64,000 nt of DNA, taken from assembly GCA_029866155.1 (NCBI GenBank), contig JARWZW010000005.1, positions 1-64,000 of the forward strand. Reading direction: 5' to 3'. Below the pieces are notes generated by a model. The model was not told the DNA's origin. It worked only from the letters and a program-made list of their open reading frames with translations, and did no database searches. Both the position numbers and the translations under genes were made by a program. This DNA is from Caulobacter sp. GTDB taxonomy: Bacteria > Pseudomonadota > Alphaproteobacteria > Caulobacterales > Caulobacteraceae. This document shows, one piece after another, positions 1 to 64,000 of the stretch (position 1 is the stretch's first letter; every line of letters begins with the position of its first letter).

Positions 1-304
1 CCAAGGCGCCGGGCGGGACGCCGGCCGCCAGCAGGGCGGGGGCCAGAAAGCCGGGCGCGTGGCCGCTGGTGAAGGCGATGGCGGCGACCCCGGTCAGATC
101 CAGCCCCGGTTGCGGCAGGTCGCGAACCGCCAGCAGGGGCGGGGTCAGGGGGATCAGTCCCAGGGCGCGGACCCGGTCAGCGGTGGCCCGGGCGCCCGGC
201 TCTGTGCGGGTGATCCAGACCTCGGGCCGCGAACCGGGCTGCCCTGACCTGGGAGACCCTGACTTCGGGGGGGCGGTCCGTGGTGGGGGGGGAAGCTGGG
301 CCAT
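1..304 (-). CDS. hemD: Uroporphyrinogen-III synthase, N-terminal part (runs off window)
   Basis: HemD cyclises hydroxymethylbilane to uroporphyrinogen III in tetrapyrrole (heme, siroheme, B12) synthesis in the cytoplasm. Reading leftward from an ATG at 304-302, a proline-rich start is followed by VWITRTEPGARATADRVRAL and later IAFTSGHAPGF. These match the first Rossmann-like half of HemD: a strand with an R/T-rich loop, and the IxFTS strand. Only about 101 codons are inside the window; the rest lies left of base 1. The ATG is 27 bp after the hemC stop on the same strand, so hemC-hemD is probably one transcript, the product of HemC being the substrate of HemD. The first roughly 25 residues look unlike the family, so translation could start later, but I see no better start. 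Confidence 0.75.
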   Translation of the reverse strand, partial: MAQLPPPPRTAPPKSGSPRSGQPGSRPEVWITRTEPGARATADRVRALGLIPLTPPLLAVRDLPQPGLDLTGVAAIAFTSGHAPGFLAPALLAAGVPPGAL

Positions 305-331
305 GGACTGTGCTGCTCGCCCCGGGCCTGA

Positions 332-1297
332 TCAGCCGTTCGCCGTTTCAGGCAGCAGGATCAGGCCCCCCCCCTCCAGCCGGACGGCGTCGCCCAGCTG
401 GACCCCAAGGGCCCTGGCCCGGTCATGGTCGTCCAGGCTGGCCAGGGTCAGCTGGCCCTCGCGGCGGAACCGGGCCGAGCCGGTGGGGGTGAGGGCCTCG
501 ACGATCAGGGACAGTTCCAGGCCCTCCAGCCGGGCATGGGCGCCGATGGCGGTGCGGCAACTGCCCTCCAGGGCCATCAGGGCGCCGCGCTCGGCCGAGA
601 CGGCGATGGCGGTGGCCGGATCGCGCACGGCGTCCAGCCAGGGGGCGTTCCGGTCTTCGGTGCGGGTCTGGATGGCCAGGGCGCCCTGGCCGGGGGCGGG
701 CGGGGCCATGACGGGGTCGAGAAAGCTCTTCACCACCCCGCCCAGGCCCAGGCGGTTCAGACCCGATGCGGCCAGCAGGATGGCGTCGGCCTGGCCTGCG
801 GCCAGCTTGGCCAGGCGGGTGTCGACATTGCCGCGCAGCATGATGATCTCAAGGTCCGGCCGCACGGCCAGGCACTGGGCCGCCCGGCGCAGGGAGGCGG
901 TGCCCAGGCGTGCCCCAGGTGGCAGGGACTCCAGGGTCTCCCAGCGCTCGCTGACAAAGGCGTCGCGGGGGTCTTCTCGCTCCGGGATCGCCGCCAGGGT
1001 GAGGCCCGGGGGCATTTCGGCGGGAACGTCCTTCAGGGAATGGATGGCCAGATCGATGCGGCCGTCCAGCAGGGCCTCCTCGATCTCCTTGGTGAACAGG
1101 GCCTTGCCGCCGACTTCCAGCAGGCGCCGATCCTGGATCCGGTCGCCGGTGGTGGTGATATGGATCAGGGGGGCGACCTGGTCGGGATGGTCAGGGGCGC
1201 CCAGGGCTGCCGCGATCCGACGCTGCATCATGCCGGACTGGGCGAGCGCCAGTTTGGAGGCGCGGGTCCCGATCCGGACGACAGGTTGCGGCGACAT
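332..1297 (-). CDS. hemC: Porphobilinogen deaminase (hydroxymethylbilane synthase)
   Basis: Polymerises four porphobilinogen units into hydroxymethylbilane. At 321 aa it has the usual length. Hallmarks in order: VRIGTRASKLALAQ at residues 7-20 (substrate-binding loop), GKALFTKEIE near 64-73, HSLKDVP at 86-92 with the catalytic Asp equivalent at 90, TASLRR at 133-138 with pyrrole-binding arginines, and EGSCRTAIG with Cys247 as the attachment site of the dipyrromethane cofactor. It is divergent from tsaD, with only about 70 bp between the starts, so both promoters must lie in that gap or overlap the coding ends. hemD follows directly downstream on the same strand. Confidence 0.97.
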   Translation of the reverse strand: MSPQPVVRIGTRASKLALAQSGMMQRRIAAALGAPDHPDQVAPLIHITTTGDRIQDRRLLEVGGKALFTKEIEEALLDGRIDLAIHSLKDVPAEMPPGLTLAAIPEREDPRDAFVSERWETLESLPPGARLGTASLRRAAQCLAVRPDLEIIMLRGNVDTRLAKLAAGQADAILLAASGLNRLGLGGVVKSFLDPVMAPPAPGQGALAIQTRTEDRNAPWLDAVRDPATAIAVSAERGALMALEGSCRTAIGAHARLEGLELSLIVEALTPTGSARFRREGQLTLASLDDHDRARALGVQLGDAVRLEGGGLILLPETANG

Positions 1298-1364
1298 GGC
1301 TGGGGCGTTACCTCAGGCGGGAAAACCAGAGTTGCTGCTACAGGAGCCGCAACGGTGCGACAAG

Positions 1365-2516
1365 GTGATTGACCCCCTGACGGTTTCGCTTCCCCCATTC
1401 CCGGGCCAGGGGACTGACCTGACTGTCCTGGGCATCGAGACCAGCTGCGACGAGACCGCCGCCGCCGTGGTGCGTCGATCCGTGGACGGACGGGTCGAGG
1501 TCCTGTCCTCGATCATCGCCAGCCAGATCGCCCAGCATGCGCCCTTTGGCGGGGTGGTGCCGGAAATCGCCGCCCGGGCCCATGTCGAGGTGATCGACGC
1601 CATAGCTGGACAGGCCATGGCCGCCGCCGGCCTGGGCTATGACCAGCTGGACGGGGTCGCCGCCACGGCGGGGCCGGGCCTGGTGGGCGGGGTGATGGTG
1701 GGACTCAGTTTTGGCAAGGCAGTCGCCCTGGCCCGGAGCCTGCCCCTGATCGCGGTCAATCACCTGGAGGGCCATGCCGTCTCGGCCAGGCTCGGCATGG
1801 CCGGGCTGACGGGGGAAGCGGTGGCCTATCCCTTCCTGCTGCTGCTGGTCAGCGGCGGCCACTGCCAGCTGCTGGAAGTGGCCGGCGTCGGGGCCTGCCG
1901 CCGGCTGGGCTCGACCATTGATGATGCAGCGGGTGAGGCCTTTGACAAGATCGCCAAGGCCATGGGTCTGCCCTATCCCGGCGGTCCGGCCCTGGAAACC
2001 CTGGCGCAGGGCGGCGACGCCGACCGCTTCACCCTGCCCCGGTCCCTGCTGGGCCGGGAGGGTTGTGACTTCTCCTTTTCCGGCCTGAAGACCGCGGCAG
2101 CCCGGATGGCCGAGGGCGTGACGGGCGATACCGACCGGCGGGACCTCGCCGCTGCTGTCCAGGAAGCCATAGCCCGCCAGCTGACCGAGCGGACCGAGCG
2201 GGCCATGGCCGGCTGGGCGGATCGCCATCCGTCGGGTGATCGCCGGCTGGTGGTGGCCGGGGGCGTGGCCGCCAACCGCCATGTCCGGGCCCGGCTGCAG
2301 GCCGCGGCTGACCGCCGGGGCTTCAGTTTCGCGGCCCCGCCGCTGGTCTATTGCACCGACAATGCCGCGATGATCGCCCTGGCCGGGGCCGAGCGCCTGG
2401 CCCTTGGTCAAAGCGACGGGCTGGACGCCCCGGCCCGGCCGCGCTGGCCGCTGGACGCCGAGGCGGCCCTCAGCCACCCCACCCACACCCCCGGACGCAA
2501 GGGCGCCAAGGCATGA
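1365..2516 (+). CDS. tsaD: tRNA N6-adenosine threonylcarbamoyltransferase TsaD (Gcp/YgjD)
   Basis: Transfers the threonylcarbamoyl group to A37 of ANN-decoding tRNAs together with TsaB and TsaE (t6A synthesis). Visible motifs: [16 protein letters not shown] at the N-terminus (ASKHA nucleotide-binding fold), the metal-binding HLEGH motif, [31 protein letters not shown] and [13 protein letters not shown]. The reading frame stays open far upstream, but that part is only the antisense of hemC. I place the start at GTG 1365, which gives 383 aa; family members usually begin a few residues before [10 protein letters not shown], so a non-canonical nearby start is possible. The stop overlaps the gpsA start as ATGA, indicating translational coupling. 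Confidence 0.95.
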
Positions 2517-3502
2517 AGACGGCAGGAGTCATCGGCGGCGGCGCCTGGGGCACGGCCCTGGCCCAGGTGGCGGCCCGGGCCGGCCTGTCGGTCACGCTCC
2601 AGGCCCGTGAGGTCGAGGTGGTCGACCAGATCCGCCGGACCGGCGAGAACGCCCTGTTCCTGCCGGGGATCGCCCTGGACCGCGGGGTGACCGCCACAGG
2701 CGACATGGCCGACCTGGCCGAGGCCGACCTGATCCTGGCCGTGGCCCCGGCCCAGCACCTGCGGGCCGCCCTGACCGCCTTTGCTCCCTATGCCCGTCCC
2801 GGCCAGCCGGTCCTGCTCTGCAGCAAGGGGGTGGAGCAGGGCTCCCTCAAGCTAATGACCCAGGTCCTGGCCGAGACCCTGCCCCAGGCGGCGCCGGCCG
2901 TCCTGTCTGGCCCCAGTTTTGCGGGCGAGGTGGCCCGCGGCCTGCCTACCGCCGTCACCCTGGCCTGCCCTGATCCGGGCCTGGGCCGCCGCCTGGCCGC
3001 CGCCCTGGCGACACCGAGCTTCCGCCCCTATGTCTCCGGCGACATGATCGGGGCCGAGGCGGGCGGGGCCATCAAGAACGTCCTGGCAATAGCCTGCGGC
3101 ATTGTCGAGGGCCGGGGCCTTGGCCGCAGCGCCCATGCCGCCCTGATCACCCGGGGCTTCGCCGAAATGACCCGCATGGCCGTGGGCCTGGGCGGCCAGG
3201 CCACCACTGTCGCCGGTCTCTGCGGTCTCGGCGACCTGGTCCTGACCTGCTCCAGCCCCCAGTCGCGCAACATGTCGGTCGGACTGGCCCTGGGGGCGGG
3301 CCAGACCCTGGAAGAGGCCCTGTCGGGCAAGCTGTCCGTGGCCGAGGGCGTTGCCTCCGCCCCCGCCGTCAAGGGCCTGGCCGCCAGGCTGGGGATCGAG
3401 ACCCCCATCTGTGAAGCCGTGGCCGCCATCCTGGCCGGTGAAACCGAGGTGGGAGCCGCCATCCTCGGCCTGCTGTCCCGGCCCTTGAAGGCCGAGGGAT
3501 AG
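2513..3502 (+). CDS. gpsA: Glycerol-3-phosphate dehydrogenase [NAD(P)+]
   Basis: Reduces dihydroxyacetone phosphate to sn-glycerol-3-phosphate for phospholipid synthesis. The 329-aa protein starts [18 protein letters not shown], an N-terminal GxGxxG-type dinucleotide fold (GGGAWG). It continues with [45 protein letters not shown] and the C-terminal active-site block [15 protein letters not shown] with the catalytic Lys, then [15 protein letters not shown]. The ATG overlaps the tsaD stop by 4 bp. The long upstream extension of the open frame lies inside tsaD and is not used. About 90 bp separate it from the YciI gene downstream. Confidence 0.97.
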
Positions 3503-3593
3503 GGCAGGACCGTTCTGTCGGCCCAGGACCCGTCACGAGGGTGACGAACGGCCCGCAGATCGCTACCAAAGTGGCTTCATCGAGGATCAAACC

Positions 3594-3881
3594 ATGCCCC
3601 TGTTCGTGATTTCCTGGCTCGACCGTGACGGCGGACTGCCTGTCAGGCTGGCGACCCGTGAGGCCCATCTGGCCTATGTCGCCGCCCATCCCGGTATCGT
3701 GCGTCTGGGTGGTCCCTTCCTTGACGGGGCAGGCGACATGGCCGGCTCGATGCTGGTGATCGAGGCCGAGAGCCTGGAAGCGGCCCAGGCCTTCCATGAG
3801 GCGGACCCCTACCGGGCGGCCGGCCTGTTCGAGACCTCAACGGTGCGGCCCTGGCGCGTGACCATCGGGGGCCTGGCCTGA
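3594..3881 (+). CDS. YciI family protein
   Basis: A 95-aa protein with the compact ferredoxin-like YciI fold: MPLFVISWLDRDG at the start, R..HLAYVAAHPGIVRLGGPFLDGAGDMAGSMLVIEAESLEAAQAFHEADPY in the middle and RPWRVTIG at the end. The His of AAHPG and the Asp of EADPY correspond to the conserved His/Asp pair of the family. The cellular role is unknown; YciI-like proteins often accompany oxidoreductases. The next gene, a Rieske-type protein, begins right at or close after its stop codon, so the two are probably co-transcribed with gpsA or from the 90-bp gap upstream. Confidence 0.85.
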   Translation: MPLFVISWLDRDGGLPVRLATREAHLAYVAAHPGIVRLGGPFLDGAGDMAGSMLVIEAESLEAAQAFHEADPYRAAGLFETSTVRPWRVTIGGLA

Positions 3882-3991
3882 ACCCGGCCCGGCCGCCGCC
3901 CGGCACGCGACTTTGCGATCTTGCAGACCTGGCTGACCCGGGAGCCCGGGGATTCCGGTTTCGTGAGGGCGATATCCAGTTCGCCGGGTTC

Positions 3992-4225
3992 GTGGTGCGG
4001 CGGGGTGAAGCCGTGGAGGGCTATGTCGACAGCTGCCCCCATGCCGGCTGGCCCCTGGCCATGGCCGACCGCTACCTGACCCGCAAGGGCGACGCCATTC
4101 TATGTGCGGGCCATGGCGCCCTGTTCCGGCTGGGCGACGGGGTCTGTATCGCCGGCCCCTGTGAGGGTCGGGCCCTGGAGCCCTGGCCGCTCCGGGTGAC
4201 GGATGGACAGATCGTGACGGACTGA
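3992..4225 (+). CDS. Rieske [2Fe-2S] domain protein (start uncertain, probably further upstream)
   Basis: Small soluble Rieske protein. The cluster ligands are visible as CPHAGWPL (Cys and His of the first CxH) and CAGHGALF (second CxxH), separated by about 17 residues, as in short nitrite-reductase-like ferredoxins. The first usable codon in this frame is GTG 3992, giving 77 aa. However, the frame upstream reads GFRFREGDIQFAGFV, which is the expected first strand of the fold, and it stays open back to the YciI stop at 3879-3881 without any ATG, GTG or TTG. A CTG at 3878, overlapping the YciI TGA, would give 115 aa. The true product is therefore probably longer than annotated. The electron-transfer partner is not identifiable here. 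Confidence 0.75.
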   Translation: MVRRGEAVEGYVDSCPHAGWPLAMADRYLTRKGDAILCAGHGALFRLGDGVCIAGPCEGRALEPWPLRVTDGQIVTD

Positions 4226-4238
4226 AAGCCCGAAAGCA

Positions 4239-4264
4239 AAAGGCGGCCCCGGGGGACCGCCTTT
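4239..4264 (-). terminator. Hairpin terminator between Rieske gene and tRNA-Gly
   Basis: AAAGGCGG at 4239-4246 pairs with CCGCCTTT at 4257-4264 around a C/G-rich loop. On the minus strand the stem runs into TTTTGC, so it fits best as the terminator of the tRNA-Gly transcript, although it can also stop the plus-strand operon ending at 4225. Confidence 0.6.
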
Positions 4265-4283
4265 CAGCCTTCGATTTCCATTT

Positions 4284-4358
4284 TGGAGCGGGCGAAGAGA
4301 TTCGAACTCTCGACCCCAACCTTGGCAAGGTTGTGCTCTACCACTGAGCTACGCCCGC
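4284..4358 (-). tRNA. tRNA-Gly (anticodon GCC)
   Basis: Read on the minus strand the sequence folds as a cloverleaf: acceptor GCGGGCG (from 4358) pairs with CGCCCGC near the 3' end. The D-arm contains AGCTCAGTGGTAGAGC, the anticodon stem-loop is CAACCTTGCCAAGGTTG with anticodon GCC, and the T-arm contains GTTCGAATC. The 3' CCA is encoded (discriminator T, then CCA ending at 4284). Length is 75 nt. GCC reads GGC/GGT glycine codons, the dominant Gly codons in this high-GC genome. Confidence 0.97.
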
Positions 4359-4441
4359 GCTCCAGGACCGCCCGATAGTGTGGGCCGCCCGAAAATCGAG
4401 AGGGCGGCTTATGACAGAGGGTCGGGGGGTTGGCAAGCGGT

Positions 4442-5218
4442 CTAGAAGCCCATTTTCGGACTCTTTAGCCGCCGCTTGTTCACATGGCTGGTCGGGGCGG
4501 GGCCGGTGTCCTCCGGAAGTTCCCCCTTGAAGTAGAAACGCTGCCAGGCTTCCCGCATGGCCTCGGGCTCCTGCTTCATCAGCCGCTCGTTGAACTCGGC
4601 GCGGGTCCGGTACCAGGCGTCATACTGACCGCGCAGATCAGGATTGCGGTTCATCGATTTGGTGATCGGCTGGGTGGCCTGCAGGGCGCGGTCCGGGATC
4701 AGGGTGATGAAGCAGAAGGGCTCGCCCTTTTCGAACCGGACCCGGCCTGGACGGGTGAACATCCAGTTCATGGTGAAGGGGAAGGGCAGCCAGTCGGTCT
4801 CCACCAGCCCGGTGAGGGGCTGGATGCCGTCCTTGATGTGATTGGGAGCTCCGGAGGTCCACATGGACCAACCCGGCGGGGTCCGGAACAGATAGCCGGT
4901 GTGGAAGGTCAGGATGCCCCGGGAAAAGTGGGTCTTGACCAGTTCATGGAAGGCGGGGTGCGGGTGGTCCGGAGTGAACTTGATATCGTCCTGGTGAATC
5001 CCCCCGTTCCATTCGGCGGTGAAACCGACCGGATTGATGATTTCCCAGCCGGTGGTGTTGGCCATGGTCATGGGCAGGCAACGATAGGGATGGCGGTCCC
5101 CGAAAGCGTCCATCCAGGCCCTCTGGGGCCGTCCCGGGATGATGTCCGGCGGCCGCTCGCCGGTCGGATAGCATTCCAGGACCAGGGGCGGCGTGATGGC
5201 TGGGGGCGGGTTGCTCAT
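4442..5218 (-). CDS. DUF6065 family protein
   Basis: A 258-aa cytoplasmic protein of unknown function. The features resemble the DUF6065 family as I remember it: LVLECYPTGERPPDIIPG, RAWMDAFGDRHPYRCLPMTMANTTGWEI near residues 33-60, a Trp/His-rich middle (GYLFRTPPGWSMWTSGAPN), and FPFTMNWMFTRPGRVRFEKGEPFCFITL. There is no signal peptide or membrane segment. It ends in a basic tail (HVNKRRLKSPKMGF). It stands alone, convergent with the YciI/Rieske genes across the tRNA and facing away from the following plus-strand genes. I cannot assign a reaction; the conserved aromatic and His residues suggest a ligand-binding or enzymatic fold. Confidence 0.8.
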   Translation of the reverse strand: MSNPPPAITPPLVLECYPTGERPPDIIPGRPQRAWMDAFGDRHPYRCLPMTMANTTGWEIINPVGFTAEWNGGIHQDDIKFTPDHPHPAFHELVKTHFSRGILTFHTGYLFRTPPGWSMWTSGAPNHIKDGIQPLTGLVETDWLPFPFTMNWMFTRPGRVRFEKGEPFCFITLIPDRALQATQPITKSMNRNPDLRGQYDAWYRTRAEFNERLMKQEPEAMREAWQRFYFKGELPEDTGPAPTSHVNKRRLKSPKMGF

Positions 5219-5387
5219 GACGTCAATCTGTCGCGCGGGAGGGCGGGTTTCGCAAGGCCTGTCGCCTGGACTGGACCCGACCGCCGAGACTTGGCAAACC
5301 TCGGGGCGACTGTCGAACCAGAGTCTCGGCAGTCAATGACCTGGGCAGGGCGGCCAGGGGCCGCGGCGGGAAACGGGGATTACGGGG

Positions 5388-5852
5388 ATGAGCGATTCTT
5401 CCAGGGATGATGGCGGGGCGCCCCGCAAGGCCCCGGGGGCCGAACCGGCGGCTGGCTGGGGGCGGGGAACCTCCCTCAGTATCGGGGCCGTGCAGAAGGG
5501 GCCCTCCGTCGCCAGGGTCGCCGTCCCCCCGCCACCGGCCCTGACGGCGGCTGTGCCCTCTGCGGCGCCCCTGACCCTGAGGCCGGCCGCCCCTGTGGTC
5601 GCCGCCCCTTCGGCTGGTGGCATTCTTGGTGGCTCGGTCCTTCCAGGCGGTCCGGCCAGGTCAGCCGGCCTGATCTTTGCCGGCCCGGCCGCCTTTGCTA
5701 CAGGAACAGGAGGCCGACCGGCGGCCCCGGCCTCCGCACCGGCCTCTCGCTACCGGGCGACACCCGCCGCCTCGCCCCTGTCCCCGCCGCCCGCCGCGTC
5801 ACCCTTGGGCTCAGGCCCCGCCGGCCCCCGCCGCGGCCCCCAGGGCTCGTGA
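5388..5852 (+). CDS. Possible Pro/Ala/Gly-rich disordered protein
   Basis: An open frame of 154 codons begins ATG-AGC-GAT after a G-rich stretch and ends by overlapping the GTG of the YbaK-type gene (GTGA). The product is almost entirely Pro, Ala, Gly, Ser and Arg, with no predicted fold, signal peptide or recognisable motif. In DNA this GC-rich such frames occur by chance, and the opposite strand is also open over part of it. The overlap with the next gene and the acceptable codon choice are the only arguments that it is real. If it is not a gene, 5219-5848 is non-coding and holds only the promoter of the following gene. Confidence 0.3.
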
Positions 5853-6367
5853 AGATGCTGAGCGGCAAGGCGCAGATGCTGGCCTGTCTGGACGACATGG
5901 GCCTGGCCCATGCAACCCTCGACCATGAGCCGGTGTTTTCGGTGGGCGAGGGGGAAGAGATCAAGGCCGGCCTGCCCGGAGGGCACAGCAAGAACCTGTT
6001 CCTGAAGGACGCCAAGGGCCGGCTCTGGCTGATCTCGGCCCTCGATGTGACCAGAATCGATCTCAAGCGCGTGCATCCGGTGATCGGCTCGGCGCGGCTG
6101 TCCTTCGGGTCGGCGGAATTGATGGAGGCCGTTCTGGGCGTGACCCCGGGGTCGGTAACAGCCCTGGCCCTGGTCAATGACAGGAACCAGCAGGTAACCT
6201 TTGTTCTGGACGCGGCCCTGGCCGCCGCCGAGCCGGTCAATTTCCATCCCCTGACCAACACCGCCACCACCGCCCTCAGCCAGGCCGACTTCCGGCGCTT
6301 CCTGACGGCCCTTGGCCGGGAGCCGATCCTGGTGGATTTTGAACAAATGCGCCGTCTCGATCGATGA
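5849..6367 (+). CDS. YbaK/ProX-type aminoacyl-tRNA deacylase
   Basis: A stand-alone editing-domain protein that hydrolyses mischarged Ala- or Cys-tRNA(Pro) in trans. The 172-aa product shows the family pattern: [45 protein letters not shown], with the conserved Lys in SKNLFLKD that is essential in this family, then [29 protein letters not shown] and [33 protein letters not shown]. The length and the HPLxNTxTT block fit the ProX (prolyl-tRNA deacylase) branch best. Translation can start at GTG 5849 or at ATG 5855; AGGG near 5838 serves either. Confidence 0.9.
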
Positions 6368-6443
6368 GATGCGTTGAACCTGGCGCCAAGGGCGATCATC
6401 TTGCGGTCCGCAGCCACGACCGACCTCTGCATACGGAAAACTC

Positions 6444-7343
6444 ATGACCCTCATTGGTGAAAAGGCGCCTGGCGGCGCATCCGGCGATCTGATCAAGGAA
6501 GGCTCCGACGCCGGGTTCTTGGCCGATGTCATCGAGGCCTCGAAGGTCCAGCCGGTGATTGTCGACTTCTGGGCGACCTGGTGCGGGCCCTGCCGACAAC
6601 TGACCCCGACCCTTGAAAAGGTCGTGACGTCCATGGGCGGCGCGGTCAAGCTGGTGAAGATCGATGTCGACAGGAACCCGGCCTATGCCGGCCAGCTTCG
6701 TGTGCAGTCGATCCCGACCGTCTATGCCTTCGTCAACGGCCAGCCGGTCGACGGTTTCCAGGGCGCCCTTCCAGAAAGCCAGGTCCGGCAGTTCATCGAC
6801 CGGGTAGCCGGTCCGCCGCCGGCCAGCGAGATCGACGAGATCCTGGCCCAGGCCCGGGAATCCCTTGACCTGAACGATATCGGCGGCGCTGCCCAGGGTT
6901 TCGCCCAGGTCCTGCAGATGGACCCGGAAAACATCAAGGCGATCGGCGGCCTGGCCCGCTGCTACCTGGCCAGCGGCGATGTCGAGGGGGCGGCCCAGGT
7001 GGTCGAGATGGCGGCCCCGGACGCCCGGGACCCGGATCTTGACGCCGCAAGGGCCAGCCTGGCCCTTGCCCAGGGCGCGGTTTCGGAAACCGCTCCGCTC
7101 CTGGCCCGTCTGCAGGCTGATCCCGCTGACCACCAGGCCCGGTTCGATCTTGCCGGGGCCCTGGCCGGGCAGGGCAAGTACGAGGCGGCGGCCAGCCACC
7201 TGCTGGACATCATTGCCGCCGACCGGAGCTGGAACGACGAAGCGGCCCGCAAGCAGCTTCTTGTGGTCTTCGAGGCTGCGGGCCTTACATCGGATATTGC
7301 AAAGAACGGCCGGCGTCGGCTGTCCTCCATCCTGTTCAGCTAG
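6444..7343 (+). CDS. Thioredoxin-TPR co-chaperone, CnoX/YbbN-like
   Basis: A 299-aa cytoplasmic protein with an N-terminal thioredoxin fold (about residues 20-125). The active site is intact as FWATWCGPCRQLTPTLE, and IPTVYAFVNGQPVDGFQG carries the cis-Pro loop. The C-terminal half (about 140-290) has tetratricopeptide-like repeats such as AQGFAQVLQMDPENIKAIGGLARCYLASGDVEGA. This architecture is that of CnoX (YbbN), a holdase that protects clients from oxidation and passes them to GroEL/DnaK. Alphaproteobacterial members keep the CxxC, unlike E. coli YbbN. It is followed 9 bp later by the LON-domain gene, so the pair likely acts in one proteostasis operon. Confidence 0.9.
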   Translation: MTLIGEKAPGGASGDLIKEGSDAGFLADVIEASKVQPVIVDFWATWCGPCRQLTPTLEKVVTSMGGAVKLVKIDVDRNPAYAGQLRVQSIPTVYAFVNGQPVDGFQGALPESQVRQFIDRVAGPPPASEIDEILAQARESLDLNDIGGAAQGFAQVLQMDPENIKAIGGLARCYLASGDVEGAAQVVEMAAPDARDPDLDAARASLALAQGAVSETAPLLARLQADPADHQARFDLAGALAGQGKYEAAASHLLDIIAADRSWNDEAARKQLLVVFEAAGLTSDIAKNGRRRLSSILFS

Positions 7344-7352
7344 TCTGGAACC

Positions 7353-8006
7353 ATGCTCACCGGCTATCGCAAGATTGAAGACCTGCCCCAGGCCATTCCG
7401 GTCTTCCCTCTCAATGGGGCGGTGATGCTGCCCGGCGGCCAGCTTCCGCTGAACATTTTCGAGCCGCGCTACCTCAACATGTTCGATGACGCCATGGCCG
7501 GCGAACGGATGATCGGCATGGTCCAGACCCGGGCGGGGGGCGACCGCGAACGCCCGGCTCTGCACCCCGTGGGCTGCGCCGGGCGGGTCACCTCCTTCGC
7601 CGAAGCCGGCGACGGCCGGTATCTGGTGACCCTGACGGGGGTCTGCCGGTTCCGGGTCACCGAGGAACTGAACGTCCGGTTTCCCTATCGCCAGGTCCGG
7701 GCCGACTATGGCGCCTTCATCGGGGACCTGAAATCGCCGCCGCCGCCCCGGATCGACCGCGAGGGCTTTCTGGCGGCCCTGCGGGCCTATCTGCAGCCTC
7801 GCGGCCTGGCGGTGGACTGGGATGCGGCCCAGACTGCGCCGGCCGAATCCCTGATCGACAGCCTGGCCATGGGCCTGCCCTTCGAGCCGGCTGAAAAACA
7901 GGCTCTGCTCGAGGCGATCACCCATGGCGAACGGGCCGCCATCCTGACGACCCTGATGCAGATCGGCGCCGCCACCGGCGATGACGAGGATCCCACCCTG
8001 CAGTAG
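7353..8006 (+). CDS. LON peptidase substrate-binding domain protein
   Basis: A 217-aa protein consisting only of the N-terminal substrate-recognition (PUA-like) domain of Lon, without AAA+ or protease domains. Motifs: LPQAIPVFPLNGAVMLPGGQLPLNIFEPRYLNMFDDAM, IGMVQTR, GCAGRVTSFAEAGDGRYLVTLTGVCRFRV, and the helical tail ESLIDSLAMGLPFEPAEKQALLEA. Such proteins are widespread in alphaproteobacteria and their role is poorly defined; an adaptor or substrate-binding function is inferred from the domain alone. It starts 9 bp after the CnoX-like gene, which supports translational coupling and a shared protein-quality role. Confidence 0.92.
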   Translation: MLTGYRKIEDLPQAIPVFPLNGAVMLPGGQLPLNIFEPRYLNMFDDAMAGERMIGMVQTRAGGDRERPALHPVGCAGRVTSFAEAGDGRYLVTLTGVCRFRVTEELNVRFPYRQVRADYGAFIGDLKSPPPPRIDREGFLAALRAYLQPRGLAVDWDAAQTAPAESLIDSLAMGLPFEPAEKQALLEAITHGERAAILTTLMQIGAATGDDEDPTLQ

Positions 8007-8150
8007 GGTTCGGGAGGCTCCGCACCGGAAAGACAGGCCCTGATCCAGAAATCTGGAGCCGGGTTCAATCCGATGGGCGCCCAACACTTATCGGACCCGG
8101 CTCCAGCGGAATTTCGCGCAAGTCCTGCGGAACGGCGATAGAAGGACCCC

Positions 8151-8345
8151 ATGACCCAAGCTCTCGTCGCCGCCGAAGTCGATCCAAGGCTTCTCGAAAT
8201 CCTGGTCTGTCCGGTCACCCACGGTCCGCTGGAACTGGACCGGGCCGCTGGAGAACTGATCAGCCGCAACGCCAGGCTGGCCTATCCGATCCGGGACGGC
8301 GTGCCGGTCATGCTGCCGGAAGAGGCCCGGGCGCTGGACGATTGA
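8151..8345 (+). CDS. Trm112 family (YcaR/UPF0434-like) protein
   Basis: A 64-aa protein with the Trm112-like pattern: [44 protein letters not shown]. Only one Cys of the usual zinc pair is present (CPVTHG), as in many bacterial YcaR homologues. AGAAGGA lies 6-12 bp before the ATG. The role in bacteria is unclear; eukaryotic Trm112 activates methyltransferases. It is convergent with the UbiH-type gene, with 7 bp between the stops. Confidence 0.9.
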
Positions 8346-8352
8346 TCCGGGG

Positions 8353-9609
8353 CTACAGCCGTTCGCCGCGCAGCAGCCGGGGCAGGTCGCCGACGGCGCC
8401 GCCGGCCTCGCGCATGAAAAACTTCCGGGCCGGGGCAATCAGGTTGGTCACGGCGATGCCGGCGCCGCGCAGGGCCCGGATCGGCGCTATGTCATTGGAA
8501 AACAGCCGGACGAAGACATCCGTCGCCGCCGCCAGCATGACATTGTCGAACCGTCGCCAGGCCGCATAGCGCTCCAGCACGGTCTCGGAGCCGATATCCT
8601 CGCCGTTGCGCAGGGCTTCCGTCAGCACCTCGGCCAGGGCGGCGACGTCCTTGAGTCCCAGGTTCAGCCCCTGACCGGCGATCGGATGCACGCCATGGGC
8701 GGCGTCGCCCAGCAGGGTGACCCTGGGGGCGCTCATCTGTTCGGCCAGGCCCAAGGACAGGGGGTAGACGAAGATCGGGCCCTCGATCAGCGGCTGGCCC
8801 AGGAACCGGCCGAACCGGCGACGCATATGGGCGTAGACCACCTCCAGGCGGGCGCCGCGCAGGGCCTCGGCCTGGGCGGTGCGCTCGGTCCAGACCAGAC
8901 TGGCCCTCCCGCCGGTCAGGGGCAGGATGGCGAACGGGCCTCCGGGCAGGAAATACTCATGGGCGACGCCTTCATGGTCTTTTTCCAGGGTTACCGTCGC
9001 CACCACGCCGGACTGGTCATAGTTCCAGCCAACCACGCCAATTCCCGCCGCTTCGCGGACCACTGAAGACCGCCCTTCCGCCCCCACGACCAGAGGCGCC
9101 GTCAGCACCCGGCCGTCGGACAGGGTGACCCGCGCCGCGCCCGGGGTCACCTCCAGGCCCTGGACGGAGGCTGGCGCCAGGACGGTCAGGCTTTTGGTCG
9201 CCAGCACGGCCCGGGCCAGGGCGGCGCGGATCCGGCGGTTCTCCAGCATGTAGCCCAGGGGCTCGCCATCGCTGCTATCGCCGATCTCGGCGCTGTCGAA
9301 CCGCAGGAAGGCGGCCCCGGGACGGCCGGACGCTGCGCCGGGGGCGGCCCCGTCCGTGACCAGGATCTGTTCGATACGCTGGGCATGGGGCTCGAGGTCC
9401 TCGCTCACGCCTAGGACGCGCCACTGGCGGAAGGAGGAATAGGCGATTGCCGAGGAGCGACCGTCAAAGGTCGGGGCCAGTTGATCGTCAAAGGCGGCCG
9501 GGTCCACAAGGATGGCGGTGAGGCCCGCGCTGGCCAGGGCCAGTCCCAGGGTGGCGCCGGCCATGCCGGCCCCGGCGATGATCACATCGGCGTCGTACGC
9601 TTGGGTCAT
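8353..9609 (-). CDS. UbiH/UbiF/VisC-type FAD-dependent hydroxylase
   Basis: A 418-aa class A flavoprotein monooxygenase, most likely hydroxylating the ring of a ubiquinone precursor at the inner membrane. The N-terminal FAD-binding motif is VIIAGAGMAGATLGLALASAGL (about residues 9-30). FDGRSSAIAYSSFRQWRVLGV follows, typical of the UbiH/COQ6 family. GAEGRSSVVREAAGI is the DG-like motif, and VTLLGDAAHGVHPIAGQGLNLGLKD near residue 300 is the second FAD/substrate motif with the GD ribityl-binding residues. Which ring position it acts on cannot be read from sequence, so no symbol is given. It is downstream of the HPr gene on the same strand after about 50 bp. Confidence 0.92.
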   Translation of the reverse strand: MTQAYDADVIIAGAGMAGATLGLALASAGLTAILVDPAAFDDQLAPTFDGRSSAIAYSSFRQWRVLGVSEDLEPHAQRIEQILVTDGAAPGAASGRPGAAFLRFDSAEIGDSSDGEPLGYMLENRRIRAALARAVLATKSLTVLAPASVQGLEVTPGAARVTLSDGRVLTAPLVVGAEGRSSVVREAAGIGVVGWNYDQSGVVATVTLEKDHEGVAHEYFLPGGPFAILPLTGGRASLVWTERTAQAEALRGARLEVVYAHMRRRFGRFLGQPLIEGPIFVYPLSLGLAEQMSAPRVTLLGDAAHGVHPIAGQGLNLGLKDVAALAEVLTEALRNGEDIGSETVLERYAAWRRFDNVMLAAATDVFVRLFSNDIAPIRALRGAGIAVTNLIAPARKFFMREAGGAVGDLPRLLRGERL

Positions 9610-9658
9610 GGTTCGATATGTGCGTCGACAGCCCCGCCTGTCCAGTGGGCGTTCTGTC

Positions 9659-9931
9659 CTAACGCTCTTCCTCGAACCGGTCGGCGACTAGGTCGCAGAG
9701 GGCTTCCAGGGCCGCTTCCGCCTCGGGACCTTCGGCGCAGATCTCGATGCTCGCCCCGATTCCGGCCGCCAGCATCATCAGGCCCATGATAGAGCGGGCG
9801 TCGACGGTCTGGCCTTCGCGCTGGACCGTGATTTCAGCATCGAAACTGGTGGCCAGCTTGACGAACTTGGCCGAGGCCCGGGCGTGCAACCCGCGCTCGT
9901 TGATGATCGGCACTGTCCGGCGCAGGCTCAT
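9659..9931 (-). CDS. ptsH: HPr phosphocarrier protein (PTS)
   Basis: A 90-aa HPr. NERGLHARASAKFV carries the phosphorylated His16, and ARSIMGLMML carries Ser47, the equivalent of the regulatory Ser46. No sugar permease (EIIB/EIIC) is nearby. Together with EIIA and HprK directly upstream this is the regulatory, non-transporting PTS of alphaproteobacteria, where His-P and Ser-P states act as signals rather than energising sugar uptake. The start overlaps the EIIA stop by 4 bp. Confidence 0.96.
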   Translation of the reverse strand: MSLRRTVPIINERGLHARASAKFVKLATSFDAEITVQREGQTVDARSIMGLMMLAAGIGASIEICAEGPEAEAALEALCDLVADRFEEER

Positions 9932-10332
9932 TTTTCCGCCGACAGCATGTAAGAGGCCACCGCGATATACTTGCGACCGGCGTCCTGGGCGTGATGCACG
10001 CAGTCCGACAGTTCTTCCCGTGTCCTGATGGACGCCAGCTTGATCAGCATGGGCAGGTTCAGCCCGGCGATCACCTCCGCCCGGGTCTGTTCCATCACGC
10101 TGATGGCCAGGTTGGAAGGGGTGCCGCCGAACATGTCGGTCAGCAGGATCACGCCCTGGCCGGTGTCGACCTGCTCGCAGGCCGCCAGGATGTCGCGCCG
10201 CCGCTTTTCCATGTCGTCTTCTGGGCCGATACAGATCGGGACGACCTGTTCCTGCCGCCCAACGACATGTTCCATGGCGAAGAGAAACTCCTCGGCCAGC
10301 CGCCCGTGCGTGACGATCACCAGGCCGATCAT
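9928..10332 (-). CDS. PTS EIIA component, mannose/fructose family
   Basis: A 134-aa stand-alone EIIA of the Man family. MIGLVIVTHGRLAEEFL contains the active-site His9, and VILLTDMFGGTPSNLA is the conserved second block with the Asp that hydrogen-bonds the phospho-histidine. There is no linked EIIB, which argues for a regulatory receiver of phosphate from HPr. It lies between hprK (about 90 bp upstream) and HPr (4-bp overlap). In relatives such as Brucella and Sinorhizobium, EIIA of this type affects stress and metabolic control through interactions with two-component systems, consistent with the chvG-chvI genes in the same operon. Confidence 0.95.
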   Translation of the reverse strand: MIGLVIVTHGRLAEEFLFAMEHVVGRQEQVVPICIGPEDDMEKRRRDILAACEQVDTGQGVILLTDMFGGTPSNLAISVMEQTRAEVIAGLNLPMLIKLASIRTREELSDCVHHAQDAGRKYIAVASYMLSAEK

Positions 10333-10420
10333 GCCCGCTTTCTCACCGATTACCCCCGTCCCCGCCAGCGGCGAGGAGACCAGCCGCGAGGCGATCTTGA
10401 TACGCCTGTCGCGTCGGAGG

Positions 10421-10843
10421 TCAAAGCTGTTCCATCATGGCCAGCAGTTTACGGGGAGCGGCGGGTTCCAAAGGCCACAGCGGACGCAGGGGCAGGCGCA
10501 CGCCCAGACGGTCCACAAAGGTCTGGTCGGGCATGCGCTCGACGGTTTCCGGTCCGGGCTGGCAGGCGATGACCAGACCGATCTCGACCAGCCGCAGGGG
10601 CGTCACCCGGGTGATGCCGACTCCGCGCACCTCAAGCAGGCCGGACAGGCTGTCCGGGGCCCGGCCAAAGAGCCGGTCCTGCGAACGCCAGAGGATGACC
10701 CGGTCGTCGGCGACCAGCCGGGCGCCCAACGTCAGGCTTCGCAGGGCCAGATCGCTCTTTCCTGCTCCTGACGGCCCTTCGATCAGGGCGCCGACCCAAT
10801 GGCCAGCCACGGCCCGGGCCACCAGTCCGCCATACCAGGTCAT
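10421..10843 (-). CDS. hprK: HPr kinase/phosphorylase, short alphaproteobacterial form
   Basis: At 140 aa it consists only of the C-terminal catalytic domain of HprK; the roughly 130-residue N-terminal domain of Firmicutes HprK is absent, which is normal in alphaproteobacteria. The P-loop is GALIEGPSGAGKSDLALRS with Lys29/Ser30. LVADDRVIL follows, the Walker-B-like acidic pair, and LLEVRGVGI is the HprK signature region. It phosphorylates Ser47 of HPr. The start overlaps the chvG stop by 4 bp (ATGA). No rapZ gene is found between hprK and EIIA, where several Rhizobiales have one; only about 90 bp remain there. Confidence 0.95.
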   Translation of the reverse strand: MTWYGGLVARAVAGHWVGALIEGPSGAGKSDLALRSLTLGARLVADDRVILWRSQDRLFGRAPDSLSGLLEVRGVGITRVTPLRLVEIGLVIACQPGPETVERMPDQTFVDRLGVRLPLRPLWPLEPAAPRKLLAMMEQL

Positions 10844-12432
10844 GGGCGGGCCTCCGGCAGGCTGACTTCGAAACGGGCGCCCAGCAGTCTTCCCTCCCCA
10901 TCACTGCGATTGCTCGCCTGGATCACGCCGCCATGGGCCTGGATGATCTGGCGGGCGATGGACAGGCCAAGGCCGGAATTGCCGCCGAAGGCCGCCCCCT
11001 TGGGGCGGGACGTATAGAATCGTTCGAAAATGGTCTCCAGATTGTCGGGCGGAATGCCGGGGCCGTCGTCCTCCACAGTCACGAGAACCTGCCCACGGTC
11101 ACGGGTCAGGGTGACCCGAACCTGGCCGTCGGCAGGGCTGAAGGAGCGGGCATTGTCGATCAGGTTGCGGAACACCTGGCCCAGCGGTCCCTCCTGTCCC
11201 CTGACCGTCAGGGGCTCGCCCTCGGGCGCAGACAGGCTGACCCGGGCCTCGCCAGGTTTGGCGGCCGCATCGTAGATCGCCAGGATATCGGTCAGCAGCC
11301 GGGTCAGGTCCATTCTGCGGAAGCTCTCCCGCGAGAGTTCCGCATCGAGACGCGAGGCGTTGGAGATGTCGCCGATCAGCCGGTCCAGGCGGCCCACATC
11401 CTGTTTGAGGATCGCCAGCAGCCGGGGCCGGCCTGGCCCATCCGGCACCAGCTCGAGGGTTTCCACGGCCGACCGGATGGAGGTCAGGGGATTGCGGATC
11501 TCGTGAGCGACGTCGGCCGCGAACCGTTCGATGGCGTCCATCCTCTGCGACAGGGTGTCGGTCATTTCCTCAAGGGAGCGCGACAGGTCGCCGATCTCGT
11601 CCTTGCGCCGCGCAAGATCCGGCAGGGAAATGGCCCTGGCCCTGGACAGTCGCACCCGGTCAGCCGCCTCCGCCAGTCGCAGCATCGGCCGGGCCACAAG
11701 GGCATAGAGCAGGAACGAGGACAGAAGGGTCACGGCGATCGCAATCAGGGCGAAGGGGATCAGGGCCCGGCGTTCGGCGGCGATGATCTCGTCGACGTCT
11801 CCGGCCTCGAGGGTGAGGACGCCCAGCACAGCCTTGACCCGTTGAACCGGCAGGGACACCGAGACCACCCGGCTGCCGTTCTCGGCGATCCGGGTGCCCT
11901 TGACCACCTTGCCCTGGATCGCGGTCCGCCATTCGTCCGCCAGGGCCTTGCGGGCCCGCGCGACCATTTCGGGATTGGCGTCATTGTCGCGGAACCGGAC
12001 AGTCGGCCTGATTTCACCCGGCTGGCGGGCCGGCGGCAGGACCTCGAACTCCACGCGGTCATCGACCACATAGCTGTCCGCCAGTAGCCGGCCCTGAACA
12101 TCATAGAGCCGGACACGCTGTGATCGCGGGACATGCAGGAACTGCAGGATGCCGGCGGCCCGGTCGGCCTGCAGATAGGGGATCGGCTCGCCGACCGTGG
12201 CGGCCTCGGCCATGATCTGGCCGATCAGTTCGCCCTGCAGGGTGAGACTGTCGATCCTGGCCTCGACCAGTCCGCGGCGGATTTCATTGAGCACCAGGGC
12301 GCCGCTGATCAGCACAGCCAGGCCAAGAAGATTGAGGCCGACAATCAGTCGGCCCAACCTCGAACCCCGGGACCAGAACCGCCAGCGACTGACCCGGCGT
12401 TCAGGACTCGCGGTATCTGTAGCCAACGCCAT
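10840..12432 (-). CDS. chvG: Sensor histidine kinase ChvG (ExoS/BvrS type)
   Basis: Membrane sensor kinase of the ChvG-ChvI system, which controls envelope, acid-stress and osmotic responses. From ATG 12432 it is 530 aa. TM1 is near [20 protein letters not shown], followed by a periplasmic sensor of roughly 200 residues. TM2 is [20 protein letters not shown], then a HAMP segment. HisKA follows with [20 protein letters not shown] (phosphoacceptor His), and the ATPase domain has NLIDNARSF (N box), DDGPGIP (G1) and [11 protein letters not shown] (G2). The chosen ATG lies 32 bp inside the end of chvI; the longer open frame upstream is only antisense-free chvI sequence and is not used. The stop overlaps hprK. 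Confidence 0.95.
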
Positions 12433-13108
12433 ACAGGGTCTCGATTGCGTCGAACTCGGAATCGACCTGACGGAATTTCTTGCGCATGCGCTTGATGTGG
12501 CTGTCGATGGTCCGGTCGTCGACATAGACCTGATCGTCGTAGGCGGCGTCCATCAGGTTGTCGCGGCTCTTCACGAACCCCGGCCGCTGGGCCAGGGACT
12601 GAAGCAGCAGGAACTCGGTGACGGTCAGCCGCACAGGCCGGCCCTCCCAGAGGCTTTCGTGGCGCTCGGGATCAAGGGTCAGCTTGCCGCGCCGCATCAT
12701 CTTGGCGCTGGCCGCAGCCTGGGCCTCGGCTGTCACATGCTCGCTGGGGGCGGCCCGGCGCAGCACGGCCTTGACCCGCTCCAGCAGCAGACGCTGGCTG
12801 AAGGGCTTGTGCATGTAGTCGTCTGCCCCGAGGTTGAAGCCGAGAATCTCGTCGATCTCGTCATCCTTGGAGGTGAGCATGATGACCGGGACTTCCGAGG
12901 TCTGCCTGAGGCGACGCAGAAGCTCCATGCCATCCATCCGGGGCATCTTGACGTCGAGAATGGCCAGGTCCGGGGGGTCGTTCTGCAGGGCTTCCAGGCC
13001 GGATGCGCCGTCATAATAGGCCTTCACCTGGTGGCCGTGGCTTTCCAGTGCGAGGGACACCGACGCAACGATGTTCTCGTCGTCATCCACAAGAGTGATG
13101 CTCGCCAT
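12401..13108 (-). CDS. chvI: Response regulator ChvI (OmpR family)
   Basis: A 235-aa OmpR-type transcription factor. The receiver begins [16 protein letters not shown], with phosphoacceptor Asp52 in [13 protein letters not shown], the Thr of [10 protein letters not shown] and the Lys of MHKPFS. The winged-helix output domain includes [21 protein letters not shown] and [36 protein letters not shown]. The start at 13108 is supported by an A/G-rich GGAGAAAAGGA just upstream. In alphaproteobacteria this regulator is often essential or stress-conditional and activates outer-membrane protein genes. It heads the operon chvI-chvG-hprK-EIIA-HPr, linking an envelope stress sensor to the regulatory PTS. 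Confidence 0.97.
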
Positions 13109-13340
13109 GTCTTCCTTTTCTCCAGCGGCTCGATGTCCGGGGTCCGCCGGCGCCGTGATTTGGGTTCGGAACGCCGGGGGAAGGTAACGCCCCCAGCGTC
13201 CAGCGCAACGCATCCCTGCCAGAGATGGCGTCAATGGGCGCCGCATTGCGGCCAGAAAGGGACCGTGCTGCGTTTGCAACAGTCTAAACGCGCCTTTAAG
13301 GCGATCCGGGCTAGGGTTGTCCTTGGGAGATCCTTGTCCA

Positions 13341-15053
13341 ATGGACCGTGGCCAGATTCACTACGAGCTCTTCGTGCGCCGGCAACCAGCGTCAGGATGG
13401 GTGCTGGACCTCGCCGGCGAGGACCGCACGCGAATCGTCGAATCGGCCGAGGACCTGCTGGCCCAGGGGCTTGTAGCGGCGGTCAAGGTTACCAAGGAGG
13501 TCCTCGATCCGGAAACCCGCGAGTTCCGTTCCGTCACCATCCTCAGCAAAGGGGCCCCGGATCGCGGCAAGAGCCGGAAGGTCATCGAGCAACGCGATCC
13601 TCTCTGTGTCAGTCCGCAAGACCTCTATAGCGGCCATGCGCGGGAACGGATCGGCCGGCTGCTGGACGGCTGGCTGGCAAGGCACAGGGTGACTCCGTTC
13701 GAGCTGATGCACCGGGCGGACCTGATCGAGCGTCTCGACGCCTCGGGCGTTGAACTTCAGCATGCGATCCAGAAGATTTCCGTCCCCGAGGCCCAGGCGC
13801 GTGGCGTCGTCGTCCATGAAATCATCCGCACCTTCCAGTCCCTGGTGGAGCGAACAGTCCAGCGGGTCCTGAAGGACGATCGCCGGGGCGCCTATCCTGA
13901 CCTCCGGAAGGAAGGGGTCGCCGCCGCTGTCCAGCGCCTCTGGTCGGAGCCGGAACGGGCCTATCTGATCGGTGGCGGGATCGCGCGCCACATCGGGTCC
14001 GCCGATGGCTGGTTGGAAAAGGTCAACCGCCTGCTGGACATCGCAGACGAGGCGGCCGGCGATCCGCAGGTGGCCTCGGTGGTGATGCCGGTCATCGAAC
14101 AGCCGCTGGCCGAAATTCTGGGCGGCCGCAACGGCCTGAGCAACATGCTGGGCGGCGATCTCGACCCTGGCGACACCCTTGCGGCCATCACCCGGCTGGC
14201 CGGCGCCTCGGCGGTGGAGGCCCTGATCCGACTGGATCCACGGGTGGCGCAGATCATGCCGGCCCTGTCCGGGCCGGCAGAGCGGCTCGCCCGGTGGCTG
14301 GAGGGGCCGCAGTTCGACATGGTCCGTGTGGCCCTGGCCAATCGGGTCCTGAGAGAACTGGTCGGGCCGCGACGACTGAAACCGGGGGATCCCGAGGGCG
14401 AGATCCGCACCCTGCGCGGCCTGGCCATGGCCCTGACCGCGGCGGATGGTCAGGTCCTGTCCATGGAAGACATCCATGGCGCCTTCGCCATCCGGTCCGG
14501 CATGCTGGTGGCCAGCGATTTCGTCGAGGCGCTGCTGGGCCATGATCGCAGCGCCCGGGAAGAGGTGGAACTTCTGATCCATCTCGCGGAGAACGTGACC
14601 GGCGGCGCCAACAAGCGACAGGCTTCCCGATGGCTCTCGGCCAATATCACCGGCCTGAAGTTCGAGCGGGAGTTTCGTGACGGGGCTGAAACTCCGCCCG
14701 CTCGCCTGGCCGTCCTGGCGACCCTGCAGAAGGCTGTGGCCCGGGTCGGTTTCGCGCAGGAAGACTGCGGCCTGCTTCAGGCCCGGCTGGGGGAAATCGG
14801 CGGATTGATCGAGGCCGACAGCCGGCTGGTGACCCTTCTTGCCCGGGCGCAGGCGCCGGTCGTGCACCGGCTGGACCTCTTGCTGCGCCTGGCTGTTGGC
14901 GAGGCCGCGCCGCTGGGACCCGCTGCTGACCGGGCCAGGGCCGAGGCGCTGAAACTGCTCAAGGCTCCTGACCTGCGAGCCGAGATGACCCGCTCGCCGG
15001 AGACGGCGGTTCGGGTCAAGGGTCTGTTGAAACATGCGGGACTGGCCGCCTGA
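13341..15053 (+). CDS. Uncharacterised 570-aa helical protein
   Basis: I do not recognise a characterised family. The protein begins [43 protein letters not shown], a short N-terminal domain reading like a small beta fold to about residue 75. It continues with a long, almost entirely alpha-helical body rich in Ala, Leu, Arg and Glu. There is no signal peptide, transmembrane segment, nucleotide-binding motif or Cys cluster. It is divergent from chvI, sharing a 230-bp intergenic region that holds a small palindrome (CGCCTTTAAGGCG near 13290-13302). It ends at a strong bidirectional terminator. The setting next to chvI may mean a role in the same envelope response, but that is inference from position only. 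Confidence 0.8.
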
Positions 15054-15092
15054 GCCCGCATCCCGGGCCCTTCTCAAGATCCACATAAAGCA

Positions 15093-15120
15093 GAGGGCCC
15101 GGGGTTTCCCCCGGGCCCTC
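15093..15120. terminator. Bidirectional intrinsic terminator
   Basis: A perfect 12-bp stem, GAGGGCCCGGGG (15093-15104) and CCCCGGGCCCTC (15109-15120), closes a 4-nt TTTC loop. It is followed by GCTTTAG on the plus strand and by TGCTTTATG on the minus strand. It sits between two convergent genes, so it can end both transcripts. Confidence 0.8.
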
Positions 15121-15148
15121 GCTTTAGAGACGTTCGTTCAGATCAGGA

Positions 15149-16210
15149 TCAGAAGTTGATCGAGATGGTCGAACGACGGTTCAGGGGTTCCTTCACCCCG
15201 TCGCCGGTGGCGACGGCGGGAGCGGCTTCACCCTTCCAGTCAACGGCGAGCTTTCCGCCATCGACACCCATGCCGACCAGGGCGTCAGCGACGGCCTTGG
15301 AGCGACGCTGGGACAGACCGACATTGTACTTGGCGCTGCCGGAGGTGTCAGCGTGGCCAACCACGATGATCTGGGTGGCGCCGCCGGCCGAGGCGTACTG
15401 GGCCGCTTCAGAAACCACCGACTGGGCTTCAGCCGTCAGGACCGACTGGTCGAACGGGAAGTAGACGATGAACTCACGCGCTTCGAACACCGGCGCCGGA
15501 GGCGGCGGGGGCGGAGGAGGCGGAGGAGGCGGCGGCGGCGGTGGAGCCGGCGGCGGGGGCGGCGGAGCCGCCGGAGGCGGGCGCGCCGCTGCGACCCTCT
15601 ACCCGATGCCGACAGTCACCGACTGGTCGTTGTACGTGCCCGTCAGATTACCGATCGTGCCGCGGTTCGCGAAGCCGAGATCGCCGGTCTGGAAGTAGCG
15701 GTAGGTCAGGTCGACATTCATACGGTCGCTGGCCTTGGCGGTGACGCCGGCGATACCCTGCCAGGCGTAATCCCAGTCGGTGTCGTCGACGACGATCGCC
15801 GGAGAAGCGGTCGTCTGGAACTCGCCAGCCGCGACGCCGACGCCGACGCCGATGAAGGGGCTCAGGTCGCCATCGGGGATCAGGTCCACGATCACGTTAC
15901 CCATCAGCGACCAGACTTCAAGGTCGCCACCGGTGACGAAAGCGCCGCCAGCGGGCACTTCACCCGGACGATAAGCGCCCTCGAGTTCCACGCGCCAATG
16001 CGGCGACAGGCGGTAGCCCAGACGGGCTGCGCCGGTCCAGTCATCATCCGGATCGACACTGACGTCGCCGACCAGGGTGTCGAACTTGACGTCGTCGTTC
16101 CAGTGATAACCGAGATCAATGGCGCCATACCAACCGGCGTCTTGCGCTGATGCGCCAGACGCCACGAGCGTGGCGGCAATCGCCGCACCCGCCAGAAGCT
16201 TGAATTTCAT
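15149..16210 (-). pseudogene. OmpA-family outer membrane protein gene interrupted by an in-frame amber codon
   Basis: Codons 1-203 encode a signal peptide (MKFKLLAGAAIAATLVASGASAQ) and an eight-stranded OmpA/Omp25-like barrel ending NDQSVTVGIG. Codon 204 (15601-15599) is TAG. The same frame then continues without a further stop: RVAAARPPPAAP, a linker with 16 consecutive prolines, and a typical OmpA peptidoglycan-binding domain (FIVYFPFDQSVLT, VVGHADTSGSAKYNVGLSQRRSKAVADAL, NRRSTISINF). An intact gene would be 353 aa; family members usually have an aromatic residue (G-Y/F-R) where the TAG stands, so TAC to TAG is the simplest explanation. Alternatives are a sequencing error or amber read-through. 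If real, the cell makes a barrel with no cell-wall anchor. Confidence 0.8.
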
Positions 16211-16312
16211 CGAAAGAGCCCTCTCTTGCCCGGATGCGACGCGAGGTCGCTTCAGAATTGGTTATAGCAACGCCAGAGCCGAGGCAAAGTGCCCACGAAG
16301 CCACACAGGGCC

Positions 16313-18190
16313 TCAATTTTTGTCATTGTCCGATTTTGCTCCCCGAACTGGGGACAAAAAAGTGGGCGAAGCGCCCGCAGCAGCGGGCTTTCGGAAGCCT
16401 TTGCGCCTTCCGGCGAGGGCGTCGGGCCTGTTCAGTTCCTTTCGGAATTCGTCTCGTCGCTCATGAATCGACGCGATTACCAGTCCCATCGGTATGCCGA
16501 TATCCACCAGAACCGCCTCGGAAAGCTGCAGGGATGCCTCAATGGTTTCTGGAACCGCATCTGTCGCGCCTAGGTCGTAGAGCCGCCGGGCATGGCGGGC
16601 GTCCCTGGCCCGGGCGACGATGGTCAGGCCCGGCTTGATCTCCCGAGCGGTCGCAACCACGGCCTCGGCCCCCTCGGGATCATCCATGGTCACCACAAGG
16701 GCGCGCGCCGTTTCCAGACCGCATCGCCGCAGAAAGTCCGGCCGGGAAGCGTCGCCGAAAAACAGCCTTGCCCCCGATTTGCGCTCCCGCTCGACCAGCC
16801 GAGAATCCCATTCGATGGCGAGCCAGGGCAGTTCATGGCGGTTCAACATGTCGCCAACCAGGCGGCCAACGCGACCGTAGCCGATCACCATGACATCCGC
16901 AGACCCCGCCTCCTCCGGCCGGGCTACAGGAGCGTTGCCAGGATCAAGCTGCGGCGGCGCTTCCGACATCCCTGTGACAGGCCCCGTACTGCGGCCGCCG
17001 ACCCGGGCTCCGAACCCGGCCAGAAAGGGAATCGCGAACATCGACAGGGTGGAGGCCACCAGCAGAGTCTTGCCGATCTCCGGGCCCACGACGCCAGCCT
17101 TCATGGCGCTGTCCAGGATAACGAAGGCGAACTCGCCGCCGGCCGCCAGCAGCAGAGCCGATTCGAGGGCCGCGCGCCGTTTGAGCCCGAACGCCAGACC
17201 AAGTCCGAAAACCACCCCGCCTGTCAGGGCCATAAGCCCCAGGGCCATGCCGATGATCGGACCCGGATGGGCGAACAGCCTTGTCAGGTCCAGATCGATG
17301 CCGATCGAGACGAAGAACAGCCCGAGCAGAAGCCCCTTGAAGGGCTCGATGGTCCGTTCCACCTCGTGCCGGTACTCGGTCTCGGCCAACAGAAGGCCGG
17401 CGACGAAGGCGCCGAGGGCCATGGACAGACCTGAAAGCGCCGCCAGCAGTCCGGCGCCGATCACCACCAGCAGGCTGGCGGCCATGAACATTTCCTCGCT
17501 CTTGGCCCGGGCGACGGACCGCAGCATGGGCCGCAGCACCAGTCGACCGATCACGACAAGGGCCAGAAGACCCAGCATGGCAGGGGCGAAGGCCAGCAGG
17601 TCCCTTGCAGAGAAATCGCCTTCACCACGGGAGCCGAGCACGGCCAGGGTGATGAGGATCGGCGCTACGGCCAGATCCTGGAACAGCAGGACCGAGAAGA
17701 TGGCCCGCCCCGCCTGGCTGTGCTGACGATTGCGCTCGGCCAACAGCGGCATGACCACCGCCGTGGATGACAGGGCGAGCGCAGCGCCAATGGCCGCCGC
17801 GGCCGGGGCGGACTGACCCAGCATCATGGCGACGGCGGCAATCGCCCCTCCGGACGCCGCAACCTGCAGGGCGCCCATGCCGAACACCATGCGGCGCATG
17901 AGCCGCAGGCGCTCCCAGCTCAGTTCCAGTCCGATCATGAACAGCAGGAAGACCACGCCGAACTCTGCGAGTTGCGCGATGTCCTTGGGGTTGTCGACAG
18001 TGACCGCCGCCAGCCATGGCAGCCGATCGGTCAGGGCGCCGAGTCCGAACGGCCCCAGAACCACACCCGCACCGAGGAAACCCAGGATGGGGCTGATGTT
18101 CCAGCGACGAAACAGGGGCACCACGATGCCCGCCGTCGCCAGAAACAGCAGGACATCCTTGTACTCGCCAGGAGAAACTTCCGCCGCCAT
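16313..18190 (-). CDS. CPA2 family cation:proton antiporter, KefB-like, with TrkA-N domain
   Basis: A 625-aa inner-membrane protein. About 12 hydrophobic segments (residues 10-400) include FGVVFLLFMIGLELSWERL, the family motif containing the glutathione/ion-path acidic residues in Kef proteins, and LLFQDLAVAPILI. A cytosolic Rossmann domain follows (ADVMVIGYGRVGRLVGDMLNR, GxGxxG near 440), as in KefB/KefC and YbaL. The C-terminal tail (HERRDEFRKELNRPDALAGRR) is YbaL/KefB-like. The substrate is K+ or Na+ exchanged for H+; I cannot tell which. No KefG/KefF partner gene is adjacent. The last codons contain CCCCGAACTGGGGAC, a short palindrome inside coding sequence. Confidence 0.92.
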   Translation of the reverse strand: MAAEVSPGEYKDVLLFLATAGIVVPLFRRWNISPILGFLGAGVVLGPFGLGALTDRLPWLAAVTVDNPKDIAQLAEFGVVFLLFMIGLELSWERLRLMRRMVFGMGALQVAASGGAIAAVAMMLGQSAPAAAAIGAALALSSTAVVMPLLAERNRQHSQAGRAIFSVLLFQDLAVAPILITLAVLGSRGEGDFSARDLLAFAPAMLGLLALVVIGRLVLRPMLRSVARAKSEEMFMAASLLVVIGAGLLAALSGLSMALGAFVAGLLLAETEYRHEVERTIEPFKGLLLGLFFVSIGIDLDLTRLFAHPGPIIGMALGLMALTGGVVFGLGLAFGLKRRAALESALLLAAGGEFAFVILDSAMKAGVVGPEIGKTLLVASTLSMFAIPFLAGFGARVGGRSTGPVTGMSEAPPQLDPGNAPVARPEEAGSADVMVIGYGRVGRLVGDMLNRHELPWLAIEWDSRLVERERKSGARLFFGDASRPDFLRRCGLETARALVVTMDDPEGAEAVVATAREIKPGLTIVARARDARHARRLYDLGATDAVPETIEASLQLSEAVLVDIGIPMGLVIASIHERRDEFRKELNRPDALAGRRKGFRKPAAAGASPTFLSPVRGAKSDNDKN

Positions 18191-18273
18191 GCACGCTCCG
18201 TCAGGGTTGCCGGGACACTATGACCCGCCGGTTCGGACTTGCAAAACGCCCTGAGGCCCGATAGGCGCCGCTC

Positions 18274-18678
18274 GTGGCCAGGATCGGCAAAAACAAGAAG
18301 GTTACAGCCGCCGGCGCCCTGCCGGCGCTCCTCGCCGTGCTGTCGTTGCTGGTCCAGGCGCTGATCTCGACCTCGGCCATGGCCTATGAGTTTCGTAGCG
18401 AGACTTCCAGCCGCACGGTGGTGCTCTGCACGGCCGATGGGGCCCGGTCAGTGGAGGTTCCGGCCGAGGACCATCACAAGGGCTTTGCCGGCCTGAAGTG
18501 CCACGACTGCGTCATGGCAAGTCTTGCAGGAATGCTGCCCCCCGCCGGCGACGCCGCTCCGGTCCACTACAGCGAAATCATCCGGGTCGAACTTCGCCGC
18601 GCCTCTGCCGGACGCGCCATAGAGCGACCGGCCCTCAGGCCACCGTCCCAGGGACCACCCGACCGCTTCTTCAGCTGA
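18274..18678 (+). CDS. DUF2946-like small membrane/secreted protein
   Basis: A 134-aa protein with an N-terminal hydrophobic segment (ALPALLAVLSLLVQALISTSAMA), then TVVLCTADGARSV and KCHDCVMASLAGMLPP. The paired Cys/His residues (LCTA, HHKGF, CHDC) resemble DUF2946 proteins, which often sit near copper-handling genes. The downstream genes fit: a PepSY-TM remnant and a PCu(A)C copper chaperone on the same strand. A periplasmic metal-binding role is inferred from this context. The start codon is a GTG at 18274 with weak ribosome-binding signal, and a later start is possible. Confidence 0.65.
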   Translation: MARIGKNKKVTAAGALPALLAVLSLLVQALISTSAMAYEFRSETSSRTVVLCTADGARSVEVPAEDHHKGFAGLKCHDCVMASLAGMLPPAGDAAPVHYSEIIRVELRRASAGRAIERPALRPPSQGPPDRFFS

Positions 18679-18743
18679 TCCCCGTCGCGCGCGCCCTTGC
18701 GGCTGCGCGCCTGCTCAACTGTTGAACGTCGAAAGTTCGTCTC

Positions 18744-19604
18744 CATGCCGTGCCAGACCTCGCGCCTGGGTGCGCACCTGCTCGCCAGCGCCGCCCGGAC
18801 CATTCTGCCCGCCGCCGCCCTGAGGGCCCAGTCCGGAACCCCGGTAAGATTCACACCGCCGCCGGGACCGGGACGGTCCGCCGAGGTCGGCATTCAGTCC
18901 GGCGAGGGGGGAATCGTCGATGTCTTTCTGAACCCGGCGACGGGAAGTCTGATTGGCAAGACACCGCATGACCGTCGGCTGATGGAAGTTGTCAGCCACA
19001 CTCATAGCCTGCCGATCCTGGGCGAGGGCCCCAACCTGATCATCGAGGTTGTGGCGGGCTGGGCTATCCTGCTGGTTGGATCAGGCGTCTATCTCTGGTG
19101 GCCGAGCTGATGGAAACCGCCCGGCAGCGCGGATTGCCGCTCGGATATGTCATTCGACTGCCCACGATAGCCGGCGGGGTCTTCACCCTCCAGAGCTATC
19201 CAGGGCCGGCGACGGGGCAGAGGGTCATTCATATTGATCGCTATTCCGGCCGCGTTCTGGTCGATGTCGGATTCGCAGATTACGGGCTGGTTTCCCAGGT
19301 CACCGAGGTCGGGATAGCAATCCACACCGGCAAGCAGTTCGGCCTCGTCAATCTCCTGCTGGTGACCGCCGGCTATCTGGCGATCCTGGTGATGAGCCTC
19401 GCCACCCTCATCATGTGGTGGAAACGACGCCCCTCGGGCGGCCTGGGCGCCCCTGTCATGGAACGGCCGTCCGGCCTCTCGATCTTTGCCGCAGCCGCCA
19501 TCGCCACAGGGGTGCTGTTTCCTCTGCTTGGCCTGTCGATCCTGGCCGTCCTGGTCATCGACCGGGCCATCTCCCCCCTCTTCAAACGCCGCCTTGGCCT
19601 GTAG
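18744..19604 (+). pseudogene. Decayed PepSY-TM transmembrane protein gene
   Basis: Two fragments of one PepSY_TM-type inner-membrane protein lie in different frames. The first (to 19110) lacks the usual first membrane helix; it carries a periplasmic PepSY-like part (VDVFLNPATGSLIGK) and IIEVVAGWAILLVGSGVYLWWPS, the family's hallmark helix, then a stop. The second frame (from about 19098 to 19604) resumes at AELMETARQRGLPLGYVIRLP, a part that in intact proteins lies well after WWP, and ends with two membrane helices (LVNLLLVTAGYLAILVMSL, LSIFAAAAIATGVLFPLLG). The expected ~450 residues have shrunk to about 285, so an N-terminal loss plus an internal out-of-frame deletion at about 19100 is inferred. 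Confidence 0.7.
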
Positions 19605-19632
19605 ACCTTGAGCCTCACCCGGAGCCAGACCC

Positions 19633-20121
19633 ATGACCCGCACCCTTGCATCGACATTGACTCTCTTCGCCCTTCCCCTGTTGCTGGCGGCCTGCGGCCC
19701 TGCCAGGCCGGTCGGTCCTGCGGCCATTGTCGTCTCGGACGCATGGAGCCGGCCCGCTGCTGCGGGCGGCACTGGAGCGGGCTTTCTCGAGCTCACCAAC
19801 AGCGGCGGCGCGGCCGACACCCTGCTTGCTGTGGAATCGCCGATTTCCGAAGACGTCCAGATTCACCAGTCGAGCGACGAGGGCGGGGTGATGAGGATGC
19901 GCGAGGTGACCGACGGCGTAACCATCAAGGCTGGTGAGACGCAGCGCTTTGAACCAGGCGGGCTGCATGTGATGTTCATCCGGCTGAAGGCCGCCCAGGT
20001 GGCCGGAGACCGGATTCCGGCAACACTGGTGTTCCGAGAATCCGGTCGCAAGCCGGTCGAGCTGATAGTGCGGGTCGCCGGGGCTGCGCCAGGGGGCGAC
20101 ACGGCCCATCATGGCCATTGA
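19633..20121 (+). CDS. PCu(A)C copper chaperone lipoprotein
   Basis: A 162-aa periplasmic Cu(I) chaperone that delivers copper to the CuA site of cytochrome oxidase or serves in copper homeostasis. A lipoprotein signal ends in LPLLLAAC with Cys21. The metal motif H(M)x10Mx21HxM is readable as VQIHQSSDEGGVMRMREV followed by GGLHVMFI. The C-terminus is His-rich (HHGH). It follows the PepSY remnant by 28 bp on the same strand, so this was probably a three-gene copper operon whose middle gene has been lost. Confidence 0.92.
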   Translation: MTRTLASTLTLFALPLLLAACGPARPVGPAAIVVSDAWSRPAAAGGTGAGFLELTNSGGAADTLLAVESPISEDVQIHQSSDEGGVMRMREVTDGVTIKAGETQRFEPGGLHVMFIRLKAAQVAGDRIPATLVFRESGRKPVELIVRVAGAAPGGDTAHHGH

Positions 20122-20252
20122 CCCAGCGGCGCCCTGCCGGGCGCTGGAATGACCTTGCAAAAGGCGCCCCTGCGGCGCCCGAAGCGTTGCGTTGACAGGG
20201 CACGCTTCACCCCCCTTAGTCCCGGAAAAGCATAACCAGCAGGGAGTGAGTG

Positions 20253-21899
20253 ATGACGGGTTGGACCTTTGCCGACGTCTGGGAAGAAGTGGCCCGGGTG
20301 ACCCCGGACAGCCCCGCACAGATCCAGGGTCAACGGGTCATCAGCTGGCGCGAGTTCGACCGCCGCGCCAACGCCCTGGCCGCTCATATGGTCTCTGCCG
20401 GACTCGGTCATCAGGCCAAGGTCGCGGCCTTCCTCTATAATGCGCCAGAGTATCTCGAGAGCTATTATGCCGCCTTCAAGGCCGGTCTCGCGCCCGTCAA
20501 CACCAACTATCGATACGAGCCCGAGGAGCTGTTCTACCTCTTCGACAACGCCGACGCCGAGGCCATTGTCTTTCACGCCGGGTTTGCCCCGAAGCTGGAG
20601 GCGATCCGTTCCCGCCTGCCGAAGGTGAAGGCCTGGATCGCGGTCGCTGATGAAGATGGCCCCATTCCCAACTGGGCCCTGGACTACGAACAGGTGGTCG
20701 GCGCCGGCGCTGACCGTTTCGTCGCCCCCTGGGGACGGTCAGGCGATGATCTGCTGCTGCTCTATACGGGCGGCACGACCGGCATGCCCAAGGGCGTGAT
20801 GTGGCGCCAGGATGACCTCTTCAACGTCCTGGGCGCCGGTGGCAACGCCGCCGCCGGAATCGCCCCGGTCGAGAGCCTGTCCGAGGTCGGTCAAAGGATC
20901 ATCACCCGCAAGGCAGGGGAAATGGACCTCCCCGCCCCCAGCATCCTTATTGTCGCATGCCCCCTTATGCATGGGACAGCACAGTTCGGCAGCTTCGGAG
21001 CCATGACCGGAGGCGGCGCCATCGTCTCCCTGCCGACCCGCCGGTTTGACGCGACCGAGCTTTGGGACGAGGTCGTAAGGCTGACAGCCAATAGCGTGTC
21101 CATCGTCGGCATGGCTTTTGCCGCCCCGATGCTGGAAGTGCTGGAAGCCAACCCCGGCCGCTGGGACCTGTCCAGCGTCCAGCGCCTGGGATCGTCCGGT
21201 ACGGTCTGGAACTTCGAGAACAAGCAGGGACTGCTTCGCCACCTGCCGGAAAACTGCGTGATTTTCGACTCCCTCGGCTCATCAGAGGCCGTTGGACTGG
21301 GCGGCTCGCAGTCGGTGCGGGGTGGTGAGGCCGGGACGGCCCAGTTCCTGGTGGGTCCGAACGCCGCCGTGTTCGCCGAGGATGGCCGGAGGGTCGAGCC
21401 GGGCTCTGGCGAAAAGGGCCTGGTGGCGGTCGGCGGCTTTATCCCGACCGGCTACTACAAGGACCCGGAAAAGAGCGCCAAGACCTTCCGCGAGTTCGAG
21501 GGGCGGCGCTGGTCGCTGCCGGGTGATTTTGCCGAGGTCAATCTGGACGGATCGATGAAACTGCTCGGACGCGGATCCCAGATCGTCAATACCGGCGGTG
21601 AAAAGGTCTTCCCGGAAGAAGTGGAAGAGGCCCTGAAGACTCACCCTGCGGTGCGGGACGCCGTCGTGGTCGGCATTCCTGATCCCCGCTTTGGCGAAAA
21701 GGTCTGCGCGGTTGTCGACGCCCGGGACGGGCACGCCCCGACCCTTGCCGATCTGGTTGGTCATGTGAAGGGCAGGCTGGCGGCCTACAAGGCGCCGCGG
21801 GAACTGGTCCTGGCGGCGGTCGTCCGGGCGCCGAACGGCAAGGTGGACTACAAAGCCATCCGCGCCCAGGCTCTGGCCGCGCTGGGGGTGGCGGGCTGA
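20253..21899 (+). CDS. Acyl-CoA synthetase (AMP-forming)
   Basis: Activates a carboxylic acid with ATP and CoA. The 548-aa protein shows LLLLYTGGTTGMPKGVMW (P-loop-like A3 motif), DSLGSSEAVG (A5), WSLPGDFAEVNLDGSMKLLGRGSQIVNTGGEKVFPEEVEEAL (A7-A8), and RAPNGKVDYKAIR near the end with the A10 lysine. The overall form resembles FadD3/FadD19-like synthetases from actinobacteria and sphingomonads that act on branched or steroid-derived acids, but the substrate cannot be read from sequence. AGGGAG precedes the ATG at 20253. TTGACA at 20192 with TTAGTC about 18 bp later may be a promoter, while the hairpins at 20140-20180 could end the PCu(A)C transcript. Confidence 0.92.
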   Translation: MTGWTFADVWEEVARVTPDSPAQIQGQRVISWREFDRRANALAAHMVSAGLGHQAKVAAFLYNAPEYLESYYAAFKAGLAPVNTNYRYEPEELFYLFDNADAEAIVFHAGFAPKLEAIRSRLPKVKAWIAVADEDGPIPNWALDYEQVVGAGADRFVAPWGRSGDDLLLLYTGGTTGMPKGVMWRQDDLFNVLGAGGNAAAGIAPVESLSEVGQRIITRKAGEMDLPAPSILIVACPLMHGTAQFGSFGAMTGGGAIVSLPTRRFDATELWDEVVRLTANSVSIVGMAFAAPMLEVLEANPGRWDLSSVQRLGSSGTVWNFENKQGLLRHLPENCVIFDSLGSSEAVGLGGSQSVRGGEAGTAQFLVGPNAAVFAEDGRRVEPGSGEKGLVAVGGFIPTGYYKDPEKSAKTFREFEGRRWSLPGDFAEVNLDGSMKLLGRGSQIVNTGGEKVFPEEVEEALKTHPAVRDAVVVGIPDPRFGEKVCAVVDARDGHAPTLADLVGHVKGRLAAYKAPRELVLAAVVRAPNGKVDYKAIRAQALAALGVAG

Positions 21900-22008
21900 C
21901 TTCAGGCCGGCAGGCCAGGACGGGCGCATGACGGATATTTAACGGACATGGGCGGGCCGGCCGGTGCATGGTCCGCGTCACCCTCAATTTCGATGAGTTG
22001 TCCGTTTC

Positions 22009-24081
22009 ATGAAACGCATCCTGCTTTCGGCCGTGGCTGTCGCGACCCTGGCCTGCGCCGGCCTTCCGGCGGCCAACGCCGCCGACGCCGCCCCTGCTCC
22101 AGCCGCCACCATGGCCGAACTGGCCAAGGCTCCCCGCATGGGGCCATGGGGCTTTGACCCGTCCGGACAGGACCTGTCGACCCGACCTGGCGATGATTTC
22201 TATCGATATGTCAGCGGCGTCTACACCGACAAGCTGGTGATCCCGTCTGACCGTGTGAACTGGGGCTCCTTCGTCCAGCTTCGGGAACTGTCAGACGCCC
22301 GCAGCCGGGCCGTGATCGAAACGGCCGCCGCCACGAAGAACCCGACCGGTGAGGCCGCCCAGATCGGCGGGCTGTACAACAGCTTCATGGATGAGGCGCG
22401 GCTGGAACGCCTGGGCGCCAAACCCCTGTCCGCCGACATGGCCCGCATCAAGGCTGCAAAGACCCACAAGGACATGGCGCGGCTGATGGGCCAGACCCAG
22501 GGTCGCTTTGGCGGCGCCCTATTTGGCATGGGCATTGGTCAGGACGCCAAGGACCCGAATGCCTACGCCCTCTATGTCGGTCAGGCCGGCCTTGGGCTGC
22601 CGGACCGCGACTATTATCTGACCAACCAGTTCAAGACCCAGAAGGCGGCCTATCGCGCCTATGTCGCGCAGATGTTGACGCTTGCCGGCTGGGCCAATGC
22701 GAACGCCCGGGCCGACCAGATCCTGGCCATGGAGGACAGGATCGCGGCAGCGAGCTGGAGCAAGGTCCAGCAACGCGATCCGGACGCCAACTTTAATCCG
22801 ATGACGGTGGCCGAACTGGCCAAGCTGGCGCCGGGCTTCCCCTGGGCGGCCTATCTGGAAGGGGCCGGACTGAAGTCCGTCAACCGGATCGTCGTCGGTG
22901 AAAAGGGCGCCTTCGCGCCGATCGCCGCCATCTATGCCGAGACCCCGATCGAAACCCTGCAGGCCTGGCAGGCCTTCCAGGTGGCGGATCAGGCCGCCCC
23001 CTACCTGTCCAAGGCCTTCGTCGATGCGGGCTTCGCCTTCCGCAACAAGACCCTGTCAGGTCAGCCCGAGCAACGCGCGCGCTGGAAGCGCGGCGTCTCC
23101 CTGGTCGGCGGCCGTCTGGGGGAGGCCGTCGGCAAGCTCTATGTCGAGGCCTACTTCCCCGCCGAGTCCAAGGCCAAGATGGAGGCGCTTGTCGGCAACC
23201 TTAAGGTCGCCATGCGGGCCCGCATCGAAAAGCTGACCTGGATGAGCCCCGAGACCAAGGCTCGAGGCTTGAAGAAGATGGACAGCTTCACGGTCAAGAT
23301 CGGCTATCCGGACAAGTGGCGGGACTATTCGTCCCTGACCATCAAGTCGGACGACCTCTATGGCAATCTTGAACGGGCCGGCGCGTTCGAGTGGAACTTC
23401 CAGGTCAGCCGGCTGAACGGTCCGGTTGACCGGGCCGAGTGGGGCATGTTCCCCCAGACGGTCAACGCCTACTACAATCCCGTCATGAACGAGATCGTCT
23501 TCCCGGCGGCGATCCTGCAGCCTCCGTTCTTCGATCCGGAAGCGGACCCTGCCGTGAACTACGGCGGCATCGGCGCCGTGATCGGCCATGAGATCAGCCA
23601 CGGCTTTGACGACCAGGGGCGCAAGTTCGCCGCTGACGGCTCCCTGACCGACTGGTGGCAACCCGAAGACGCCGCCAAGTTCGAGGCCCAGACCAAGACC
23701 CTCAGCGCCCTCTATTCGAGCTTCGAACCTCTGCCGGGCGCCCGGGTGAATGGGGACCTGACCATGGGCGAGAACATCGGCGACCTGGGCGGCATTCTTG
23801 TCGCACTGGACGCCTATCGCGCCTCGCTGGGCGGTAAACCCGCGCCGGTGGTCGACGGCCTGACCGGAGACCAGCGCTTCTTCCTGGGCTTTGGCCAGAT
23901 CTGGCGCGGCAAGATCCGGGACGAGGCCCTGCGTCAGCAGCTGGTCACCGATCCTCACTCCCCGGCCTATTACCGGGTCATTGGCACAGTGCGGAATGTC
24001 GACGCCTGGTACGAAGCCTTCGACGTGAAGCCAGGCGACGAGATGTATGTGAAGCCGGAGGACCGTGTCCGGATCTGGTAG
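22009..24081 (+). CDS. M13 family zinc metallopeptidase (PepO-like), secreted
   Basis: A 690-aa neprilysin-type endopeptidase cutting short peptides in the periplasm or outside. The signal peptide MKRILLSAVAVATLACAGLPAANAADA is followed by the M13 N-terminal domain (PGDDFYRYVSGVYTDKLVIPSDRVNWGSF). The zinc site is GHEISHGFDDQGR with His527-Glu528-x-x-His531 and the third ligand Glu588 in MGENIGDLGG. NAYYNPVMNEIVFPAAIL is the conserved substrate-binding stretch, and the terminal VKPEDRVRIW matches the family end. It is monocistronic, starting 110 bp after the acyl-CoA synthetase and ending before an intrinsic terminator. Confidence 0.96.
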   Translation: MKRILLSAVAVATLACAGLPAANAADAAPAPAATMAELAKAPRMGPWGFDPSGQDLSTRPGDDFYRYVSGVYTDKLVIPSDRVNWGSFVQLRELSDARSRAVIETAAATKNPTGEAAQIGGLYNSFMDEARLERLGAKPLSADMARIKAAKTHKDMARLMGQTQGRFGGALFGMGIGQDAKDPNAYALYVGQAGLGLPDRDYYLTNQFKTQKAAYRAYVAQMLTLAGWANANARADQILAMEDRIAAASWSKVQQRDPDANFNPMTVAELAKLAPGFPWAAYLEGAGLKSVNRIVVGEKGAFAPIAAIYAETPIETLQAWQAFQVADQAAPYLSKAFVDAGFAFRNKTLSGQPEQRARWKRGVSLVGGRLGEAVGKLYVEAYFPAESKAKMEALVGNLKVAMRARIEKLTWMSPETKARGLKKMDSFTVKIGYPDKWRDYSSLTIKSDDLYGNLERAGAFEWNFQVSRLNGPVDRAEWGMFPQTVNAYYNPVMNEIVFPAAILQPPFFDPEADPAVNYGGIGAVIGHEISHGFDDQGRKFAADGSLTDWWQPEDAAKFEAQTKTLSALYSSFEPLPGARVNGDLTMGENIGDLGGILVALDAYRASLGGKPAPVVDGLTGDQRFFLGFGQIWRGKIRDEALRQQLVTDPHSPAYYRVIGTVRNVDAWYEAFDVKPGDEMYVKPEDRVRIW

Positions 24082-24132
24082 CCGGATTCCACGGTTCGGT
24101 CTGCGCGCCAGCGGCGTGCAGACCGAAGCCCG

Positions 24133-24160
24133 TGCCCGATCAAGCGATCAGGCATTTTTT
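24133..24160 (+). terminator. Intrinsic terminator of the M13 peptidase gene
   Basis: TGCCCGATC (24133-24141) pairs with GATCAGGCA (24146-24154) with one mismatch, followed by six T residues (24155-24160) and an AT-rich stretch. A second hairpin, TTCGGTCTGC with GCAGACCGAA, lies just upstream. Confidence 0.8.
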
Positions 24161-24165
24161 ATATA

Positions 24166-24486
24166 AGAATGTCAAAAACTGGCCGGCCACCGGCTGGATC
24201 GGGGCTTAAAGGCGTCCAGCCCGCCGCGCGGGATATTCGCGGCGGGCTCGACATTTCCTCGATCACTCGATCCAAGTGGGCGTTTCCTCCCCGAAACGCC
24301 GGAGGCGAGAAGCTCTTGGCGGCCTCTCTGTCTCACAGGATGAAAAGACGGCAATTTTCTGCCGGTGTCAACGCCGTAACGTCAGGTGCGTCGTCTGAAT
24401 CCGCGACAAAATGGCCCAATGATGGCAGGTTTTTAGCCTCTTCCGTCAAAATCGGGGCGCCCCAGGGTCATTTTTTGACTGAGGCG
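24166..24486. other. Gene-free convergent intergenic region with several perfect hairpins
   Basis: About 320 bp between the M13 gene (plus) and hisG (minus) hold no convincing gene. A perfect 10-bp stem is formed by GCCCGCCGCG (24219-24228) and CGCGGCGGGC (24238-24247). A perfect 8-bp stem follows, GGCGTTTC (24279-24286) with GAAACGCC (24293-24300). GGGGCGCCCC near 24456, flanked by GTCAAAA and TTTTGAC, may end the his operon on the minus strand. Base composition is clearly less GC-rich than the surrounding genes. The stacked stems could belong to a small RNA, but no promoter is evident. Confidence 0.4.
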
Positions 24487-25446
24487 TCAATTAACGGCAA
24501 GGCGATTCGACAGCGCGTCAAATGGCCCGCAGTCAGGCGAGAAAACATACTCAGGGGCGGCTGCCGTCACCGGGCCGACCCCGGCCAGTTCCAGCGCCGA
24601 TGAACAGGCGGCGATATCTCCACGAGGCACAAGCAGGCCGCTGGCCCGGGGCTGGCTGCCACGGGCCAGATACGGCGCACAGGCGGCCCTGGCGGCGCTG
24701 TCCTGCTCTGGCGGCCAGACCAGGGTAAGGGTCGCTCTGGCGCGCGCCCGGGCCTCCACCAGGGACAGGAGCCGACGGGCGACCGCCAGTCGACCGCTGC
24801 GCCAGTCGGCCGTCAAACCGGCCGCCAGTTGGGCCTGGCTTCGGAGAATGACTCCATCGCTCAGGGTGCGCAGGTGGTTGGCGGCCAGGGTCGCCCCTGT
24901 CGTGGTGATGTCGACGACGATCTCTGCGGCCCCGGCAGCCGGAGCCCCCTCAGTCGCGCCTGCCGATTCGACAATCCGGTAGTCGCCAACCCCGTGACGC
25001 GCAAAAAAGCTGCGGGTCTGGGCCACATACTTGGTGGCCACCCGAAGCCTGCGACCCGTGCGCGCCAGATGCTGGTGCGCCACCTCTTCCAGATCGGCCA
25101 TGGTGGCGACATCCAGCCAGCTCTGGGGGGCGGCGACCACCAGGTCAGCCCGCCCAAAGCCGAGGGGACGCAGCATCAGAACCCGGCTGTCCATCCCTTC
25201 GCCCTGCTCGCGCAACAGGTCCTCGCCTGTGACCCCCAGATGGACCTCTCCACTGTCCAGGGCGCGGGCGATCTCTCCGGCCGAGATCAGCCGCACCTCC
25301 AGCCCGTCCAGGCCGCCAAGACGAGCGCGATAGCCACGTTCTCCACCATCGGCCTCAAGACGCAAACCGGCATCCGCCAGCCAGCCTTCGACCTGTTCCT
25401 TGAGGCGCCCCTTGGAGGGAATCGCCAGAATGACCGGCTCGCTCAT
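24487..25446 (-). CDS. hisG: ATP phosphoribosyltransferase catalytic subunit
   Basis: First step of histidine synthesis (ATP + PRPP to phosphoribosyl-ATP). Motifs: LAIPSKGRLKEQVEGWL at the start, GEVHLGVTGEDLL, and the PRPP-binding block AEIVVDITTTGATLAANHLR near residues 175-195. The protein is 319 aa. The catalytic part ends near residue 225, and about 95 further residues follow; HisG forms that work with HisZ are usually about 200-230 aa, so this extension is noteworthy. It overlaps hisZ by 4 bp and is the last gene of hisS-hisZ-hisG. Confidence 0.93.
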   Translation of the reverse strand: MSEPVILAIPSKGRLKEQVEGWLADAGLRLEADGGERGYRARLGGLDGLEVRLISAGEIARALDSGEVHLGVTGEDLLREQGEGMDSRVLMLRPLGFGRADLVVAAPQSWLDVATMADLEEVAHQHLARTGRRLRVATKYVAQTRSFFARHGVGDYRIVESAGATEGAPAAGAAEIVVDITTTGATLAANHLRTLSDGVILRSQAQLAAGLTADWRSGRLAVARRLLSLVEARARARATLTLVWPPEQDSAARAACAPYLARGSQPRASGLLVPRGDIAACSSALELAGVGPVTAAAPEYVFSPDCGPFDALSNRLAVN

Positions 25447-26558
25447 TCTCCGCTCCCAGCAAAGGCCCGTGCAGGCCGAACCATACAGCCAACCGCCCCG
25501 ACCGCCTGGCCGCCAAGGCGTGGAATCAGGAGATCATACCGCCCCCCGGCCGCCAGGGGTCTGTCCTCACCCAGGGTCTGGCTGCGCACCTCGAACAGGG
25601 GGCCGTCGTAATAGCTGAAGGCCCGGCCAAAGCCGGCCTCGAAACGGGCTTCGGAAACCGGAACCCCGGCCGCGGCCAGGAGCGCCAGTCGCTGTCGCCA
25701 AAGAGCCAGGCTGGTCGACAGACGGGGACCGCCCAGGGCTTCAAGATTGTCGAGGGCCGCCGGAAGCGGCCCCTGGATCGCCAGGAAACGCTGGACCTGC
25801 GCCGATTCGAGACGGCTGAGGCGGGCGCTCGCCCCCTCATCATGCCGGGCGGCCAGACGACGCGCGATTTCCAGGGCAGGTCGGCCACCGACAGGAGACA
25901 CCCCGGCCAGAGCCCAGACCTCTTCCAGCAGGATGACCGCCTCAGCTTCGGGCAGACCGGCCAGCAGGCCGGCCAGGCGACTTTCCGGCGCGGCCTTGTT
26001 CGGCGCCTCCGTGTCCAGTTCCGCCAAAAGCAGTCGCGGACGGCCAAAGGCGCGTTTCAACCGGGCCGTCAGGGCCGGGGCCAGGGCAAGATCGTCGATC
26101 AGGGCGGCAAACAGGCTGACATCGCCTAGCACCAACTCAAGATCACTGCGGCCGCCGGCCAGGGCGGCTTTCCAGGCCAGCACGACCATCTGGATCTCGG
26201 CGGCGACCGGATCGGCATCCCCGTAGGATTCCAGCCCCATCTGGAGGAACTCCTCCGCCCGGGGCGTGGCTCCTGCTGCGCGAAAGGCCTTGCCTTCATA
26301 GGCATAGCGGCCAGCCCTTGCACCGTCGGCGATATGGGCCCGGGCGACCGGAATGGTGAAATCGGGTCGCAACGCGGCCTCTTCTCCCCCCTCTGACTGG
26401 ACCACGAACAGTCTGGGACGCATCGCCTCTCCGGCCAGGTCCAGCAACAGGGCCAGGGGCTGCAGCACAGGAACATCGAGCATCACGGCCCCCGCCTCCG
26501 CAAGGGGACGGCGGATCGCCGACAGGACCTCTGAGGGGACCGGGGCTTCGGCTCTCAT
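25443..26558 (-). CDS. hisZ: ATP phosphoribosyltransferase regulatory subunit HisZ
   Basis: A HisRS-like protein without tRNA charging, forming a hetero-octamer with HisG and mediating histidine feedback. The 371-aa product has class II synthetase-like features: AGEAMRPRLFVVQSEGGEEAALRPDFTIPVAR (motif 2 region), GRYAYEGKAFRAAG and FLQMGLESYGDADPVAAEIQMV. The end, AFSYYDGPLFEVRSQTLGEDRPLAAGGRYDLLIPRLGG, carries a weakened HisRS-type motif 3. The anticodon-binding domain is missing, as expected for HisZ. It lies between hisS and hisG with ATGA-type overlaps at both ends. Confidence 0.93.
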   Translation of the reverse strand: MRAEAPVPSEVLSAIRRPLAEAGAVMLDVPVLQPLALLLDLAGEAMRPRLFVVQSEGGEEAALRPDFTIPVARAHIADGARAGRYAYEGKAFRAAGATPRAEEFLQMGLESYGDADPVAAEIQMVVLAWKAALAGGRSDLELVLGDVSLFAALIDDLALAPALTARLKRAFGRPRLLLAELDTEAPNKAAPESRLAGLLAGLPEAEAVILLEEVWALAGVSPVGGRPALEIARRLAARHDEGASARLSRLESAQVQRFLAIQGPLPAALDNLEALGGPRLSTSLALWRQRLALLAAAGVPVSEARFEAGFGRAFSYYDGPLFEVRSQTLGEDRPLAAGGRYDLLIPRLGGQAVGAVGCMVRPARAFAGSGE

Positions 26559-28027
26559 GACGCGGCCCTCACAATGGCCGCCACCCGCGACACCAGCTCC
26601 GAACGGGGCACGGTCTGCTGACCGGGACGTTCAGCGCGCCAGGCGTCGTTGCTTTCCACCTTCGAGGCCAGGGCGCGTCCCAGGTCCAGATCCTTGATGG
26701 TCACGGTCCCGGCGGCGATCTCGTCCCCGCCCAGAATGACAGCTGCCGGCGACAGTCTGCGATCCGCGTATTTCATCTGGGCCTTCATGCCCGAGGTCCC
26801 CAGATAGACCTCGGCGGCCAGCCCCCCGGACCTCAGTTCGGCGGCCACAGAGAAGTATTCAGCCATATGGGCCTGGTCAAATACGATAACCACGACGGGC
26901 CCCCGGCTTTCGCCAGCCTCACCGCGGCCAGCCGCCTTGAGGGCAGCGGCCAGTCTGGACACGCCAAATGAGAAGCCGGTCGCCGGGACAGACTGTCCGG
27001 TGAACCGGGCCACCAGATCATCATATCGGCCACCGCCCCCCACCGACCCGAACCGGACCGGCTGACCCTTTTCATCCAGGGTTTCCAGCAGAAGCTCGGC
27101 TTCGAACACGGCGCCCGTGTAGTACTCAAGGCCACGGACGATCGAAGGCTCGATGGTGGCGCGATCCTCGCCAACCCCGAGGGCCTTGAGCGTCTGGGCG
27201 ATCTGCGAAAGCTCGGCCAGACCTTCGGCCCCCTCCGTCGATCCGCCCAGAATATCGGACAGGGCGTCCAGGGTCGTTGAACGATCGCCGGCGCCGGCCT
27301 GAAGGAAGGCCAGCACCTGGTCGACAGCGGCAGCCGCCAGGCCGGCCCCCTTGGTGAACGCGCCGGACTCGTCCAGTCGACCAGCCCCGAGCAAGAGCTT
27401 CACGCCCTCGACGCCCAGACGATCAAGCTTGTCCACGGCTCGCAGCACGGCCAGTTTCTGACCTGCGTCCGCAACCCCGGCCGAACTGAGCAGGCCGTTG
27501 AGGAGTTTGCGATTGTTGATGCGCAGGACGGCCGACCCCTTCGGTAGTCCGGCAGCCTCCAACCCCTGGACCGCCATGGCGATGATCTCGGCGTCGGCCT
27601 CGGGGCGGGCAGACCCGACCGTGTCGGCGTCGCACTGGATGAACTCGCGGAACCGTCCGGGGCCCGGCTTTTCGTTGCGCCAGACCGGCCCATAGGCATA
27701 GCGACGATAGGGCTTGGCCAGGGTCTCCCAGGACTGTGCGGCAAACCGCGCCAGGGGCGCGGTAAGATCATAGCGCAGCGCCATCCATTGCTCGTCGTCA
27801 TCCTGGAGGGCGAAGACCCCCTCATTGGGGCGATCACTGTCCGGCAGGAACTTTCCAAGGGCGTCGGCATATTCGAAGGCGCCGGTGTCCAGCGGCTCGA
27901 ATCCCCAGGACTCATAGACCCGGGACACCTGCTCGATGATGCGCCGCTCTGCCCGCAGGGTCGCCGCCCGCTTGTCGGCAAAGCCGCGTGGCGCGCGGGC
28001 TTCGGGTCGAAAGGTCTGGTCGGTCAT
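26555..28027 (-). CDS. hisS: Histidyl-tRNA synthetase
   Basis: Charges tRNA-His. From ATG 28027 the protein is 490 aa: RGFADKRAATLRAERRIIEQVSRVYESWGFEPLDTGAFEY (motif 1 region), ALRYDLTAPLARFAAQ, RRYAYGPVWRNEKPGPGRFREFIQCDADTVG (motif 2). The HisA-type motif reads VRGLEYYTGAVFEAEL, then GSVGGGGRYDDLVARFTG (motif 3). The C-terminal anticodon-binding domain has VVIVFDQAHMAEYFSVAAELRSGGLAAEVYLG and GGDEIAAGTVTIKDLDLG. A second ATG four codons upstream (28039) is equally open. Stop overlaps hisZ. The tRNA synthetase and the first biosynthetic enzyme complex are thus co-expressed. Confidence 0.96.
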   Translation of the reverse strand: MTDQTFRPEARAPRGFADKRAATLRAERRIIEQVSRVYESWGFEPLDTGAFEYADALGKFLPDSDRPNEGVFALQDDDEQWMALRYDLTAPLARFAAQSWETLAKPYRRYAYGPVWRNEKPGPGRFREFIQCDADTVGSARPEADAEIIAMAVQGLEAAGLPKGSAVLRINNRKLLNGLLSSAGVADAGQKLAVLRAVDKLDRLGVEGVKLLLGAGRLDESGAFTKGAGLAAAAVDQVLAFLQAGAGDRSTTLDALSDILGGSTEGAEGLAELSQIAQTLKALGVGEDRATIEPSIVRGLEYYTGAVFEAELLLETLDEKGQPVRFGSVGGGGRYDDLVARFTGQSVPATGFSFGVSRLAAALKAAGRGEAGESRGPVVVIVFDQAHMAEYFSVAAELRSGGLAAEVYLGTSGMKAQMKYADRRLSPAAVILGGDEIAAGTVTIKDLDLGRALASKVESNDAWRAERPGQQTVPRSELVSRVAAIVRAAS

Positions 28028-28196
28028 CGGCGGGTCCATCGGATCGAAAGTCGGGGCCGGATGGAGCCGCGCCCCATCCGCATCGGGCGGGGCGGAAGGG
28101 GGCGCTGAACTCTAGGCCGCGCGGTCCCGAACCGTCCCGGAAGGGAAGGTGTGGTGGTGCAGCAAGTGGTTCGGCGGCAGGCTCATCGGGCCGGGG

Positions 28197-29810
28197 CTAT
28201 AGCCGAGGATCGCGGTCCGGGGAAGTGGCGCCCTGCTCGCCCGCGACAGGATCCCTCAGCCTGGCGATCAGCCGGCTGGTGGAAGGATCATGGCCCTTGC
28301 TGTCGGCGCCCTTGAGTTCGGCCAGAACCTCGCGAGCCAGCACCTTGCCCAGTTCCACGCCCCATTGATCGAAACTGTCCAGGTCCCAGATCACGCCCTC
28401 GACGAAGGTCTTGTGTTCATACAGGGCCAGCAGGGCCCCCAGGGTTTCCGGAGACAGCCGCGGCAAAAGGATGAAGCTGGACGGCCGATTGCCGGGAAAA
28501 TGCCGGTGGGGTTCGTCGAGATTGACCCGGCCGACCATCAGGGCCTCGGCCTGGGCGATCGCGTTGGCCAGCAGCATGTCGCGATGAGATGGCGGCCCCT
28601 CATGGTCCTGCGCCATGACGACAAAATCGACCGGAATGACATCCGTACCCTGGTGGAGCAGCTGGAAAAAGGCGTGCTGTCCGTTGGTCCCGGCGTCTCC
28701 GAATACCGACGTGGCCGAAGCGCGCTCAAGGACCGCGCCACCGGCACTGACCCGCTTGCCATTGGACTCCATCTCCAGCTGCTGCAGATAGGCCGCGAAC
28801 AGGCTGAGGCGCCGGGCATAGGGCACCACGGCGCGAACCGGGCGATCCAGACCATTGCGGTTATAGAGATGGGCGAGAGCCAGCAGGACCGGCGCGTTCC
28901 GTTCCAGAGGCGCGCCGCAGAAATGGGCGTCCAAGGCGGCTGCACCGGCCAGGAAATCGCGGAACACCGGCCATCCCAGGCCAATGACGCAGGACAGCCC
29001 CACCGCCGACCAGACCGAGTACCGGCCGCCAACCCATTCCCGGAAGGCAAACGTCCGATCCGCGGCAATACCGAATCGAAGAGCCTCTTCCGGGTTTGCG
29101 GTCACGGCGACCAGATGGCTGTCAGCCTTGCCTGGCCCGAGACTCGCCTCCAGCCAGGCTTTGGCCGCAATGCCGTTGGCTAGGGTCTCCTGGGTCCGGA
29201 AGGTCTTGGAGACGATGATGACCAGGGTCTCTTCGGGATCCAGGCCGGTGACAGCTGCCGCCAGCTCGGCCCCATCGATGTTGGCCGCAAACCGCAGCTC
29301 GATTTCCGGCTGCAGGGGACGCAGCGCCTCCCAGACCAGCCGGGGTCCAAGGTCGGAACCGCCGATACCGATATGGATGATCGACCTGAAAGGTCGGCCG
29401 GTGACTCCGCCGGTCTGGCCAGACCGCACCTGGGCCGAGAAATCCTCCATGGCCAGACGGACTGCCTCGATACCGGCAGAGACGGGTTCGCCATTGGCCC
29501 GGCAGTCTGCACCATCCGGAGCGCGGAGCGCGATATGTAACGCCGGGCGCAGTTCGGTGACGTTGACAATCTCGCCAGCAAACAGCCGGTCCCGGGCCAG
29601 GTCCAGCCGCGCGTCCCGGGCCAGGTCCAGGGCCGCCGACAATCCGCCCAGGCTCCAGGGCTGCTTGGACAGGTCCAGCGTCAAGCCGGCGGCCTCCACA
29701 GTCAGCCGGTCGAGCCGTTCGGGTTCGTCATCAAAAAGGGAACGGATGGACCGGGCGCTATCCTGCGTCGCGGCGGCTCTCAAGGCGGTCCAGGCGGCGG
29801 TTTGGGCCAT
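28197..29810 (-). CDS. pgi: Glucose-6-phosphate isomerase
   Basis: Interconverts glucose-6-phosphate and fructose-6-phosphate. It is 537 aa from ATG 29810. Signatures: FRSIIHIGIGGSDLGPRLVWEAL, FAANIDGAELAAAVTGLDPEETLVIIVSKTFRTQETLAN, VGGRYSVWSAVGLSCVIGLG (family signature), ESNGKRVSAGG, FGDAGTNGQHAFFQLLHQGTDVIPVDFV with the catalytic His/Glu region, and FDQWGVELGKVLAREV near the end. A longer open frame to 29846 has a poorer N-terminus. It is transcribed from a short gap shared with the divergent small secreted protein at 29899; hisS lies 170 bp downstream. Confidence 0.96.
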   Translation of the reverse strand: MAQTAAWTALRAAATQDSARSIRSLFDDEPERLDRLTVEAAGLTLDLSKQPWSLGGLSAALDLARDARLDLARDRLFAGEIVNVTELRPALHIALRAPDGADCRANGEPVSAGIEAVRLAMEDFSAQVRSGQTGGVTGRPFRSIIHIGIGGSDLGPRLVWEALRPLQPEIELRFAANIDGAELAAAVTGLDPEETLVIIVSKTFRTQETLANGIAAKAWLEASLGPGKADSHLVAVTANPEEALRFGIAADRTFAFREWVGGRYSVWSAVGLSCVIGLGWPVFRDFLAGAAALDAHFCGAPLERNAPVLLALAHLYNRNGLDRPVRAVVPYARRLSLFAAYLQQLEMESNGKRVSAGGAVLERASATSVFGDAGTNGQHAFFQLLHQGTDVIPVDFVVMAQDHEGPPSHRDMLLANAIAQAEALMVGRVNLDEPHRHFPGNRPSSFILLPRLSPETLGALLALYEHKTFVEGVIWDLDSFDQWGVELGKVLAREVLAELKGADSKGHDPSTSRLIARLRDPVAGEQGATSPDRDPRL

Positions 29811-29898
29811 GCTCACTCGAAACACTGGTAAAGGCGCATTTACCATGCGGGCGCATGGTGACGGTCCCCCTTCCTAGCGCCCCAATCGAGGGATCACC

Positions 29899-30363
29899 AT
29901 GACCTGTAACGCCATTGTCGCTGCTTCGATGATCTGGCTCGCCTCCATGGGGAGCGAGCCGGCGCCGGGCGGACAGGTTGCCGCTGCAACGGCGCCAGCG
30001 CGGTCTACCCTGGCCAGCGAACCCCTGTTCGCCGGAATTGTCAGCCGGGCCGAGGCGTTGAACAGCCAGGTAACCGCTCTGAAGGGCAAGCCGCTTCCTG
30101 CGACGACCCTGAGCCGGATGAGGTCTGAAATCACCTTGCTGGCCGAGATGGACATGCAGGGCCACCGACTGCTGGCGGAACGGGGAACCGACGGCGATCT
30201 CAAATGCATTCTGCGCGGCATCGCCGAAGACCTTCCGCTGAAGCTGAGCGCCGTGGAGGCCAGTCCGGAGGGCGCGAAACGAGACGCCGCCTTGACCGAC
30301 CTCGGCTACCTATTGCGCGACAATGTCGAGGTGATCACGGCGCCGCCGGCGCCAGAGGTCTGA
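29899..30363 (+). CDS. Uncharacterised small exported protein
   Basis: A 154-aa protein of unknown function. The N-terminus MTCNAIVAASMIWLASMG is hydrophobic and looks like a short signal sequence, followed by an Ala/Pro-rich stretch. The remaining residues (40-150) are helical, with LSRMRSEITLLAEMDMQGHRLLAERG, two possible coiled-coil segments and one Cys (LKCILRGIAED). Its 3' end overlaps the 3' end of the DsbD-type gene on the other strand by 29 bp. No family was recognised. The frame is real-looking by codon usage and by its clear start after the pgi promoter gap. Confidence 0.65.
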   Translation: MTCNAIVAASMIWLASMGSEPAPGGQVAAATAPARSTLASEPLFAGIVSRAEALNSQVTALKGKPLPATTLSRMRSEITLLAEMDMQGHRLLAERGTDGDLKCILRGIAEDLPLKLSAVEASPEGAKRDAALTDLGYLLRDNVEVITAPPAPEV

Positions 30364-32467
30364 CGGTTGCGCTGACCAGGGCCTCGGCGACCAGGCCCGG
30401 GGTCAGAAGCTGGGGCAGAACCGTCGGCGCCTCGACGCCCGGACGGTAAAGCAGATAGAGCGGAACCCCTGCCCGGCCGTGCTCGGCGAGAGCCGCTGCA
30501 ATGGTCGCATCGCGCCGGGTCCAGTCGGCTTTCAAATAGACCGCGCCGCTCGAGCCGATCGCTTCCGCCACCTGAGGAGTCGAAAGGGCGACCTTTTCAT
30601 TGACCTGGCAGGTGACGCACCAGGCCGCCGTGAAATTGACCAGAACGGGCCGTCCCTCGGCGCGCAATACTGCAAGACGTTGGGGACTCCAGGTCTCATG
30701 GAGGACCGCGACGGCTTCACCAGATCCCCCCCTGGTCTCGCCGGTCAGGGGCGAAGGCCGCGGGGCGACAATGGCGATCGCCAGGGCCAGGGCCAGACCG
30801 GCAAGGGCTGTCCACATCACCCATGACTTTCCGCCTTTCTGGGAGAGCCCGAGGAGCCACAGGCAGAAGGCGGCCAGGACCAGGCTGGCAAGGACTGCCG
30901 CCAGACCACCGGCGTCAGTCTGCTGGGCCAGCACCCAGAGCAGCCATGCCGCCGCGCCGTACATCGGAAAGGCCAGGGCCCGACGAAGAACATCCATCCA
31001 GGGCCCCGGGCGCGGCAGTCGCGACAAGAGGGCGGGAATGAAGGCCAGAAGAACAAAGGGCGCTGCGAAACCGACCGCCAGGGCGGCGAAAACCGCAAGA
31101 ACCACAGGCGGCGACTGGGCCAGGGCAAACCCCATGGCGGGCCCCATGAAAGGCGCCGTGCAGGGACTGGCCACAACCACCGCAAGGGCGCCGGTGAAGA
31201 AGGCCCCTGCAAGACCGTCACGACTGGCAAGGCCGTGGCCCGCGCCCTGTAGTCGGCCTCCGACCTCGAACAGCCCCGACATGTTCAGCGCGACGCCCAG
31301 CATGAGCAGAGCCAGGGCCGCAACCACCGGCGGTGACTGCAACTGGAAGCCCCAACCGATGGCGGACCCGGCCATCCTCAGGCCTATGATGACTCCGGCC
31401 AGCAGCAGGAACGTGGCCAGCACCCCTGCCCCATAGGCCATGCCCTGGGACCGGGCGGCTGGTCGGTCATGGGCATGGCCAGCCAGTGCTGCGGCCTTCA
31501 TTGACAGGACGGGAAAAACACAGGGCATGAGATTGAGGATCAGGCCGCCCAGCAGGGCGAATCCGATTGCCAGCCACAAAGACATGTCACCAGATTTCGC
31601 CGCCCCCGATGGCGACGGCGGCCCCAGGCCCCCGGCGCCGGACGGCGGCGGACCAGCGGCGGCCGAAACCTCGAAGGACTGATCCCCAAGCACCAGAACA
31701 CCGGAAAGGGCGCCCGGCGGTCGACCGGACTCGAACTGGTAGCCAGGCGGCAGGGTCAGGGTCAGCCCTTTCGCCCCTCGGTCGACGGTCTGGATCCCGG
31801 AATGCTCGATCCAAACAGGTTCGAAGGGATAGAAATAGGCGTCAGAAAGGGTTGCCCCGGTCAGCGGGTCTCCGGTCACCGCCAGGGTTAGCCGGCCATC
31901 ATTCCACTGATACCCAGCCTTCAGGCCCGCCGGCTTGGGGGCCCTGTCCAGGGCCTGGGCCACCACAGAACCCCAACGGGGATCAGCCTGAGGTGCGCCA
32001 TTGGCCACCTTCAGCGTCAGGGACAGGGTCGCGTCCTCTGGAATGCAGATCGTCTCGCAGACCAGAAAGGCGGCCTGGGCCCGAAGGGTTACCGTCGAGC
32101 CTGGAACGGCGTCCACCGGAACAACCAGGGGAACCGGCAAGGTGACTGTGTCCGAATATCCGTAATTGGTCAGTGGCCCGAAGGGCAGGCGGCTAGGCGC
32201 AGCCCAGACAATTTCTCCGGCCTGCCAACCGGCCGGCAGGGTCCAGACAAGTTTTGTGGCTTCGCCGCTGTCGCCCGGATTGCGCCAGTATGTATGCCAG
32301 CCCTTGTCGATCTTCTGTCGCAGGGCGACATAGGTTGTCCCACCCGGCGCAACCGCGACTTCCTGCGCCACCAGTTCAGCCTGCAGGTGGCCGGTATCCA
32401 CCGGCGCGGCGCCGGCGGGGCCGACAATGAAGAAAAGGCTGGCGATCACCGCAAGGAACAGGCGCAT
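30335..32467 (-). CDS. DsbD-family protein-disulfide reductase (ScsB-like)
   Basis: Transfers electrons from cytoplasmic thioredoxin across the inner membrane to periplasmic thiol proteins. Signal peptide: MRLFLAVIASLFFIVGPAGA from ATG 32467. The N-terminal periplasmic domain (about residues 25-270) has the reactive pair in FLVCETICIPEDA. The central domain has about eight membrane helices, with NLMPCVFPVLSMKAAALAGH and VASPCTAPFMGPAMGFAL holding the buried Cys pair. The C-terminal thioredoxin-like domain has VNFTAAWCVTCQVNEKVAL. At 710 aa it is longer than E. coli DsbD (about 565), as in ScsB-type proteins. Its stop lies inside the convergent small gene's 3' end. An extended frame upstream to 32614 is discarded because it would bury the signal peptide. 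Confidence 0.93.
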   Translation of the reverse strand: MRLFLAVIASLFFIVGPAGAAPVDTGHLQAELVAQEVAVAPGGTTYVALRQKIDKGWHTYWRNPGDSGEATKLVWTLPAGWQAGEIVWAAPSRLPFGPLTNYGYSDTVTLPVPLVVPVDAVPGSTVTLRAQAAFLVCETICIPEDATLSLTLKVANGAPQADPRWGSVVAQALDRAPKPAGLKAGYQWNDGRLTLAVTGDPLTGATLSDAYFYPFEPVWIEHSGIQTVDRGAKGLTLTLPPGYQFESGRPPGALSGVLVLGDQSFEVSAAAGPPPSGAGGLGPPSPSGAAKSGDMSLWLAIGFALLGGLILNLMPCVFPVLSMKAAALAGHAHDRPAARSQGMAYGAGVLATFLLLAGVIIGLRMAGSAIGWGFQLQSPPVVAALALLMLGVALNMSGLFEVGGRLQGAGHGLASRDGLAGAFFTGALAVVVASPCTAPFMGPAMGFALAQSPPVVLAVFAALAVGFAAPFVLLAFIPALLSRLPRPGPWMDVLRRALAFPMYGAAAWLLWVLAQQTDAGGLAAVLASLVLAAFCLWLLGLSQKGGKSWVMWTALAGLALALAIAIVAPRPSPLTGETRGGSGEAVAVLHETWSPQRLAVLRAEGRPVLVNFTAAWCVTCQVNEKVALSTPQVAEAIGSSGAVYLKADWTRRDATIAAALAEHGRAGVPLYLLYRPGVEAPTVLPQLLTPGLVAEALVSATVRPLAPAAP

Positions 32468-32596
32468 GGGCGCTATATGGCGCGGGCAAGCCCCAAGGAC
32501 CAGCCCGCGCGGCACCCCCGCCACCACGGGGCGCCGCAACGTCCCCCTCGACTTCCCGGCGCCACACGCCATCATCGCAAAAAAGGGAAACGCGCC

Positions 32597-33613
32597 ATGC
32601 TGACGAATCGCCAATGGATCCTGAAACGCCGGCCCGAAGGCGAAATCGCCCCGGGGGACCTTGAGTATCGCGAGGCGCCGGTGCGCGATCTGGAGGCGGG
32701 CGAAATCCTGATCCGCAACATTTATCTGTCTCTGGACCCAACCAACCGCATCTGGATGAGCGACCAGGACCAGTATCTGCCGCCCGTCGAGATTGGCGAT
32801 GTCATGCGGGGCGGCACCATCGGTGTGGTCGAGGCCAGCCGTTCAGACCGGTACAAGGTCGGAGACCTGGTCAATCCTGGCCTTTCAGGCTGGCAGGCCT
32901 ATTCCATCGCCCCTGATTTCATGGCCAGCCCGGCGCCGCAGATTCCGGGCGTCCCCCTGACCGCCTTCATGAGCGTGCTGGGCGCCACGGGCCTGACCGC
33001 CTGGTTCGGCCTGATGGACATCGGCAAGCCGCAGCCGGGCGACACCGTGGTGGTCTCCGCCGCAGCGGGGGCTGTGGGCTCCATCGTCGGGCAGATCGCC
33101 AAGCTCAAAGGCGCCCGGGTGATCGGCATTGCCGGCGGCCCGGAAAAGTGCGCCTGGCTGACCGACGAACTCGGGTTCGACGGCGCCATCGATTACAAGA
33201 ACGAGGATGTCGGCGCTGCTCTGGACCGGCTTTGCCCGAACGGCGTTGATGTGAATTTCGAGAACGTCGGCGGCGACATCATGGACGCTGTCATCGGCCG
33301 GATGAACAATTTCAGCCGCATGCCGCTCTGCGGGATGATCAGCACCTACAACGCCACGGGCGCCATTCCCGGACCCCGTGACTTTTCCCGGGTCCTGATG
33401 CGCCGCATCCTCATCAAGGGGTTCATCGTTATTGACTACCTGCCCCGGGCAGGAGAGGCCTTCGCCGAACTGGCGCCCTGGGTCGCGAACGGCCAGATCA
33501 AATGGAAGGCGCATGTCGTCGACGGTCTGGAAAACGCCGCTGAAGCGGTCAATCGCCTTTTCACCGGAAACCACGACGGCAAACTGCTCATCCAGATTTC
33601 GCCGGAACCCTAA
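32597..33613 (+). CDS. NADP-dependent oxidoreductase, zinc-free MDR (CurA/LTB4DH-like)
   Basis: A 338-aa medium-chain reductase that probably reduces an alpha,beta-unsaturated ketone or aldehyde with NADPH. MLTNRQWILKRRPEGE is the typical N-terminus. NIYLSLDPTNRIWMSD, GDVMRGGTIGVVEAS, the cofactor fold motif VVVSAAAGAVGSIVGQIAKLKGARVIGIAGGPEK and VDVNFENVGGDIMDAVIGRMN are all leukotriene B4 12-hydroxydehydrogenase family hallmarks. No zinc-binding Cys/His sets are present. It is followed after 8 bp by a MaoC/hotdog gene, suggesting a two-gene fatty-acid or enone-related operon. It is divergent from the DsbD-type gene. Confidence 0.93.
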   Translation: MLTNRQWILKRRPEGEIAPGDLEYREAPVRDLEAGEILIRNIYLSLDPTNRIWMSDQDQYLPPVEIGDVMRGGTIGVVEASRSDRYKVGDLVNPGLSGWQAYSIAPDFMASPAPQIPGVPLTAFMSVLGATGLTAWFGLMDIGKPQPGDTVVVSAAAGAVGSIVGQIAKLKGARVIGIAGGPEKCAWLTDELGFDGAIDYKNEDVGAALDRLCPNGVDVNFENVGGDIMDAVIGRMNNFSRMPLCGMISTYNATGAIPGPRDFSRVLMRRILIKGFIVIDYLPRAGEAFAELAPWVANGQIKWKAHVVDGLENAAEAVNRLFTGNHDGKLLIQISPEP

Positions 33614-33621
33614 GGAGCCCG

Positions 33622-34014
33622 ATGCCCGCGTCCTTTGACGATTTTCAGATAGGTCAGGTCCATTCCCTCGGCGTTGCCGCCGTTGATGACAAGGCGCTTG
33701 ACGCCTTCATCTCGGCTTTCTCGCCGGGTTGGGACGCTGCGCGCGGCGCGCCGGACGCCATGACCTACGCCATCTGGTCACGACTTGAACTGGAGGCCGG
33801 CGATCGCTGGGCCCAGACCAAGCGCCTTGGCGTCGACGCTCTTCGATGGGCGCGCAACCCGCCTGCCGGAGAACTGCTCCGGGGACGGATGACAATCATG
33901 GGGCTTGATCCGGTTGGGGAGGGCAAGGGTGTGGTGATCGCCCAGCATGACCTGCTCGACGAGGCCGGCCGCCTGGTCTTCAGTTGCCTGACCCGCAGCG
34001 TCTTCGCCCGCTGA
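33622..34014 (+). CDS. Hotdog-fold MaoC-like dehydratase domain protein
   Basis: A 130-aa protein with a MaoC-like layout: FDDFQIGQVHSLGVAAVDDKALDAFISAFSPGWDAARGAPDAM, then a helix and strands with LLRGRMTIMGLDPVGEGKGVVIAQHDLLDEAGRLVFSCLTRSVF. The classical hydratase pair (D-x-x-P-x-H) is absent, so the catalytic role is doubtful; it may bind acyl-CoA or be a thioesterase-like paralogue. Its start is 8 bp after the oxidoreductase stop, so both are likely co-translated. It ends just before the terminator of the convergent sapC gene. Confidence 0.75.
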   Translation: MPASFDDFQIGQVHSLGVAAVDDKALDAFISAFSPGWDAARGAPDAMTYAIWSRLELEAGDRWAQTKRLGVDALRWARNPPAGELLRGRMTIMGLDPVGEGKGVVIAQHDLLDEAGRLVFSCLTRSVFAR

Positions 34015-34017
34015 ATC

Positions 34018-34052
34018 AAAAAAGGCTCCTCTCCCGGACCGGGAGAGGAGCC
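34018..34052 (-). terminator. Intrinsic terminator of the sapC-like gene
   Basis: GGCTCCTCTCCCGG (34024-34037) and CCGGGAGAGGAGCC (34039-34052) form a 14-bp perfect inverted repeat. On the minus strand it is followed by TTTTTT (34023-34018), a textbook rho-independent terminator for the gene starting at 34848; it may also stop the plus-strand transcript. Confidence 0.9.
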
Positions 34053-34059
34053 CGATTGA

Positions 34060-34848
34060 TCAGGCGCCGGTCTTGGCGACCTTTTCGCTGGCGATGGCGA
34101 CCAGACGGTCCCAGCCGGCGAGGGAAGTCATGTGGTTGTAGATGCGCTCCAGTGCGCCATTGTCCCGGAGCTCAACCAGCTTTTCCGGCGACAGGGTCTT
34201 CAGCTTCTCTTCGGAGACGGCGAAATACTCCGCCATCACCACCGGCTGCCCCTGGGTGCCGTCGGCGTTCGTGGGGGTAAAGGTCGCCTGCTTGGTCTCA
34301 AGGAGGTCAAGCTCCTTGATCAGGGCGACAAAGTTCTCGGTACGGCGACGCTCGCCCTCGAAGTCCTCGCAGAACTTGATGGCGTTCTGGGTATAGGCCG
34401 TCGGCTCGCCCTTGTCGTCGAACAGGGCCACGTCGCCGCCGGCTTCGTCGAACATGGCCGCCTTGCGCTCGATGCAGACGATCATGCGGTTCTGGGCCTC
34501 GTCCTGGGCCAGGACGAAGGGATAGCGGCGGATATAGGCTGGAACATAGACACCGTTGGTGAAGACGCCGTCTTCACTGACGAACAGGTTCTCACCCGGA
34601 TTGACGCCGAGCACGGCAAGCGGCTGACGCAGGTCGCCCGCGAAAATGATCGGGAAGGACAGGGCTGCATACTGGAATTCCGCGACCGTCAGCGGCACCA
34701 CATGGCCCTCGGCCGCGAAGGTGAAGGGGCCGGCAAGCTGTTTGACGCCCAGCTTGCCGTGCATTTCGCGGCTTAGCGGCTCGGGCGAGCTGTAGAACAG
34801 AACGTTGCCAGCGACCGGGCTGACAGAAGAGACGGCGGTGGTTTCCAT
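34060..34848 (-). CDS. SapC family protein
   Basis: A 262-aa SapC-like protein, a family first named in the S-layer locus of Campylobacter and common in alphaproteobacteria, where its function is unknown. Motifs: VLFYSSPEPLSREMHGKLGVKQLAGPFTFAAEGHVVPLTVAEFQYAALSFPIIFAG, LGVNPGENLFV, YVPAYIRRYPFVLAQDEAQNRMIVCIE and FALIKELDLLE-like text near residue 190 (VALIKELDLLETKQATFT). There is no signal peptide. ATG 34848 is preceded by only a weak ribosome site; the open frame extends to 34929, but the added N-terminus looks random. Monocistronic with its own terminator. Confidence 0.92.
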   Translation of the reverse strand: METTAVSSVSPVAGNVLFYSSPEPLSREMHGKLGVKQLAGPFTFAAEGHVVPLTVAEFQYAALSFPIIFAGDLRQPLAVLGVNPGENLFVSEDGVFTNGVYVPAYIRRYPFVLAQDEAQNRMIVCIERKAAMFDEAGGDVALFDDKGEPTAYTQNAIKFCEDFEGERRRTENFVALIKELDLLETKQATFTPTNADGTQGQPVVMAEYFAVSEEKLKTLSPEKLVELRDNGALERIYNHMTSLAGWDRLVAIASEKVAKTGA

Positions 34849-35014
34849 AAGGGGCTCTGAGCAGTCAGGCGGCGCGGCGGCCGGGAAGGATGGAGCGGAG
34901 CTTCTATCCGATCCCGCTGGAGCGGGCAATGGAAGGCCTGGCCGGACAGTCAGGGTCTTGCCCTCGGCCGGACCAGCAGGTTCAATCAGCCCAAAGAACA
35001 GTGGAGGTCACGCC

Positions 35015-35872
35015 ATGCCTATCGCCTATCCCGACATTCTCGATCTCAAGAGCGAACCGCAGTCCTATCGTTGGGGCGATCGCGAGACCATGCTCTACGC
35101 GCTGGGGATCGGCATGGGTGGCGACTCCATGAACCTCCAGGAACTGCCCTTTGTCTATGAAAGCGGCCTGAAGGCGGTCCCCACCATGGCCACCACAGTG
35201 GCCTGGGGGGCCGGTCCGGGACTTGGCAAGCTGGGCATAAACTTCCTGATGGTCGTCCATGGGGAACAGAAGGTCGAGTTCCACAGGCCTCTTCCAACGG
35301 AAGCCGAGATTACCGCCGAAGCCAGGATCATCGGGGCCTATGACAAGGGGAAGGACAAGGGCGCAGTCATCTATACTGAGACCCTGTTGAGGGACGCCCG
35401 GACCGGCGACCCGATCGCCACCCTGACCGGCTCCACCTTTGCCCGGGGCGACGGAGGCTTTGGCGGCCCGTCCGAGGGGGCCCCGGAACCGCACGAGGTG
35501 CCCAGACGCGCGCCCGACCAGACCCTGGAGTTTACCACCCGGCCGGATCAAGCCCTGATCTATCGGCTCTCCGGGGACCGCAATCCCCTGCATTCCGACC
35601 CCGCCATCGCCAAGGCGGCGGGATTTCCCCGACCGATCCTGCACGGGCTTTGTACCTATGGCATCACCTGCCGGGCGGTGCTCCAGGTCTATGCCGACTT
35701 TGACCCCTCACGGATCAAAAGCCATCAGGTCCGGTTTTCCTCACCGGTCTTCCCCGGTGAAACCATCGCAGTGGATCTGTGGCGGGACGGCCCGGTCGTC
35801 TCCTTCGAGGCCCGGGTCATGGAACGGGGGGTCACCGTGGTCCGTAACGGCAAGACCATGCTGGCAGACTAA
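35015..35872 (+). CDS. MaoC-type (R)-specific enoyl-CoA hydratase 2
   Basis: A 285-aa two-hotdog hydratase (N- and C-terminal MaoC-like halves) that hydrates trans-2-enoyl-CoA to the (R)-3-hydroxy form. The active-site motif is in the C-terminal half: YRLSGDRNPLHSDPAIAKAAGFPRPILHGLCTYG, with the catalytic Asp and His of D-x-N-P-L-H-x-D-P. The N-terminal half starts YRWGDRETMLYALGIGMG. GGAGG at 35003-35007 lies 7 bp before the ATG. It is divergent from sapC and convergent with the TonB receptor. Likely roles are breakdown of branched or steroid side-chain acyl-CoAs, or PHA precursor supply; the substrate is not decided by sequence. Confidence 0.94.
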   Translation: MPIAYPDILDLKSEPQSYRWGDRETMLYALGIGMGGDSMNLQELPFVYESGLKAVPTMATTVAWGAGPGLGKLGINFLMVVHGEQKVEFHRPLPTEAEITAEARIIGAYDKGKDKGAVIYTETLLRDARTGDPIATLTGSTFARGDGGFGGPSEGAPEPHEVPRRAPDQTLEFTTRPDQALIYRLSGDRNPLHSDPAIAKAAGFPRPILHGLCTYGITCRAVLQVYADFDPSRIKSHQVRFSSPVFPGETIAVDLWRDGPVVSFEARVMERGVTVVRNGKTMLAD

Positions 35873-35893
35873 CCCCGCCCCGAACCCCGGAAC

Positions 35894-37972
35894 TCAGAAT
35901 CGCCAGGCGATGCCGGTTCTCACCGACCGGCCTGCCGCCGGGGCCACGTCCTTCAGGAAGGAAGCGTGTTCCCGGACCTCGGCGTCGGTCAGGTTCCGGC
36001 CCTCTACGAAGAGTCTGAGGTCGGGATTTCCGAACGGCTTCAGGTCGGCATAGAGGTTGACGAGGGTGTAGCCGTCGGTCGGCAGTTCGAAGGCGGCCAC
36101 CCGTTCCTGTTGGCCCACACGCCGCAGTTCCAGGCGTGTCTCCAGCCGATCGCCTTTCCAGATCAGGCGGCTGGCGGCTGACCAGGGCGGGATTCGGGCC
36201 GGGGCGCCGCTGTCGGTGTCGCCATGCACATAGTCTGCGGCGGCCTCAACGGTCAGAGAGCGGTCGCCGTCAGACCATAGATCGTAGCTGGCCTCCGCCT
36301 CGAATCCGTAAAACTCGGCGCCGGTCTGGAAGTAGCGAAACACTTTCAGTCCGTCCTCCACCTGGCCATCCGGGGCCTGTTCGATGAAGCCATCATAGGA
36401 GGCGCCCCAGAGATGGACTTCCGCGCCCAGGTCGCCCAGTGACCATCGGCCAGTGGCCTCGAGGCTCAGAACAGTCTCCGAATCGAGTCCGGGATCCCCC
36501 AATTCATAGCTGCCCGTGCCGGGGTGGGGACCATCAGCGAACAACTCGGCTTCGGTAGGGGCCCGGGCGTTGCTCGCCAGGGTCAGCGCATAGAAATGAC
36601 CGTCCGTCGGCTCCCAGAACAGGCCCAGGGAAGCGGAGACATTGGTGAAGTCGAGGCTGTCCTGGACGGTCGTCCAGTCAATGCCATAACCGGCGGCGGG
36701 GGCGCTGGCCGCCCGCCCCTTCATATTGGCCTCGATGGTTCGCTTGTCGATCCGCAGGCCGCCATCAAATCCCCAACCGCCCAGGTCAAGCCTCTGGAGC
36801 GTAAAGGCCCCGACCTCTGAAACCCGGGTCCCGGGGACGAAGGCTTCGTCGCCAATCGCCTCGAAGTCCCGGCTCAGCGCCTGGACTCCGATGGCGCCCT
36901 TGAGATGGTCGGTTTCCTTCTGGACCAGTTCAACCCGGCCCTCGACCCCGTTTGACAGGAACCTCGTTCCGATTTCTCCAGCGTCCAGCACAAGCTCTGC
37001 GTGCTCGTAGTCGGCATAGCCAATGGAGGTCCTGATGCGCTCGAACGGACCGATGGCGATCCCGGCTTCGCCCCTCAGATCGTATCGGGTCTGGGTCAGA
37101 TCAATAGCGACCGGACCTTCATCCGCCGGGTCGATGGGGGCCAGTATCTGCCCTCTCGGGACGCCGTAGCGTGTATCCGTCTGTTTGACCGAGACACCCA
37201 GATAGCCGTCGGCAGCCACGTAGGAGACACCAGCGCCATAAGCGTCGAGCGTGACATCGGCATTCCGGACGGTGTTGGCCAGATCGACGGTCAGGCCTTC
37301 AGCGAGGGCCAGGCGGCGGCTCACCGGCGTAACCGGAACATCATAGTCTTCGCTGGTCCGGTGAACTGCATCCAGGGCGAAGACAATGGGTCCGGCCGCC
37401 ATCTTCAGCCCGCCATTGATAGACTGGCCGGAATCAGCGCTTGAGGCGGACACCGCCACCCGACCTTCATAGGCCGTTTCCGGCATACGGCTGGGAATCC
37501 GATCATCGATTATATTGACCACGCCGCCGATGCCGGACCCGCCATAGGCGAGGGTGGAAGGACCCCGGAGAACCTCGATTCGCGAGGCTTCCCCGGGTTC
37601 CGAGGCCACGGCATGGTCCGGCGAAAGAGCGCTGGCGTCCACAAGACCCACCCCATTCTGAAGGACCAGCACCCTCGGCCCGGCAAGACCCCGGATGACC
37701 GGACGGCTGGCGCCGGGCCCGTAGGCCGTCGAGCGCAGACCCGGCTGGCCGTTCAGCAGATCTCCCAGGCCCGCCGGCGGCGCAACGTCGAGGTCTTCGC
37801 GGGTTACGATGCTCAGACTGGTGGTCACGGTTTCGAGAGAGACGGCGTAGGGCGCGCCTGTAACAACGAGTTCATCAACCTCGGCGTCCCCCTGGGGCGC
37901 GGCGCCCAAGGCCGGCGCGGCAGCGAACAGGGCGATGAGGCTGACGCCCAGTAGAGCTGAACGATGGCGCAT
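35894..37972 (-). CDS. TonB-dependent receptor, probably for zinc uptake (Zur-controlled)
   Basis: A 692-aa outer-membrane receptor. Signal peptide MRHRSALLGVSLIALFAAAPALG. The plug domain reads DELVVTGAPYAVSLETVTTSLSIVTREDL, LLNGQPGLRSTAYGPGASRPVIRGLAGPRVLVLQNG, and IEVLRGPSTLAYGGSGIGGVVNIIDDRIP. The 22-strand barrel ends with LRTGIAWRF-type aromatic C-terminus (VRTGIAWRF). The plug resembles ZnuD/ZnuK-like receptors. GAGGAG lies 6 bp before the start, and a perfect 6-3-6 palindrome like a Zur box lies about 28 bp before the ATG, so zinc (or a zinc chelate) is the likely substrate. This is inferred from the operator and the plug type, not from a substrate motif. Confidence 0.88.
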   Translation of the reverse strand: MRHRSALLGVSLIALFAAAPALGAAPQGDAEVDELVVTGAPYAVSLETVTTSLSIVTREDLDVAPPAGLGDLLNGQPGLRSTAYGPGASRPVIRGLAGPRVLVLQNGVGLVDASALSPDHAVASEPGEASRIEVLRGPSTLAYGGSGIGGVVNIIDDRIPSRMPETAYEGRVAVSASSADSGQSINGGLKMAAGPIVFALDAVHRTSEDYDVPVTPVSRRLALAEGLTVDLANTVRNADVTLDAYGAGVSYVAADGYLGVSVKQTDTRYGVPRGQILAPIDPADEGPVAIDLTQTRYDLRGEAGIAIGPFERIRTSIGYADYEHAELVLDAGEIGTRFLSNGVEGRVELVQKETDHLKGAIGVQALSRDFEAIGDEAFVPGTRVSEVGAFTLQRLDLGGWGFDGGLRIDKRTIEANMKGRAASAPAAGYGIDWTTVQDSLDFTNVSASLGLFWEPTDGHFYALTLASNARAPTEAELFADGPHPGTGSYELGDPGLDSETVLSLEATGRWSLGDLGAEVHLWGASYDGFIEQAPDGQVEDGLKVFRYFQTGAEFYGFEAEASYDLWSDGDRSLTVEAAADYVHGDTDSGAPARIPPWSAASRLIWKGDRLETRLELRRVGQQERVAAFELPTDGYTLVNLYADLKPFGNPDLRLFVEGRNLTDAEVREHASFLKDVAPAAGRSVRTGIAWRF

Positions 37973-37996
37973 GAAGAACTCCTCGAATAGGAGGGA

Positions 37997-38017
37997 TGTG
38001 TTATGAAATAACATATC
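37997..38017 (-). promoter_or_regulatory. Zur-box-like operator
   Basis: TGTTATGAAATAACA at 38000-38014 is a perfect inverted repeat (TGTTAT, 3-bp spacer, ATAACA); the outer AT/AT pairs at 37997-37998 and 38016-38017 extend the symmetry. It matches the general TGTTAT-N-ATAACA form I know for alphaproteobacterial Zur sites and lies about 28 bp upstream of the TonB receptor start at 37972. Confidence 0.65.
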
Positions 38018-38094
38018 TACAGGTCAAGACCGTTCGTGCCTTGACCGGCCGTCCCGGATCGTCAGAGTTCTAAAAACGGCACAAGGAGAGAGCG

Positions 38095-38883
38095 GTGATT
38101 GATATCTCAGCAACAGCCCGTCGTCGCGCGCTCCTGGCCTTGGCCCTGATCGCAACCGGGGCCGGCGGGGCGCTATCCGCCGCCGCCCAGATGGTCGGAT
38201 CCGCGCCGACCTCACGTCCGACCGGCTATCTTTCAGCCAACCAGATCCCGGACAGCGTATCAATTGTCGGTCCGCCCCCGGCGACAGGCTCATTGGCGGA
38301 TCAGGCCGATCGTGAGGCCTACGACCGGACCCGGGCGCTGGATGGCACGCCACGATGGCGGCAGGCCAAGGCCGATGTGGAACTGTTTGGCCCGATCGCC
38401 CACCGAAGCTTCGCCTGCGCCATTGGCAGGACGATCACCCCGGCAGCGACCCCGACCCTGTCCCGGTTGTTGGACAGGGTGGTGATCGATGCGGGCACGA
38501 GTACGGCGGCCGCCAAGGAGCGCTACAGCCGCGTGAGGCCAGCCGTCGGCAATGACAAGCCTATCTGTGTCGCCCGTGAAGCCTGGCTGAAGACCAATGG
38601 CTCCTTTCCTTCAGGCCATGCCGCCGCCGGCTGGGCCTGGGGTCTGATCCTTGCAGAACTGGCGCCGGAGCGGGCCAGCGCGGTCACCTTGCGCGCCAGG
38701 GAGTTTGGCGACAGCCGGTTCATCTGCGGCGTCCATTTCCCGACAGATGTCGAGGCCGGACGCATCATGGGAGCAGCAACCGTAGCGCGGCTGCATGCCG
38801 AGCCGGCCTTCGCGTCCGATCTTGCTGCGGCCAAGGCGGAACTGGCGGGGGCCCCCGCCGCAACCGATTGCGCCGCTCCTTAA
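38095..38883 (+). CDS. Class A nonspecific acid phosphatase (PhoN/PAP2 type), secreted
   Basis: A 262-aa periplasmic phosphomonoesterase. After MIDISATARRRA the hydrophobic segment LLALALIATGAGGALSAAAQ acts as a signal peptide. The three PAP2 phosphatase motifs are present: KERYSRVRP (KxxxxxxRP), SFPSGHAAAGWAWG (PSGH with catalytic His) and SRFICGVHFPTDVEAGR (SRxxxxxHxxxD with the nucleophilic His). The class A sub-type is supported by the spacing and length. It releases inorganic phosphate from organic phosphates. It is divergent from the zinc-type TonB receptor across 120 bp and overlaps the GNAT gene's stop by 4 bp. Confidence 0.93.
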   Translation: MIDISATARRRALLALALIATGAGGALSAAAQMVGSAPTSRPTGYLSANQIPDSVSIVGPPPATGSLADQADREAYDRTRALDGTPRWRQAKADVELFGPIAHRSFACAIGRTITPAATPTLSRLLDRVVIDAGTSTAAAKERYSRVRPAVGNDKPICVAREAWLKTNGSFPSGHAAAGWAWGLILAELAPERASAVTLRAREFGDSRFICGVHFPTDVEAGRIMGAATVARLHAEPAFASDLAAAKAELAGAPAATDCAAP

Positions 38884-39410
38884 GACTCCAGGCGTTCCCA
38901 GACCAGGTGCCGGCTCAACCGATGGCCAGCGGGGAGGGCCGGATGGTCAAAGTCGAGATCAGCTCGACGGGTCATCCCGGACCTCTGCATCACTGCCTGG
39001 GACGACAGGTTGGAAACGGCCGTAAAGGCGACAATGCGTTCAAGACCCAGCCGCCCAAAGCCGTCTGCCATGGCGGCCGTGGCCGCTTCTGTGGCATAGC
39101 CCTGCCCCCAGCCATGGCGGGCCAGTCGCCAGCCCGCCTCGACCGCCGGAGCCAGAGGATTGCTGTCCGCCAGGGCCTTGAGCCCGACAAAACCCAGAAA
39201 GACGGCGTCTACCCGGCGTTCGACAGCCCAAAGACCAAAGCCGTGTTGGTCGATGTAGGCGCGGTTGCCGGCCGCCATGGCGTCGCTTTCCAACCGGCTC
39301 TGAACGGCCGGAAAATGACGCATCACCTCCGGGTCAGCGTTGAGCTCAGCCCAGGGCTCCAGGTCGGAATCCTGCCATTGCCGAAGCACAAGCCGCTCTG
39401 TGGTGATCAT
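38880..39410 (-). CDS. GNAT family N-acetyltransferase (RimJ/RimL-like)
   Basis: A 176-aa acetyl-CoA-dependent transferase: MITTERLVLRQWQDSDLEPWAELNADPEVMRHFP is the typical RimJ-type start. GFVGLKAL and VEAGWRLARHGWGQGYATEAATAAMADGF contain the acetyl-CoA-binding R/Q-x-x-G-x-G/A loop (RHGWGQGYA). VSNLSSQAVMQRSGMTRRADLDFDHP is the C-terminal motif B region. The acceptor (protein N-terminus or small molecule) is unknown. Convergent with the phosphatase gene, and 14 bp before the aguB stop on the same strand. Confidence 0.92.
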   Translation of the reverse strand: MITTERLVLRQWQDSDLEPWAELNADPEVMRHFPAVQSRLESDAMAAGNRAYIDQHGFGLWAVERRVDAVFLGFVGLKALADSNPLAPAVEAGWRLARHGWGQGYATEAATAAMADGFGRLGLERIVAFTAVSNLSSQAVMQRSGMTRRADLDFDHPALPAGHRLSRHLVWERLES

Positions 39411-39424
39411 GAATGCAAACCTGA

Positions 39425-40303
39425 TCAGGCCGGGCGGGGACTGGCCATGGCCCCATAGAGATCTGGCCGACGGTCGCGGAAAAATCCCCAGGCCGCACGG
39501 TGCCGATCCAGGAAGTCCAGATCAAAGCTGGCCATGATCACGCCCTCCTCGTCCCGCCCCAGATCACCAACCAGATCACCCCGGTGATCAGCGATGAAGG
39601 AGGAGCCGTAGAATTGTTGACCGCCATTGGGATATCCGTCCCAGGGCTCGAAGCCGATGCGATTGGCGCCCACAACCGGAATGACATTGCTGACAGCATG
39701 GCCCTGCATCGCCCGTCGCCATGGCAAGGCCGTATCGAGACTGGGATCGTGGGGTTCCGAACCGATGGCGGTCGGGTACATCAGGACGTCCGCCCCCATC
39801 AGGGCCATGGCCCTGGCAGCCTCCGGATACCACTGGTCCCAGCAGATCCCGACGCCGACCCGCCCGTGGCGCGTATCCCAGACCCGAAAGCCGGTGTCGC
39901 CGGGGCGGAAATAGTATTTCTCCTGATAGCCCGGACCATCCGGAATGTGGCTTTTTCGATACACCCCCATGAGGGACCCGTCCGCATCGACCATCACCAG
40001 GCTGTTGAAATAGTGCGGGCCTTCCCGTTCAAAAATTGAGACCGGCAACACTACGCCCAGCTCGGCCGCAAGCGGAGCGAGGGCCAGGACGCAAGGATGG
40101 GTCCGCCAGGGATGGGCTGATGCGAACCAGCGCTCTTCCTGGGTAATGCAGAAATAGGGGCCCTGGAACAGCTCCGGGGGCAGAATGACCTGTGCGCCGC
40201 CAGCAGCTGCCTGACGTACGAGAGCGGCCGTCCGGGCTATATTGTCAGCCTGGTCCATACCGTAGCCCGTCTGAAGAGCCGCAACGGTCAGGGAGCGTGA
40301 CAT
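39425..40303 (-). CDS. aguB: N-carbamoylputrescine amidase
   Basis: Hydrolyses N-carbamoylputrescine to putrescine, CO2 and ammonia. The 292-aa nitrilase-family protein carries the Glu-Lys-Cys triad in QVILPPELFQGPYFC, YRKSHIPDGPGYQEKYYFRPGDTGF and VGVGICWDQWYPEAARAMAL. GHAVSNVIPVVGANRIGFE is a family-specific stretch. The start at 40303 overlaps the last base of the aguA stop, so both enzymes are translated from one message. Together they convert agmatine to putrescine in two steps. Confidence 0.95.
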   Translation of the reverse strand: MSRSLTVAALQTGYGMDQADNIARTAALVRQAAAGGAQVILPPELFQGPYFCITQEERWFASAHPWRTHPCVLALAPLAAELGVVLPVSIFEREGPHYFNSLVMVDADGSLMGVYRKSHIPDGPGYQEKYYFRPGDTGFRVWDTRHGRVGVGICWDQWYPEAARAMALMGADVLMYPTAIGSEPHDPSLDTALPWRRAMQGHAVSNVIPVVGANRIGFEPWDGYPNGGQQFYGSSFIADHRGDLVGDLGRDEEGVIMASFDLDFLDRHRAAWGFFRDRRPDLYGAMASPRPA

Positions 40304-41304
40304 CAGGCGGGCTCCTGTTGGGTGATGCAATGGAATGAGCCGCCACCGGTGAGGATGGCCCGCGACGGCAGACCGATAACCTGCCGCTCCGGGAAGAGGC
40401 TGGAAAGAGCGTCCATGGCGAAGGCTCCTGCCCGCTCGTCATAGAGCGGGCAGATGACCGCGCGATTGGCGATGATGAAGTTCATATGGCTGGCCGGGAC
40501 CATGTCGCCCTCGGCACTTACGGTCCAGCCCGGCGAAGGGATGCGCATCACCTGCAACGGCGCCCCCCGGGCGTCGGTCATGGCCGAAAGCAGTCGCGCC
40601 GTTTCGTCATAGACGTCGGCATTGGGGTCAGCCCGGCCCCAGGCGATAGGACAGGCGACCACACCGGGAGCCACGAACCGGGCGAGGTTGTCGACATGGC
40701 CGTCGGTATGGTCATTCTTCAGTCCGTCACCCAGCCAAAGGACCTTGCGGACCCCCAGGGCGCCGGCAAGGGCCGCCTCTGCCGTCGCCTGGCTCCAGTC
40801 GGGATTACGGTTGGGATTGAGCAGGCACTGACGAGTGGTCAGGACCGTGCCATGGCCATCATGGTCAAGGGACCCGCCTTCCAGAACAAAATCATGGGGG
40901 ACAAGAGGGGCGCCGGCGGCAGCCGCCAGTTGGGCGGCCACAGCCTCATCGCCCTCAAGCTGGTACTTTCCGCCCCAGCCATTGAAGGCAAAGCTCAGGG
41001 CCCGGCCATCGCTGGCGAACAGGGGGCCTGTGTCTCGCAGCCAGATATCGCCAAAGTCTCCGCGGACATACTCGACGCCCGGACTGTCCTGCAGACGATG
41101 GCGGGCGTCCTGTTCGGCCTCATCGCCGCAGACCAAAAGCCGCACCCTTTCCTCGCCGGGACCGGCCAGGGCGCGCGCCAGGGCTGAAACCTCCAGGCGG
41201 GCGGAATCCAGATGGTCCTCCCATACGTCAGGATGGCTGGGGTAGCCCAGCCAGAGGGCGCGGTGGGGGGACCATTCGGCGGGGATGTTAAATGAGGGGG
41301 TCAT
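40303..41304 (-). CDS. aguA: Agmatine deiminase
   Basis: Converts agmatine to N-carbamoylputrescine and ammonia. From ATG 41304 it is 333 aa and has the guanidino-modifying fold: IPAEWSPHRALWLGYPSHPDVWED, VRGDFGDIWLRDTGPLF, VLEGGSLDHDGHGTVLTTRQCLLNPNRNP, WLGDGLKNDHTDGHVDNLARFV with the catalytic His region, and GGGSFHCITQQEP with the nucleophilic Cys near the C-terminus. It overlaps aguB by one base. The presence of agmatine catabolism implies arginine decarboxylase elsewhere or uptake of agmatine. The intergenic space to the next TonB receptor gene is about 140 bp and holds that receptor's terminator. Confidence 0.96.
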   Translation of the reverse strand: MTPSFNIPAEWSPHRALWLGYPSHPDVWEDHLDSARLEVSALARALAGPGEERVRLLVCGDEAEQDARHRLQDSPGVEYVRGDFGDIWLRDTGPLFASDGRALSFAFNGWGGKYQLEGDEAVAAQLAAAAGAPLVPHDFVLEGGSLDHDGHGTVLTTRQCLLNPNRNPDWSQATAEAALAGALGVRKVLWLGDGLKNDHTDGHVDNLARFVAPGVVACPIAWGRADPNADVYDETARLLSAMTDARGAPLQVMRIPSPGWTVSAEGDMVPASHMNFIIANRAVICPLYDERAGAFAMDALSSLFPERQVIGLPSRAILTGGGSFHCITQQEPA

Positions 41305-41392
41305 GGGGGCGGGCAAATGGTCCTGCTGCGGGCGAAGGTCAAGCTCGTGGCAGTCAATCCTGCCCGAAAACCGTCATTTGAAGGCGCATACG

Positions 41393-41422
41393 AAAAAGGG
41401 CGACCCGGGAGGGCCGCCCTTT
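41393..41422 (-). terminator. Intrinsic terminator of the 833-aa TonB receptor gene
   Basis: AAAGGGCG (41395-41402) and CGCCCTTT (41415-41422) form the stem with a GC-rich loop. On the minus strand the stem runs into a TTTTT tract (41397-41393), so it terminates the transcript of the receptor gene ending at 41447. Confidence 0.75.
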
Positions 41423-41446
41423 CCGTCTTGCAAGGTGCGTCTCGGA

Positions 41447-43948
41447 CTAGAAGTCAGTCCGGAAGGTCACCTGAACGGTGCGGGGCGCACCGATCGAGTA
41501 GGTCGGGGCAGAACCAAAGCGGTTCACGACGCCCGGTCCCAGGTCAACGTCAACCGTCTTGGCATTGTTCCGGCTGCTGATGCTGCCCAGGTATTCTTCG
41601 TCGAACAGGTTGACCACGTTCAGCTGAACATAGGACTTGTTGCCGGCGAAGGTCGGCAGGTTGTAGCGCATGTCGAGATTGAACAGGTCGTAGGCGGGGG
41701 TCTGCTCGTCATTCACATCCGTCGAATAACGGGTGTCGACATGCTTGCCCTGCAGGCCAATCTGGAAGTCTTCCGTCACGTCCCAGGAAATCCGGAAGCC
41801 GTACTGGTACTCGGGCGTTTCGGCCAGGGCCTTGCCCTTGGTGGGCAGGGCGGTGGTGGCGCCAACGGCGATGTTATCCTGCAGTTCGCTGTTGGTGTAG
41901 GAGCCGAAGCCATAGAGGGTCACGGCTTCGTTCATTTCCCAGGCGATCTGGGCATCGACACCCCAGAGGTCCACGGCGCCGACGTTGCGATCGACGAAGA
42001 TGCCGGTCACGTCATCGAACGAGGAGACGATGTAGTTGTCGAACTTGGTCGACCACAGGGCGGCTTGAGCCACAACGGTCGGACCCTGATAGCGATAGCC
42101 CAGATCGAAGGTCTTGGTGGTTTCCGGCTCGGCGCCCGGAAGGGCGATCTTGCCGCTGGCCAGACGCAGGGGGGTGTAGAGGTTGTCGGTCCGGGGAGCC
42201 GACAGGCCTTCCGCGTAGCTGGCATAGACATACTGGTCAGGGGCGAAGTTCCAGCTGGCGCCCAGGTTCGGCAGCACGTCTTCGTACTCGCGGGTCGCGG
42301 CATAGGCGGGGATGTACTGGGTCGCGATCACGCCGAACGTGACGTTGCCATTGGCCAGGGCCGGGTTCGGGGTCTGGGTCGTGCAGAGCACGGTGTTGGT
42401 GCCGTTTGACGAGTAGCAATACTGGTTCAGGTCGCGCTTGAAGAAGGGCGCCCGGACACCGATGGTGACCAGCAGGCTGTCGTTGAGGAATTCACCGCGG
42501 TACTCCAGGGCGATCTGGTTCAGGATCGCGAGGGAGAAGCGGTCACGGCCACGAAGACCAGCACCGTCAACAGCTTCGATCCGGCGTCCGTAGCCGTCCT
42601 TGCCACCGAAGACGTCCTGGGGCGCACCCGACTGGGTGATGTAGCCGGCGTCGCCGGTCTGACGGTGACGGCCATAGTCGTAGGTGTAGGCGGCCCGGAT
42701 GCGGTGATCGTCGTTGATGTCCCAGATCAGCGAGCCGGTCACGCCGTAACGGCGGGTGTTGGTCGTGTTCGGGGTGTAAAGCGCGACGGTATCCAGGGTG
42801 TCGCCGTCGCCGTTCAGGTCCACGCCGACCAGGCCGCCCAGGTCGAGACGGTCGTCCCGCTCGGAGACGTTGGAGAAGCCGCCGCCATTGGCCAGGACAT
42901 ACTGGAAGTTGGGATCAACCGTCAGGGTCAGGTTGTCGGTCAGGCTGAACTTCGACTGCACCCGGATGTTGCCGGTGTTGGAAGGGTTGTTCCGCAGCTC
43001 GTAATAGTTGGTGCAGCTGGTGCCGGTGACGGTGTTGCCCAGGTAGTCGACGATGGTCGAGCCGATGGCCGAGTTCTGGACAGTGCCGGCGCCGGGGGTC
43101 GGCAGGCTGCAGGAGCGGTCGTTTTCCAGCTCCGGCGTGGCCTTGTACTGAGCCAGGGTCAGGTTGCGATAGAAGGCGTTGCGGTTCTCATTGTAGTGGA
43201 ACGCAACGCTGACGAAGTCACCGTTGTCGCCGATCGGCTGATAGATGCGCCCGTTGTACTGCTTCTTTTCCAGTTCGCCCGGGCCCTTGAACTTGTCGTA
43301 CTTCTGGTAGGAAGCGGCGACGTAGGCCTTGGTGCCCCAGGGGCCAATTTCGCCGCTGTCCAGCAGGCCGAAGACGCGGCCGTAGTTGGATTCACCGGCC
43401 GAGGCGGTGAAGATGCCGCCGAATTCGGAGTCGGGCTTGCGGGTGATGTAGTTGATCGTGCCGCCGGTGGCCGAGGCGGTGGGGCTGTCGACATCGGTCG
43501 TGCCCATGTTCACCGTGGCGCGGGTGATCAGTTCGCCGTCAAGCTGCTGGTTGGTGTAGATCGCGTAGTTGCCGGTGTCGTTCAGCGGAATGCCGTCGAA
43601 GGTCAGCGAAACGCGGGCGCCGTCAAAGGCGCGCAGGCGCAGGTTGCCGCCGGAGGAGCCGTAGGCGTCGGTGTTGGTGAAGTTCAGGCCGGGCGTCAGG
43701 TTCAGGCTGTCGATGATGGTCGCACCGGACGCCTGGGTGGCGATGTATTCCTGATCGATGGAGGCCTTGGACTTCGGCGCGGTTTCAGCGGCGATGATGC
43801 CGTTGACCGTCGAGCCGCCGGCCGAGCCGACGACTTCGACAGCTTCGACTTCGTTGGTGCCGGTGGATTGGGCGAAGGCGCCGGTGGCGGCCAGCAGGCT
43901 GCCGACCAGTGCGGTGGTCGCCACAAAGGCGAGCTTTTTCGTAAACAT
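41447..43948 (-). CDS. TonB-dependent receptor, candidate phosphate-starvation gene
   Basis: An 833-aa outer-membrane receptor. Signal peptide MFTKKLAFVATTALVGSLLAATGAFA. TGTNEVEAVEVVGS is a TonB-box-like stretch, and the plug reads ATIIDSLNLTPGLNFTNTDAYGSSGGNLRLRAFDGARVSLTFDGIPLND. Barrel segments follow, including TDNLYTPLRLASG and ETTKTFDLGYRYQG, ending with the aromatic VQVTFRTDF. The predicted extracellular loops are long. The substrate is unknown. Two Pho-box-like direct repeats lie about 190-240 bp upstream, oriented toward this gene, so induction by low phosphate is likely, and a phosphorus-containing ligand is a reasonable guess. A strong terminator follows. Confidence 0.9.
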   Translation of the reverse strand: MFTKKLAFVATTALVGSLLAATGAFAQSTGTNEVEAVEVVGSAGGSTVNGIIAAETAPKSKASIDQEYIATQASGATIIDSLNLTPGLNFTNTDAYGSSGGNLRLRAFDGARVSLTFDGIPLNDTGNYAIYTNQQLDGELITRATVNMGTTDVDSPTASATGGTINYITRKPDSEFGGIFTASAGESNYGRVFGLLDSGEIGPWGTKAYVAASYQKYDKFKGPGELEKKQYNGRIYQPIGDNGDFVSVAFHYNENRNAFYRNLTLAQYKATPELENDRSCSLPTPGAGTVQNSAIGSTIVDYLGNTVTGTSCTNYYELRNNPSNTGNIRVQSKFSLTDNLTLTVDPNFQYVLANGGGFSNVSERDDRLDLGGLVGVDLNGDGDTLDTVALYTPNTTNTRRYGVTGSLIWDINDDHRIRAAYTYDYGRHRQTGDAGYITQSGAPQDVFGGKDGYGRRIEAVDGAGLRGRDRFSLAILNQIALEYRGEFLNDSLLVTIGVRAPFFKRDLNQYCYSSNGTNTVLCTTQTPNPALANGNVTFGVIATQYIPAYAATREYEDVLPNLGASWNFAPDQYVYASYAEGLSAPRTDNLYTPLRLASGKIALPGAEPETTKTFDLGYRYQGPTVVAQAALWSTKFDNYIVSSFDDVTGIFVDRNVGAVDLWGVDAQIAWEMNEAVTLYGFGSYTNSELQDNIAVGATTALPTKGKALAETPEYQYGFRISWDVTEDFQIGLQGKHVDTRYSTDVNDEQTPAYDLFNLDMRYNLPTFAGNKSYVQLNVVNLFDEEYLGSISSRNNAKTVDVDLGPGVVNRFGSAPTYSIGAPRTVQVTFRTDF

Positions 43949-44139
43949 GGATATCCCCTGTCAGCCCGAGAAAGAGCCAATTTTGGCCCAGTGATGTTCG
44001 GATTTGGGCGGTGACTAGCGCCCGATTGCAAAGCTTTGGTGACCGATTACGCAAACGGCCATCTCGGGCAGCCCTTGTATCCACGGCGCCACAGGTGACA
44101 AGCGGACAGCAAGGTCATAGAGCCGGTTTTCTGATCGTT

Positions 44140-44187
44140 GTCGCAAGTTTGTGACAGTTTGGCGGATCTGTGACGTCTTTGTGACAA
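44140..44187 (-). promoter_or_regulatory. Two tandem Pho-box-like sites
   Basis: On the minus strand, TTGTCACAAAGACGTCAC (44187-44170) and CTGTCACAAACTTGCGAC (44157-44140) each have two 7-bp half-sites with a 4-bp spacer, the 11-bp period of PhoB sites (CTGTCAY-N4-CTGTCAY). The first halves match 6 and 7 of 7, the second halves 5 and 4 of 7. They lie between the TonB receptor start at 43948 and the divergent glycosyltransferase start at 44234. Confidence 0.6.
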
Positions 44188-44233
44188 TCGGGCAGCGAGG
44201 CGTCCGGATGCGCAGTCAGGCCGGGAGAGCAAC

Positions 44234-45778
44234 GTGTCCGCCATTGAAAACGATTTGCGCATCGGCAGGGCCTGGCGGCTCGCCCTTTCGGCGACAGTCC
44301 TGCTGACCGGCCTGCGGTTGTTTGCCCTTTTCGCCTCGCCTCTCGATCTTTACCCCGACGAGGCTCAGTATTGGCTTTGGTCCAGAACCCTCGATCTGGG
44401 TTACTATTCCAAGCCCCCGATGATCGCCTGGATCATTCATCTGACAACGGCCCTGGGCAATGCCGAGCCCTTTGTCCGGTTGGCGGCGCCGCTGTTTCAC
44501 GCCGGGACGGGCCTTGCCCTGTTCGGGATCGGGCGGCGGCTCTATGGCGACTGGGCCGGCCTGTTCGCCCTGTTGATATACCAGATGATGCCCGGCGTGG
44601 CCGTCTCCAGCGGCATCATCTCCACTGACGCCCCCCTGCTGTTCTTTCTCAGCCTTGCCCTCCTGGCCTATGTGGACTTGCCACAGGCCAGGCGGCCCGT
44701 GGCGACCGCAGCCGCCCTGGGCGTCGCCCTGGGCCTGGCCATGCTGTCGAAATACGCCGCCCTCTACGCCGTCATCGGCATTGTCGCCCATCTGGCCATC
44801 GACCGGCAGGCCCGCAGCGCCTGGACCCCAAGAACCACCCTGGCCGCACTGGGCGCTCTCGTCCTGGTGATCGCGCCAAACCTGGCCTGGAACGCACTGC
44901 ACGGCTTCGCCACCATCGAGCATACCGCAGCCAACGCCGATGTCGGGTCAGGTCTGAGATTCGACGTTCTGGAGATGCTCCGGCTGCTCCTCGAACAGTT
45001 CGGGGTTTTCGGGGCCTTTTTCGCCGTGCTGCTGGTCGCCGTGGTGCTGGCGTTCCGGGGCCGGCTGGAGCGGGCCGATCTGATGCTGCTCTGCTGGACC
45101 GCGCCGCCAATCCTGGCTGTGACCCTCCAGGCGTTCCTGACCCGCGCCAACGCCAACTGGACAGCCGCCGCCTATGTCGCCGGGGCCGTCCTGGCGGCGG
45201 GCCTCATGCTGCGCTGGCGGGCCCGATGGCCCATGGTGGCCGGTCTGGCCGTCCAGGCCGCCTTCGCCGGACTGTTCCTGGTCTGGGTGGTGTCGCCCCG
45301 GACGGCAGAGGCCATGGGCGCCGCCAACAGCTTCAAGCGGGTCAAGGGCTGGGAGGTCATGAGCGAAGCCGTGGTTCGCCGGGCCGAGATCGAGATGGCC
45401 GACCGGGGACTGACCGCCATCGCCGTAGATGACCGCTTCCTGTTCAACGCCTTGGCATATTACGGACGGACCTTCCTGAACCGGCCGGGCGCCCCGCCGC
45501 TGAAGATCTGGCTGCGGCGCAACCACGCCGGCAACCAGGCAGAGGCCCAGTCCCCCCTGACGCCGGCGCTTGGCGGTCGGGTGCTGGTCGTCACGGCCGC
45601 CGAGGTCAAGGTCAGCGAGGACGGCGGCCGCAGGATGCAGCCCCGGATCGATCTGCTCTCCGGCGATTTCGCCGCCAGCCGGACCCTGGAAGTCAGCCGC
45701 GCCCGGCTGGACTCCAAGCGCCTGAGACGCACCGTCCTGATCCTCGGCGAAGGCTATCAGCCCCGTCCCAAGGACTGA
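44234..45778 (+). CDS. GT39-type membrane glycosyltransferase (ArnT/PMT_2-like)
   Basis: A 514-aa integral membrane protein that moves a sugar from a lipid-phosphate carrier to an acceptor, as ArnT does with aminoarabinose and lipid A. Early residues PLDLYPDEAQYWLWSRTLDLGYYSKPPMIAWIIHL hold the catalytic Asp-Glu of the PMT_2 superfamily (DE in PDEAQYW). About ten hydrophobic helices follow (for example AGLFALLIYQMMPGVAVSSGI and PLLFFLSLALLAY), and the C-terminal 150 residues are soluble. The sugar and the acceptor are not decided. It starts at GTG 44234 after GGGAGA. The Pho-box-like sites lie only about 50-90 bp upstream, so phosphate control may extend to it. Confidence 0.9.
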   Translation: MSAIENDLRIGRAWRLALSATVLLTGLRLFALFASPLDLYPDEAQYWLWSRTLDLGYYSKPPMIAWIIHLTTALGNAEPFVRLAAPLFHAGTGLALFGIGRRLYGDWAGLFALLIYQMMPGVAVSSGIISTDAPLLFFLSLALLAYVDLPQARRPVATAAALGVALGLAMLSKYAALYAVIGIVAHLAIDRQARSAWTPRTTLAALGALVLVIAPNLAWNALHGFATIEHTAANADVGSGLRFDVLEMLRLLLEQFGVFGAFFAVLLVAVVLAFRGRLERADLMLLCWTAPPILAVTLQAFLTRANANWTAAAYVAGAVLAAGLMLRWRARWPMVAGLAVQAAFAGLFLVWVVSPRTAEAMGAANSFKRVKGWEVMSEAVVRRAEIEMADRGLTAIAVDDRFLFNALAYYGRTFLNRPGAPPLKIWLRRNHAGNQAEAQSPLTPALGGRVLVVTAAEVKVSEDGGRRMQPRIDLLSGDFAASRTLEVSRARLDSKRLRRTVLILGEGYQPRPKD

Positions 45779-45851
45779 TCAGGCCAGCTAGAACCTGTTC
45801 CGTTATGATCGAACCGATAAAAACGGAAAAACAGGCTTTGATTCAAAGGAT

Positions 45852-45898
45852 TAGAGCGTGTTCCGACAATCGCTTCACACTTGTCGGAACAGGCTCTA
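45852..45898. repeat. Long palindrome between convergent genes (REP-like or terminator)
   Basis: TAGAGC (45852-45857) pairs with GCTCTA (45893-45898), and TGTTCCGACAA (45859-45869) with TTGTCGGAACA (45881-45891), separated by one G-G mismatch in the stem. The total is 17 paired bases with an 11-nt loop. A weaker partner (CCTGTTCCGTT with AACGG...AACAGG) lies at about 45795-45835. It resembles the TAGAGC-containing dispersed palindromes of alphaproteobacteria and sits where a bidirectional terminator is needed. It overlaps the msrA stop codon. Confidence 0.7.
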
Positions 45899-46498
45899 TT
45901 GGCCCCAGATGCTGCGGACCCGGGCGTCCCGTCCGCAGCTGGTGCGATAGATATTGTAGCGGACCGGGTTCTTCTCGGCATAGTCCTGGTGGTAGCCCTC
46001 GGCCGGCCAGAAGCTGACAAAGTCCAGCACCGGCGTGACCACCCTGCCCCGCCCGCCCAGCGTCGACTGGGCGGCGGATTTTGCAGCCTGGGCCGCCCGC
46101 TTCTGGGCGTCGGAACGGGCCCAGATCGCGGTCGTGTATTCCCGGCCCCGGTCGCAGAACTGGCCGCCGGCGTCGGTCGGGTCGATCTTGCGGAAGAAAC
46201 GGTCGGTCAGGGCACGGTAGCTGATCCGTGAGGGATCGAACACAACCTTGACCGCCTCGATATGGCCGGTGTGGTTCTCGTAGGTCGGGTTGCGCAGGGT
46301 CCCGCCGGCATAGCCGGACACCACATCGATGACCCCCGGGACCTTGGCCAGATCGTGTTCGACACACCAGAAACAGCCGCCGGCGAAATAGGCGGTTTCC
46401 CTGCGGGCCTCCTGGGCCTGGGCGGCGCCGCCGAGCTGGGAAAAGGCCAGGACCGCGAGACTGGCGAAGGCGAAGACGGCGGCGATGAGGCGTTTCAT
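45896..46498 (-). CDS. msrA: Peptide methionine sulfoxide reductase MsrA, exported
   Basis: Reduces methionine-S-sulfoxide in proteins and peptides. The active site is RETAYFAGGCFWCVEHDLAKVPGVIDVVSGYAGG, with the catalytic Cys of GCFWC. IEAVKVVFDPSRISYRALTDRFFRKIDPTDAGGQFCDRGREYTTAIW carries the substrate-binding Asp/Glu/Tyr residues and the resolving Cys. MKRLIAAVFAFASLAVLAFSQLGGAAQA is a signal peptide, so the enzyme works in the periplasm. It is 200 aa and stands alone. The stop codon is embedded in the palindrome at 45852-45898. Confidence 0.95.
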   Translation of the reverse strand: MKRLIAAVFAFASLAVLAFSQLGGAAQAQEARRETAYFAGGCFWCVEHDLAKVPGVIDVVSGYAGGTLRNPTYENHTGHIEAVKVVFDPSRISYRALTDRFFRKIDPTDAGGQFCDRGREYTTAIWARSDAQKRAAQAAKSAAQSTLGGRGRVVTPVLDFVSFWPAEGYHQDYAEKNPVRYNIYRTSCGRDARVRSIWGQ

Positions 46499-46589
46499 GA
46501 CCGGGAAGATGGGACATTCCCATCAGGCTGCAAGACACGGCCGCGCACGAGGCGGTGAGGGGGCGGTGAGGGGTTGGTGATGGCTCCGG

Positions 46590-47192
46590 TCAGGCCGGGC
46601 GGCGGGCCCGCATGGCCTGGGCGATGGTGCCGTCGTCCAGCCAGTCCAGATCGCCGCCGACCGGAACCCCCCTGGCCAGCATGGACACCGCCACCTCGAG
46701 GTTGGAGAGGCGCTCGGCGATGTAATGGGCGGTGGTTTGGCCATCGACCGTCGCCGGCAGGGCCAGGATCACCTCGCGGATCTCGCCCTCCATGACCCGG
46801 GCGGTCAGTTCATTGATGCGCAGGGCGTCCGGCCCCATGCCATCCAGGGCCGACAGCAGCCCGCCCAGGACGTGATACCGGCCGCGAAAGGCGCCGGCCC
46901 GCTCCATGGCCCAGACTGATCCCACCTCCTCGACCACACAGATCAGGGTGCGGTCCCGGGCCCCGTCGGCGCAGAGGCTGCAGGGATCGCAGCTGTCCAG
47001 GGAGCCACAGACGCTGCAGGTCCTCACATGGGCCTGGGCGTCGGCCAGGGCCTGGGCCAGGGGGCCCAGAAGCTGGTCGCGCCGTTTCAGCAGGGTCAGG
47101 GCCGCCCGGCGCGCAGACCGGGGACCCAGCCCCGGCAGTTTCGCCAGCAGGCTGATCAGGCGTTCGATCTCGGGGCCGGCGACGGATGCCAT
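46590..47192 (-). CDS. recR: Recombination mediator protein RecR
   Basis: Works with RecO (and RecF) to load RecA at single-strand gaps. The 200-aa protein shows [29 protein letters not shown] (helix-hairpin-helix), the zinc finger [16 protein letters not shown] with four Cys, and the Toprim domain with [44 protein letters not shown] and [15 protein letters not shown]. The gene order dnaX-(SDR)-ybaB-recR is the conserved dnaX-ebfC-recR cluster of bacteria with an SDR gene inserted. All are on the minus strand. Confidence 0.97.
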
Positions 47193-47242
47193 GGGGTCCA
47201 GCTACAGGTGTTTGTGGCGCAGGCCGAGCGCCTGCAGAGGGG

Positions 47243-47566
47243 TCAGAACGGCATCCCGGGAATCTTGAGACCGGCCAGGGGGCCGGCGGCGGCCTTCATG
47301 AGGTCGGCGGTCTGGGCCTCGAGCTTCTGACGGGCCACGGAATGGGCCGCCACCAGCAGGTCGGAGAGGACATCGCCCTCGCCGGGAACCATCAGGCCGT
47401 CGTCCATCTCGACCAGCTTCAGCTCGCCCGTGCCCTTGAGCACCACACGCACCATGCCGCCGCCGCTGGTCCCCTCGACCTCAAGCGACGCGACCTTTTC
47501 CTGCGCCTCGGCCAGCTTCTGCTGCATGGCCTGGGCCTGTTTCATCAGGCCGCCGATATCCTTCAT
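47243..47566 (-). CDS. YbaB/EbfC family nucleoid-associated protein
   Basis: A 107-aa dimeric DNA-binding protein with the usual tweezer-like fold: MKDIGGLMKQAQAMQQKLAEAQEKVASLEVEGTSGGGMVRVVLKGTGELKLVEMDDGLM, then DVLSDLLVAAHSVARQKLEAQTADLMKAAAGPLAGLKIPGMPF. It lies between the SDR gene (4-bp overlap) and recR (about 50 bp). In other bacteria it is co-transcribed with dnaX and recR, consistent with a role in chromosome maintenance. Confidence 0.96.
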   Translation of the reverse strand: MKDIGGLMKQAQAMQQKLAEAQEKVASLEVEGTSGGGMVRVVLKGTGELKLVEMDDGLMVPGEGDVLSDLLVAAHSVARQKLEAQTADLMKAAAGPLAGLKIPGMPF

Positions 47567-48369
47567 GGTGTTTCGCTTCCCTGGCTGAAGAGGCCGCCGG
47601 CGGCCAGCATGCCGTCCCGGATCTGTTCCGGATGCTGGGTGACCATCAGGTCATAGGCCTCAAGTTCCGCCGGCACATACCAGTGGATCTTGTCGGTGTG
47701 ATAGGCGCCCCAGACGGCTTTCGCCACCTCGACCGGCGGGATCAGCCGCCACATCCCCTCGGCCGGGGCATTGGCCTTGGCCTCGTCCGGCAGGATGGGG
47801 GTGTCGATCAGGCCCGGCAGGGTGTCGGCCACCCGCACGCCATAGGGCTTCAGCTCCACCGACAGGGCCTCGGTCAGGCCCTTCACGGCATGTTTGGTCG
47901 CCGAATAGACGGCGATGTTGGGGATGCCGAAGATGGCCGAGGAGGACGAGGTGCTGAAACACAGCGACCCCGGCGTGGCCTTCAACAGGGGCGCGGCCAG
48001 ATGGATGCCGCTGAGCACCGCCACCAGATTGACATTGACCACGGCCATGACGTCGTCCCAGGCCATGTCGACAAAGGGCCCGCCCCGGCCGATGCCGGCA
48101 TTGTTGAAAAGCAGGTCCAGGGTCCCGCCGGTCGCATCGCCAAAGGCGGCGATGGCGGCGCGATAGGCCTCGCGGTCGGTGACATCCAGCACCGACAGCA
48201 GGCAGTTGTCGGCCCCCAGCTCGGCCCGCAGGGCTTCCAGACCGGCGGCATTGACGTCATGGCCGCCGACGAACCAGCCCTCGGACGCAAACAGCCGGGC
48301 GGTTTCCAGCCCCATGCCGGAGGCGGCGCCGGTGATGAAGATGGCCTTGCGGCCCCTGGCGGTGGTCAT
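47563..48369 (-). CDS. Short-chain dehydrogenase/reductase (SDR)
   Basis: A 268-aa NAD(P)-dependent oxidoreductase. The cofactor motif is AIFITGAASGMGLETARLFASEGW (TGxxxGxG). LLFNNAGIGRGGPF is the NNAG motif. The catalytic Ser/Tyr/Lys are in FSTSSSSAIFGIPNIAVYSATKHAVKGLTEAL, with YxxxK intact. GLIDTPI is the usual strand after it. The substrate is unknown. GGAGAGGA precedes ATG 48369; the long frame upstream reads through a REP-like element and is not coding. It separates dnaX from ybaB/recR and overlaps the ybaB start, so it has joined this conserved operon. Confidence 0.93.
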   Translation of the reverse strand: MTTARGRKAIFITGAASGMGLETARLFASEGWFVGGHDVNAAGLEALRAELGADNCLLSVLDVTDREAYRAAIAAFGDATGGTLDLLFNNAGIGRGGPFVDMAWDDVMAVVNVNLVAVLSGIHLAAPLLKATPGSLCFSTSSSSAIFGIPNIAVYSATKHAVKGLTEALSVELKPYGVRVADTLPGLIDTPILPDEAKANAPAEGMWRLIPPVEVAKAVWGAYHTDKIHWYVPAELEAYDLMVTQHPEQIRDGMLAAGGLFSQGSETP

Positions 48370-48389
48370 CTGTGTTCCTCTCCTTTTTC

Positions 48390-48546
48390 CCTTCTCCCGC
48401 TTGTCGGGAGAAGGTGGCAGCCGAAGGCCGACGGATGAGGGCTGCGCGGGAGGTCGGTCGTTGGCCTCGTCACAGTCTTCACAATCCGGCGCTGCCCTCA
48501 TCCGACCCGCTTCGCGGGCCACCTTCTCCCGACGAGCGGGAGAAGG
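48390..48546. repeat. Inverted pair of REP-like palindromic elements
   Basis: The left unit begins with a CCTTCTCCCG...CGGGAGAAGG hairpin (48390-48414) and continues to a GGATGAGGG end near 48441. The right unit is its mirror image, starting CCCTCATCC near 48496 and ending with the same hairpin at 48522-48546. About 50 bp lie between them. The pair fills the gap between dnaX and the SDR gene. The same unit, in single copy, occurs inside the long repeats at about 54297 and 56266. Confidence 0.9.
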
Positions 48547-48548
48547 AT

Positions 48549-50420
48549 CTAGTCGTCGTCCTCAGCCTCTATGGGGGCATCGTTCGCAGCCTCTCCCTGG
48601 GTAAGGGCAAGCTGCTTGACGCCCAGGATTTCTGCGCCGGGAAAGGCGTCCAGGACAGACCGGACGAAGGGGTCGGCCTCGATCTCGGCCCGGGCCTCGC
48701 GCGCCTCGCGCTTCTGGCGTTCCCAGGCGGTTTCGGCCCCGCCGCCGCCATCGGTGGCCACCAGCCAGGGCTGGCCGGTCCATTCCTTCAGCCGCGAGAC
48801 CAGCCGGCCGGACAGGTTGGTCGGGGCGCCGGGAGCCGGTTCGAAGACAATGGCGCCGGGCCGGAAACTGACCAGGCGAAGATAGCGGTCGACATCCAGC
48901 TTCAGCCCGATCTCGCGCTTGGCGTCGATCAGCTTCAGGACGTCCTCGAAGCTGGCCAGGCTGGCCTGGGGTGATACGGCGGCCTGGGGCGCGGGCTGGA
49001 CCATCCGCGCCTGGGCCGAGGCCACGCCGGAAGGGCCGCCGGGCGCAGAGGGAGACCTCGGCGCACCGCCGCCGCCGGCCGGGGCCCCGGGAGTCTCGCC
49101 GCTGCGCAGGGCCTTCAGCGCTTCCTCGGGTCCGGGCAGGTCGGCGGCGTAGCAAAACCGGATCAGGGCCATCTCGACCGCGGCCGAGGGGTCCGGCGCC
49201 CGGCGCACCTCGTCATGGCCCTTGAGCAGCATCTGCCAGAGCCGCGACAGGCTGCCGGCAGAGGCCAGGGCCCCGACGGCGGCGATGCGCTGGGCCTGTT
49301 CCCTGGGCATGGCCAGCGCGTCCGGCCCCAGGGCCTTGCTGACCGCCGCCGAATGGCTGTGTTCCAGCAGGTCCAGCATGACCTGGACCGGATCGGCGCC
49401 AAAGCCCCAGAGGGTGCGGTAGGTGGTGATGGCCGGCCCCGCCTCGCCGCGCATCACCTGTTCGAACAGCTGGATGGTCTGGGACCGGTCGGCCAGGCCC
49501 AGCATGTCCTGGACGATCTTTGCCGGCACCACCTGGCCCGGGTCGGTCTGGACAATGGCCTGGTCCAGCAGGGACAGGCCGTCCCGCACCGAGCCCTCGG
49601 CGGCCCGGGAAATCAGGGCCAGGCCCTCGGCCTCGACCTTGGCGCCTTCCTTCGCGCAGATCCGCTCCAGATGGGCGGCCAGGACCGGCGGCTCAACCCG
49701 CCGCAGGTCGAAACGCTGGCAGCGGGACAGGATGGTCACCGGCACCTTGCGGATCTCGGTGGTGGCGAAGATGAACTTGGCGTGGGGCGGCGGCTCTTCC
49801 AGGGTCTTGAGCAGCGCATTGAAGGCCGCCGTCGACAGCATATGCACTTCGTCGATGACATAGACCTTGTAGCGGGCCTCGGTCGGGGAATAGCGCACCC
49901 CGTCCAGCAGCTCGCGCATCTCGTCGACCTTGGTGCGGCTGGCGGCGTCCAGTTCCAGAACATCCATGTGCCGGCCCTCGACGATGGCGGCGCAGTGGCG
50001 GCCCTCATGGCCCAGGTCCATGGAGGGCTGGTGGACCGTATCGCTCTCGAAGTTCAGGGCCCGGGCCAGCAGCCGGGCGGTGGTGGTCTTGCCCACCCCC
50101 CGCACCCCGGTCAGCATGAAGGCATGGGCGATCCGGCCGGTGCTGAAGGCGTTGGTCAGGGTCCGGACCATGGCCTCCTGGCCGATCAGGTCCTCGAAGG
50201 TGCGGGGCCGGTACTTGCGGGCCAGCACGGTATAGGCCGGCCCGTCGGCGGTGGGCGGGCCCGGCAGGGGCTGCAGCGCCTGAGCGGACGAGGCGGCGGG
50301 AGCCATCACCTCCTGGGATGGGGGAGCCGGATCGCCGAAGATGTCGGCCGTCAGGGTGTCGCGTTCCGGAGCCTCGGGCTCCGGCGCATCTTCATCCCAG
50401 GGCGGCGCAGAATCGGACAT
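48549..50420 (-). CDS. dnaX: DNA polymerase III subunit gamma/tau
   Basis: The clamp-loader ATPase and organiser of the replisome. It is 623 aa. A 60-residue acidic/proline N-terminal extension (MSDSAPPWDEDAPEPEAPE) precedes the core, as in relatives. The core starts YTVLARKYRPRTFEDLIGQEAMVRTL; the P-loop is LTGVRGVGKTTTARLLAR, followed by VYVIDEVHMLSTAAFNALLKTLEEPPPHAKFIFATTEIRKVPVTILSRCQRF (Walker B, sensor 1, SRC motif) and SVRDGLSLLDQAI (sensor 2). A Pro/Gly-rich linker then leads to the tau C-terminal domain that binds the polymerase. No A-rich slippery site for a gamma form is obvious. Confidence 0.97.
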   Translation of the reverse strand: MSDSAPPWDEDAPEPEAPERDTLTADIFGDPAPPSQEVMAPAASSAQALQPLPGPPTADGPAYTVLARKYRPRTFEDLIGQEAMVRTLTNAFSTGRIAHAFMLTGVRGVGKTTTARLLARALNFESDTVHQPSMDLGHEGRHCAAIVEGRHMDVLELDAASRTKVDEMRELLDGVRYSPTEARYKVYVIDEVHMLSTAAFNALLKTLEEPPPHAKFIFATTEIRKVPVTILSRCQRFDLRRVEPPVLAAHLERICAKEGAKVEAEGLALISRAAEGSVRDGLSLLDQAIVQTDPGQVVPAKIVQDMLGLADRSQTIQLFEQVMRGEAGPAITTYRTLWGFGADPVQVMLDLLEHSHSAAVSKALGPDALAMPREQAQRIAAVGALASAGSLSRLWQMLLKGHDEVRRAPDPSAAVEMALIRFCYAADLPGPEEALKALRSGETPGAPAGGGGAPRSPSAPGGPSGVASAQARMVQPAPQAAVSPQASLASFEDVLKLIDAKREIGLKLDVDRYLRLVSFRPGAIVFEPAPGAPTNLSGRLVSRLKEWTGQPWLVATDGGGGAETAWERQKREAREARAEIEADPFVRSVLDAFPGAEILGVKQLALTQGEAANDAPIEAEDDD

Positions 50421-50587
50421 CGGGGCCTTGCTGAAGCGCTCGTGCGTCCTTCGACACGGCCGCTGTGCGGCCTACTCAGGATGACGAACAGGGGTGGAGT
50501 CGCTTGGGTGTTCCCAGTCTATGTCATCCGGCGCGGTCGCTGAAAGGACATTGCGCCGACGCTGGACGCCGAAAATGGGGTTGAGGT

Positions 50588-50681
50588 GGAGACCGGACAA
50601 CGACCCGGAGCAAATCTCGTTGTGGCTGCTGCCTTCCGGCCCTGACCAGGTTGGCGAGCACTCCGCCCATCGCCGATCTCC
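50588..50681 (-). ncRNA. ffs: Signal recognition particle RNA (4.5S, small bacterial type)
   Basis: The minus strand contains the universal SRP tip: GGTCAGGGCCGGAAGGCAGC followed by AGCC. Flanking arms pair: GGAGATCGG (50681-50673) with CCGGTCTCC (50596-50588), and TGCTCGCC with the opposite arm around GTTGTCCGG. The length of about 94 nt matches the alphaproteobacterial short SRP RNA. It binds Ffh and scaffolds FtsY docking for co-translational membrane targeting. The exact ends are estimated from the terminal helix. It lies upstream of dnaX on the same strand, an order often seen in this group. Confidence 0.9.
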
Positions 50682-50689
50682 GAGGCCTA

Positions 50690-51143
50690 TATCGCGATTT
50701 GAACCGGCGAGCGCAAGACTTGGTCTGTGCCGGGCCTTTTCCGGCGCCTGGCGGGAGGCGACGGGGCCTTGGCCTGCGATCTCGTTTGCGCTGTTTGCCG
50801 TCGGAATCGGGCAGAAAAGGCCGCGTTGAAAATTTCGCAGGGCGACGAGGGGTGGGAAGGCCTGAAGGCCGAGACCGGAGACTGAGCCGGAAGGATGAGC
50901 AACATATTGTATTGATGAGATTTATGGGGTTTTTAGAGGTCGATCCATAGCGGGATGGCGCCTGTCCCGCCCGGCGTCCGCCCTGTCGGAAACGTCGGTT
51001 TTCTGGACGATCTTGTCCGGGTTTTTGTCGGGTTTTGTCGGGTTTTCCCTCACGCGCGACAGGGCGGTGCATGGCGTGTCCGGGAGGGCTCGAAGCGGCA
51101 GCGCCATTATAGCGGATGAGCGCCGTCAACGCCTTTTCCCCCC
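50690..51143. other. Non-coding stretch between the SRP RNA and repeat copy A
   Basis: No convincing gene in either strand. The open frames here have random-looking products and no ribosome-binding sites. A few AT-richer bases (about 50895-50930, TATTGTATTGATGAG) could hold the promoter of the SRP RNA or a boundary of inserted DNA. Short tandem repeats occur at 51013-51046 and are listed separately. Confidence 0.5.
51013..51046. repeat. Short tandem repeat, about three units of TTGTCGGGTTT
   Basis: The stretch reads TTGTCCGGGTTT, then TTGTCGGGTTT, then TGTCGGGTTTTC, three imperfect copies of an 11-12-bp unit in direct orientation, just upstream of long repeat A. Confidence 0.75.
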
Positions 51144-51492
51144 TGCTGACAGAGACTGGGGCGAGAAAGGATTTCCCCATCCCCTGCCCCTCCCGACAAC
51201 CCGCCCTGCCGCAAGCGCCGGTTTCCAGGACGGGTCTTGTCCGGGTGTTCACAGGCTTCGGTAACGAGGATATCCGGGTGGTCACAGGTTTCGGTAACGA
51301 CGAAACCCGCGCCTTGTCGGATTTTTCGTCGGGTGCGCCAGGGCGGGACATGGAGCCTCCCGGAGGCGTCGAAGCGGCAGGGGTGATTATCGCATGGTCC
51401 AGGTCAGTCCGCGCGGCCGCCCCTTGCCACCCGAAAGTCGGGGTCGGAGCCCAGGACGGGACGGGGTTCGGTAGTATTGTGTCCCCGAAACT
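51144..51492. repeat. Long dispersed repeat, copy A
   Basis: Aligns by eye with copy C from GCTGACA (51144) onward, through GGGGCGAGA, the CGCCGGTTT stretch, CACAGGTTTCGGTAACGA, CGTCGAAGCGGC and GGTCAGTCCG, ending near GTGTCCCCGAA. It differs from B and C by an internal duplication of the CACAGG-TTCGGTAACGA module (starting about 51250 and 51284) and by lacking the REP-like part that follows in B and C. Non-coding; located 87 bp upstream of the kinase start, so it could contain or displace that gene's promoter. Confidence 0.8.
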
Positions 51493-51579
51493 CGCCCTGA
51501 TTAATTGGCCGCTTACCTTATGAATATCTTATGTGCCGCCTGCCATGTCGATTAGCGGGAACTGGGGAGAGGATTCTGC

Positions 51580-54081
51580 GTGCAAGATCCGCTTGAGAGT
51601 GAACGCCTAACGGCGCTGGAACGGATGGAGGTCCTAGACTCCCCATCAGAGCCGCTGTTTGACAGCCTGACCGATCTGGCTGCGCAAACCTTCAAAACGC
51701 CCATCGCGCTGATTTCCTTGGTCGACCAGGAAAGACAGTGGTTCAAGGCCTGCGTAGGCCTCGATATCGATCACACCGCGCGGGGTGTTTCATTCTGCCA
51801 GCACGCGATTCTCTCGGATCAGGTGTTCGTCGTGCTCGACGCCGCCCATGACGAGCGGTTCCACGACAACCCCCTTGTCACCGGGTCGCCCAACATTCGG
51901 TTTTATGCCGGCGCCCCATTGATCACGCCCGAGGGGCACCGGCTGGGCGCGCTTTGCGTCATCGATACGGTGGCCCGCGAGACATTTACGGACACCGAAG
52001 CTTCGCGCCTCCAGGCAATTGCAAAGAGTGTCATGCAAGCGCTGCTCATGCGGCTTGATGTTCGCGAGCGCGAACGCATCGCGGTCGTTGCCGAACAGCA
52101 AAACAGGTTGCTCAAACTCGCCGAGGAAATGGCCGGTGTCGGGACCTGGTCATGGGATGTGGCCGCCGACCGCACGACCTGGTCTGACCAGGTCTATCGC
52201 ATTCATGGCTACGAGCCCGGCGCCGAACCGCCTGCGCTGCAAGGCGTGCTTGAGCGTTATCATCCGGACGATGCAAAGGTCTTGGCCGACCACGTTCAGC
52301 GCGCCGTCGCCGAAGGCCGCGACTACGAATTGGAGGCTCGCATCTACCGACCGGATGGCTCGGAGCGTCACATTGTCGCTCGCGGTTCTCCTCGTAGGGG
52401 CCCAAGCGGTGCGGTTGTGGCGATCCTGGGCACCTTCGTAGACGTCACCGGCCTCAAGCTCGCGGACGAAAACCTTCGTGCAAACGAGGCGCGCCTAAAA
52501 TACCTGATGGATCAGTCGGCCGACTTGATCATCCGCGTTGAGCCTGGCAAGGGCATCACCTGGGTTTCCCCGAGTTGCAGGCTCTACGGATTTGAGCCGG
52601 AGGAACTTATCGGGAGCCTGGCTCTTGAATTCTTCCATCCTGATGATCGGGCCCATCTTCAAGCGGTGCGCGCTGCACGGTTTGCAGGCCTTCCGGACCC
52701 TCCGGGAAGCACAGGTGAATACCGCGTCCGCCACAAGGACGGACGCTGGATCTGGGTTCAGGGCAACCCGACCCTGATCAGGCGCGCGGACGGCCAGGTC
52801 ATCGAGATCGTCACCATCTTGAGGGACGTGACCGCCCAGCGAGACATGGCCAGCGCCCTTGCGGCGACCCGTGACGCGGCTCAGGAGGCCGCTCAGGTGA
52901 AGGCCGACTTCTTGGCCAACATGAGCCACGAAATTCGCACGCCGCTGACCGGGATGCTGGGGTTTGCCGGGCTCCTGGAGGCCCTGGAAGATCTGTCTCC
53001 GACAGCCAAGAAATACGCCGACCGCATCGCCACCAGCGGCCAGGCGCTGTTGTCGGTCGTCAACGACATCCTGGACTTTTCCAAGCTGGACGCCGACCGG
53101 ATAGAACTCGACACCCACCCCTTCGATCCAGAGGCGCTAGTGGCTGAGTCGCTGGAGCTGGTGGCGGCCCAGGCTGCGGCCAAGGGGCTCCTGGTCTATA
53201 AGGATTTCCGCGGGCCCCTGCCGGCGGCTGTCCTCGCCGACAGCTCGCGGGTTCGCCAGGTGCTGCTGAACCTGCTGACAAACGCCATCAAGTTCACCGA
53301 AGCGGGCGCCGTGACGGTCACGGCTCGATACCAGAGCGAGGACGGCGGGCGTCTGTTTCTAAGTGTGACCGACACCGGCATTGGCGTCCCTCAAGACCGT
53401 CTGAATCGGCTCTTCCAGCGGTTCTCCCAGGTCGACGGCTCGAACACCCGCCAGTACGGCGGCACTGGACTTGGACTGGCGATTTCGAAGGGACTTGTCG
53501 AAAGGATGGGCGGCCGGATCGAGGTGGAGAGCCTCGAGGGGGAGGGCTCGACCTTCTGGTTCAGCATCGATGCGCCCATGGTCGAGCTGGAGAAGGCGCC
53601 AGCCGCAGCAACGCACCAGCCTGACGACAATCTGGCCACGGCACGGATGTTGTTGGTGGACGATGTGGCGATGAACCGCGAACTGGTGAGGATCATGCTT
53701 TCGCCTTTCGGCTTCGACATCACCGAGGCGGGGAACGGGGCCGAAGCGGTAGCTGCGGCGATGGCCGGACCGTTCGACCTGATCCTGATGGACCTGCAGA
53801 TGCCGGGCATGGACGGTCTGGCGGCGACAAAGGCGATCCGGTCCAGCAGCGATCTCAACCGCGACACCCCCATCGTCGCCTTGAGCGCCAACGTCCTGCC
53901 CATCCACCTCGCAGAGTGTCTAGAGGCCGGCATGAACGACCATATCGCCAAGCCCATTGTTCCGGCCGAACTGCTCACGAAAATCGCGCAATGGACCGAG
54001 CCGAACGAGTTCAGCGACGAGGCGGACGCTGGAGCCGGTTTGCTGGATCGGTGTTGTCCGGGTGGTCACAGGTTTCGGTAA
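51580..54081 (+). CDS. Hybrid histidine kinase: GAF-PAS-PAS-HisKA-HATPase-REC
   Basis: A soluble 833-aa sensor; no membrane segment is seen. GAF domain about residues 25-160 (FKTPIALISLVDQERQWFKA, FYAGAPLITPEGHRLGALCVID). PAS 1 about 180-295 (GTWSWDVAADRTTWSDQVYRIHGYEP). PAS 2 about 300-420 (DQSADLIIRVEPGKGITWVSPS, GRWIWVQGNPT). HisKA has His450 in NMSHEIRTPLTGMLGFAG. HATPase has NLLTNAIKF, DTGIGVP and GGTGLGLAISKGLV. The receiver has Asp738 in LILMDLQMPGMDG and the Lys of IAKPI. It starts with GTG after GGGGAGAGGA. No output partner or regulator is adjacent. The last about 16 residues (from GLLDRCCPGG) are encoded by repeat copy B rather than by kinase sequence, so the original C-terminus has been replaced. 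Confidence 0.95.
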   Translation: MQDPLESERLTALERMEVLDSPSEPLFDSLTDLAAQTFKTPIALISLVDQERQWFKACVGLDIDHTARGVSFCQHAILSDQVFVVLDAAHDERFHDNPLVTGSPNIRFYAGAPLITPEGHRLGALCVIDTVARETFTDTEASRLQAIAKSVMQALLMRLDVRERERIAVVAEQQNRLLKLAEEMAGVGTWSWDVAADRTTWSDQVYRIHGYEPGAEPPALQGVLERYHPDDAKVLADHVQRAVAEGRDYELEARIYRPDGSERHIVARGSPRRGPSGAVVAILGTFVDVTGLKLADENLRANEARLKYLMDQSADLIIRVEPGKGITWVSPSCRLYGFEPEELIGSLALEFFHPDDRAHLQAVRAARFAGLPDPPGSTGEYRVRHKDGRWIWVQGNPTLIRRADGQVIEIVTILRDVTAQRDMASALAATRDAAQEAAQVKADFLANMSHEIRTPLTGMLGFAGLLEALEDLSPTAKKYADRIATSGQALLSVVNDILDFSKLDADRIELDTHPFDPEALVAESLELVAAQAAAKGLLVYKDFRGPLPAAVLADSSRVRQVLLNLLTNAIKFTEAGAVTVTARYQSEDGGRLFLSVTDTGIGVPQDRLNRLFQRFSQVDGSNTRQYGGTGLGLAISKGLVERMGGRIEVESLEGEGSTFWFSIDAPMVELEKAPAAATHQPDDNLATARMLLVDDVAMNRELVRIMLSPFGFDITEAGNGAEAVAAAMAGPFDLILMDLQMPGMDGLAATKAIRSSSDLNRDTPIVALSANVLPIHLAECLEAGMNDHIAKPIVPAELLTKIAQWTEPNEFSDEADAGAGLLDRCCPGGHRFR

Positions 54082-54540
54082 CGACGAAACCCGCGCCTTG
54101 TGAGATTCTATGGCGGGCGGGACAGGGCGGGACAGGGAACCTCTCGGGGGCGTCGAAGCGGCCGGGTTGACTATCGCATGGGGCCGGTCAGTTCGTGCGG
54201 CGTCCCCCTGCACCCCGGCGGCGGGGGACGGGCGGCCGGGCGGCCGGGCGGCCCGGCGGAGTCCAGTATGGTGTCCCCGGAACTGCTGCTCGGAATCCTT
54301 CTCCCTGCAGGGAGAAGGTGTCGGCGAAGCCGACGGATGAGGGGCCGCACCGGCTGTAGTGTCTGATCCCGAAAACCTTTCAACACCGGCCGCGCGGAAC
54401 GACCCCCTCAACCGTCAGCCTACGGCTGCCACCTTCTCCCTCGAGGGGAGAAGAGGCCTCAATAAGCTTGAACGCGAAATCTGCTGCCGTGGCGAACCTG
54501 GCGGGTCGACCTGCCCTGGCCGCCCCCCGGCCCCTCGAAA
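54033..54540. repeat. Long dispersed repeat, copy B
   Basis: About 500 bp, directly repeated as copy C around the DUF3422 gene. It starts inside the kinase gene's last codons (GCCGGTTTGCTGGA at about 54034) and runs through GGTCACAGGTTTCGGTAACG, TCGAAGCGGCCGG, GCATGGGGCCGGTCAG and GTGTCCCCGG. It then has a REP-like unit (perfect 22-bp palindrome 54297-54318 and stem GTCGGC-GAA-GCCGAC 54320-54334), then GCGCGGAAC...GACCCCCTCAACCG and TCGACCTGCCCTGGCCG. The GGTTTCG...CGAAACC hairpin at about 54071-54091 also occurs in copy A. Confidence 0.85.
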
Positions 54541-54677
54541 ACCCGGGCCAAAGCCCGAGAACGGTGGGAGTCATGTAATAGTGTCCCCAGATTTGGTTCG
54601 ATTGCCGCGCCCTCTGTCAGGCCTCTGTGCTTAAATGCCGCCTTGACGGAACTTTACGCTCGGCTACCTGATCTTTG

Positions 54678-55964
54678 ATGGTCTCAGGAATATCCACGAA
54701 TTGGCGCTACCACCCGCAGCGCGATGCCCTGCTTGCAGAGGCTCACGCTCGCCCTTTCACTCCCCTGGTCGGCCCCGCGCTTGTGACGCGAATCGCCACG
54801 CTTTCAGGTCAGGCCGGCGAGCAAGGCGACCGCGCCCATATGGCGGCGCTGTGCCGCCGCCTTGGGCAAGCCGAACCGGGTCCCACAGCCCGTTGGTGTG
54901 GCCTTGAGGCCGGGACATGGCACCTGCGATGGGAGCGCCACACTGAGTTTTCGACCTGGACCTTCTTCCGTTCGCCTGCAGGCAAAGCTCTCTTCGCCGA
55001 GACCGCTCTCGACATGGCGCCGATTGACTGGCTTGGAGCCTGGCCAGGCGACGTTCTGGTCGCAACAAGGCTGGAAGTGTGGGGACATCTAGACGTCAAT
55101 GCTGCCGCAGCCCTGTTTGGCGTCGGAGTCACCGGCGGCCGACTGGTGGACAGCGACACGATTGTTCTGACTGATTTCAGGGCTGATGCGGAAGGCATGA
55201 CGAGGTTTCTGCTGTTATCCGACGCCGTTGGCGACGGCGCCCTAACCGGGCGACTTGTTCAGACCCTGCTGGAGGTCGAAACCTATCGTCTGATGGCTCT
55301 TCTTGCCTTTCCTGTCGCGGGGGAGTCAGCCTCAGCGCTCTCTTGCATCGAGGCCACAGCGGCGGACCTTGCCCACCAACTCGCCGAGGATGCCGATCCA
55401 GATGCCGACCGGCTGTTGCTGGATCGTCTGGCGGCCCTTGCTGGTGAGACCGAGGCGCTGATCAGCCGTACGAATTTCCGATTTGACGCAGCCGCAGCCT
55501 ACCACCGCCTCGTGCGCGAGCGGATCGAGCGGCTGCGAGAACATCACATCGAGGGTCTTCTGACGCTGGGCGAGTTCATGCAGCGTCGTTTGGACCCGGC
55601 GATGCGGACCTGCGATGCGGTCGCGGAACGTCAGCGAGCAGCCATCGCCCGGATCGCGCGCATGACCCAGATGCTCAACACCCGCGTCGAGGTCGCTGCC
55701 GAGGCCACAAGCGCCGCCCTGCTGGCATCAATGGACCGTCGCGCCGGTGCTCAGCTGAGGCTGCAGCAGGCTGTCGAGGGACTGTCAACCGTGGCTATCG
55801 CCTACTATGCGGTTGGCCTGTTGCTCTTGCCGTTGAAGGGATTGGAGCGAATATGGACCGGGTTCGACGCCACGCTCGGCGCGGGCTTGCTAACCCCGCT
55901 TGTGTTGGCGGGGGTCTGGCTTGGACTCCGAGCATTGCGCGAGCAATTCGCCGATAGGGGCTGA
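54678..55964 (+). CDS. DUF3422 family protein
   Basis: A 428-aa protein of the DUF3422 family, frequent in alphaproteobacteria and of unknown function. The N-terminal half (residues 1-230) has RYHPQRDALLAEAHARPFTPLVGPALVTRIA, WERHTEFSTWTFFR and LVDSDTIVLTDFRADAEGMTRFLLL, VETYRLMALLAFPVA. The C-terminal half is helical and ends in two hydrophobic segments (LSTVAIAYYAVGLLLLPL and LGAGLLTPLVLAGVWLGLRAL), as in CorA-like or other membrane-anchored proteins. It is bracketed by direct repeats B and C: B ends about 140 bp before it, and C begins on its stop codon. Start ATG 54678; ribosome site weak. Confidence 0.88.
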   Translation: MVSGISTNWRYHPQRDALLAEAHARPFTPLVGPALVTRIATLSGQAGEQGDRAHMAALCRRLGQAEPGPTARWCGLEAGTWHLRWERHTEFSTWTFFRSPAGKALFAETALDMAPIDWLGAWPGDVLVATRLEVWGHLDVNAAAALFGVGVTGGRLVDSDTIVLTDFRADAEGMTRFLLLSDAVGDGALTGRLVQTLLEVETYRLMALLAFPVAGESASALSCIEATAADLAHQLAEDADPDADRLLLDRLAALAGETEALISRTNFRFDAAAAYHRLVRERIERLREHHIEGLLTLGEFMQRRLDPAMRTCDAVAERQRAAIARIARMTQMLNTRVEVAAEATSAALLASMDRRAGAQLRLQQAVEGLSTVAIAYYAVGLLLLPLKGLERIWTGFDATLGAGLLTPLVLAGVWLGLRALREQFADRG

Positions 55965-56500
55965 CAAGGACCGGGGCGAGACGGGATTTCCGCATCCCCG
56001 GCCTCTCCGAACCACCCGCCCGGCCGCAGGCGCCGGTTTGCTGGACGGGTGAAGTCCGGGTGGTCACAGGGTTCGGTAACGAGGAAGTCCGCGCCTTGTC
56101 AGATTTTATGGCGGGCGGGACAGGACGGGACAGGGAACCTCTCGAGGGCGTCGAAGCGGCCGGAGTGACTATCGCATGGGGCCGGTCGGTTCGTGCGGCG
56201 TTCCCCTGCGCCTCGACGGCCAGGGGCCGGGCAGGGTTCAGGGTGGTGTCCCCGAACTGCGGAATCCTTCTCCCTGCAGGGAGAAGGTGTCGGCGAAGCC
56301 GACGGATGAGGGGCCGCACCGACCTACATCCATGATCATGAAGAAGACTGCCGGCAGCGGCCGCGCGGAAAGACCCCCTCAACCGACCCGCTGCGCGGGC
56401 CGCCCCCTCCCTCGGGGGGAAGCGTGGCTTCAATCAGCTTGAGCGCGAAATCCGCTGGGGTGGCGAACCCGGCGGTTCGACCTGCCCTGGCCGGTTCCCG
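55960..56500. repeat. Long dispersed repeat, copy C
   Basis: The left end, GCTGACA at 55960-55966, includes the DUF3422 stop codon TGA (55962-55964). The unit then matches copy A at its left half and copy B over its whole length, including the REP-like unit (perfect 22-bp palindrome 56266-56287, then GTCGGC-GAA-GCCGAC) and the tail TCGACCTGCCCTGGCCGG to about 56495. It ends directly before the nudC region. It is non-coding; a longer minus-strand frame here is open by chance or decay. Confidence 0.85.
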
Positions 56501-56557
56501 GTGAAATCGGGCAAGGCCCCTCTGGCGCCGGTCCCGGTTCCGGTGGCAAAAGGCGGC

Positions 56558-57481
56558 ATGTCCATTTCGCAAATCGCCAACATGTTCACCGGCAATCCGC
56601 TCGACCGCGCCAGCGATCGGCGGTCCAATCCCGCATGGCTGGCGGAAAAGCTGGCCGAGCCGGGGGCCCTGGCCCTGCCGCTGTGGAACGGCCAGCCCTT
56701 TACCGAGACCAGGGATGGCAAGCTGCAGCTGGCCTATCTGTCGGCGGCCATGGCCCAGGACCTGTCGGCGGGCTGGGAGCGGTTGCTGTTCCTGGGCCTG
56801 TGGAAGGAGACGGCGGTCTTTGCCCTGGACCTGGAGGGCGGGGCCGACCCGGCCGACGGGCCCCTGCAGGGACTGGGGCGGTTCCAGGACCTGCGGGCCA
56901 TCGCCATGGCCCTGCCGGGGTCGGAATCGGCCATCGCCGCAACGGCCAAGGGCATGTTCGAATGGCGGCGCAAGCATCGCCATTGCGCCAGCTGCGGCGA
57001 GGCCAGCCAGGTGGCCGAGGGCGGCTGGAAGCGGGTCTGCACCGCCTGCAAGGCCGAGCATTTCCCGCGCACGGACCCGGTGTCGATCATGCTGGCCACC
57101 CATCAGGGCCGTTGCCTGATGGGTCGCCAGGCCATGTGGCCCAAGGGCATGTTTTCCGCCCTGGCCGGGTTCCTGGAGCCCGGTGAAAGCATCGAGGAAT
57201 GCTGCGCCCGGGAGCTGATGGAAGAGGCGGGCCTGAGGGCGACGAAGGTGCGGTATCACTCCACCCAGCCCTGGCCCTATCCGTCCTCCCTGATGATCGG
57301 TCTGATCGCCGAGGTCGACAGTGATGAGGCGACTCCCGACCAGACCGAGCTGGAGGCCGTGCGCTGGTTCACCAAGGCCGAGGCCCGGGCCCTGCTGGCC
57401 GGGGAACTTCCGGGCCTGTTCTGCCCCCCGCCCCTGGCCATCGCCCACCAGCTGCTGAAGAGCTGGGCGGAGGAAGACTGA
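56558..57481 (+). CDS. nudC: NAD+ diphosphatase (NADH pyrophosphatase) NudC
   Basis: A Nudix hydrolase that cleaves NAD(H) and removes the NAD cap from RNA 5' ends. From ATG 56558 it is 307 aa. Motifs: NMFTGNPLDRASDRR at the N-terminus, zinc ribbon HCASCGEA...CTACKAEHFPRTDPVSIML with four Cys, the Nudix box GFLEPGESIEECCARELMEEAGL, and the NADH-family signature STQPWPYPSSLM. The open frame begins at GTG 56501 or ATG 56582; 56558 fits the best N-terminus and has an AAAAGG-like site. Repeat C ends right before it. Confidence 0.93.
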   Translation: MSISQIANMFTGNPLDRASDRRSNPAWLAEKLAEPGALALPLWNGQPFTETRDGKLQLAYLSAAMAQDLSAGWERLLFLGLWKETAVFALDLEGGADPADGPLQGLGRFQDLRAIAMALPGSESAIAATAKGMFEWRRKHRHCASCGEASQVAEGGWKRVCTACKAEHFPRTDPVSIMLATHQGRCLMGRQAMWPKGMFSALAGFLEPGESIEECCARELMEEAGLRATKVRYHSTQPWPYPSSLMIGLIAEVDSDEATPDQTELEAVRWFTKAEARALLAGELPGLFCPPPLAIAHQLLKSWAEED

Positions 57482-57863
57482 CCCTCAAGACCGGGTGGCC
57501 AAAATCTGACTCTTGAGTCCCGCAGGTCGCACCCGGCCGACGAAAACCCCAATGTCTGCTTTGCGAACCGAACTCATTGAGTAGAATCGACCCTTAGCGG
57601 TCCTTCATCTGTCCAAACCTCGAGGGCCGCGGTGCGCCAACAGCGGAAATTGAGGCGTCGCCAGAAACTCGCCGCTCGCATTTCAAGAGGCGGTCCAACG
57701 TGAGAGACCGCTTTCCAGATCCAAACCGAGGCGAAACAACCTCTGTAGTGCGTCGCGCTTCACGGCCTATGGCGTCCAGGATCTGCTCTGAAGTGCAGCT
57801 TCGCCGACGCTGGGGAGCGCCAGACACCGGGAGGTGGACTAGGCCCGGCACTAGCGTCTCCGT
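57482..57863. other. Gene-free flank, left side of the catabolic module
   Basis: About 380 bp without a supportable gene. The minus-strand frame 57594-57851 (85 codons) has no ribosome site and an unremarkable composition. The text includes AATGTCTGCTTTGCGAACC, resembling a degenerate repeated sequence type I have seen in this group of genomes. Nothing clearly functional is seen. Confidence 0.5.
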
Positions 57864-58499
57864 CTAGGTCGCCTCTTTGAGGTAGCCGGTGGCCGCCTTT
57901 GTGACTTCCTGCGCCAAGGCTGACCACGACATCTCCAGCAGGATGGGGTCGTCGCCGCGGGACTTCGAGACAAAAGACGATACTATAATTTGGTAGGAAA
58001 ACCCGATCACCGACAGCCGCCGTTGTTCGGGCAGGAAATGGAGAAAACCAGAAACGGCATTGTTGTAATGCCTAAAAACTCGGCCGCGGCCGGCCAGTCC
58101 AATGGCGCGGAGCGACGGAGTGCGCATGGGATAACTATACAATACGCGATGCAGCGCTTCATCCCGCTCCGATATTTCAGCGATGATTGCAGAGAGTTCA
58201 GATACAATCTCGCTCGGGCCAGCAAATTGTTGCCTGTTCAGACGCTCGCAGACAGCATCTTCCAATCGCCTTATGGCCTCCAGCTTGATGGCCTGAACGA
58301 TGCTGTCCTTGCCCTCGAAGCGTCGATAGAAGTTGCCGACAGAGATGCCCGCCGCTTCGGCAACCTCTGCCATTGAGAAGCCGTCATTTCCCTTGCGCAC
58401 AAGTACTTCGGTTGCAGCAGCGACAATACGGGCCAGCGCCGCGCGGCTGCGCTCCTGCACCGGGCGTCGGACGAAAGGAGAAGCCTCGTAAGAGTCCAT
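57864..58499 (-). CDS. TetR family transcriptional regulator
   Basis: A 211-aa repressor. FVRRPVQERSRAALARIVAAATEVLVRKGNDGFSMAEVAEAAGISVGNFYRRFEGKDSIVQAIK is the N-terminal HTH (recognition helix ISVGNFYRRFEGK). The C-terminal ligand domain is helical (ISERDEALHRVLYSYPMRTPSLRAIGLAGRG). Start 58499 is supported by AAGGGGAG. Base composition is less GC-rich than nearby genes. It is divergent from the acyl-CoA dehydrogenase, with a palindromic operator candidate in the shared 220-bp gap and a near copy in front of the enoyl-CoA hydratase, so it probably represses both units and its own gene until an acyl-CoA inducer binds. Confidence 0.93.
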   Translation of the reverse strand: MDSYEASPFVRRPVQERSRAALARIVAAATEVLVRKGNDGFSMAEVAEAAGISVGNFYRRFEGKDSIVQAIKLEAIRRLEDAVCERLNRQQFAGPSEIVSELSAIIAEISERDEALHRVLYSYPMRTPSLRAIGLAGRGRVFRHYNNAVSGFLHFLPEQRRLSVIGFSYQIIVSSFVSKSRGDDPILLEMSWSALAQEVTKAATGYLKEAT

Positions 58500-58646
58500 C
58501 TCCCCTTGTCCGTCAGGACACCGCACTGTCAACATTAACGCGCAGAAAAGGGCCGGAGCAGGCACGGATGCTGCGCCTGCCCGATCGCTATTCACGTATT
58601 GATCGGGACCTTGTCCGACATGGGAGTGCCCGGTCACTTCCCAGGC

Positions 58647-58670
58647 CAATATGCAAATGGTATTCGCTTT
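58647..58670 (+). promoter_or_regulatory. Candidate TetR operator, copy 1
   Basis: Core GCAAATGGTATTCGC at 58653-58667 is an imperfect 6-3-6 inverted repeat (GCAAAT, GGT, ATTCGC). Together with its flanks it matches copy 2 (62480-62503, opposite strand) at 22 of 24 positions. It ends 56 bp before the acyl-CoA dehydrogenase ATG. Confidence 0.75.
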
Positions 58671-58723
58671 TAGGCCTTCCTTTTCGAAATCCAGCCATTT
58701 TTCCGCCGCCGAGGACATGACCC

Positions 58724-59860
58724 ATGGACCTGCAACTCGCCCCCGCCGATCTGGCCTTTCGTGAAGAGGTTCGCGCCTTTCTGGACGAGCACCTGACCGA
58801 GGACTTGCGGGCAGCCGGGGCGGCAAGGACGGGCTCCTTCTGCGACCTGGCACCGACTGCAAAATGGCATGCCACCCTGCATCAAAAGGGGTGGGTGGCC
58901 CCGGACTGGCCCGTCGAGCACGGCGGCACGGGCTGGACAACGACCCAACGCCACATCTTTGCCTCCGAGTGCGCCTCGGCCGGGGCTCCGGGCATACATA
59001 GTTTTGGCATCCGCATGTGCGGTCCGGTGATTATCGGGCACGGAACCCCAGAGCAGCAGGCTCACTATCTCCCGAAGATCCTGTCGGGTGAACACCGTTG
59101 GTGTCAGGGCTATTCCGAGCCTGGCTCCGGCTCGGACCTCGCCTCACTTCAAACCCGCGCCCAGTCGGACGGGGACGACTATGTCGTGAACGGGACGAAA
59201 ATCTGGACCAGCCTGGCGCATCAGGCAACGCACATCTTCTGCCTGGTCAGAACCGACCCGGAGGCCAAGCCCCAGCGCGGCATCTCCTTCCTCCTGATCG
59301 ACCGCAACACGACGGGCCTGACGATGCGCCCGATCATCAACATTGCGGGCGAGCATGAGTTCAACCAGCTCTTCTTCGACAATGTACGGGTTCCAAAGTC
59401 CCAGCGGATCGGGGCGGAGAACGACGGCTGGACGGTCGCCAAATACCTTCTCGAATTTGAGCGCGGCGGCAACTACGCCAACGGACTCTGGGCGCGGTTG
59501 AAATGGGTGCGGGACCTGGCGTCCAGGTACGCCACCCAGGACGTAGGGTTTGGCCGCATGTTAACTCAGGTCGAGATCGACATCACGGCGGTCCAAATGC
59601 AGGAACACCGGATCGTTTCTGCTCTGGCCCTGGGCGAATCTCCGGGCAAGTCCGCTTCAATGCTCAAGCTCCAGGGCACCGTCCTCACCCAGCGCCTTGA
59701 CGAATTGGCGATCGAGGCCCTGGGACCGCAGGCGAGCCACGACGGTCGCGAGGCGGCTGTAGCCATGGGGCGCTATCTGTACGACCGGGCACTGACGATC
59801 CTCGGGGGAACCAGCGAGATCCAGCGCAACATCATGGCGCGGGCAATGCTGGGGATCTGA
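58724..59860 (+). CDS. Acyl-CoA dehydrogenase
   Basis: An FAD enzyme making the alpha,beta double bond in acyl-CoA. The 378-aa protein has MDLQLAPADLAFREEVRAFLDEHL at the N-terminus, WCQGYSEPGSGSDLASLQTRA (FAD/substrate loop), GDDYVVNGTKIWTSLAHQATHIFCLVRTD, RIGAENDGWTVAKYLLEFERGG, and LTILGGTSEIQRNIMARAMLGI at the end. The form resembles FadE-type dehydrogenases acting on steroid or branched-chain substrates rather than straight-chain ones, but the substrate is open. It forms a divergent pair with tetR and converges with the GST gene (11 bp between stops). Confidence 0.93.
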   Translation: MDLQLAPADLAFREEVRAFLDEHLTEDLRAAGAARTGSFCDLAPTAKWHATLHQKGWVAPDWPVEHGGTGWTTTQRHIFASECASAGAPGIHSFGIRMCGPVIIGHGTPEQQAHYLPKILSGEHRWCQGYSEPGSGSDLASLQTRAQSDGDDYVVNGTKIWTSLAHQATHIFCLVRTDPEAKPQRGISFLLIDRNTTGLTMRPIINIAGEHEFNQLFFDNVRVPKSQRIGAENDGWTVAKYLLEFERGGNYANGLWARLKWVRDLASRYATQDVGFGRMLTQVEIDITAVQMQEHRIVSALALGESPGKSASMLKLQGTVLTQRLDELAIEALGPQASHDGREAAVAMGRYLYDRALTILGGTSEIQRNIMARAMLGI

Positions 59861-59871
59861 AGGCGCCCGCC

Positions 59872-60483
59872 CTATTGCATCGTGATCGCGGTCTGGAAAG
59901 CAGGACGGGCGGCGACCCTGGCGACATAGGCCTTGAGATCCGGCATCTCGTCCGGCACGCACCCCAGTCGATGGCTCATGAAACACGCATGACCCAGCAT
60001 GATGTCGGCCGCGGAGAAGTCACCGATCAGATAGTCGCGGCTGTCGAGCGCGATGTTGACCGGCTCAAGGGATTTGGACAGCAGGCGTTGCGCCTGCCCC
60101 AGCACGGCGGCGTCGCGTCGATCTTCCGGAAGCAGGATTGTCTGGACCACAATGGTGTTGACGGCAGGCATCACCATGCCCTCGCAATAATGGAACCACT
60201 GGAGATACTCAGGAAACCGATTGTCATTCACGGCAGGCTTCAGCCCGCCATTCTTGTGGCGCTCCAGCACATAGTCGACGATCGCCCCGGATTCATAGAT
60301 CGAGACATCGCCGTCTTCGAGGACCGGAACTCTCCCGAGCGGGTGTCGCGCGCGGTGCTCTTCGGACTTCAGGTCCTTCGGATGAAACGCCATCTTGTTG
60401 ATCTCGTAAGGCAGTTGAAGCTCCTCGAGCAGCCAGACAATCCGTCCGGCCCGCGAATTCGGCGCAAAATGCAGTTTCAGCAT
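59872..60483 (-). CDS. Glutathione S-transferase
   Basis: A 203-aa GST: N-terminal thioredoxin-fold MLKLHFAPNSRAGRIVWLLEELQLPYEINKMAFHPKDLKSEEHRARHPLGRVPVLEDGDVSIYESGAIVDYV, with the glutathione-binding Ser of NSRAG and the cis-Pro/Glu-Ser loop (VPVL, YESGA). The helical C-terminal domain includes YLIGDFSAADIMLGHACF. It is the last gene of the minus-strand enoyl-CoA hydratase / monooxygenase / GST unit (90 bp after the previous stop). A role in handling an electrophilic intermediate is a guess from context. Confidence 0.93.
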   Translation of the reverse strand: MLKLHFAPNSRAGRIVWLLEELQLPYEINKMAFHPKDLKSEEHRARHPLGRVPVLEDGDVSIYESGAIVDYVLERHKNGGLKPAVNDNRFPEYLQWFHYCEGMVMPAVNTIVVQTILLPEDRRDAAVLGQAQRLLSKSLEPVNIALDSRDYLIGDFSAADIMLGHACFMSHRLGCVPDEMPDLKAYVARVAARPAFQTAITMQ

Positions 60484-60572
60484 CGGTTGTGGTGTCCTGA
60501 TGATCTACGGCGATGGCCGCGGCTTCGGGGCGTTGGGTTGACAGGTGGTCGAGGCGCTTTCCCGGCCGCACC

Positions 60573-61547
60573 TCAGTTTGCGATGGCCACGAAGCGTTTC
60601 GCCAGAATGCCGTCGGCCTGGGCCATGATGTTGCGGACAACCTCGGCGCAGGTCGGCACATCGTGGATCAGAGCCTGGCTCTGGCCCGTGGTCCAGATGC
60701 CGCCATTCAGATCACCATCGCGCAGCACGTTATTGCGGCCCCGGACGCCTGCCATCAGCTCCTTCACGTCGGCGAACGACTTGGTCGGGTCCTTCTGGAT
60801 CTCCGCCACCTGCTCCGAGATGGCGTTGCGAGCGACCCGGGCGGTGTTCTTGAGGGAGCGACCCACCAGCACTGTGTCCCGCTCGGTGAAGTCCACGATC
60901 TGCTGCTTCACGGCCGGGTGAATCTGAGCCTCTACCGTCGCACAGAAGCGGGTTCCCATGTTGACGCCTTCGGCGCCAAGAGCAAGCGCGGCGACCAGGC
61001 TGCGCCCGTCGGCCATGCCGCCGGACGCGATCACCGGCACGTCCACTGCATCCACCGTCGCCGGCAGAAGCACCACGAGGCCGATATCGTCCTCGCCCGG
61101 GTGACCAGCACATTCGAAACCGTCGATGCTGATCACGTCCACGCCGTGGCGAACGGCAGAGACCGAATGCCGGACGGAGGTGCACTTGTGGATCACCTTC
61201 ACGCCCGCCTCCTTGAAGCGGGGCAAATGGTCCACCGGCGCGCGTCCCGCCGTTTCAACTATTTTGATGCCGGACGCGATGATGGCTTCGCGATAGTCGT
61301 CATAAGGGATCGGGTTGATCGACGGCAGCAACGTCAGATTTATGCCGAAGGGCTTGGAGGTCAGGGCCTTGGTCTTCTCGATTTCCGCCAGCAGGGCCTC
61401 GCCCGACGGGAACATGTGAGCGGTAATGAAGCCCAGTGCCCCGGCATTGGCCACCGCCGCCACCAATTCGCCAAAGCCAACCCCGGTCATCCCCCCCATG
61501 ACGATGGGCGTTTCGACCCCGAACATCTCCGTGATACGCGTCTTCAT
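60573..61547 (-). CDS. Nitronate monooxygenase-family FMN protein
   Basis: A 324-aa TIM-barrel flavoprotein of the NMO / 2-nitropropane dioxygenase superfamily. FGVETPIVMGGMTGVGFGELVAAVANAGALGFITA holds the FMN-binding N-terminal region; FECAGHPGEDDIG and VIASGGMADGRSLVAALALGAEGVNMGTRF carry the phosphate-binding loops. Some relatives oxidise nitronates, others act on unsaturated or quinone-like substrates, so the reaction here is unproven. ATG 61547 is 34 bp after the enoyl-CoA hydratase stop, indicating a shared transcript. The longer upstream frame overlaps that gene and is not used. Confidence 0.9.
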   Translation of the reverse strand: MKTRITEMFGVETPIVMGGMTGVGFGELVAAVANAGALGFITAHMFPSGEALLAEIEKTKALTSKPFGINLTLLPSINPIPYDDYREAIIASGIKIVETAGRAPVDHLPRFKEAGVKVIHKCTSVRHSVSAVRHGVDVISIDGFECAGHPGEDDIGLVVLLPATVDAVDVPVIASGGMADGRSLVAALALGAEGVNMGTRFCATVEAQIHPAVKQQIVDFTERDTVLVGRSLKNTARVARNAISEQVAEIQKDPTKSFADVKELMAGVRGRNNVLRDGDLNGGIWTTGQSQALIHDVPTCAEVVRNIMAQADGILAKRFVAIAN

Positions 61548-61581
61548 GATTCGATTTGCCTGAGCTCGCCGTCGTTGAACT

Positions 61582-62418
61582 TCATTTACCGCGGAAATTC
61601 GGGGCCCGTTTTTCCCTGTAGCTGGCCACGCCCTCGCGGAAGTCTTCAGTCCGGGTACACAGGTCCTGTTCCTTGTCAGCATCGGCAAAGCCCACATCAT
61701 AGGGGTCATCCAAGGCTGACCAGACCTGCGCCTTCATCGCTGCGAGCGCGCGGGGGGCCGATTGAGATGCAATCTGCCGGGCGTAGGCAGTCACGTGTTC
61801 ACTCAGAGCGTCGTCTGCCAGGACGGTGTTGACGATGCCAAGCCGTTCAGCCTCGACGCCATCAATCCGTCGGGCAGAATAGAGAAGGTCAAGCGCCCGG
61901 GCGGAGCCGATCAGACGTGCCAGCAGCCACCCGGAGCCCTTTTCCGCCGGCACGCCCAGACGGGCGAAGGTGGCGTTCATCACTGCGGACCGGGCAGCGA
62001 AGCGGATGTCGCAGTGAAGGGCGAGGATGAAGCCCCATCCGAACGCTGGGCCGTTGATCGCGGCGATCGTCGGCTTGCGGGAGGTGATCAATTCATTCCA
62101 TCCGCCCGAGAAGAACCGTGACAGATCCGGTCCGACCTCGTCTCCCCATTGCGGAGGCGCGTCATCCTCTGCTGTCGAGAGTGCGTCGGAGGATCCGCCA
62201 GCTCCAATGACACCCAAATCAAGGCCCGCGCAGAACCCGCGCCCCGCGCCTGTGATGACGATCACCCGGCATTCGGGATCGGCGGCCGCGCGCCGGACAG
62301 CCGTGAAGAAGAGCTGCAACATGACCGGGGTGAGCGCATTCAGCTTCTCCGGCCGGTTGAAGGTGATCGCGGCCACGCCGTGATCCACGCTGTAACCGAT
62401 CTGATCGTGCTCACTCAT
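61582..62418 (-). CDS. Enoyl-CoA hydratase/isomerase family protein
   Basis: A 278-aa crotonase-fold protein: IGYSVDHGVAAITFNRPEKLNALTPVM, VIVITGAGRGFCAGLDLGVIG (first oxyanion-hole region), KPTIAAINGPAFGWGFILALHCDIRFAARSAVMNATFARLGVPAEKGSGWLLARLIGSARALDLLYSARRIDG (second region, with the Glu of PAEKG), and AERLGIVNTVL. It hydrates or isomerises enoyl-CoA and probably works with the dehydrogenase of this cluster. The operator-like palindrome lies 65 bp upstream of ATG 62418. Confidence 0.92.
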   Translation of the reverse strand: MSEHDQIGYSVDHGVAAITFNRPEKLNALTPVMLQLFFTAVRRAAADPECRVIVITGAGRGFCAGLDLGVIGAGGSSDALSTAEDDAPPQWGDEVGPDLSRFFSGGWNELITSRKPTIAAINGPAFGWGFILALHCDIRFAARSAVMNATFARLGVPAEKGSGWLLARLIGSARALDLLYSARRIDGVEAERLGIVNTVLADDALSEHVTAYARQIASQSAPRALAAMKAQVWSALDDPYDVGFADADKEQDLCTRTEDFREGVASYREKRAPNFRGK

Positions 62419-62479
62419 CCTACTTTCCCTGGTTGGCGGCGCAGTCGGCATGACGGGGCCCGAACCATTGCAAAACATC

Positions 62480-62503
62480 AAAGCGAATATCATTCGCATA
62501 TTG
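62480..62503 (-). promoter_or_regulatory. Candidate TetR operator, copy 2
   Basis: GCGAATATCATTCGC at 62483-62497 is a perfect inverted repeat (GCGAAT, ATC, ATTCGC). On the minus strand it matches operator copy 1 at 22 of 24 positions. It lies 65 bp upstream of the enoyl-CoA hydratase start, a similar distance to copy 1 from the dehydrogenase. Confidence 0.75.
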
Positions 62504-62504
62504 A

Positions 62505-62782
62505 CCTGTGAAGCCCCCCTTTTCTGCCAGTTGACCGCAGGATGTGAGCGCCTGGCCTCGACGTCGCTGGCTGCGTTACCGTTGCGAGGATGTTCACCTC
62601 GGCATCTTGCCAGGATGCAGACCTTGCCAACGGCAACTGAGAGTCAGGATGCGCCGATCAACTGCTTCTAAGCGAACGTCCGCTCACCACGCCTTGCCGA
62701 AGTTAGGAGGGTCTGCTTCCGGGTAGAAGCGCAGCTCTGTCCGCCCTCAGCCCGACGGACGCCAGATGTCAGAGTCTGTCCG
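62505..62782. other. Gene-free flank, right side of the catabolic module
   Basis: About 280 bp without a supportable gene, though two short plus-strand frames are open. GGTCTGCTTCCGGGTAGAAGC near 62711 resembles the TCTGCTTT-containing text of the left flank. I see no clear function; it may be decayed coding DNA or the edge of an inserted segment. Confidence 0.4.
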
Positions 62783-63223
62783 CTAGGCCATCACGTCCAG
62801 CACCACGCAGCCGGCCCAGACCATCAGGACCAGGGTGGACAGGGAAAAGACCAGGAACCGGACCGGCACGAGATTGACCGTGATCTGGATCAGGCTGTGG
62901 ACCACCCGCAGGGCGACATAGGCCCAGGCCAGGCCGGCGGTGAAGCTGCTCTGCTGGCCCAGCAGATAGGTCAGGAAGGCCAGCGCGTAGAACAGGGTCG
63001 GCTGTTCCATCAGGTGGTTGTAGTTGTTGGCCACCTGTCGGACGCCGTCCGGCAGGCTGTCGAGGCTGCCGGGGAACCGGGCGGCCTGGGGCGGGATCTT
63101 CGCCTTGCTGATGGCCGGCAGTCGGGTGGCGTACATCCAGACCCAGACCACCAGGGTCCAGAGGATGAGGGCCATGGCCGCAGCCAGCACCGATCCAAAC
63201 AGCGGCAGTCCCTGGAATGTCAT
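62783..63223 (-). CDS. MAPEG family membrane protein
   Basis: A 146-aa protein with four hydrophobic helices: VLAAAMALILWTLVVWVWMYATRL, a second around LMEQPTLFYALAFLTYLL, a third in FTAGLAWAYVALRVVHSL and a fourth in FLVFSLSTLVLMVWAGCVVLDV. VANNYNHLMEQPTLFY is the MAPEG signature (N-x-x-E-x-x). Such proteins are related to microsomal glutathione transferases and to eicosanoid enzymes; bacterial functions are mostly unknown. It precedes the arylsulfatase fragment's downstream edge by about 85 bp on the same strand. Confidence 0.9.
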   Translation of the reverse strand: MTFQGLPLFGSVLAAAMALILWTLVVWVWMYATRLPAISKAKIPPQAARFPGSLDSLPDGVRQVANNYNHLMEQPTLFYALAFLTYLLGQQSSFTAGLAWAYVALRVVHSLIQITVNLVPVRFLVFSLSTLVLMVWAGCVVLDVMA

Positions 63224-63307
63224 GTCGCGCCCTCCCCCGGCGTCATTGAAGATGCGCAGGCTAGAAGAGAAGCAGGCGAGGTCAAAGGGGTGTTGCGGCC
63301 CGGCGGG

Positions 63308-64000
63308 CTATTGCCGCGCCATTTCCGCCGCCGCCAGGCTCTCCCCGTCCAGGGCCTGGTCCTCGTCCATGACCACCGTCACCTTGCGCAGCAGGCCGCT
63401 GAACTGGAACGGCGCCGGATAGTCGGCGACCGGGCTGCCCCGGTCCAGGCCGATATCCAGGCCCGACCAGGAGATGAAATTGTGGAAGGCCAGGGGTGTC
63501 GAGACGGTTCCGGCCGGCTGCCCGTCGATCAGCAGGGTCAGGCGTCGCTGGCCGGACTCTGACCGGACGGCCACCCCCAGCCGTCGCCAGCCGGGCTCGA
63601 CTGGCCTGTCGGACTTTAGCCGGACCAGGGTTCCGCCGATATTCATCACATGCTCGAGCCGGTCCCGGCGCAGGAACAGGCTGTAGCCGCTGGTGGCGTC
63701 GCCATGGGCGATCAGCACGCCCTGGTCCCCGGCGGACAGGCGGACATCGGCCTCGATGCGATAGGAGCGGCTGCGGACGTCCGGCGCCACATCGGTGGGG
63801 ACATGGCCCATGCCCCTGTGGAAGACGAACTGCTTGCGGGCGCCATGCACCCGGGCGGCGTTTTCAGCGAACCGGGCGGCGAACCGGTCGTCCAGGGGCA
63901 GGACCTTGAACCGCTCGGCCTCGGCCCACCAGAGGTCGATCATCCGGGCCAGACGGTCGGGATGGACCTCCGCCAGGTCCTCTGATTCCGAGAAGTCCTC
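63308..64000 (-). CDS. Arylsulfatase, C-terminal part (5' end outside window)
   Basis: The frame is open to the window edge, and the first visible residues, DFSESEDLAEVHPDRLARMIDLWWAEAERFKVLPLDDR, are the typical sequence after the catalytic domain of sulfatases. About 210 residues follow, with FHRGMGHVPTDVAPDVRSRSYRIEADV and a beta-sandwich-like C-terminal domain (GVLIAHGDATSGYSLFLRRDRLEHVMNIGGTL), as in bacterial arylsulfatases such as AtsA of Pseudomonas. The formylglycine-bearing catalytic site (C/S-x-P-x-R) is outside the window, so activity cannot be judged. Substrates would be sulfate esters. Confidence 0.8.
   Translation of the reverse strand, partial: EDFSESEDLAEVHPDRLARMIDLWWAEAERFKVLPLDDRFAARFAENAARVHGARKQFVFHRGMGHVPTDVAPDVRSRSYRIEADVRLSAGDQGVLIAHGDATSGYSLFLRRDRLEHVMNIGGTLVRLKSDRPVEPGWRRLGVAVRSESGQRRLTLLIDGQPAGTVSTPLAFHNFISWSGLDIGLDRGSPVADYPAPFQFSGLLRKVTVVMDEDQALDGESLAAAEMARQ

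Follow-up and report, generated by a model that had tools for sequence, protein, structure and literature searches.

A stretch of 64,000 nt of Caulobacter sp. DNA (the window) contains three related long repeats in one orientation, each set off by a single gene, in the order A–kinase–B–DUF3422–C–nudC. The first-pass annotation likened this layout to an array of gene-plus-repeat cassettes and knew of no described family with such a structure. This raises the question of what the repeats are and how the genes came to lie between them. The genome of the window (G000) and that of its sister (G017) are both draft assemblies.

Repeats and genes of the locus

A single element, designated R1, is present as A, B and C; it is about 210–350 bp long and has 33-bp repeats and its own putative promoter, which reads leftward. 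The features of the locus are listed below; the strand of R1 is the direction in which its promoter reads.

48549–50420, minus strand: dnaX-like gene, native left flank
50584–50682, minus strand: bacterial small SRP RNA, native left flank
51035–51118, minus strand: fourth, degraded R1 copy upstream of A; repeat match at 51035–51101, no 33-bp unit
51142–51500, minus strand: R1 copy A; two 33-bp units at about 51240–51310, promoter/leader at 51369–51397, GTGTCCCC end motif at 51479–51486
51580–54081, plus strand: hybrid sensor histidine kinase (GAF, PAS, HisKA, HATPase, receiver), between A and B
54030–54286, minus strand: R1 copy B, truncated on the kinase side and holding the kinase stop codon; one 33-bp unit, promoter/leader at 54153–54181, GTGTCCCC at 54271–54278
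54291–54450, no strand: REP-like element R2 after B, two facing palindromes, a separate dispersed family
54451–54530, no strand: tail that B and C share with the corresponding single-R1 locus of G017
54675–55964, plus strand: DUF3422 gene, between B and C
55960–56256, minus strand: R1 copy C; one 33-bp unit, promoter/leader at 56151–56179, GTGTCCCC at 56246–56253
56260–56420, no strand: REP-like element R2 after C
56421–56501, no strand: tail after C, the same as that after B
56501–57481, plus strand: nudC (NADH pyrophosphatase), native right flank

The left flanking gene we take to be dnaX from its sequence. At the Rfam gathering threshold, the SRP RNA was the sole match in positions 50000–57500 of the window.

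The repeats were found much as first described. Direct repeats of 210 nt in one orientation lie at 51239–51448 (74%), 54023–54232 (the reference) and 56021–56230 (88%), and A and C have a further 147 nt upstream in common (51145–51291 and 55960–56106, 80%). The scores against B are far above chance (E 2.7e-126 for C, 8.2e-44 for A). The three blocks named in the first-pass annotation occur in all three copies in the same order. B does overlap the 3′ end of the kinase, whose ORF ends at 54081, and the DUF3422 stop codon (55964) abuts the start of C. The REP-like unit common to B and C is identical over 62 nt (from 54291 and 56260), and their common tail extends over 147 nt at 80% (from 54384 and 56355). 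Immediately left of the degraded fourth copy, 11-bp TGTCGGGTTTT runs can be noted by eye.

The sister genome G017 has one R1 between dnaX/SRP and nudC, with flanks of 89–91% identical DNA; this R1 is slightly nearer to A than to C (13 versus 8 of 25 diagnostic columns). In five further relatives, dnaX and/or the SRP RNA gene adjoins nudC, with no R1 match there. DUF3422 was found in none of the six relatives, nor was a kinase match at E ≤ 1e-150. Codon usage is atypical in both genes (0.07 and 0.15 per aa, versus a median of 0.35 over 221 genes), and the 89% DNA identity of DUF3422 with a Brevundimonas MAG is confined to 54618–55968, that is, to the gene itself. Judged from these sequence features, the kinase and DUF3422 look like acquired genes. 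The genes between the copies thus vary among relatives rather than keeping fixed neighbours in all of them, a point on which the cassette idea holds.

R1 loci in the two sister genomes

A 17-mer of R1 (up to two mismatches) occurs 29 times elsewhere in the genome, on 14 contigs, with no occurrence in the reversed control. At the fetched loci of G000 and G017, all 21 cases with units up to 60 nt apart have a spacing of 33 bp. The arrangement R1–gene(s)–R1 recurs with a FitA-like/PIN toxin–antitoxin pair at C67, with a 220-aa gene at C5 and, in G017, with a RelE/HTH pair (Pfam assignment on its 91%-identical G000 copy). The suggested tie of the copies to gene ends was borne out in part: at B, C and C67c a gene 3′ end lies directly against the repeat, but the other orientation prevails, the nearest gene on the repeat side having its start towards R1 in 16 of 20 copies. 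The promoter points to the start of the following gene, 0.4–1.3 kb off, in 16 of 20 copies.

Comparison of the G000 and G017 sequences revealed gene-content differences and rearrangement joints at R1, and R1 copies are also present at loci unchanged between the two genomes. Two of the six spacers with R1 were changed versus two of the 44 others, a modest difference (p = 0.066) obtained for spacers with both flanking genes mapped, which leaves out C19, C5 and C46. A hand count of 11 pairs anchored on the repeat side gave a change on the promoter side in seven (C19, C16, C44b, C46, C5b, C31a and C67a), one of which changed on both sides, and none on the repeat side alone; C27, C44a, C47 and C63 were unchanged. 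Since C19 admits a reading from each side, C67a also differs over about 0.8 kb on the repeat side and C46 was compared over only 2.5 kb in G017, the one-sidedness rests on five of nine clear pairs; two pairs anchored on the promoter side stop at contig ends and lie outside this count. At C19 the diagnostic columns lean weakly between a deletion in G017 and an insertion in G000. Codon usage gave no significant sign that the DNA on one of the two sides of R1 is foreign, the codon scores of the two sides not differing (p = 0.23). No match to R1 was found in plasmid and phage records, nor to its 20-base unit in viral contigs.

Small-terminase-like genes and helically phased elements

R1 has a clear relative, which had not been foreseen: it resembles a small-terminase (TerS) gene minus the coding body, the promoter/leader and the 3′ repeat-bearing linker matching in order. 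Compared with two TerS-like genes, nine of the ten copies tested contain both blocks in order, and B contains the unit block only. The matches reach E 6e-22, with one weak match in the reversed control (0.009). The protein of one of these genes, C61, matches Pfam Terminase_2 (1e-18) and PHROG terS (1.7e-19), and a profile of 14 TerS-like proteins matches the solved small terminases 3zqp, 4zc3, 2cmp and 21di. The other gene, C50, is disrupted close to its start, and the ORF that begins further on has no Pfam or PHROG match. Stand-alone TerS-like genes number three to five per genome in five genomes and are present as pieces in G017. The TerS reading frame is open across many R1 copies, so descent of the 33-bp unit at the peptide level is possible. 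In phage records, relatives of the TerS protein were found in 17 entries, all below 60% identity and none covering 80%, and in viral contigs none were found. The G007 and G050 genomes give one weak TerS match each.

The putative promoter motif RTGSGATAAT-N5-8-CCGCTTCG is common to the stand-alone TerS-like genes and to a podovirus-like structural cluster that encodes connector, capsid and tail proteins and TerL. In the dispersed elements the promoter/leader motif reads RTGSGATAAT, 5–8 nt, CCGCTTCGA[TAAG]. TerS-like genes, structural-cluster genes and elements are preceded by the motif alike. By pattern, there are 98 such sites in eight genomes and none in the reversed control; those read comprise all 26 of G014, all five of G049, most of G000 and G017, and six of the nine of G019 (three at 3.949–3.952 Mb were left out). 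A separate site search gave one reversed-control site (G156). Cluster genes with the motif were found in G000, G017, G019, G014 and G038 and, by eye, also in G049 and G040. Among the sites read in G049 (5/5) and G019 (6/9), TerS-like and cluster genes are present and dispersed elements are absent; the elements thus appear inessential to the system.

A second species, G014, contains 19 dispersed elements with the same promoter and 11-bp-phased repeats, which extends the structure to a wider class. Fifteen of them (alpha) have arrays of CTTCA/CCTCA with spacings of 11 or 22, except for one of 13; the other four are designated beta. The alpha array matches the 3′ end of the TerS-like gene C74 (five spacings of 11), and the beta array that of the TerS-like gene C46 (33, 11, 11, 11); no cross-match of alpha with C46 or of beta with C74 was found. 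The strongest lag is a multiple of 11 in 15 of 15 alpha elements, 4 of 4 beta elements, 13 of 17 R1 copies of G000 and 14 of 17 of G017, versus 2/15 and 2/17 in the controls; these counts include copies with the strict promoter pattern only, which leaves out B and C of the window. The R1 excess is weak beyond lags 33 and 66, and for this reason the interpretation of 33 as 3 × 11 is partly G014 read into G000. In the TerS-like genes the strongest lag is a multiple of 11 in only 8 of 18 (a set that omits C173 of G014, which a contig end truncates, as well as the genes of G215 and the pieces in G017); three of these eight are related G000 genes, and two, of G038, are not significant versus shuffles.

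The comparison of conservation took in all 15 alpha loci and, of the 17 R1 loci with the strict promoter pattern in G000, 12. In alpha it amounts to 0.88 for the repeats and 0.79 for the tail, versus 0.32–0.37, near the random level, for spacers and flanks. The promoter letters are partly conserved by construction, being the search pattern; the repeats, the tail and GATAAG lie outside it, and the conservation of the promoter/leader extends beyond the searched letters. The gene context is opposite in the two species: at 13 of 15 alpha loci the promoter reads into a convergent gene end 143–184 nt away, whereas most R1 copies face gene starts. The array is close to the promoter in the elements; in TerS-like genes some 600 nt separate the two, the array being at the 3′ end.

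On the sequence comparisons, R1 belongs, as one family, to a class of elements dispersed over the chromosome. Such an element is a putative promoter/leader of a tamed-phage regulon followed by a short array phased on the helical turn (11 bp; 33 = 3 × 11), and these two parts correspond to the first and last blocks of a chromosomal TerS-like gene, minus the coding body between them.

Possible function and comparison with known systems

Although we hold it with only a little more belief than doubt, we propose that R1 represents TerS-cognate, pac-like recognition elements spread over the chromosome, which are also points of gene gain and rearrangement. The motif would act as a promoter, and a TerS-like oligomer would bind the phased array: with the DNA laid around the TerS ring, neighbouring helix-turn-helix domains could meet the array once per turn. 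The elements would then be recognition sites, and possibly packaging-start sites, of a phage-derived machine. The A–kinase–B–DUF3422–C layout could have arisen because R1 is where accessory DNA joins: its copies would recombine homologously, and cutting or packaging at R1 may assist. An integron integrase is, on this evidence, not required for a gene–repeat array to form. Points against the pac-like reading include the opposite gene context in the two species, the lack of dispersed elements among the sites read in G049 and G019, the low share of TerS-like genes with an 11-bp lag and the weak DNA binding published for TerS. Most TerS proteins described bind DNA weakly. The DNA-binding domain of SF6 reportedly showed weak binding to pac DNA and no preference for sequence (PMC4737164), and a review states that wrapping cannot explain TerS specificity (PMC9611059).

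For the layout alone, ectopic homologous recombination at dispersed repeats, with accessory genes piling up in long intergenic gaps and R1 no more active than REP, is a real possibility, if a doubtful one, and is compatible with the other readings. Another REP family borders the C44 insertion, in G017 the C16 insertion has a REP-like palindrome at its far end, the enrichment of R1 at changed spacers is modest, and the G017 R1 is slightly nearer to A; however, such recombination leaves the TerS relation, the phase and the species-specific pairing of the elements unexplained, and the changes on the promoter side also speak against it. A site-specific, integron-like system with R1 as its attachment site would account for a gene–repeat–gene–repeat array in one orientation, as in integron cassettes, and for gene ends abutting the repeat starts at B and C. 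Yet an integrase over the cut-off was found in none of six genomes (sub-threshold matches occur as in all 14 control genomes), A, B and C contain no attC core motifs (RYYYAAC/GTTRRRY), the single-strand fold is not stable (z from −1.3 to +1.2), and R1 also occupies unchanged loci. An integron device is thus largely refuted and very improbable; what stands of the cassette idea is the variable gene content between copies and the recurrence of R1–gene(s)–R1.

The elements themselves could be MITE-like parasites: internally deleted, non-autonomous TerS-like genes without function, spread by an unnamed route. Descent from a parent gene accounts for the matching arrays, the two-block homology resembles an internal deletion, copies occupy many sites, and R1 interrupts the kinase end. 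On the other hand, spacers and flanks are close to random, yet the array phase and the tail have been preserved, which suggests selection; this contrast in G014 lowers the MITE-like reading, which we do not drop but regard as rather unlikely. Furthermore, inspection by eye of the loci compared (C19, C16, C44 and C67; no clean empty site) revealed neither terminal inverted repeats nor target duplications, a Y1 (REP-associated) transposase was found in five of six genomes searched but not in G000, and the related gene of R1 encodes a TerS-like protein, not a transposase. Small dispersed intergenic repeats of 100–200 bp, one kind being a minisatellite inside a MITE, are described in bacteria (PMC4596501). 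If TerS-like proteins were instead transcription regulators, the elements would be TerS- or regulon-controlled promoters, with RNA running through the array into the neighbour, in sense in most R1 copies and antisense at most alpha loci. The conserved promoter/leader and its facing of gene starts (R1) or convergent ends (alpha) fit this. We consider it quite unlikely, in that the array lies far from the promoter in TerS-like genes, unlike an operator, the orientation of the neighbours is reversed between the species, and regulation alone has no need of helical phasing of five to seven repeats.

The proposed pac-like elements can be compared with the pac sites of SPP1/SF6-type phages. The TerS family is related by profile to solved small terminases, including the SF6 domain 4zc3, and adjacent helix-turn-helix motifs in TerS rings are described as about one DNA turn apart (PMC4737164). 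The array and the putative promoter motif are also parts of TerS-like genes. Unlike the single pac of a phage genome, about 20 chromosomal copies are present here, with exact 11-bp phase, arrays at the TerS 3′ end and paralogs having their own arrays; specific recognition by TerS is suggested here by the sequence matches between array families and paralogs. In P22 generalized transduction, the phage packaging machine acts on pseudo-pac sites in the chromosome (PMC11226127); the present sites, in contrast, combine a promoter-like motif with constant phasing and a conserved tail, and seem to be under selection rather than accidental.

A domesticated podovirus-like gene transfer agent, with several TerS paralogs, at least some having their own dispersed phased pac-like sites, is an unlikely extension of this reading. 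Packaging would start at the elements, the DNA in the particles would have one end at an element, and incoming DNA would recombine at any copy of the same element in the recipient, giving a chromosome-wide network for one-sided gene import. This would account for the changes found mostly on the promoter side of R1 and for the R1–gene–R1 arrays, several of them with toxin–antitoxin or defence-like genes. Phage-derived structural genes are a feature in common with RcGTA and CcGTA, and some parts of CcGTA are reported elsewhere on the chromosome (PMC11150451). Pac equivalents or packaging-start sites are not known for gene transfer agents, and the TerS of RcGTA has no specific DNA-binding domain (PMC6854486). 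The present system differs in its podovirus-like cluster, in TerS-like proteins keeping the N-terminal DNA-binding region and in its candidate recognition sites. If the elements do start packaging, some gene-transfer systems would be non-random, with a map of fixed starts, and expectations on which genes move would change.

Direct repeats with a promoter are also known from plasmid centromeres of the parC/ParR type; the parC repeat of plasmid R1 is 11 bp long. There an oligomer binds the repeats, and the DNA wraps around it (PMC5016525), whereas here the copies are dispersed over the chromosome and the putative partner is TerS-like. How TerS recognizes specific DNA is described as still unclear and controversial (PMC9611059). 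Within one clade, three TerS groups (C61/C50, C74 and C46) each match a phased array of their own in sequence, and with the many natural array copies the ring-wrapping model of TerS recognition could readily be tested.

Caulobacter CIR repeats, whose stem-loops contain GANTC and which the cited description presents without mention of a promoter (PMC2229807), were rejected as a match, since at the fetched loci GANTC is near only 7 of 25 R2 palindromes and R1 has no unusual fold. The end motif GTGTCCCC was considered as a transposon end; the Y1 transposase loci carry a different repeat, and in 8 of 13 occurrences at the fetched loci GTGTCCCC and the first letter of the R1 promoter motif are 68–112 nt apart.

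R1 copies in the window and small-terminase-like genes

The first-pass annotation recorded three related long repeats (A, B, and C) in the order A–kinase–B–DUF3422–C–nudC, and these are real. All three belong to a 210-nt family (74–100% to the reference) of a dispersed element, R1, which combines 33-bp repeats with a promoter-like motif and leader, and the R1 scores against the studied Caulobacter sp. genome (G000) are far beyond chance.

51239, R1 family member, copy A
54023, R1 family member, copy B
54291–54450, REP-like element R2
54618–55968, DUF3422 stretch similar to a Brevundimonas MAG
56021, R1 family member, copy C
56260–56420, REP-like element R2

In the window repeat comparison, a further 147 nt are common to A and C, and B and C have an identical 62-nt REP-like unit and a common tail. 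The block CACAGGKTTCGGTAACG within R1 is the unit of the tandem repeat, the spacing of which is 33 bp in 21 of 21 cases in the loci extracted from G000 and its sister genome G017 (both draft genomes). G000 contains 29 unit sites on 14 contigs, against 0 in the reversed control. A TATRGTGTCCCCRGAATT-like motif ends many R1 copies approximately 100 nt beyond the promoter motif; it was noted in 13 places, including positions 51479, 54271, and 54581 of the window, and it also immediately precedes truncated R1 copies (C5 of G000 and C271 of G017).

R1-like DNA was found in 4 of the 61 sampled genomes of the genus, with strong matches in G000 and G017 and weak ones in G028 and G049. The relatives named by the scan are Brevundimonas subvibrioides MAG 32-68-21, Caulobacteraceae MAG ZE-Jul18-50, and Brevundimonas sp. 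AAP58. Searches of plasmid and phage records returned no R1 match.

On two G000 contigs, C61 and C50, R1 ends enclose a gene located on the strand read by the R1 promoter-like motif. The C61 product is similar to the small terminase, TerS (Pfam Terminase_2, E 1e-18; PHROG terS match). On C50 the gene is disrupted close to its start; its later-start ORF has no family match in the Pfam or PHROG scans. The matches of a profile built from 14 TerS-like proteins include solved small terminases (3zqp, 1e-14). R1 and the TerS-like gene share two colinear blocks, one reaching from the promoter and leader to just before the start codon, the other comprising the 3′ linker with the 33-bp units. Both blocks are present in nine of the ten R1 copies tested, B having the second only, and no match was found between the blocks in these ten copies. 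The 33-bp unit is read in one frame in the TerS-like gene and in another in a short ORF from R1's own start; the frame of the TerS-like gene stays open across many R1 copies.

Kinase and DUF3422 genes and other R1 loci

The G017 genome has a continuous segment containing dnaX, the SRP RNA, one R1 with REP, and nudC. In G049, G014 (a second species), G019, and G038, nudC adjoins the native dnaX and SRP flank, and in G040 the native SRP flank, with no R1 match; a REP remnant is kept at the nudC flank in G049 and G040. Compared with these six relatives, only G000 carries the kinase and DUF3422 genes at this locus, and none of the six has a DUF3422 homolog or, at E ≤ 1e-150, a kinase homolog. The 89% identity of DUF3422 to the Brevundimonas MAG starts 57 bp before the ORF start and ends 4 bp past the stop, and both genes have low codon scores. 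Taken together, these observations suggest either that the two genes were gained in the G000 lineage or that they were gained earlier and then lost in G017 by A × C recombination; the diagnostic columns do not separate the two histories.

The arrangement of R1–gene(s)–R1 recurs. At C67 it holds a FitA-like/PIN toxin–antitoxin pair common to G000 and G017, at C5 a 220-aa gene with no Pfam or PADLOC match, and in G017 a RelE/HTH pair (the Pfam search was run on its 91%-identical G000 copy, which adjoins the TerS-like gene of C50). This recurrence and the lack of the kinase and DUF3422 genes at the nudC locus of the six relatives partly support the proposed gene-plus-repeat cassettes, in that the genes between copies vary. 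PADLOC identified a type IV restriction enzyme, a TIR-domain protein, and an AbiLi-like ATPase beside R1 copies. R1 promoter ends adjoin defence-like genes on C207 and C40 of G017 and on C67 and C31 of G000, a helicase fusion by eye among them.

The promoter-end content differs between G000 and G017 in 7 of the 11 R1 pairs anchored on the repeat side, in one of the seven on both sides. Two R1 joints of G017 (C74 and C40) link, within several kb, sequences that in G000 lie on separate contigs at other R1 copies. By a rule-based count, spacers are changed in 2 of 6 cases for R1 versus 2 of 44 for others (p 0.066); one change (C44) terminates at another repeat. All this is moderate evidence that R1 may act as a recombination hot spot, not evidence for a dedicated enzyme.

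A 1.24-kb insertion at C44:121916–123153 (locus L185) is not present in G017 and is flanked by copies of another REP-like repeat of the GATGCTCCCCCAGG type. On C16 (L236, 37760–38000 and 41260 onward), a 968-aa repeat-rich gene has beside it a second, diverged copy of a native gene 3′ end, a pattern resembling insertion with duplication of neighbouring DNA.

The shared motif and the podovirus-like gene cluster

Stand-alone copies of TerS-like genes number three in G000, five in G014, four in G038, three in G049, and four in G019, and G017 has contig-end pieces of at least two; among the matches listed, some occupy matching chromosomal positions across species. Those with a readable start are directly preceded by RTGSGATAAT, 5–8 nt, CCGCTTCG, and mostly then ATAAG. 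In our reading, it looks like an extended −10 promoter. The same motif is found before podovirus-like cluster genes, including a head–tail connector (Pfam, 7e-109), downstream of which are capsid (1e-66) and tail proteins, and a tail fibre. Also in the vicinity are a large terminase, TerL (PHROG, 1.6e-87), an S24-type repressor, and a GcrA-like gene; the parts are separated by host genes. The strict motif form has 98 sites in eight genomes (reversed control, 0). A stricter pattern matched 4 of 199 genomes of the family, all of this genus (reversed control, 1, in another genus).

In G000, podovirus-like structural genes, TerL, the GcrA-like gene, and the S24-type repressor are located among host metabolic genes on C12 (L186, 10761–19501, and L187, 1–17001). 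In the part of this cluster read, neither replication nor integration genes were noticed; it is a candidate for an unrecognised gene-transfer-agent-like system. Inspection by eye also places this cluster on two IMG/VR contigs that have the motif. In two of the contigs L252, L253, and L254, filed as viral, it is interleaved with bacterial-looking genes; those two may be chromosomal instead of viral.

Phased elements as candidate recognition sites

The 26 motif sites of G014 comprise five TerS-like genes, two cluster genes, and 19 dispersed sites of two families, alpha (15 sites) and beta (4 sites). Each alpha site contains 5–7 CTTCA/CCTCA repeats and, after them, a conserved tail; the repeats are spaced by 11 or 22, except for one first step that is off phase. 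Both the alpha repeats, here at five intervals of exactly 11, and the alpha tail are also present at the 3′ end of the TerS gene on C74. Beta has CCACC-type repeats in an 11-bp phase, which recur in the TerS gene on C46. Neither motif is found in the 3′ stretch of the other TerS gene. Neither 11 nor 22 is divisible by three, so the G014 phase is not that of a peptide repeat. Self-similarity is strongest at a lag that is a multiple of 11 in 15/15 alpha, 4/4 beta, and 13/17 (G000) and 14/17 (G017) R1 elements; for control stretches 700 nt away the counts are 2/15 and 2/17. Among 18 TerS-like genes tested, the strongest lag is a multiple of 11 in 8 and not in 10. The mean pairwise identity of alpha is 0.88 in the repeats and 0.79 in the tail, and 0.32–0.37, near composition level, in the upstream, spacer, and downstream stretches. 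Elements that were merely recent copies would match throughout; alpha elements keep only promoter, array, and tail. G038 has two further elements of its own kind with 11/22-bp lags; no dispersed elements were found among the five motif sites of G049 or the six of nine G019 sites read.

Helically phased repeats would suit a protein ring or helix with DNA laid round it, and in SF6-type small terminases neighbouring HTH motifs lie about one DNA turn apart, a wrapped model being discussed (PMC4737164). On these grounds, R1, alpha, and beta are best read as candidate pac-like sites for TerS recognition, scattered over the chromosome. However, the same paper reports no sequence preference for the SF6 domain, and a review doubts that wrapping confers specificity (PMC9611059). 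The weakest step leads from the candidate pac-like function to the A–B–C cassette array. As for gene transfer agents, PMC6854486 indicates no known sites of this type and an RcGTA TerS without a specific DNA-binding domain, so candidate sites here would be a distinct arrangement. The geometry of ParR/parC is alike (PMC5016525), but no relationship to R1, alpha, or beta was found in any test run. Among the open-licence papers listed by the literature searches, no title or abstract opening describes such elements.

A convergent gene end lies 143–184 nt beyond 13 of the 15 alpha loci. Opposite to this G014 context, the promoter-like motif in 16 of 20 R1 copies of G000 points to the start of the next gene, an orientation with a possible regulatory effect.

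R2 measures approximately 160 bp, contains two CCTTCTCCC palindromes that face each other, and forms a second dispersed family with members at other loci, often adjoining R1; GANTC occurs near 7 of 25 palindromes. In G019 (L243, 1119–2007), a Y1 transposase gene is located amid four GGTGCGTGTCCCCAATTA copies in both orientations.
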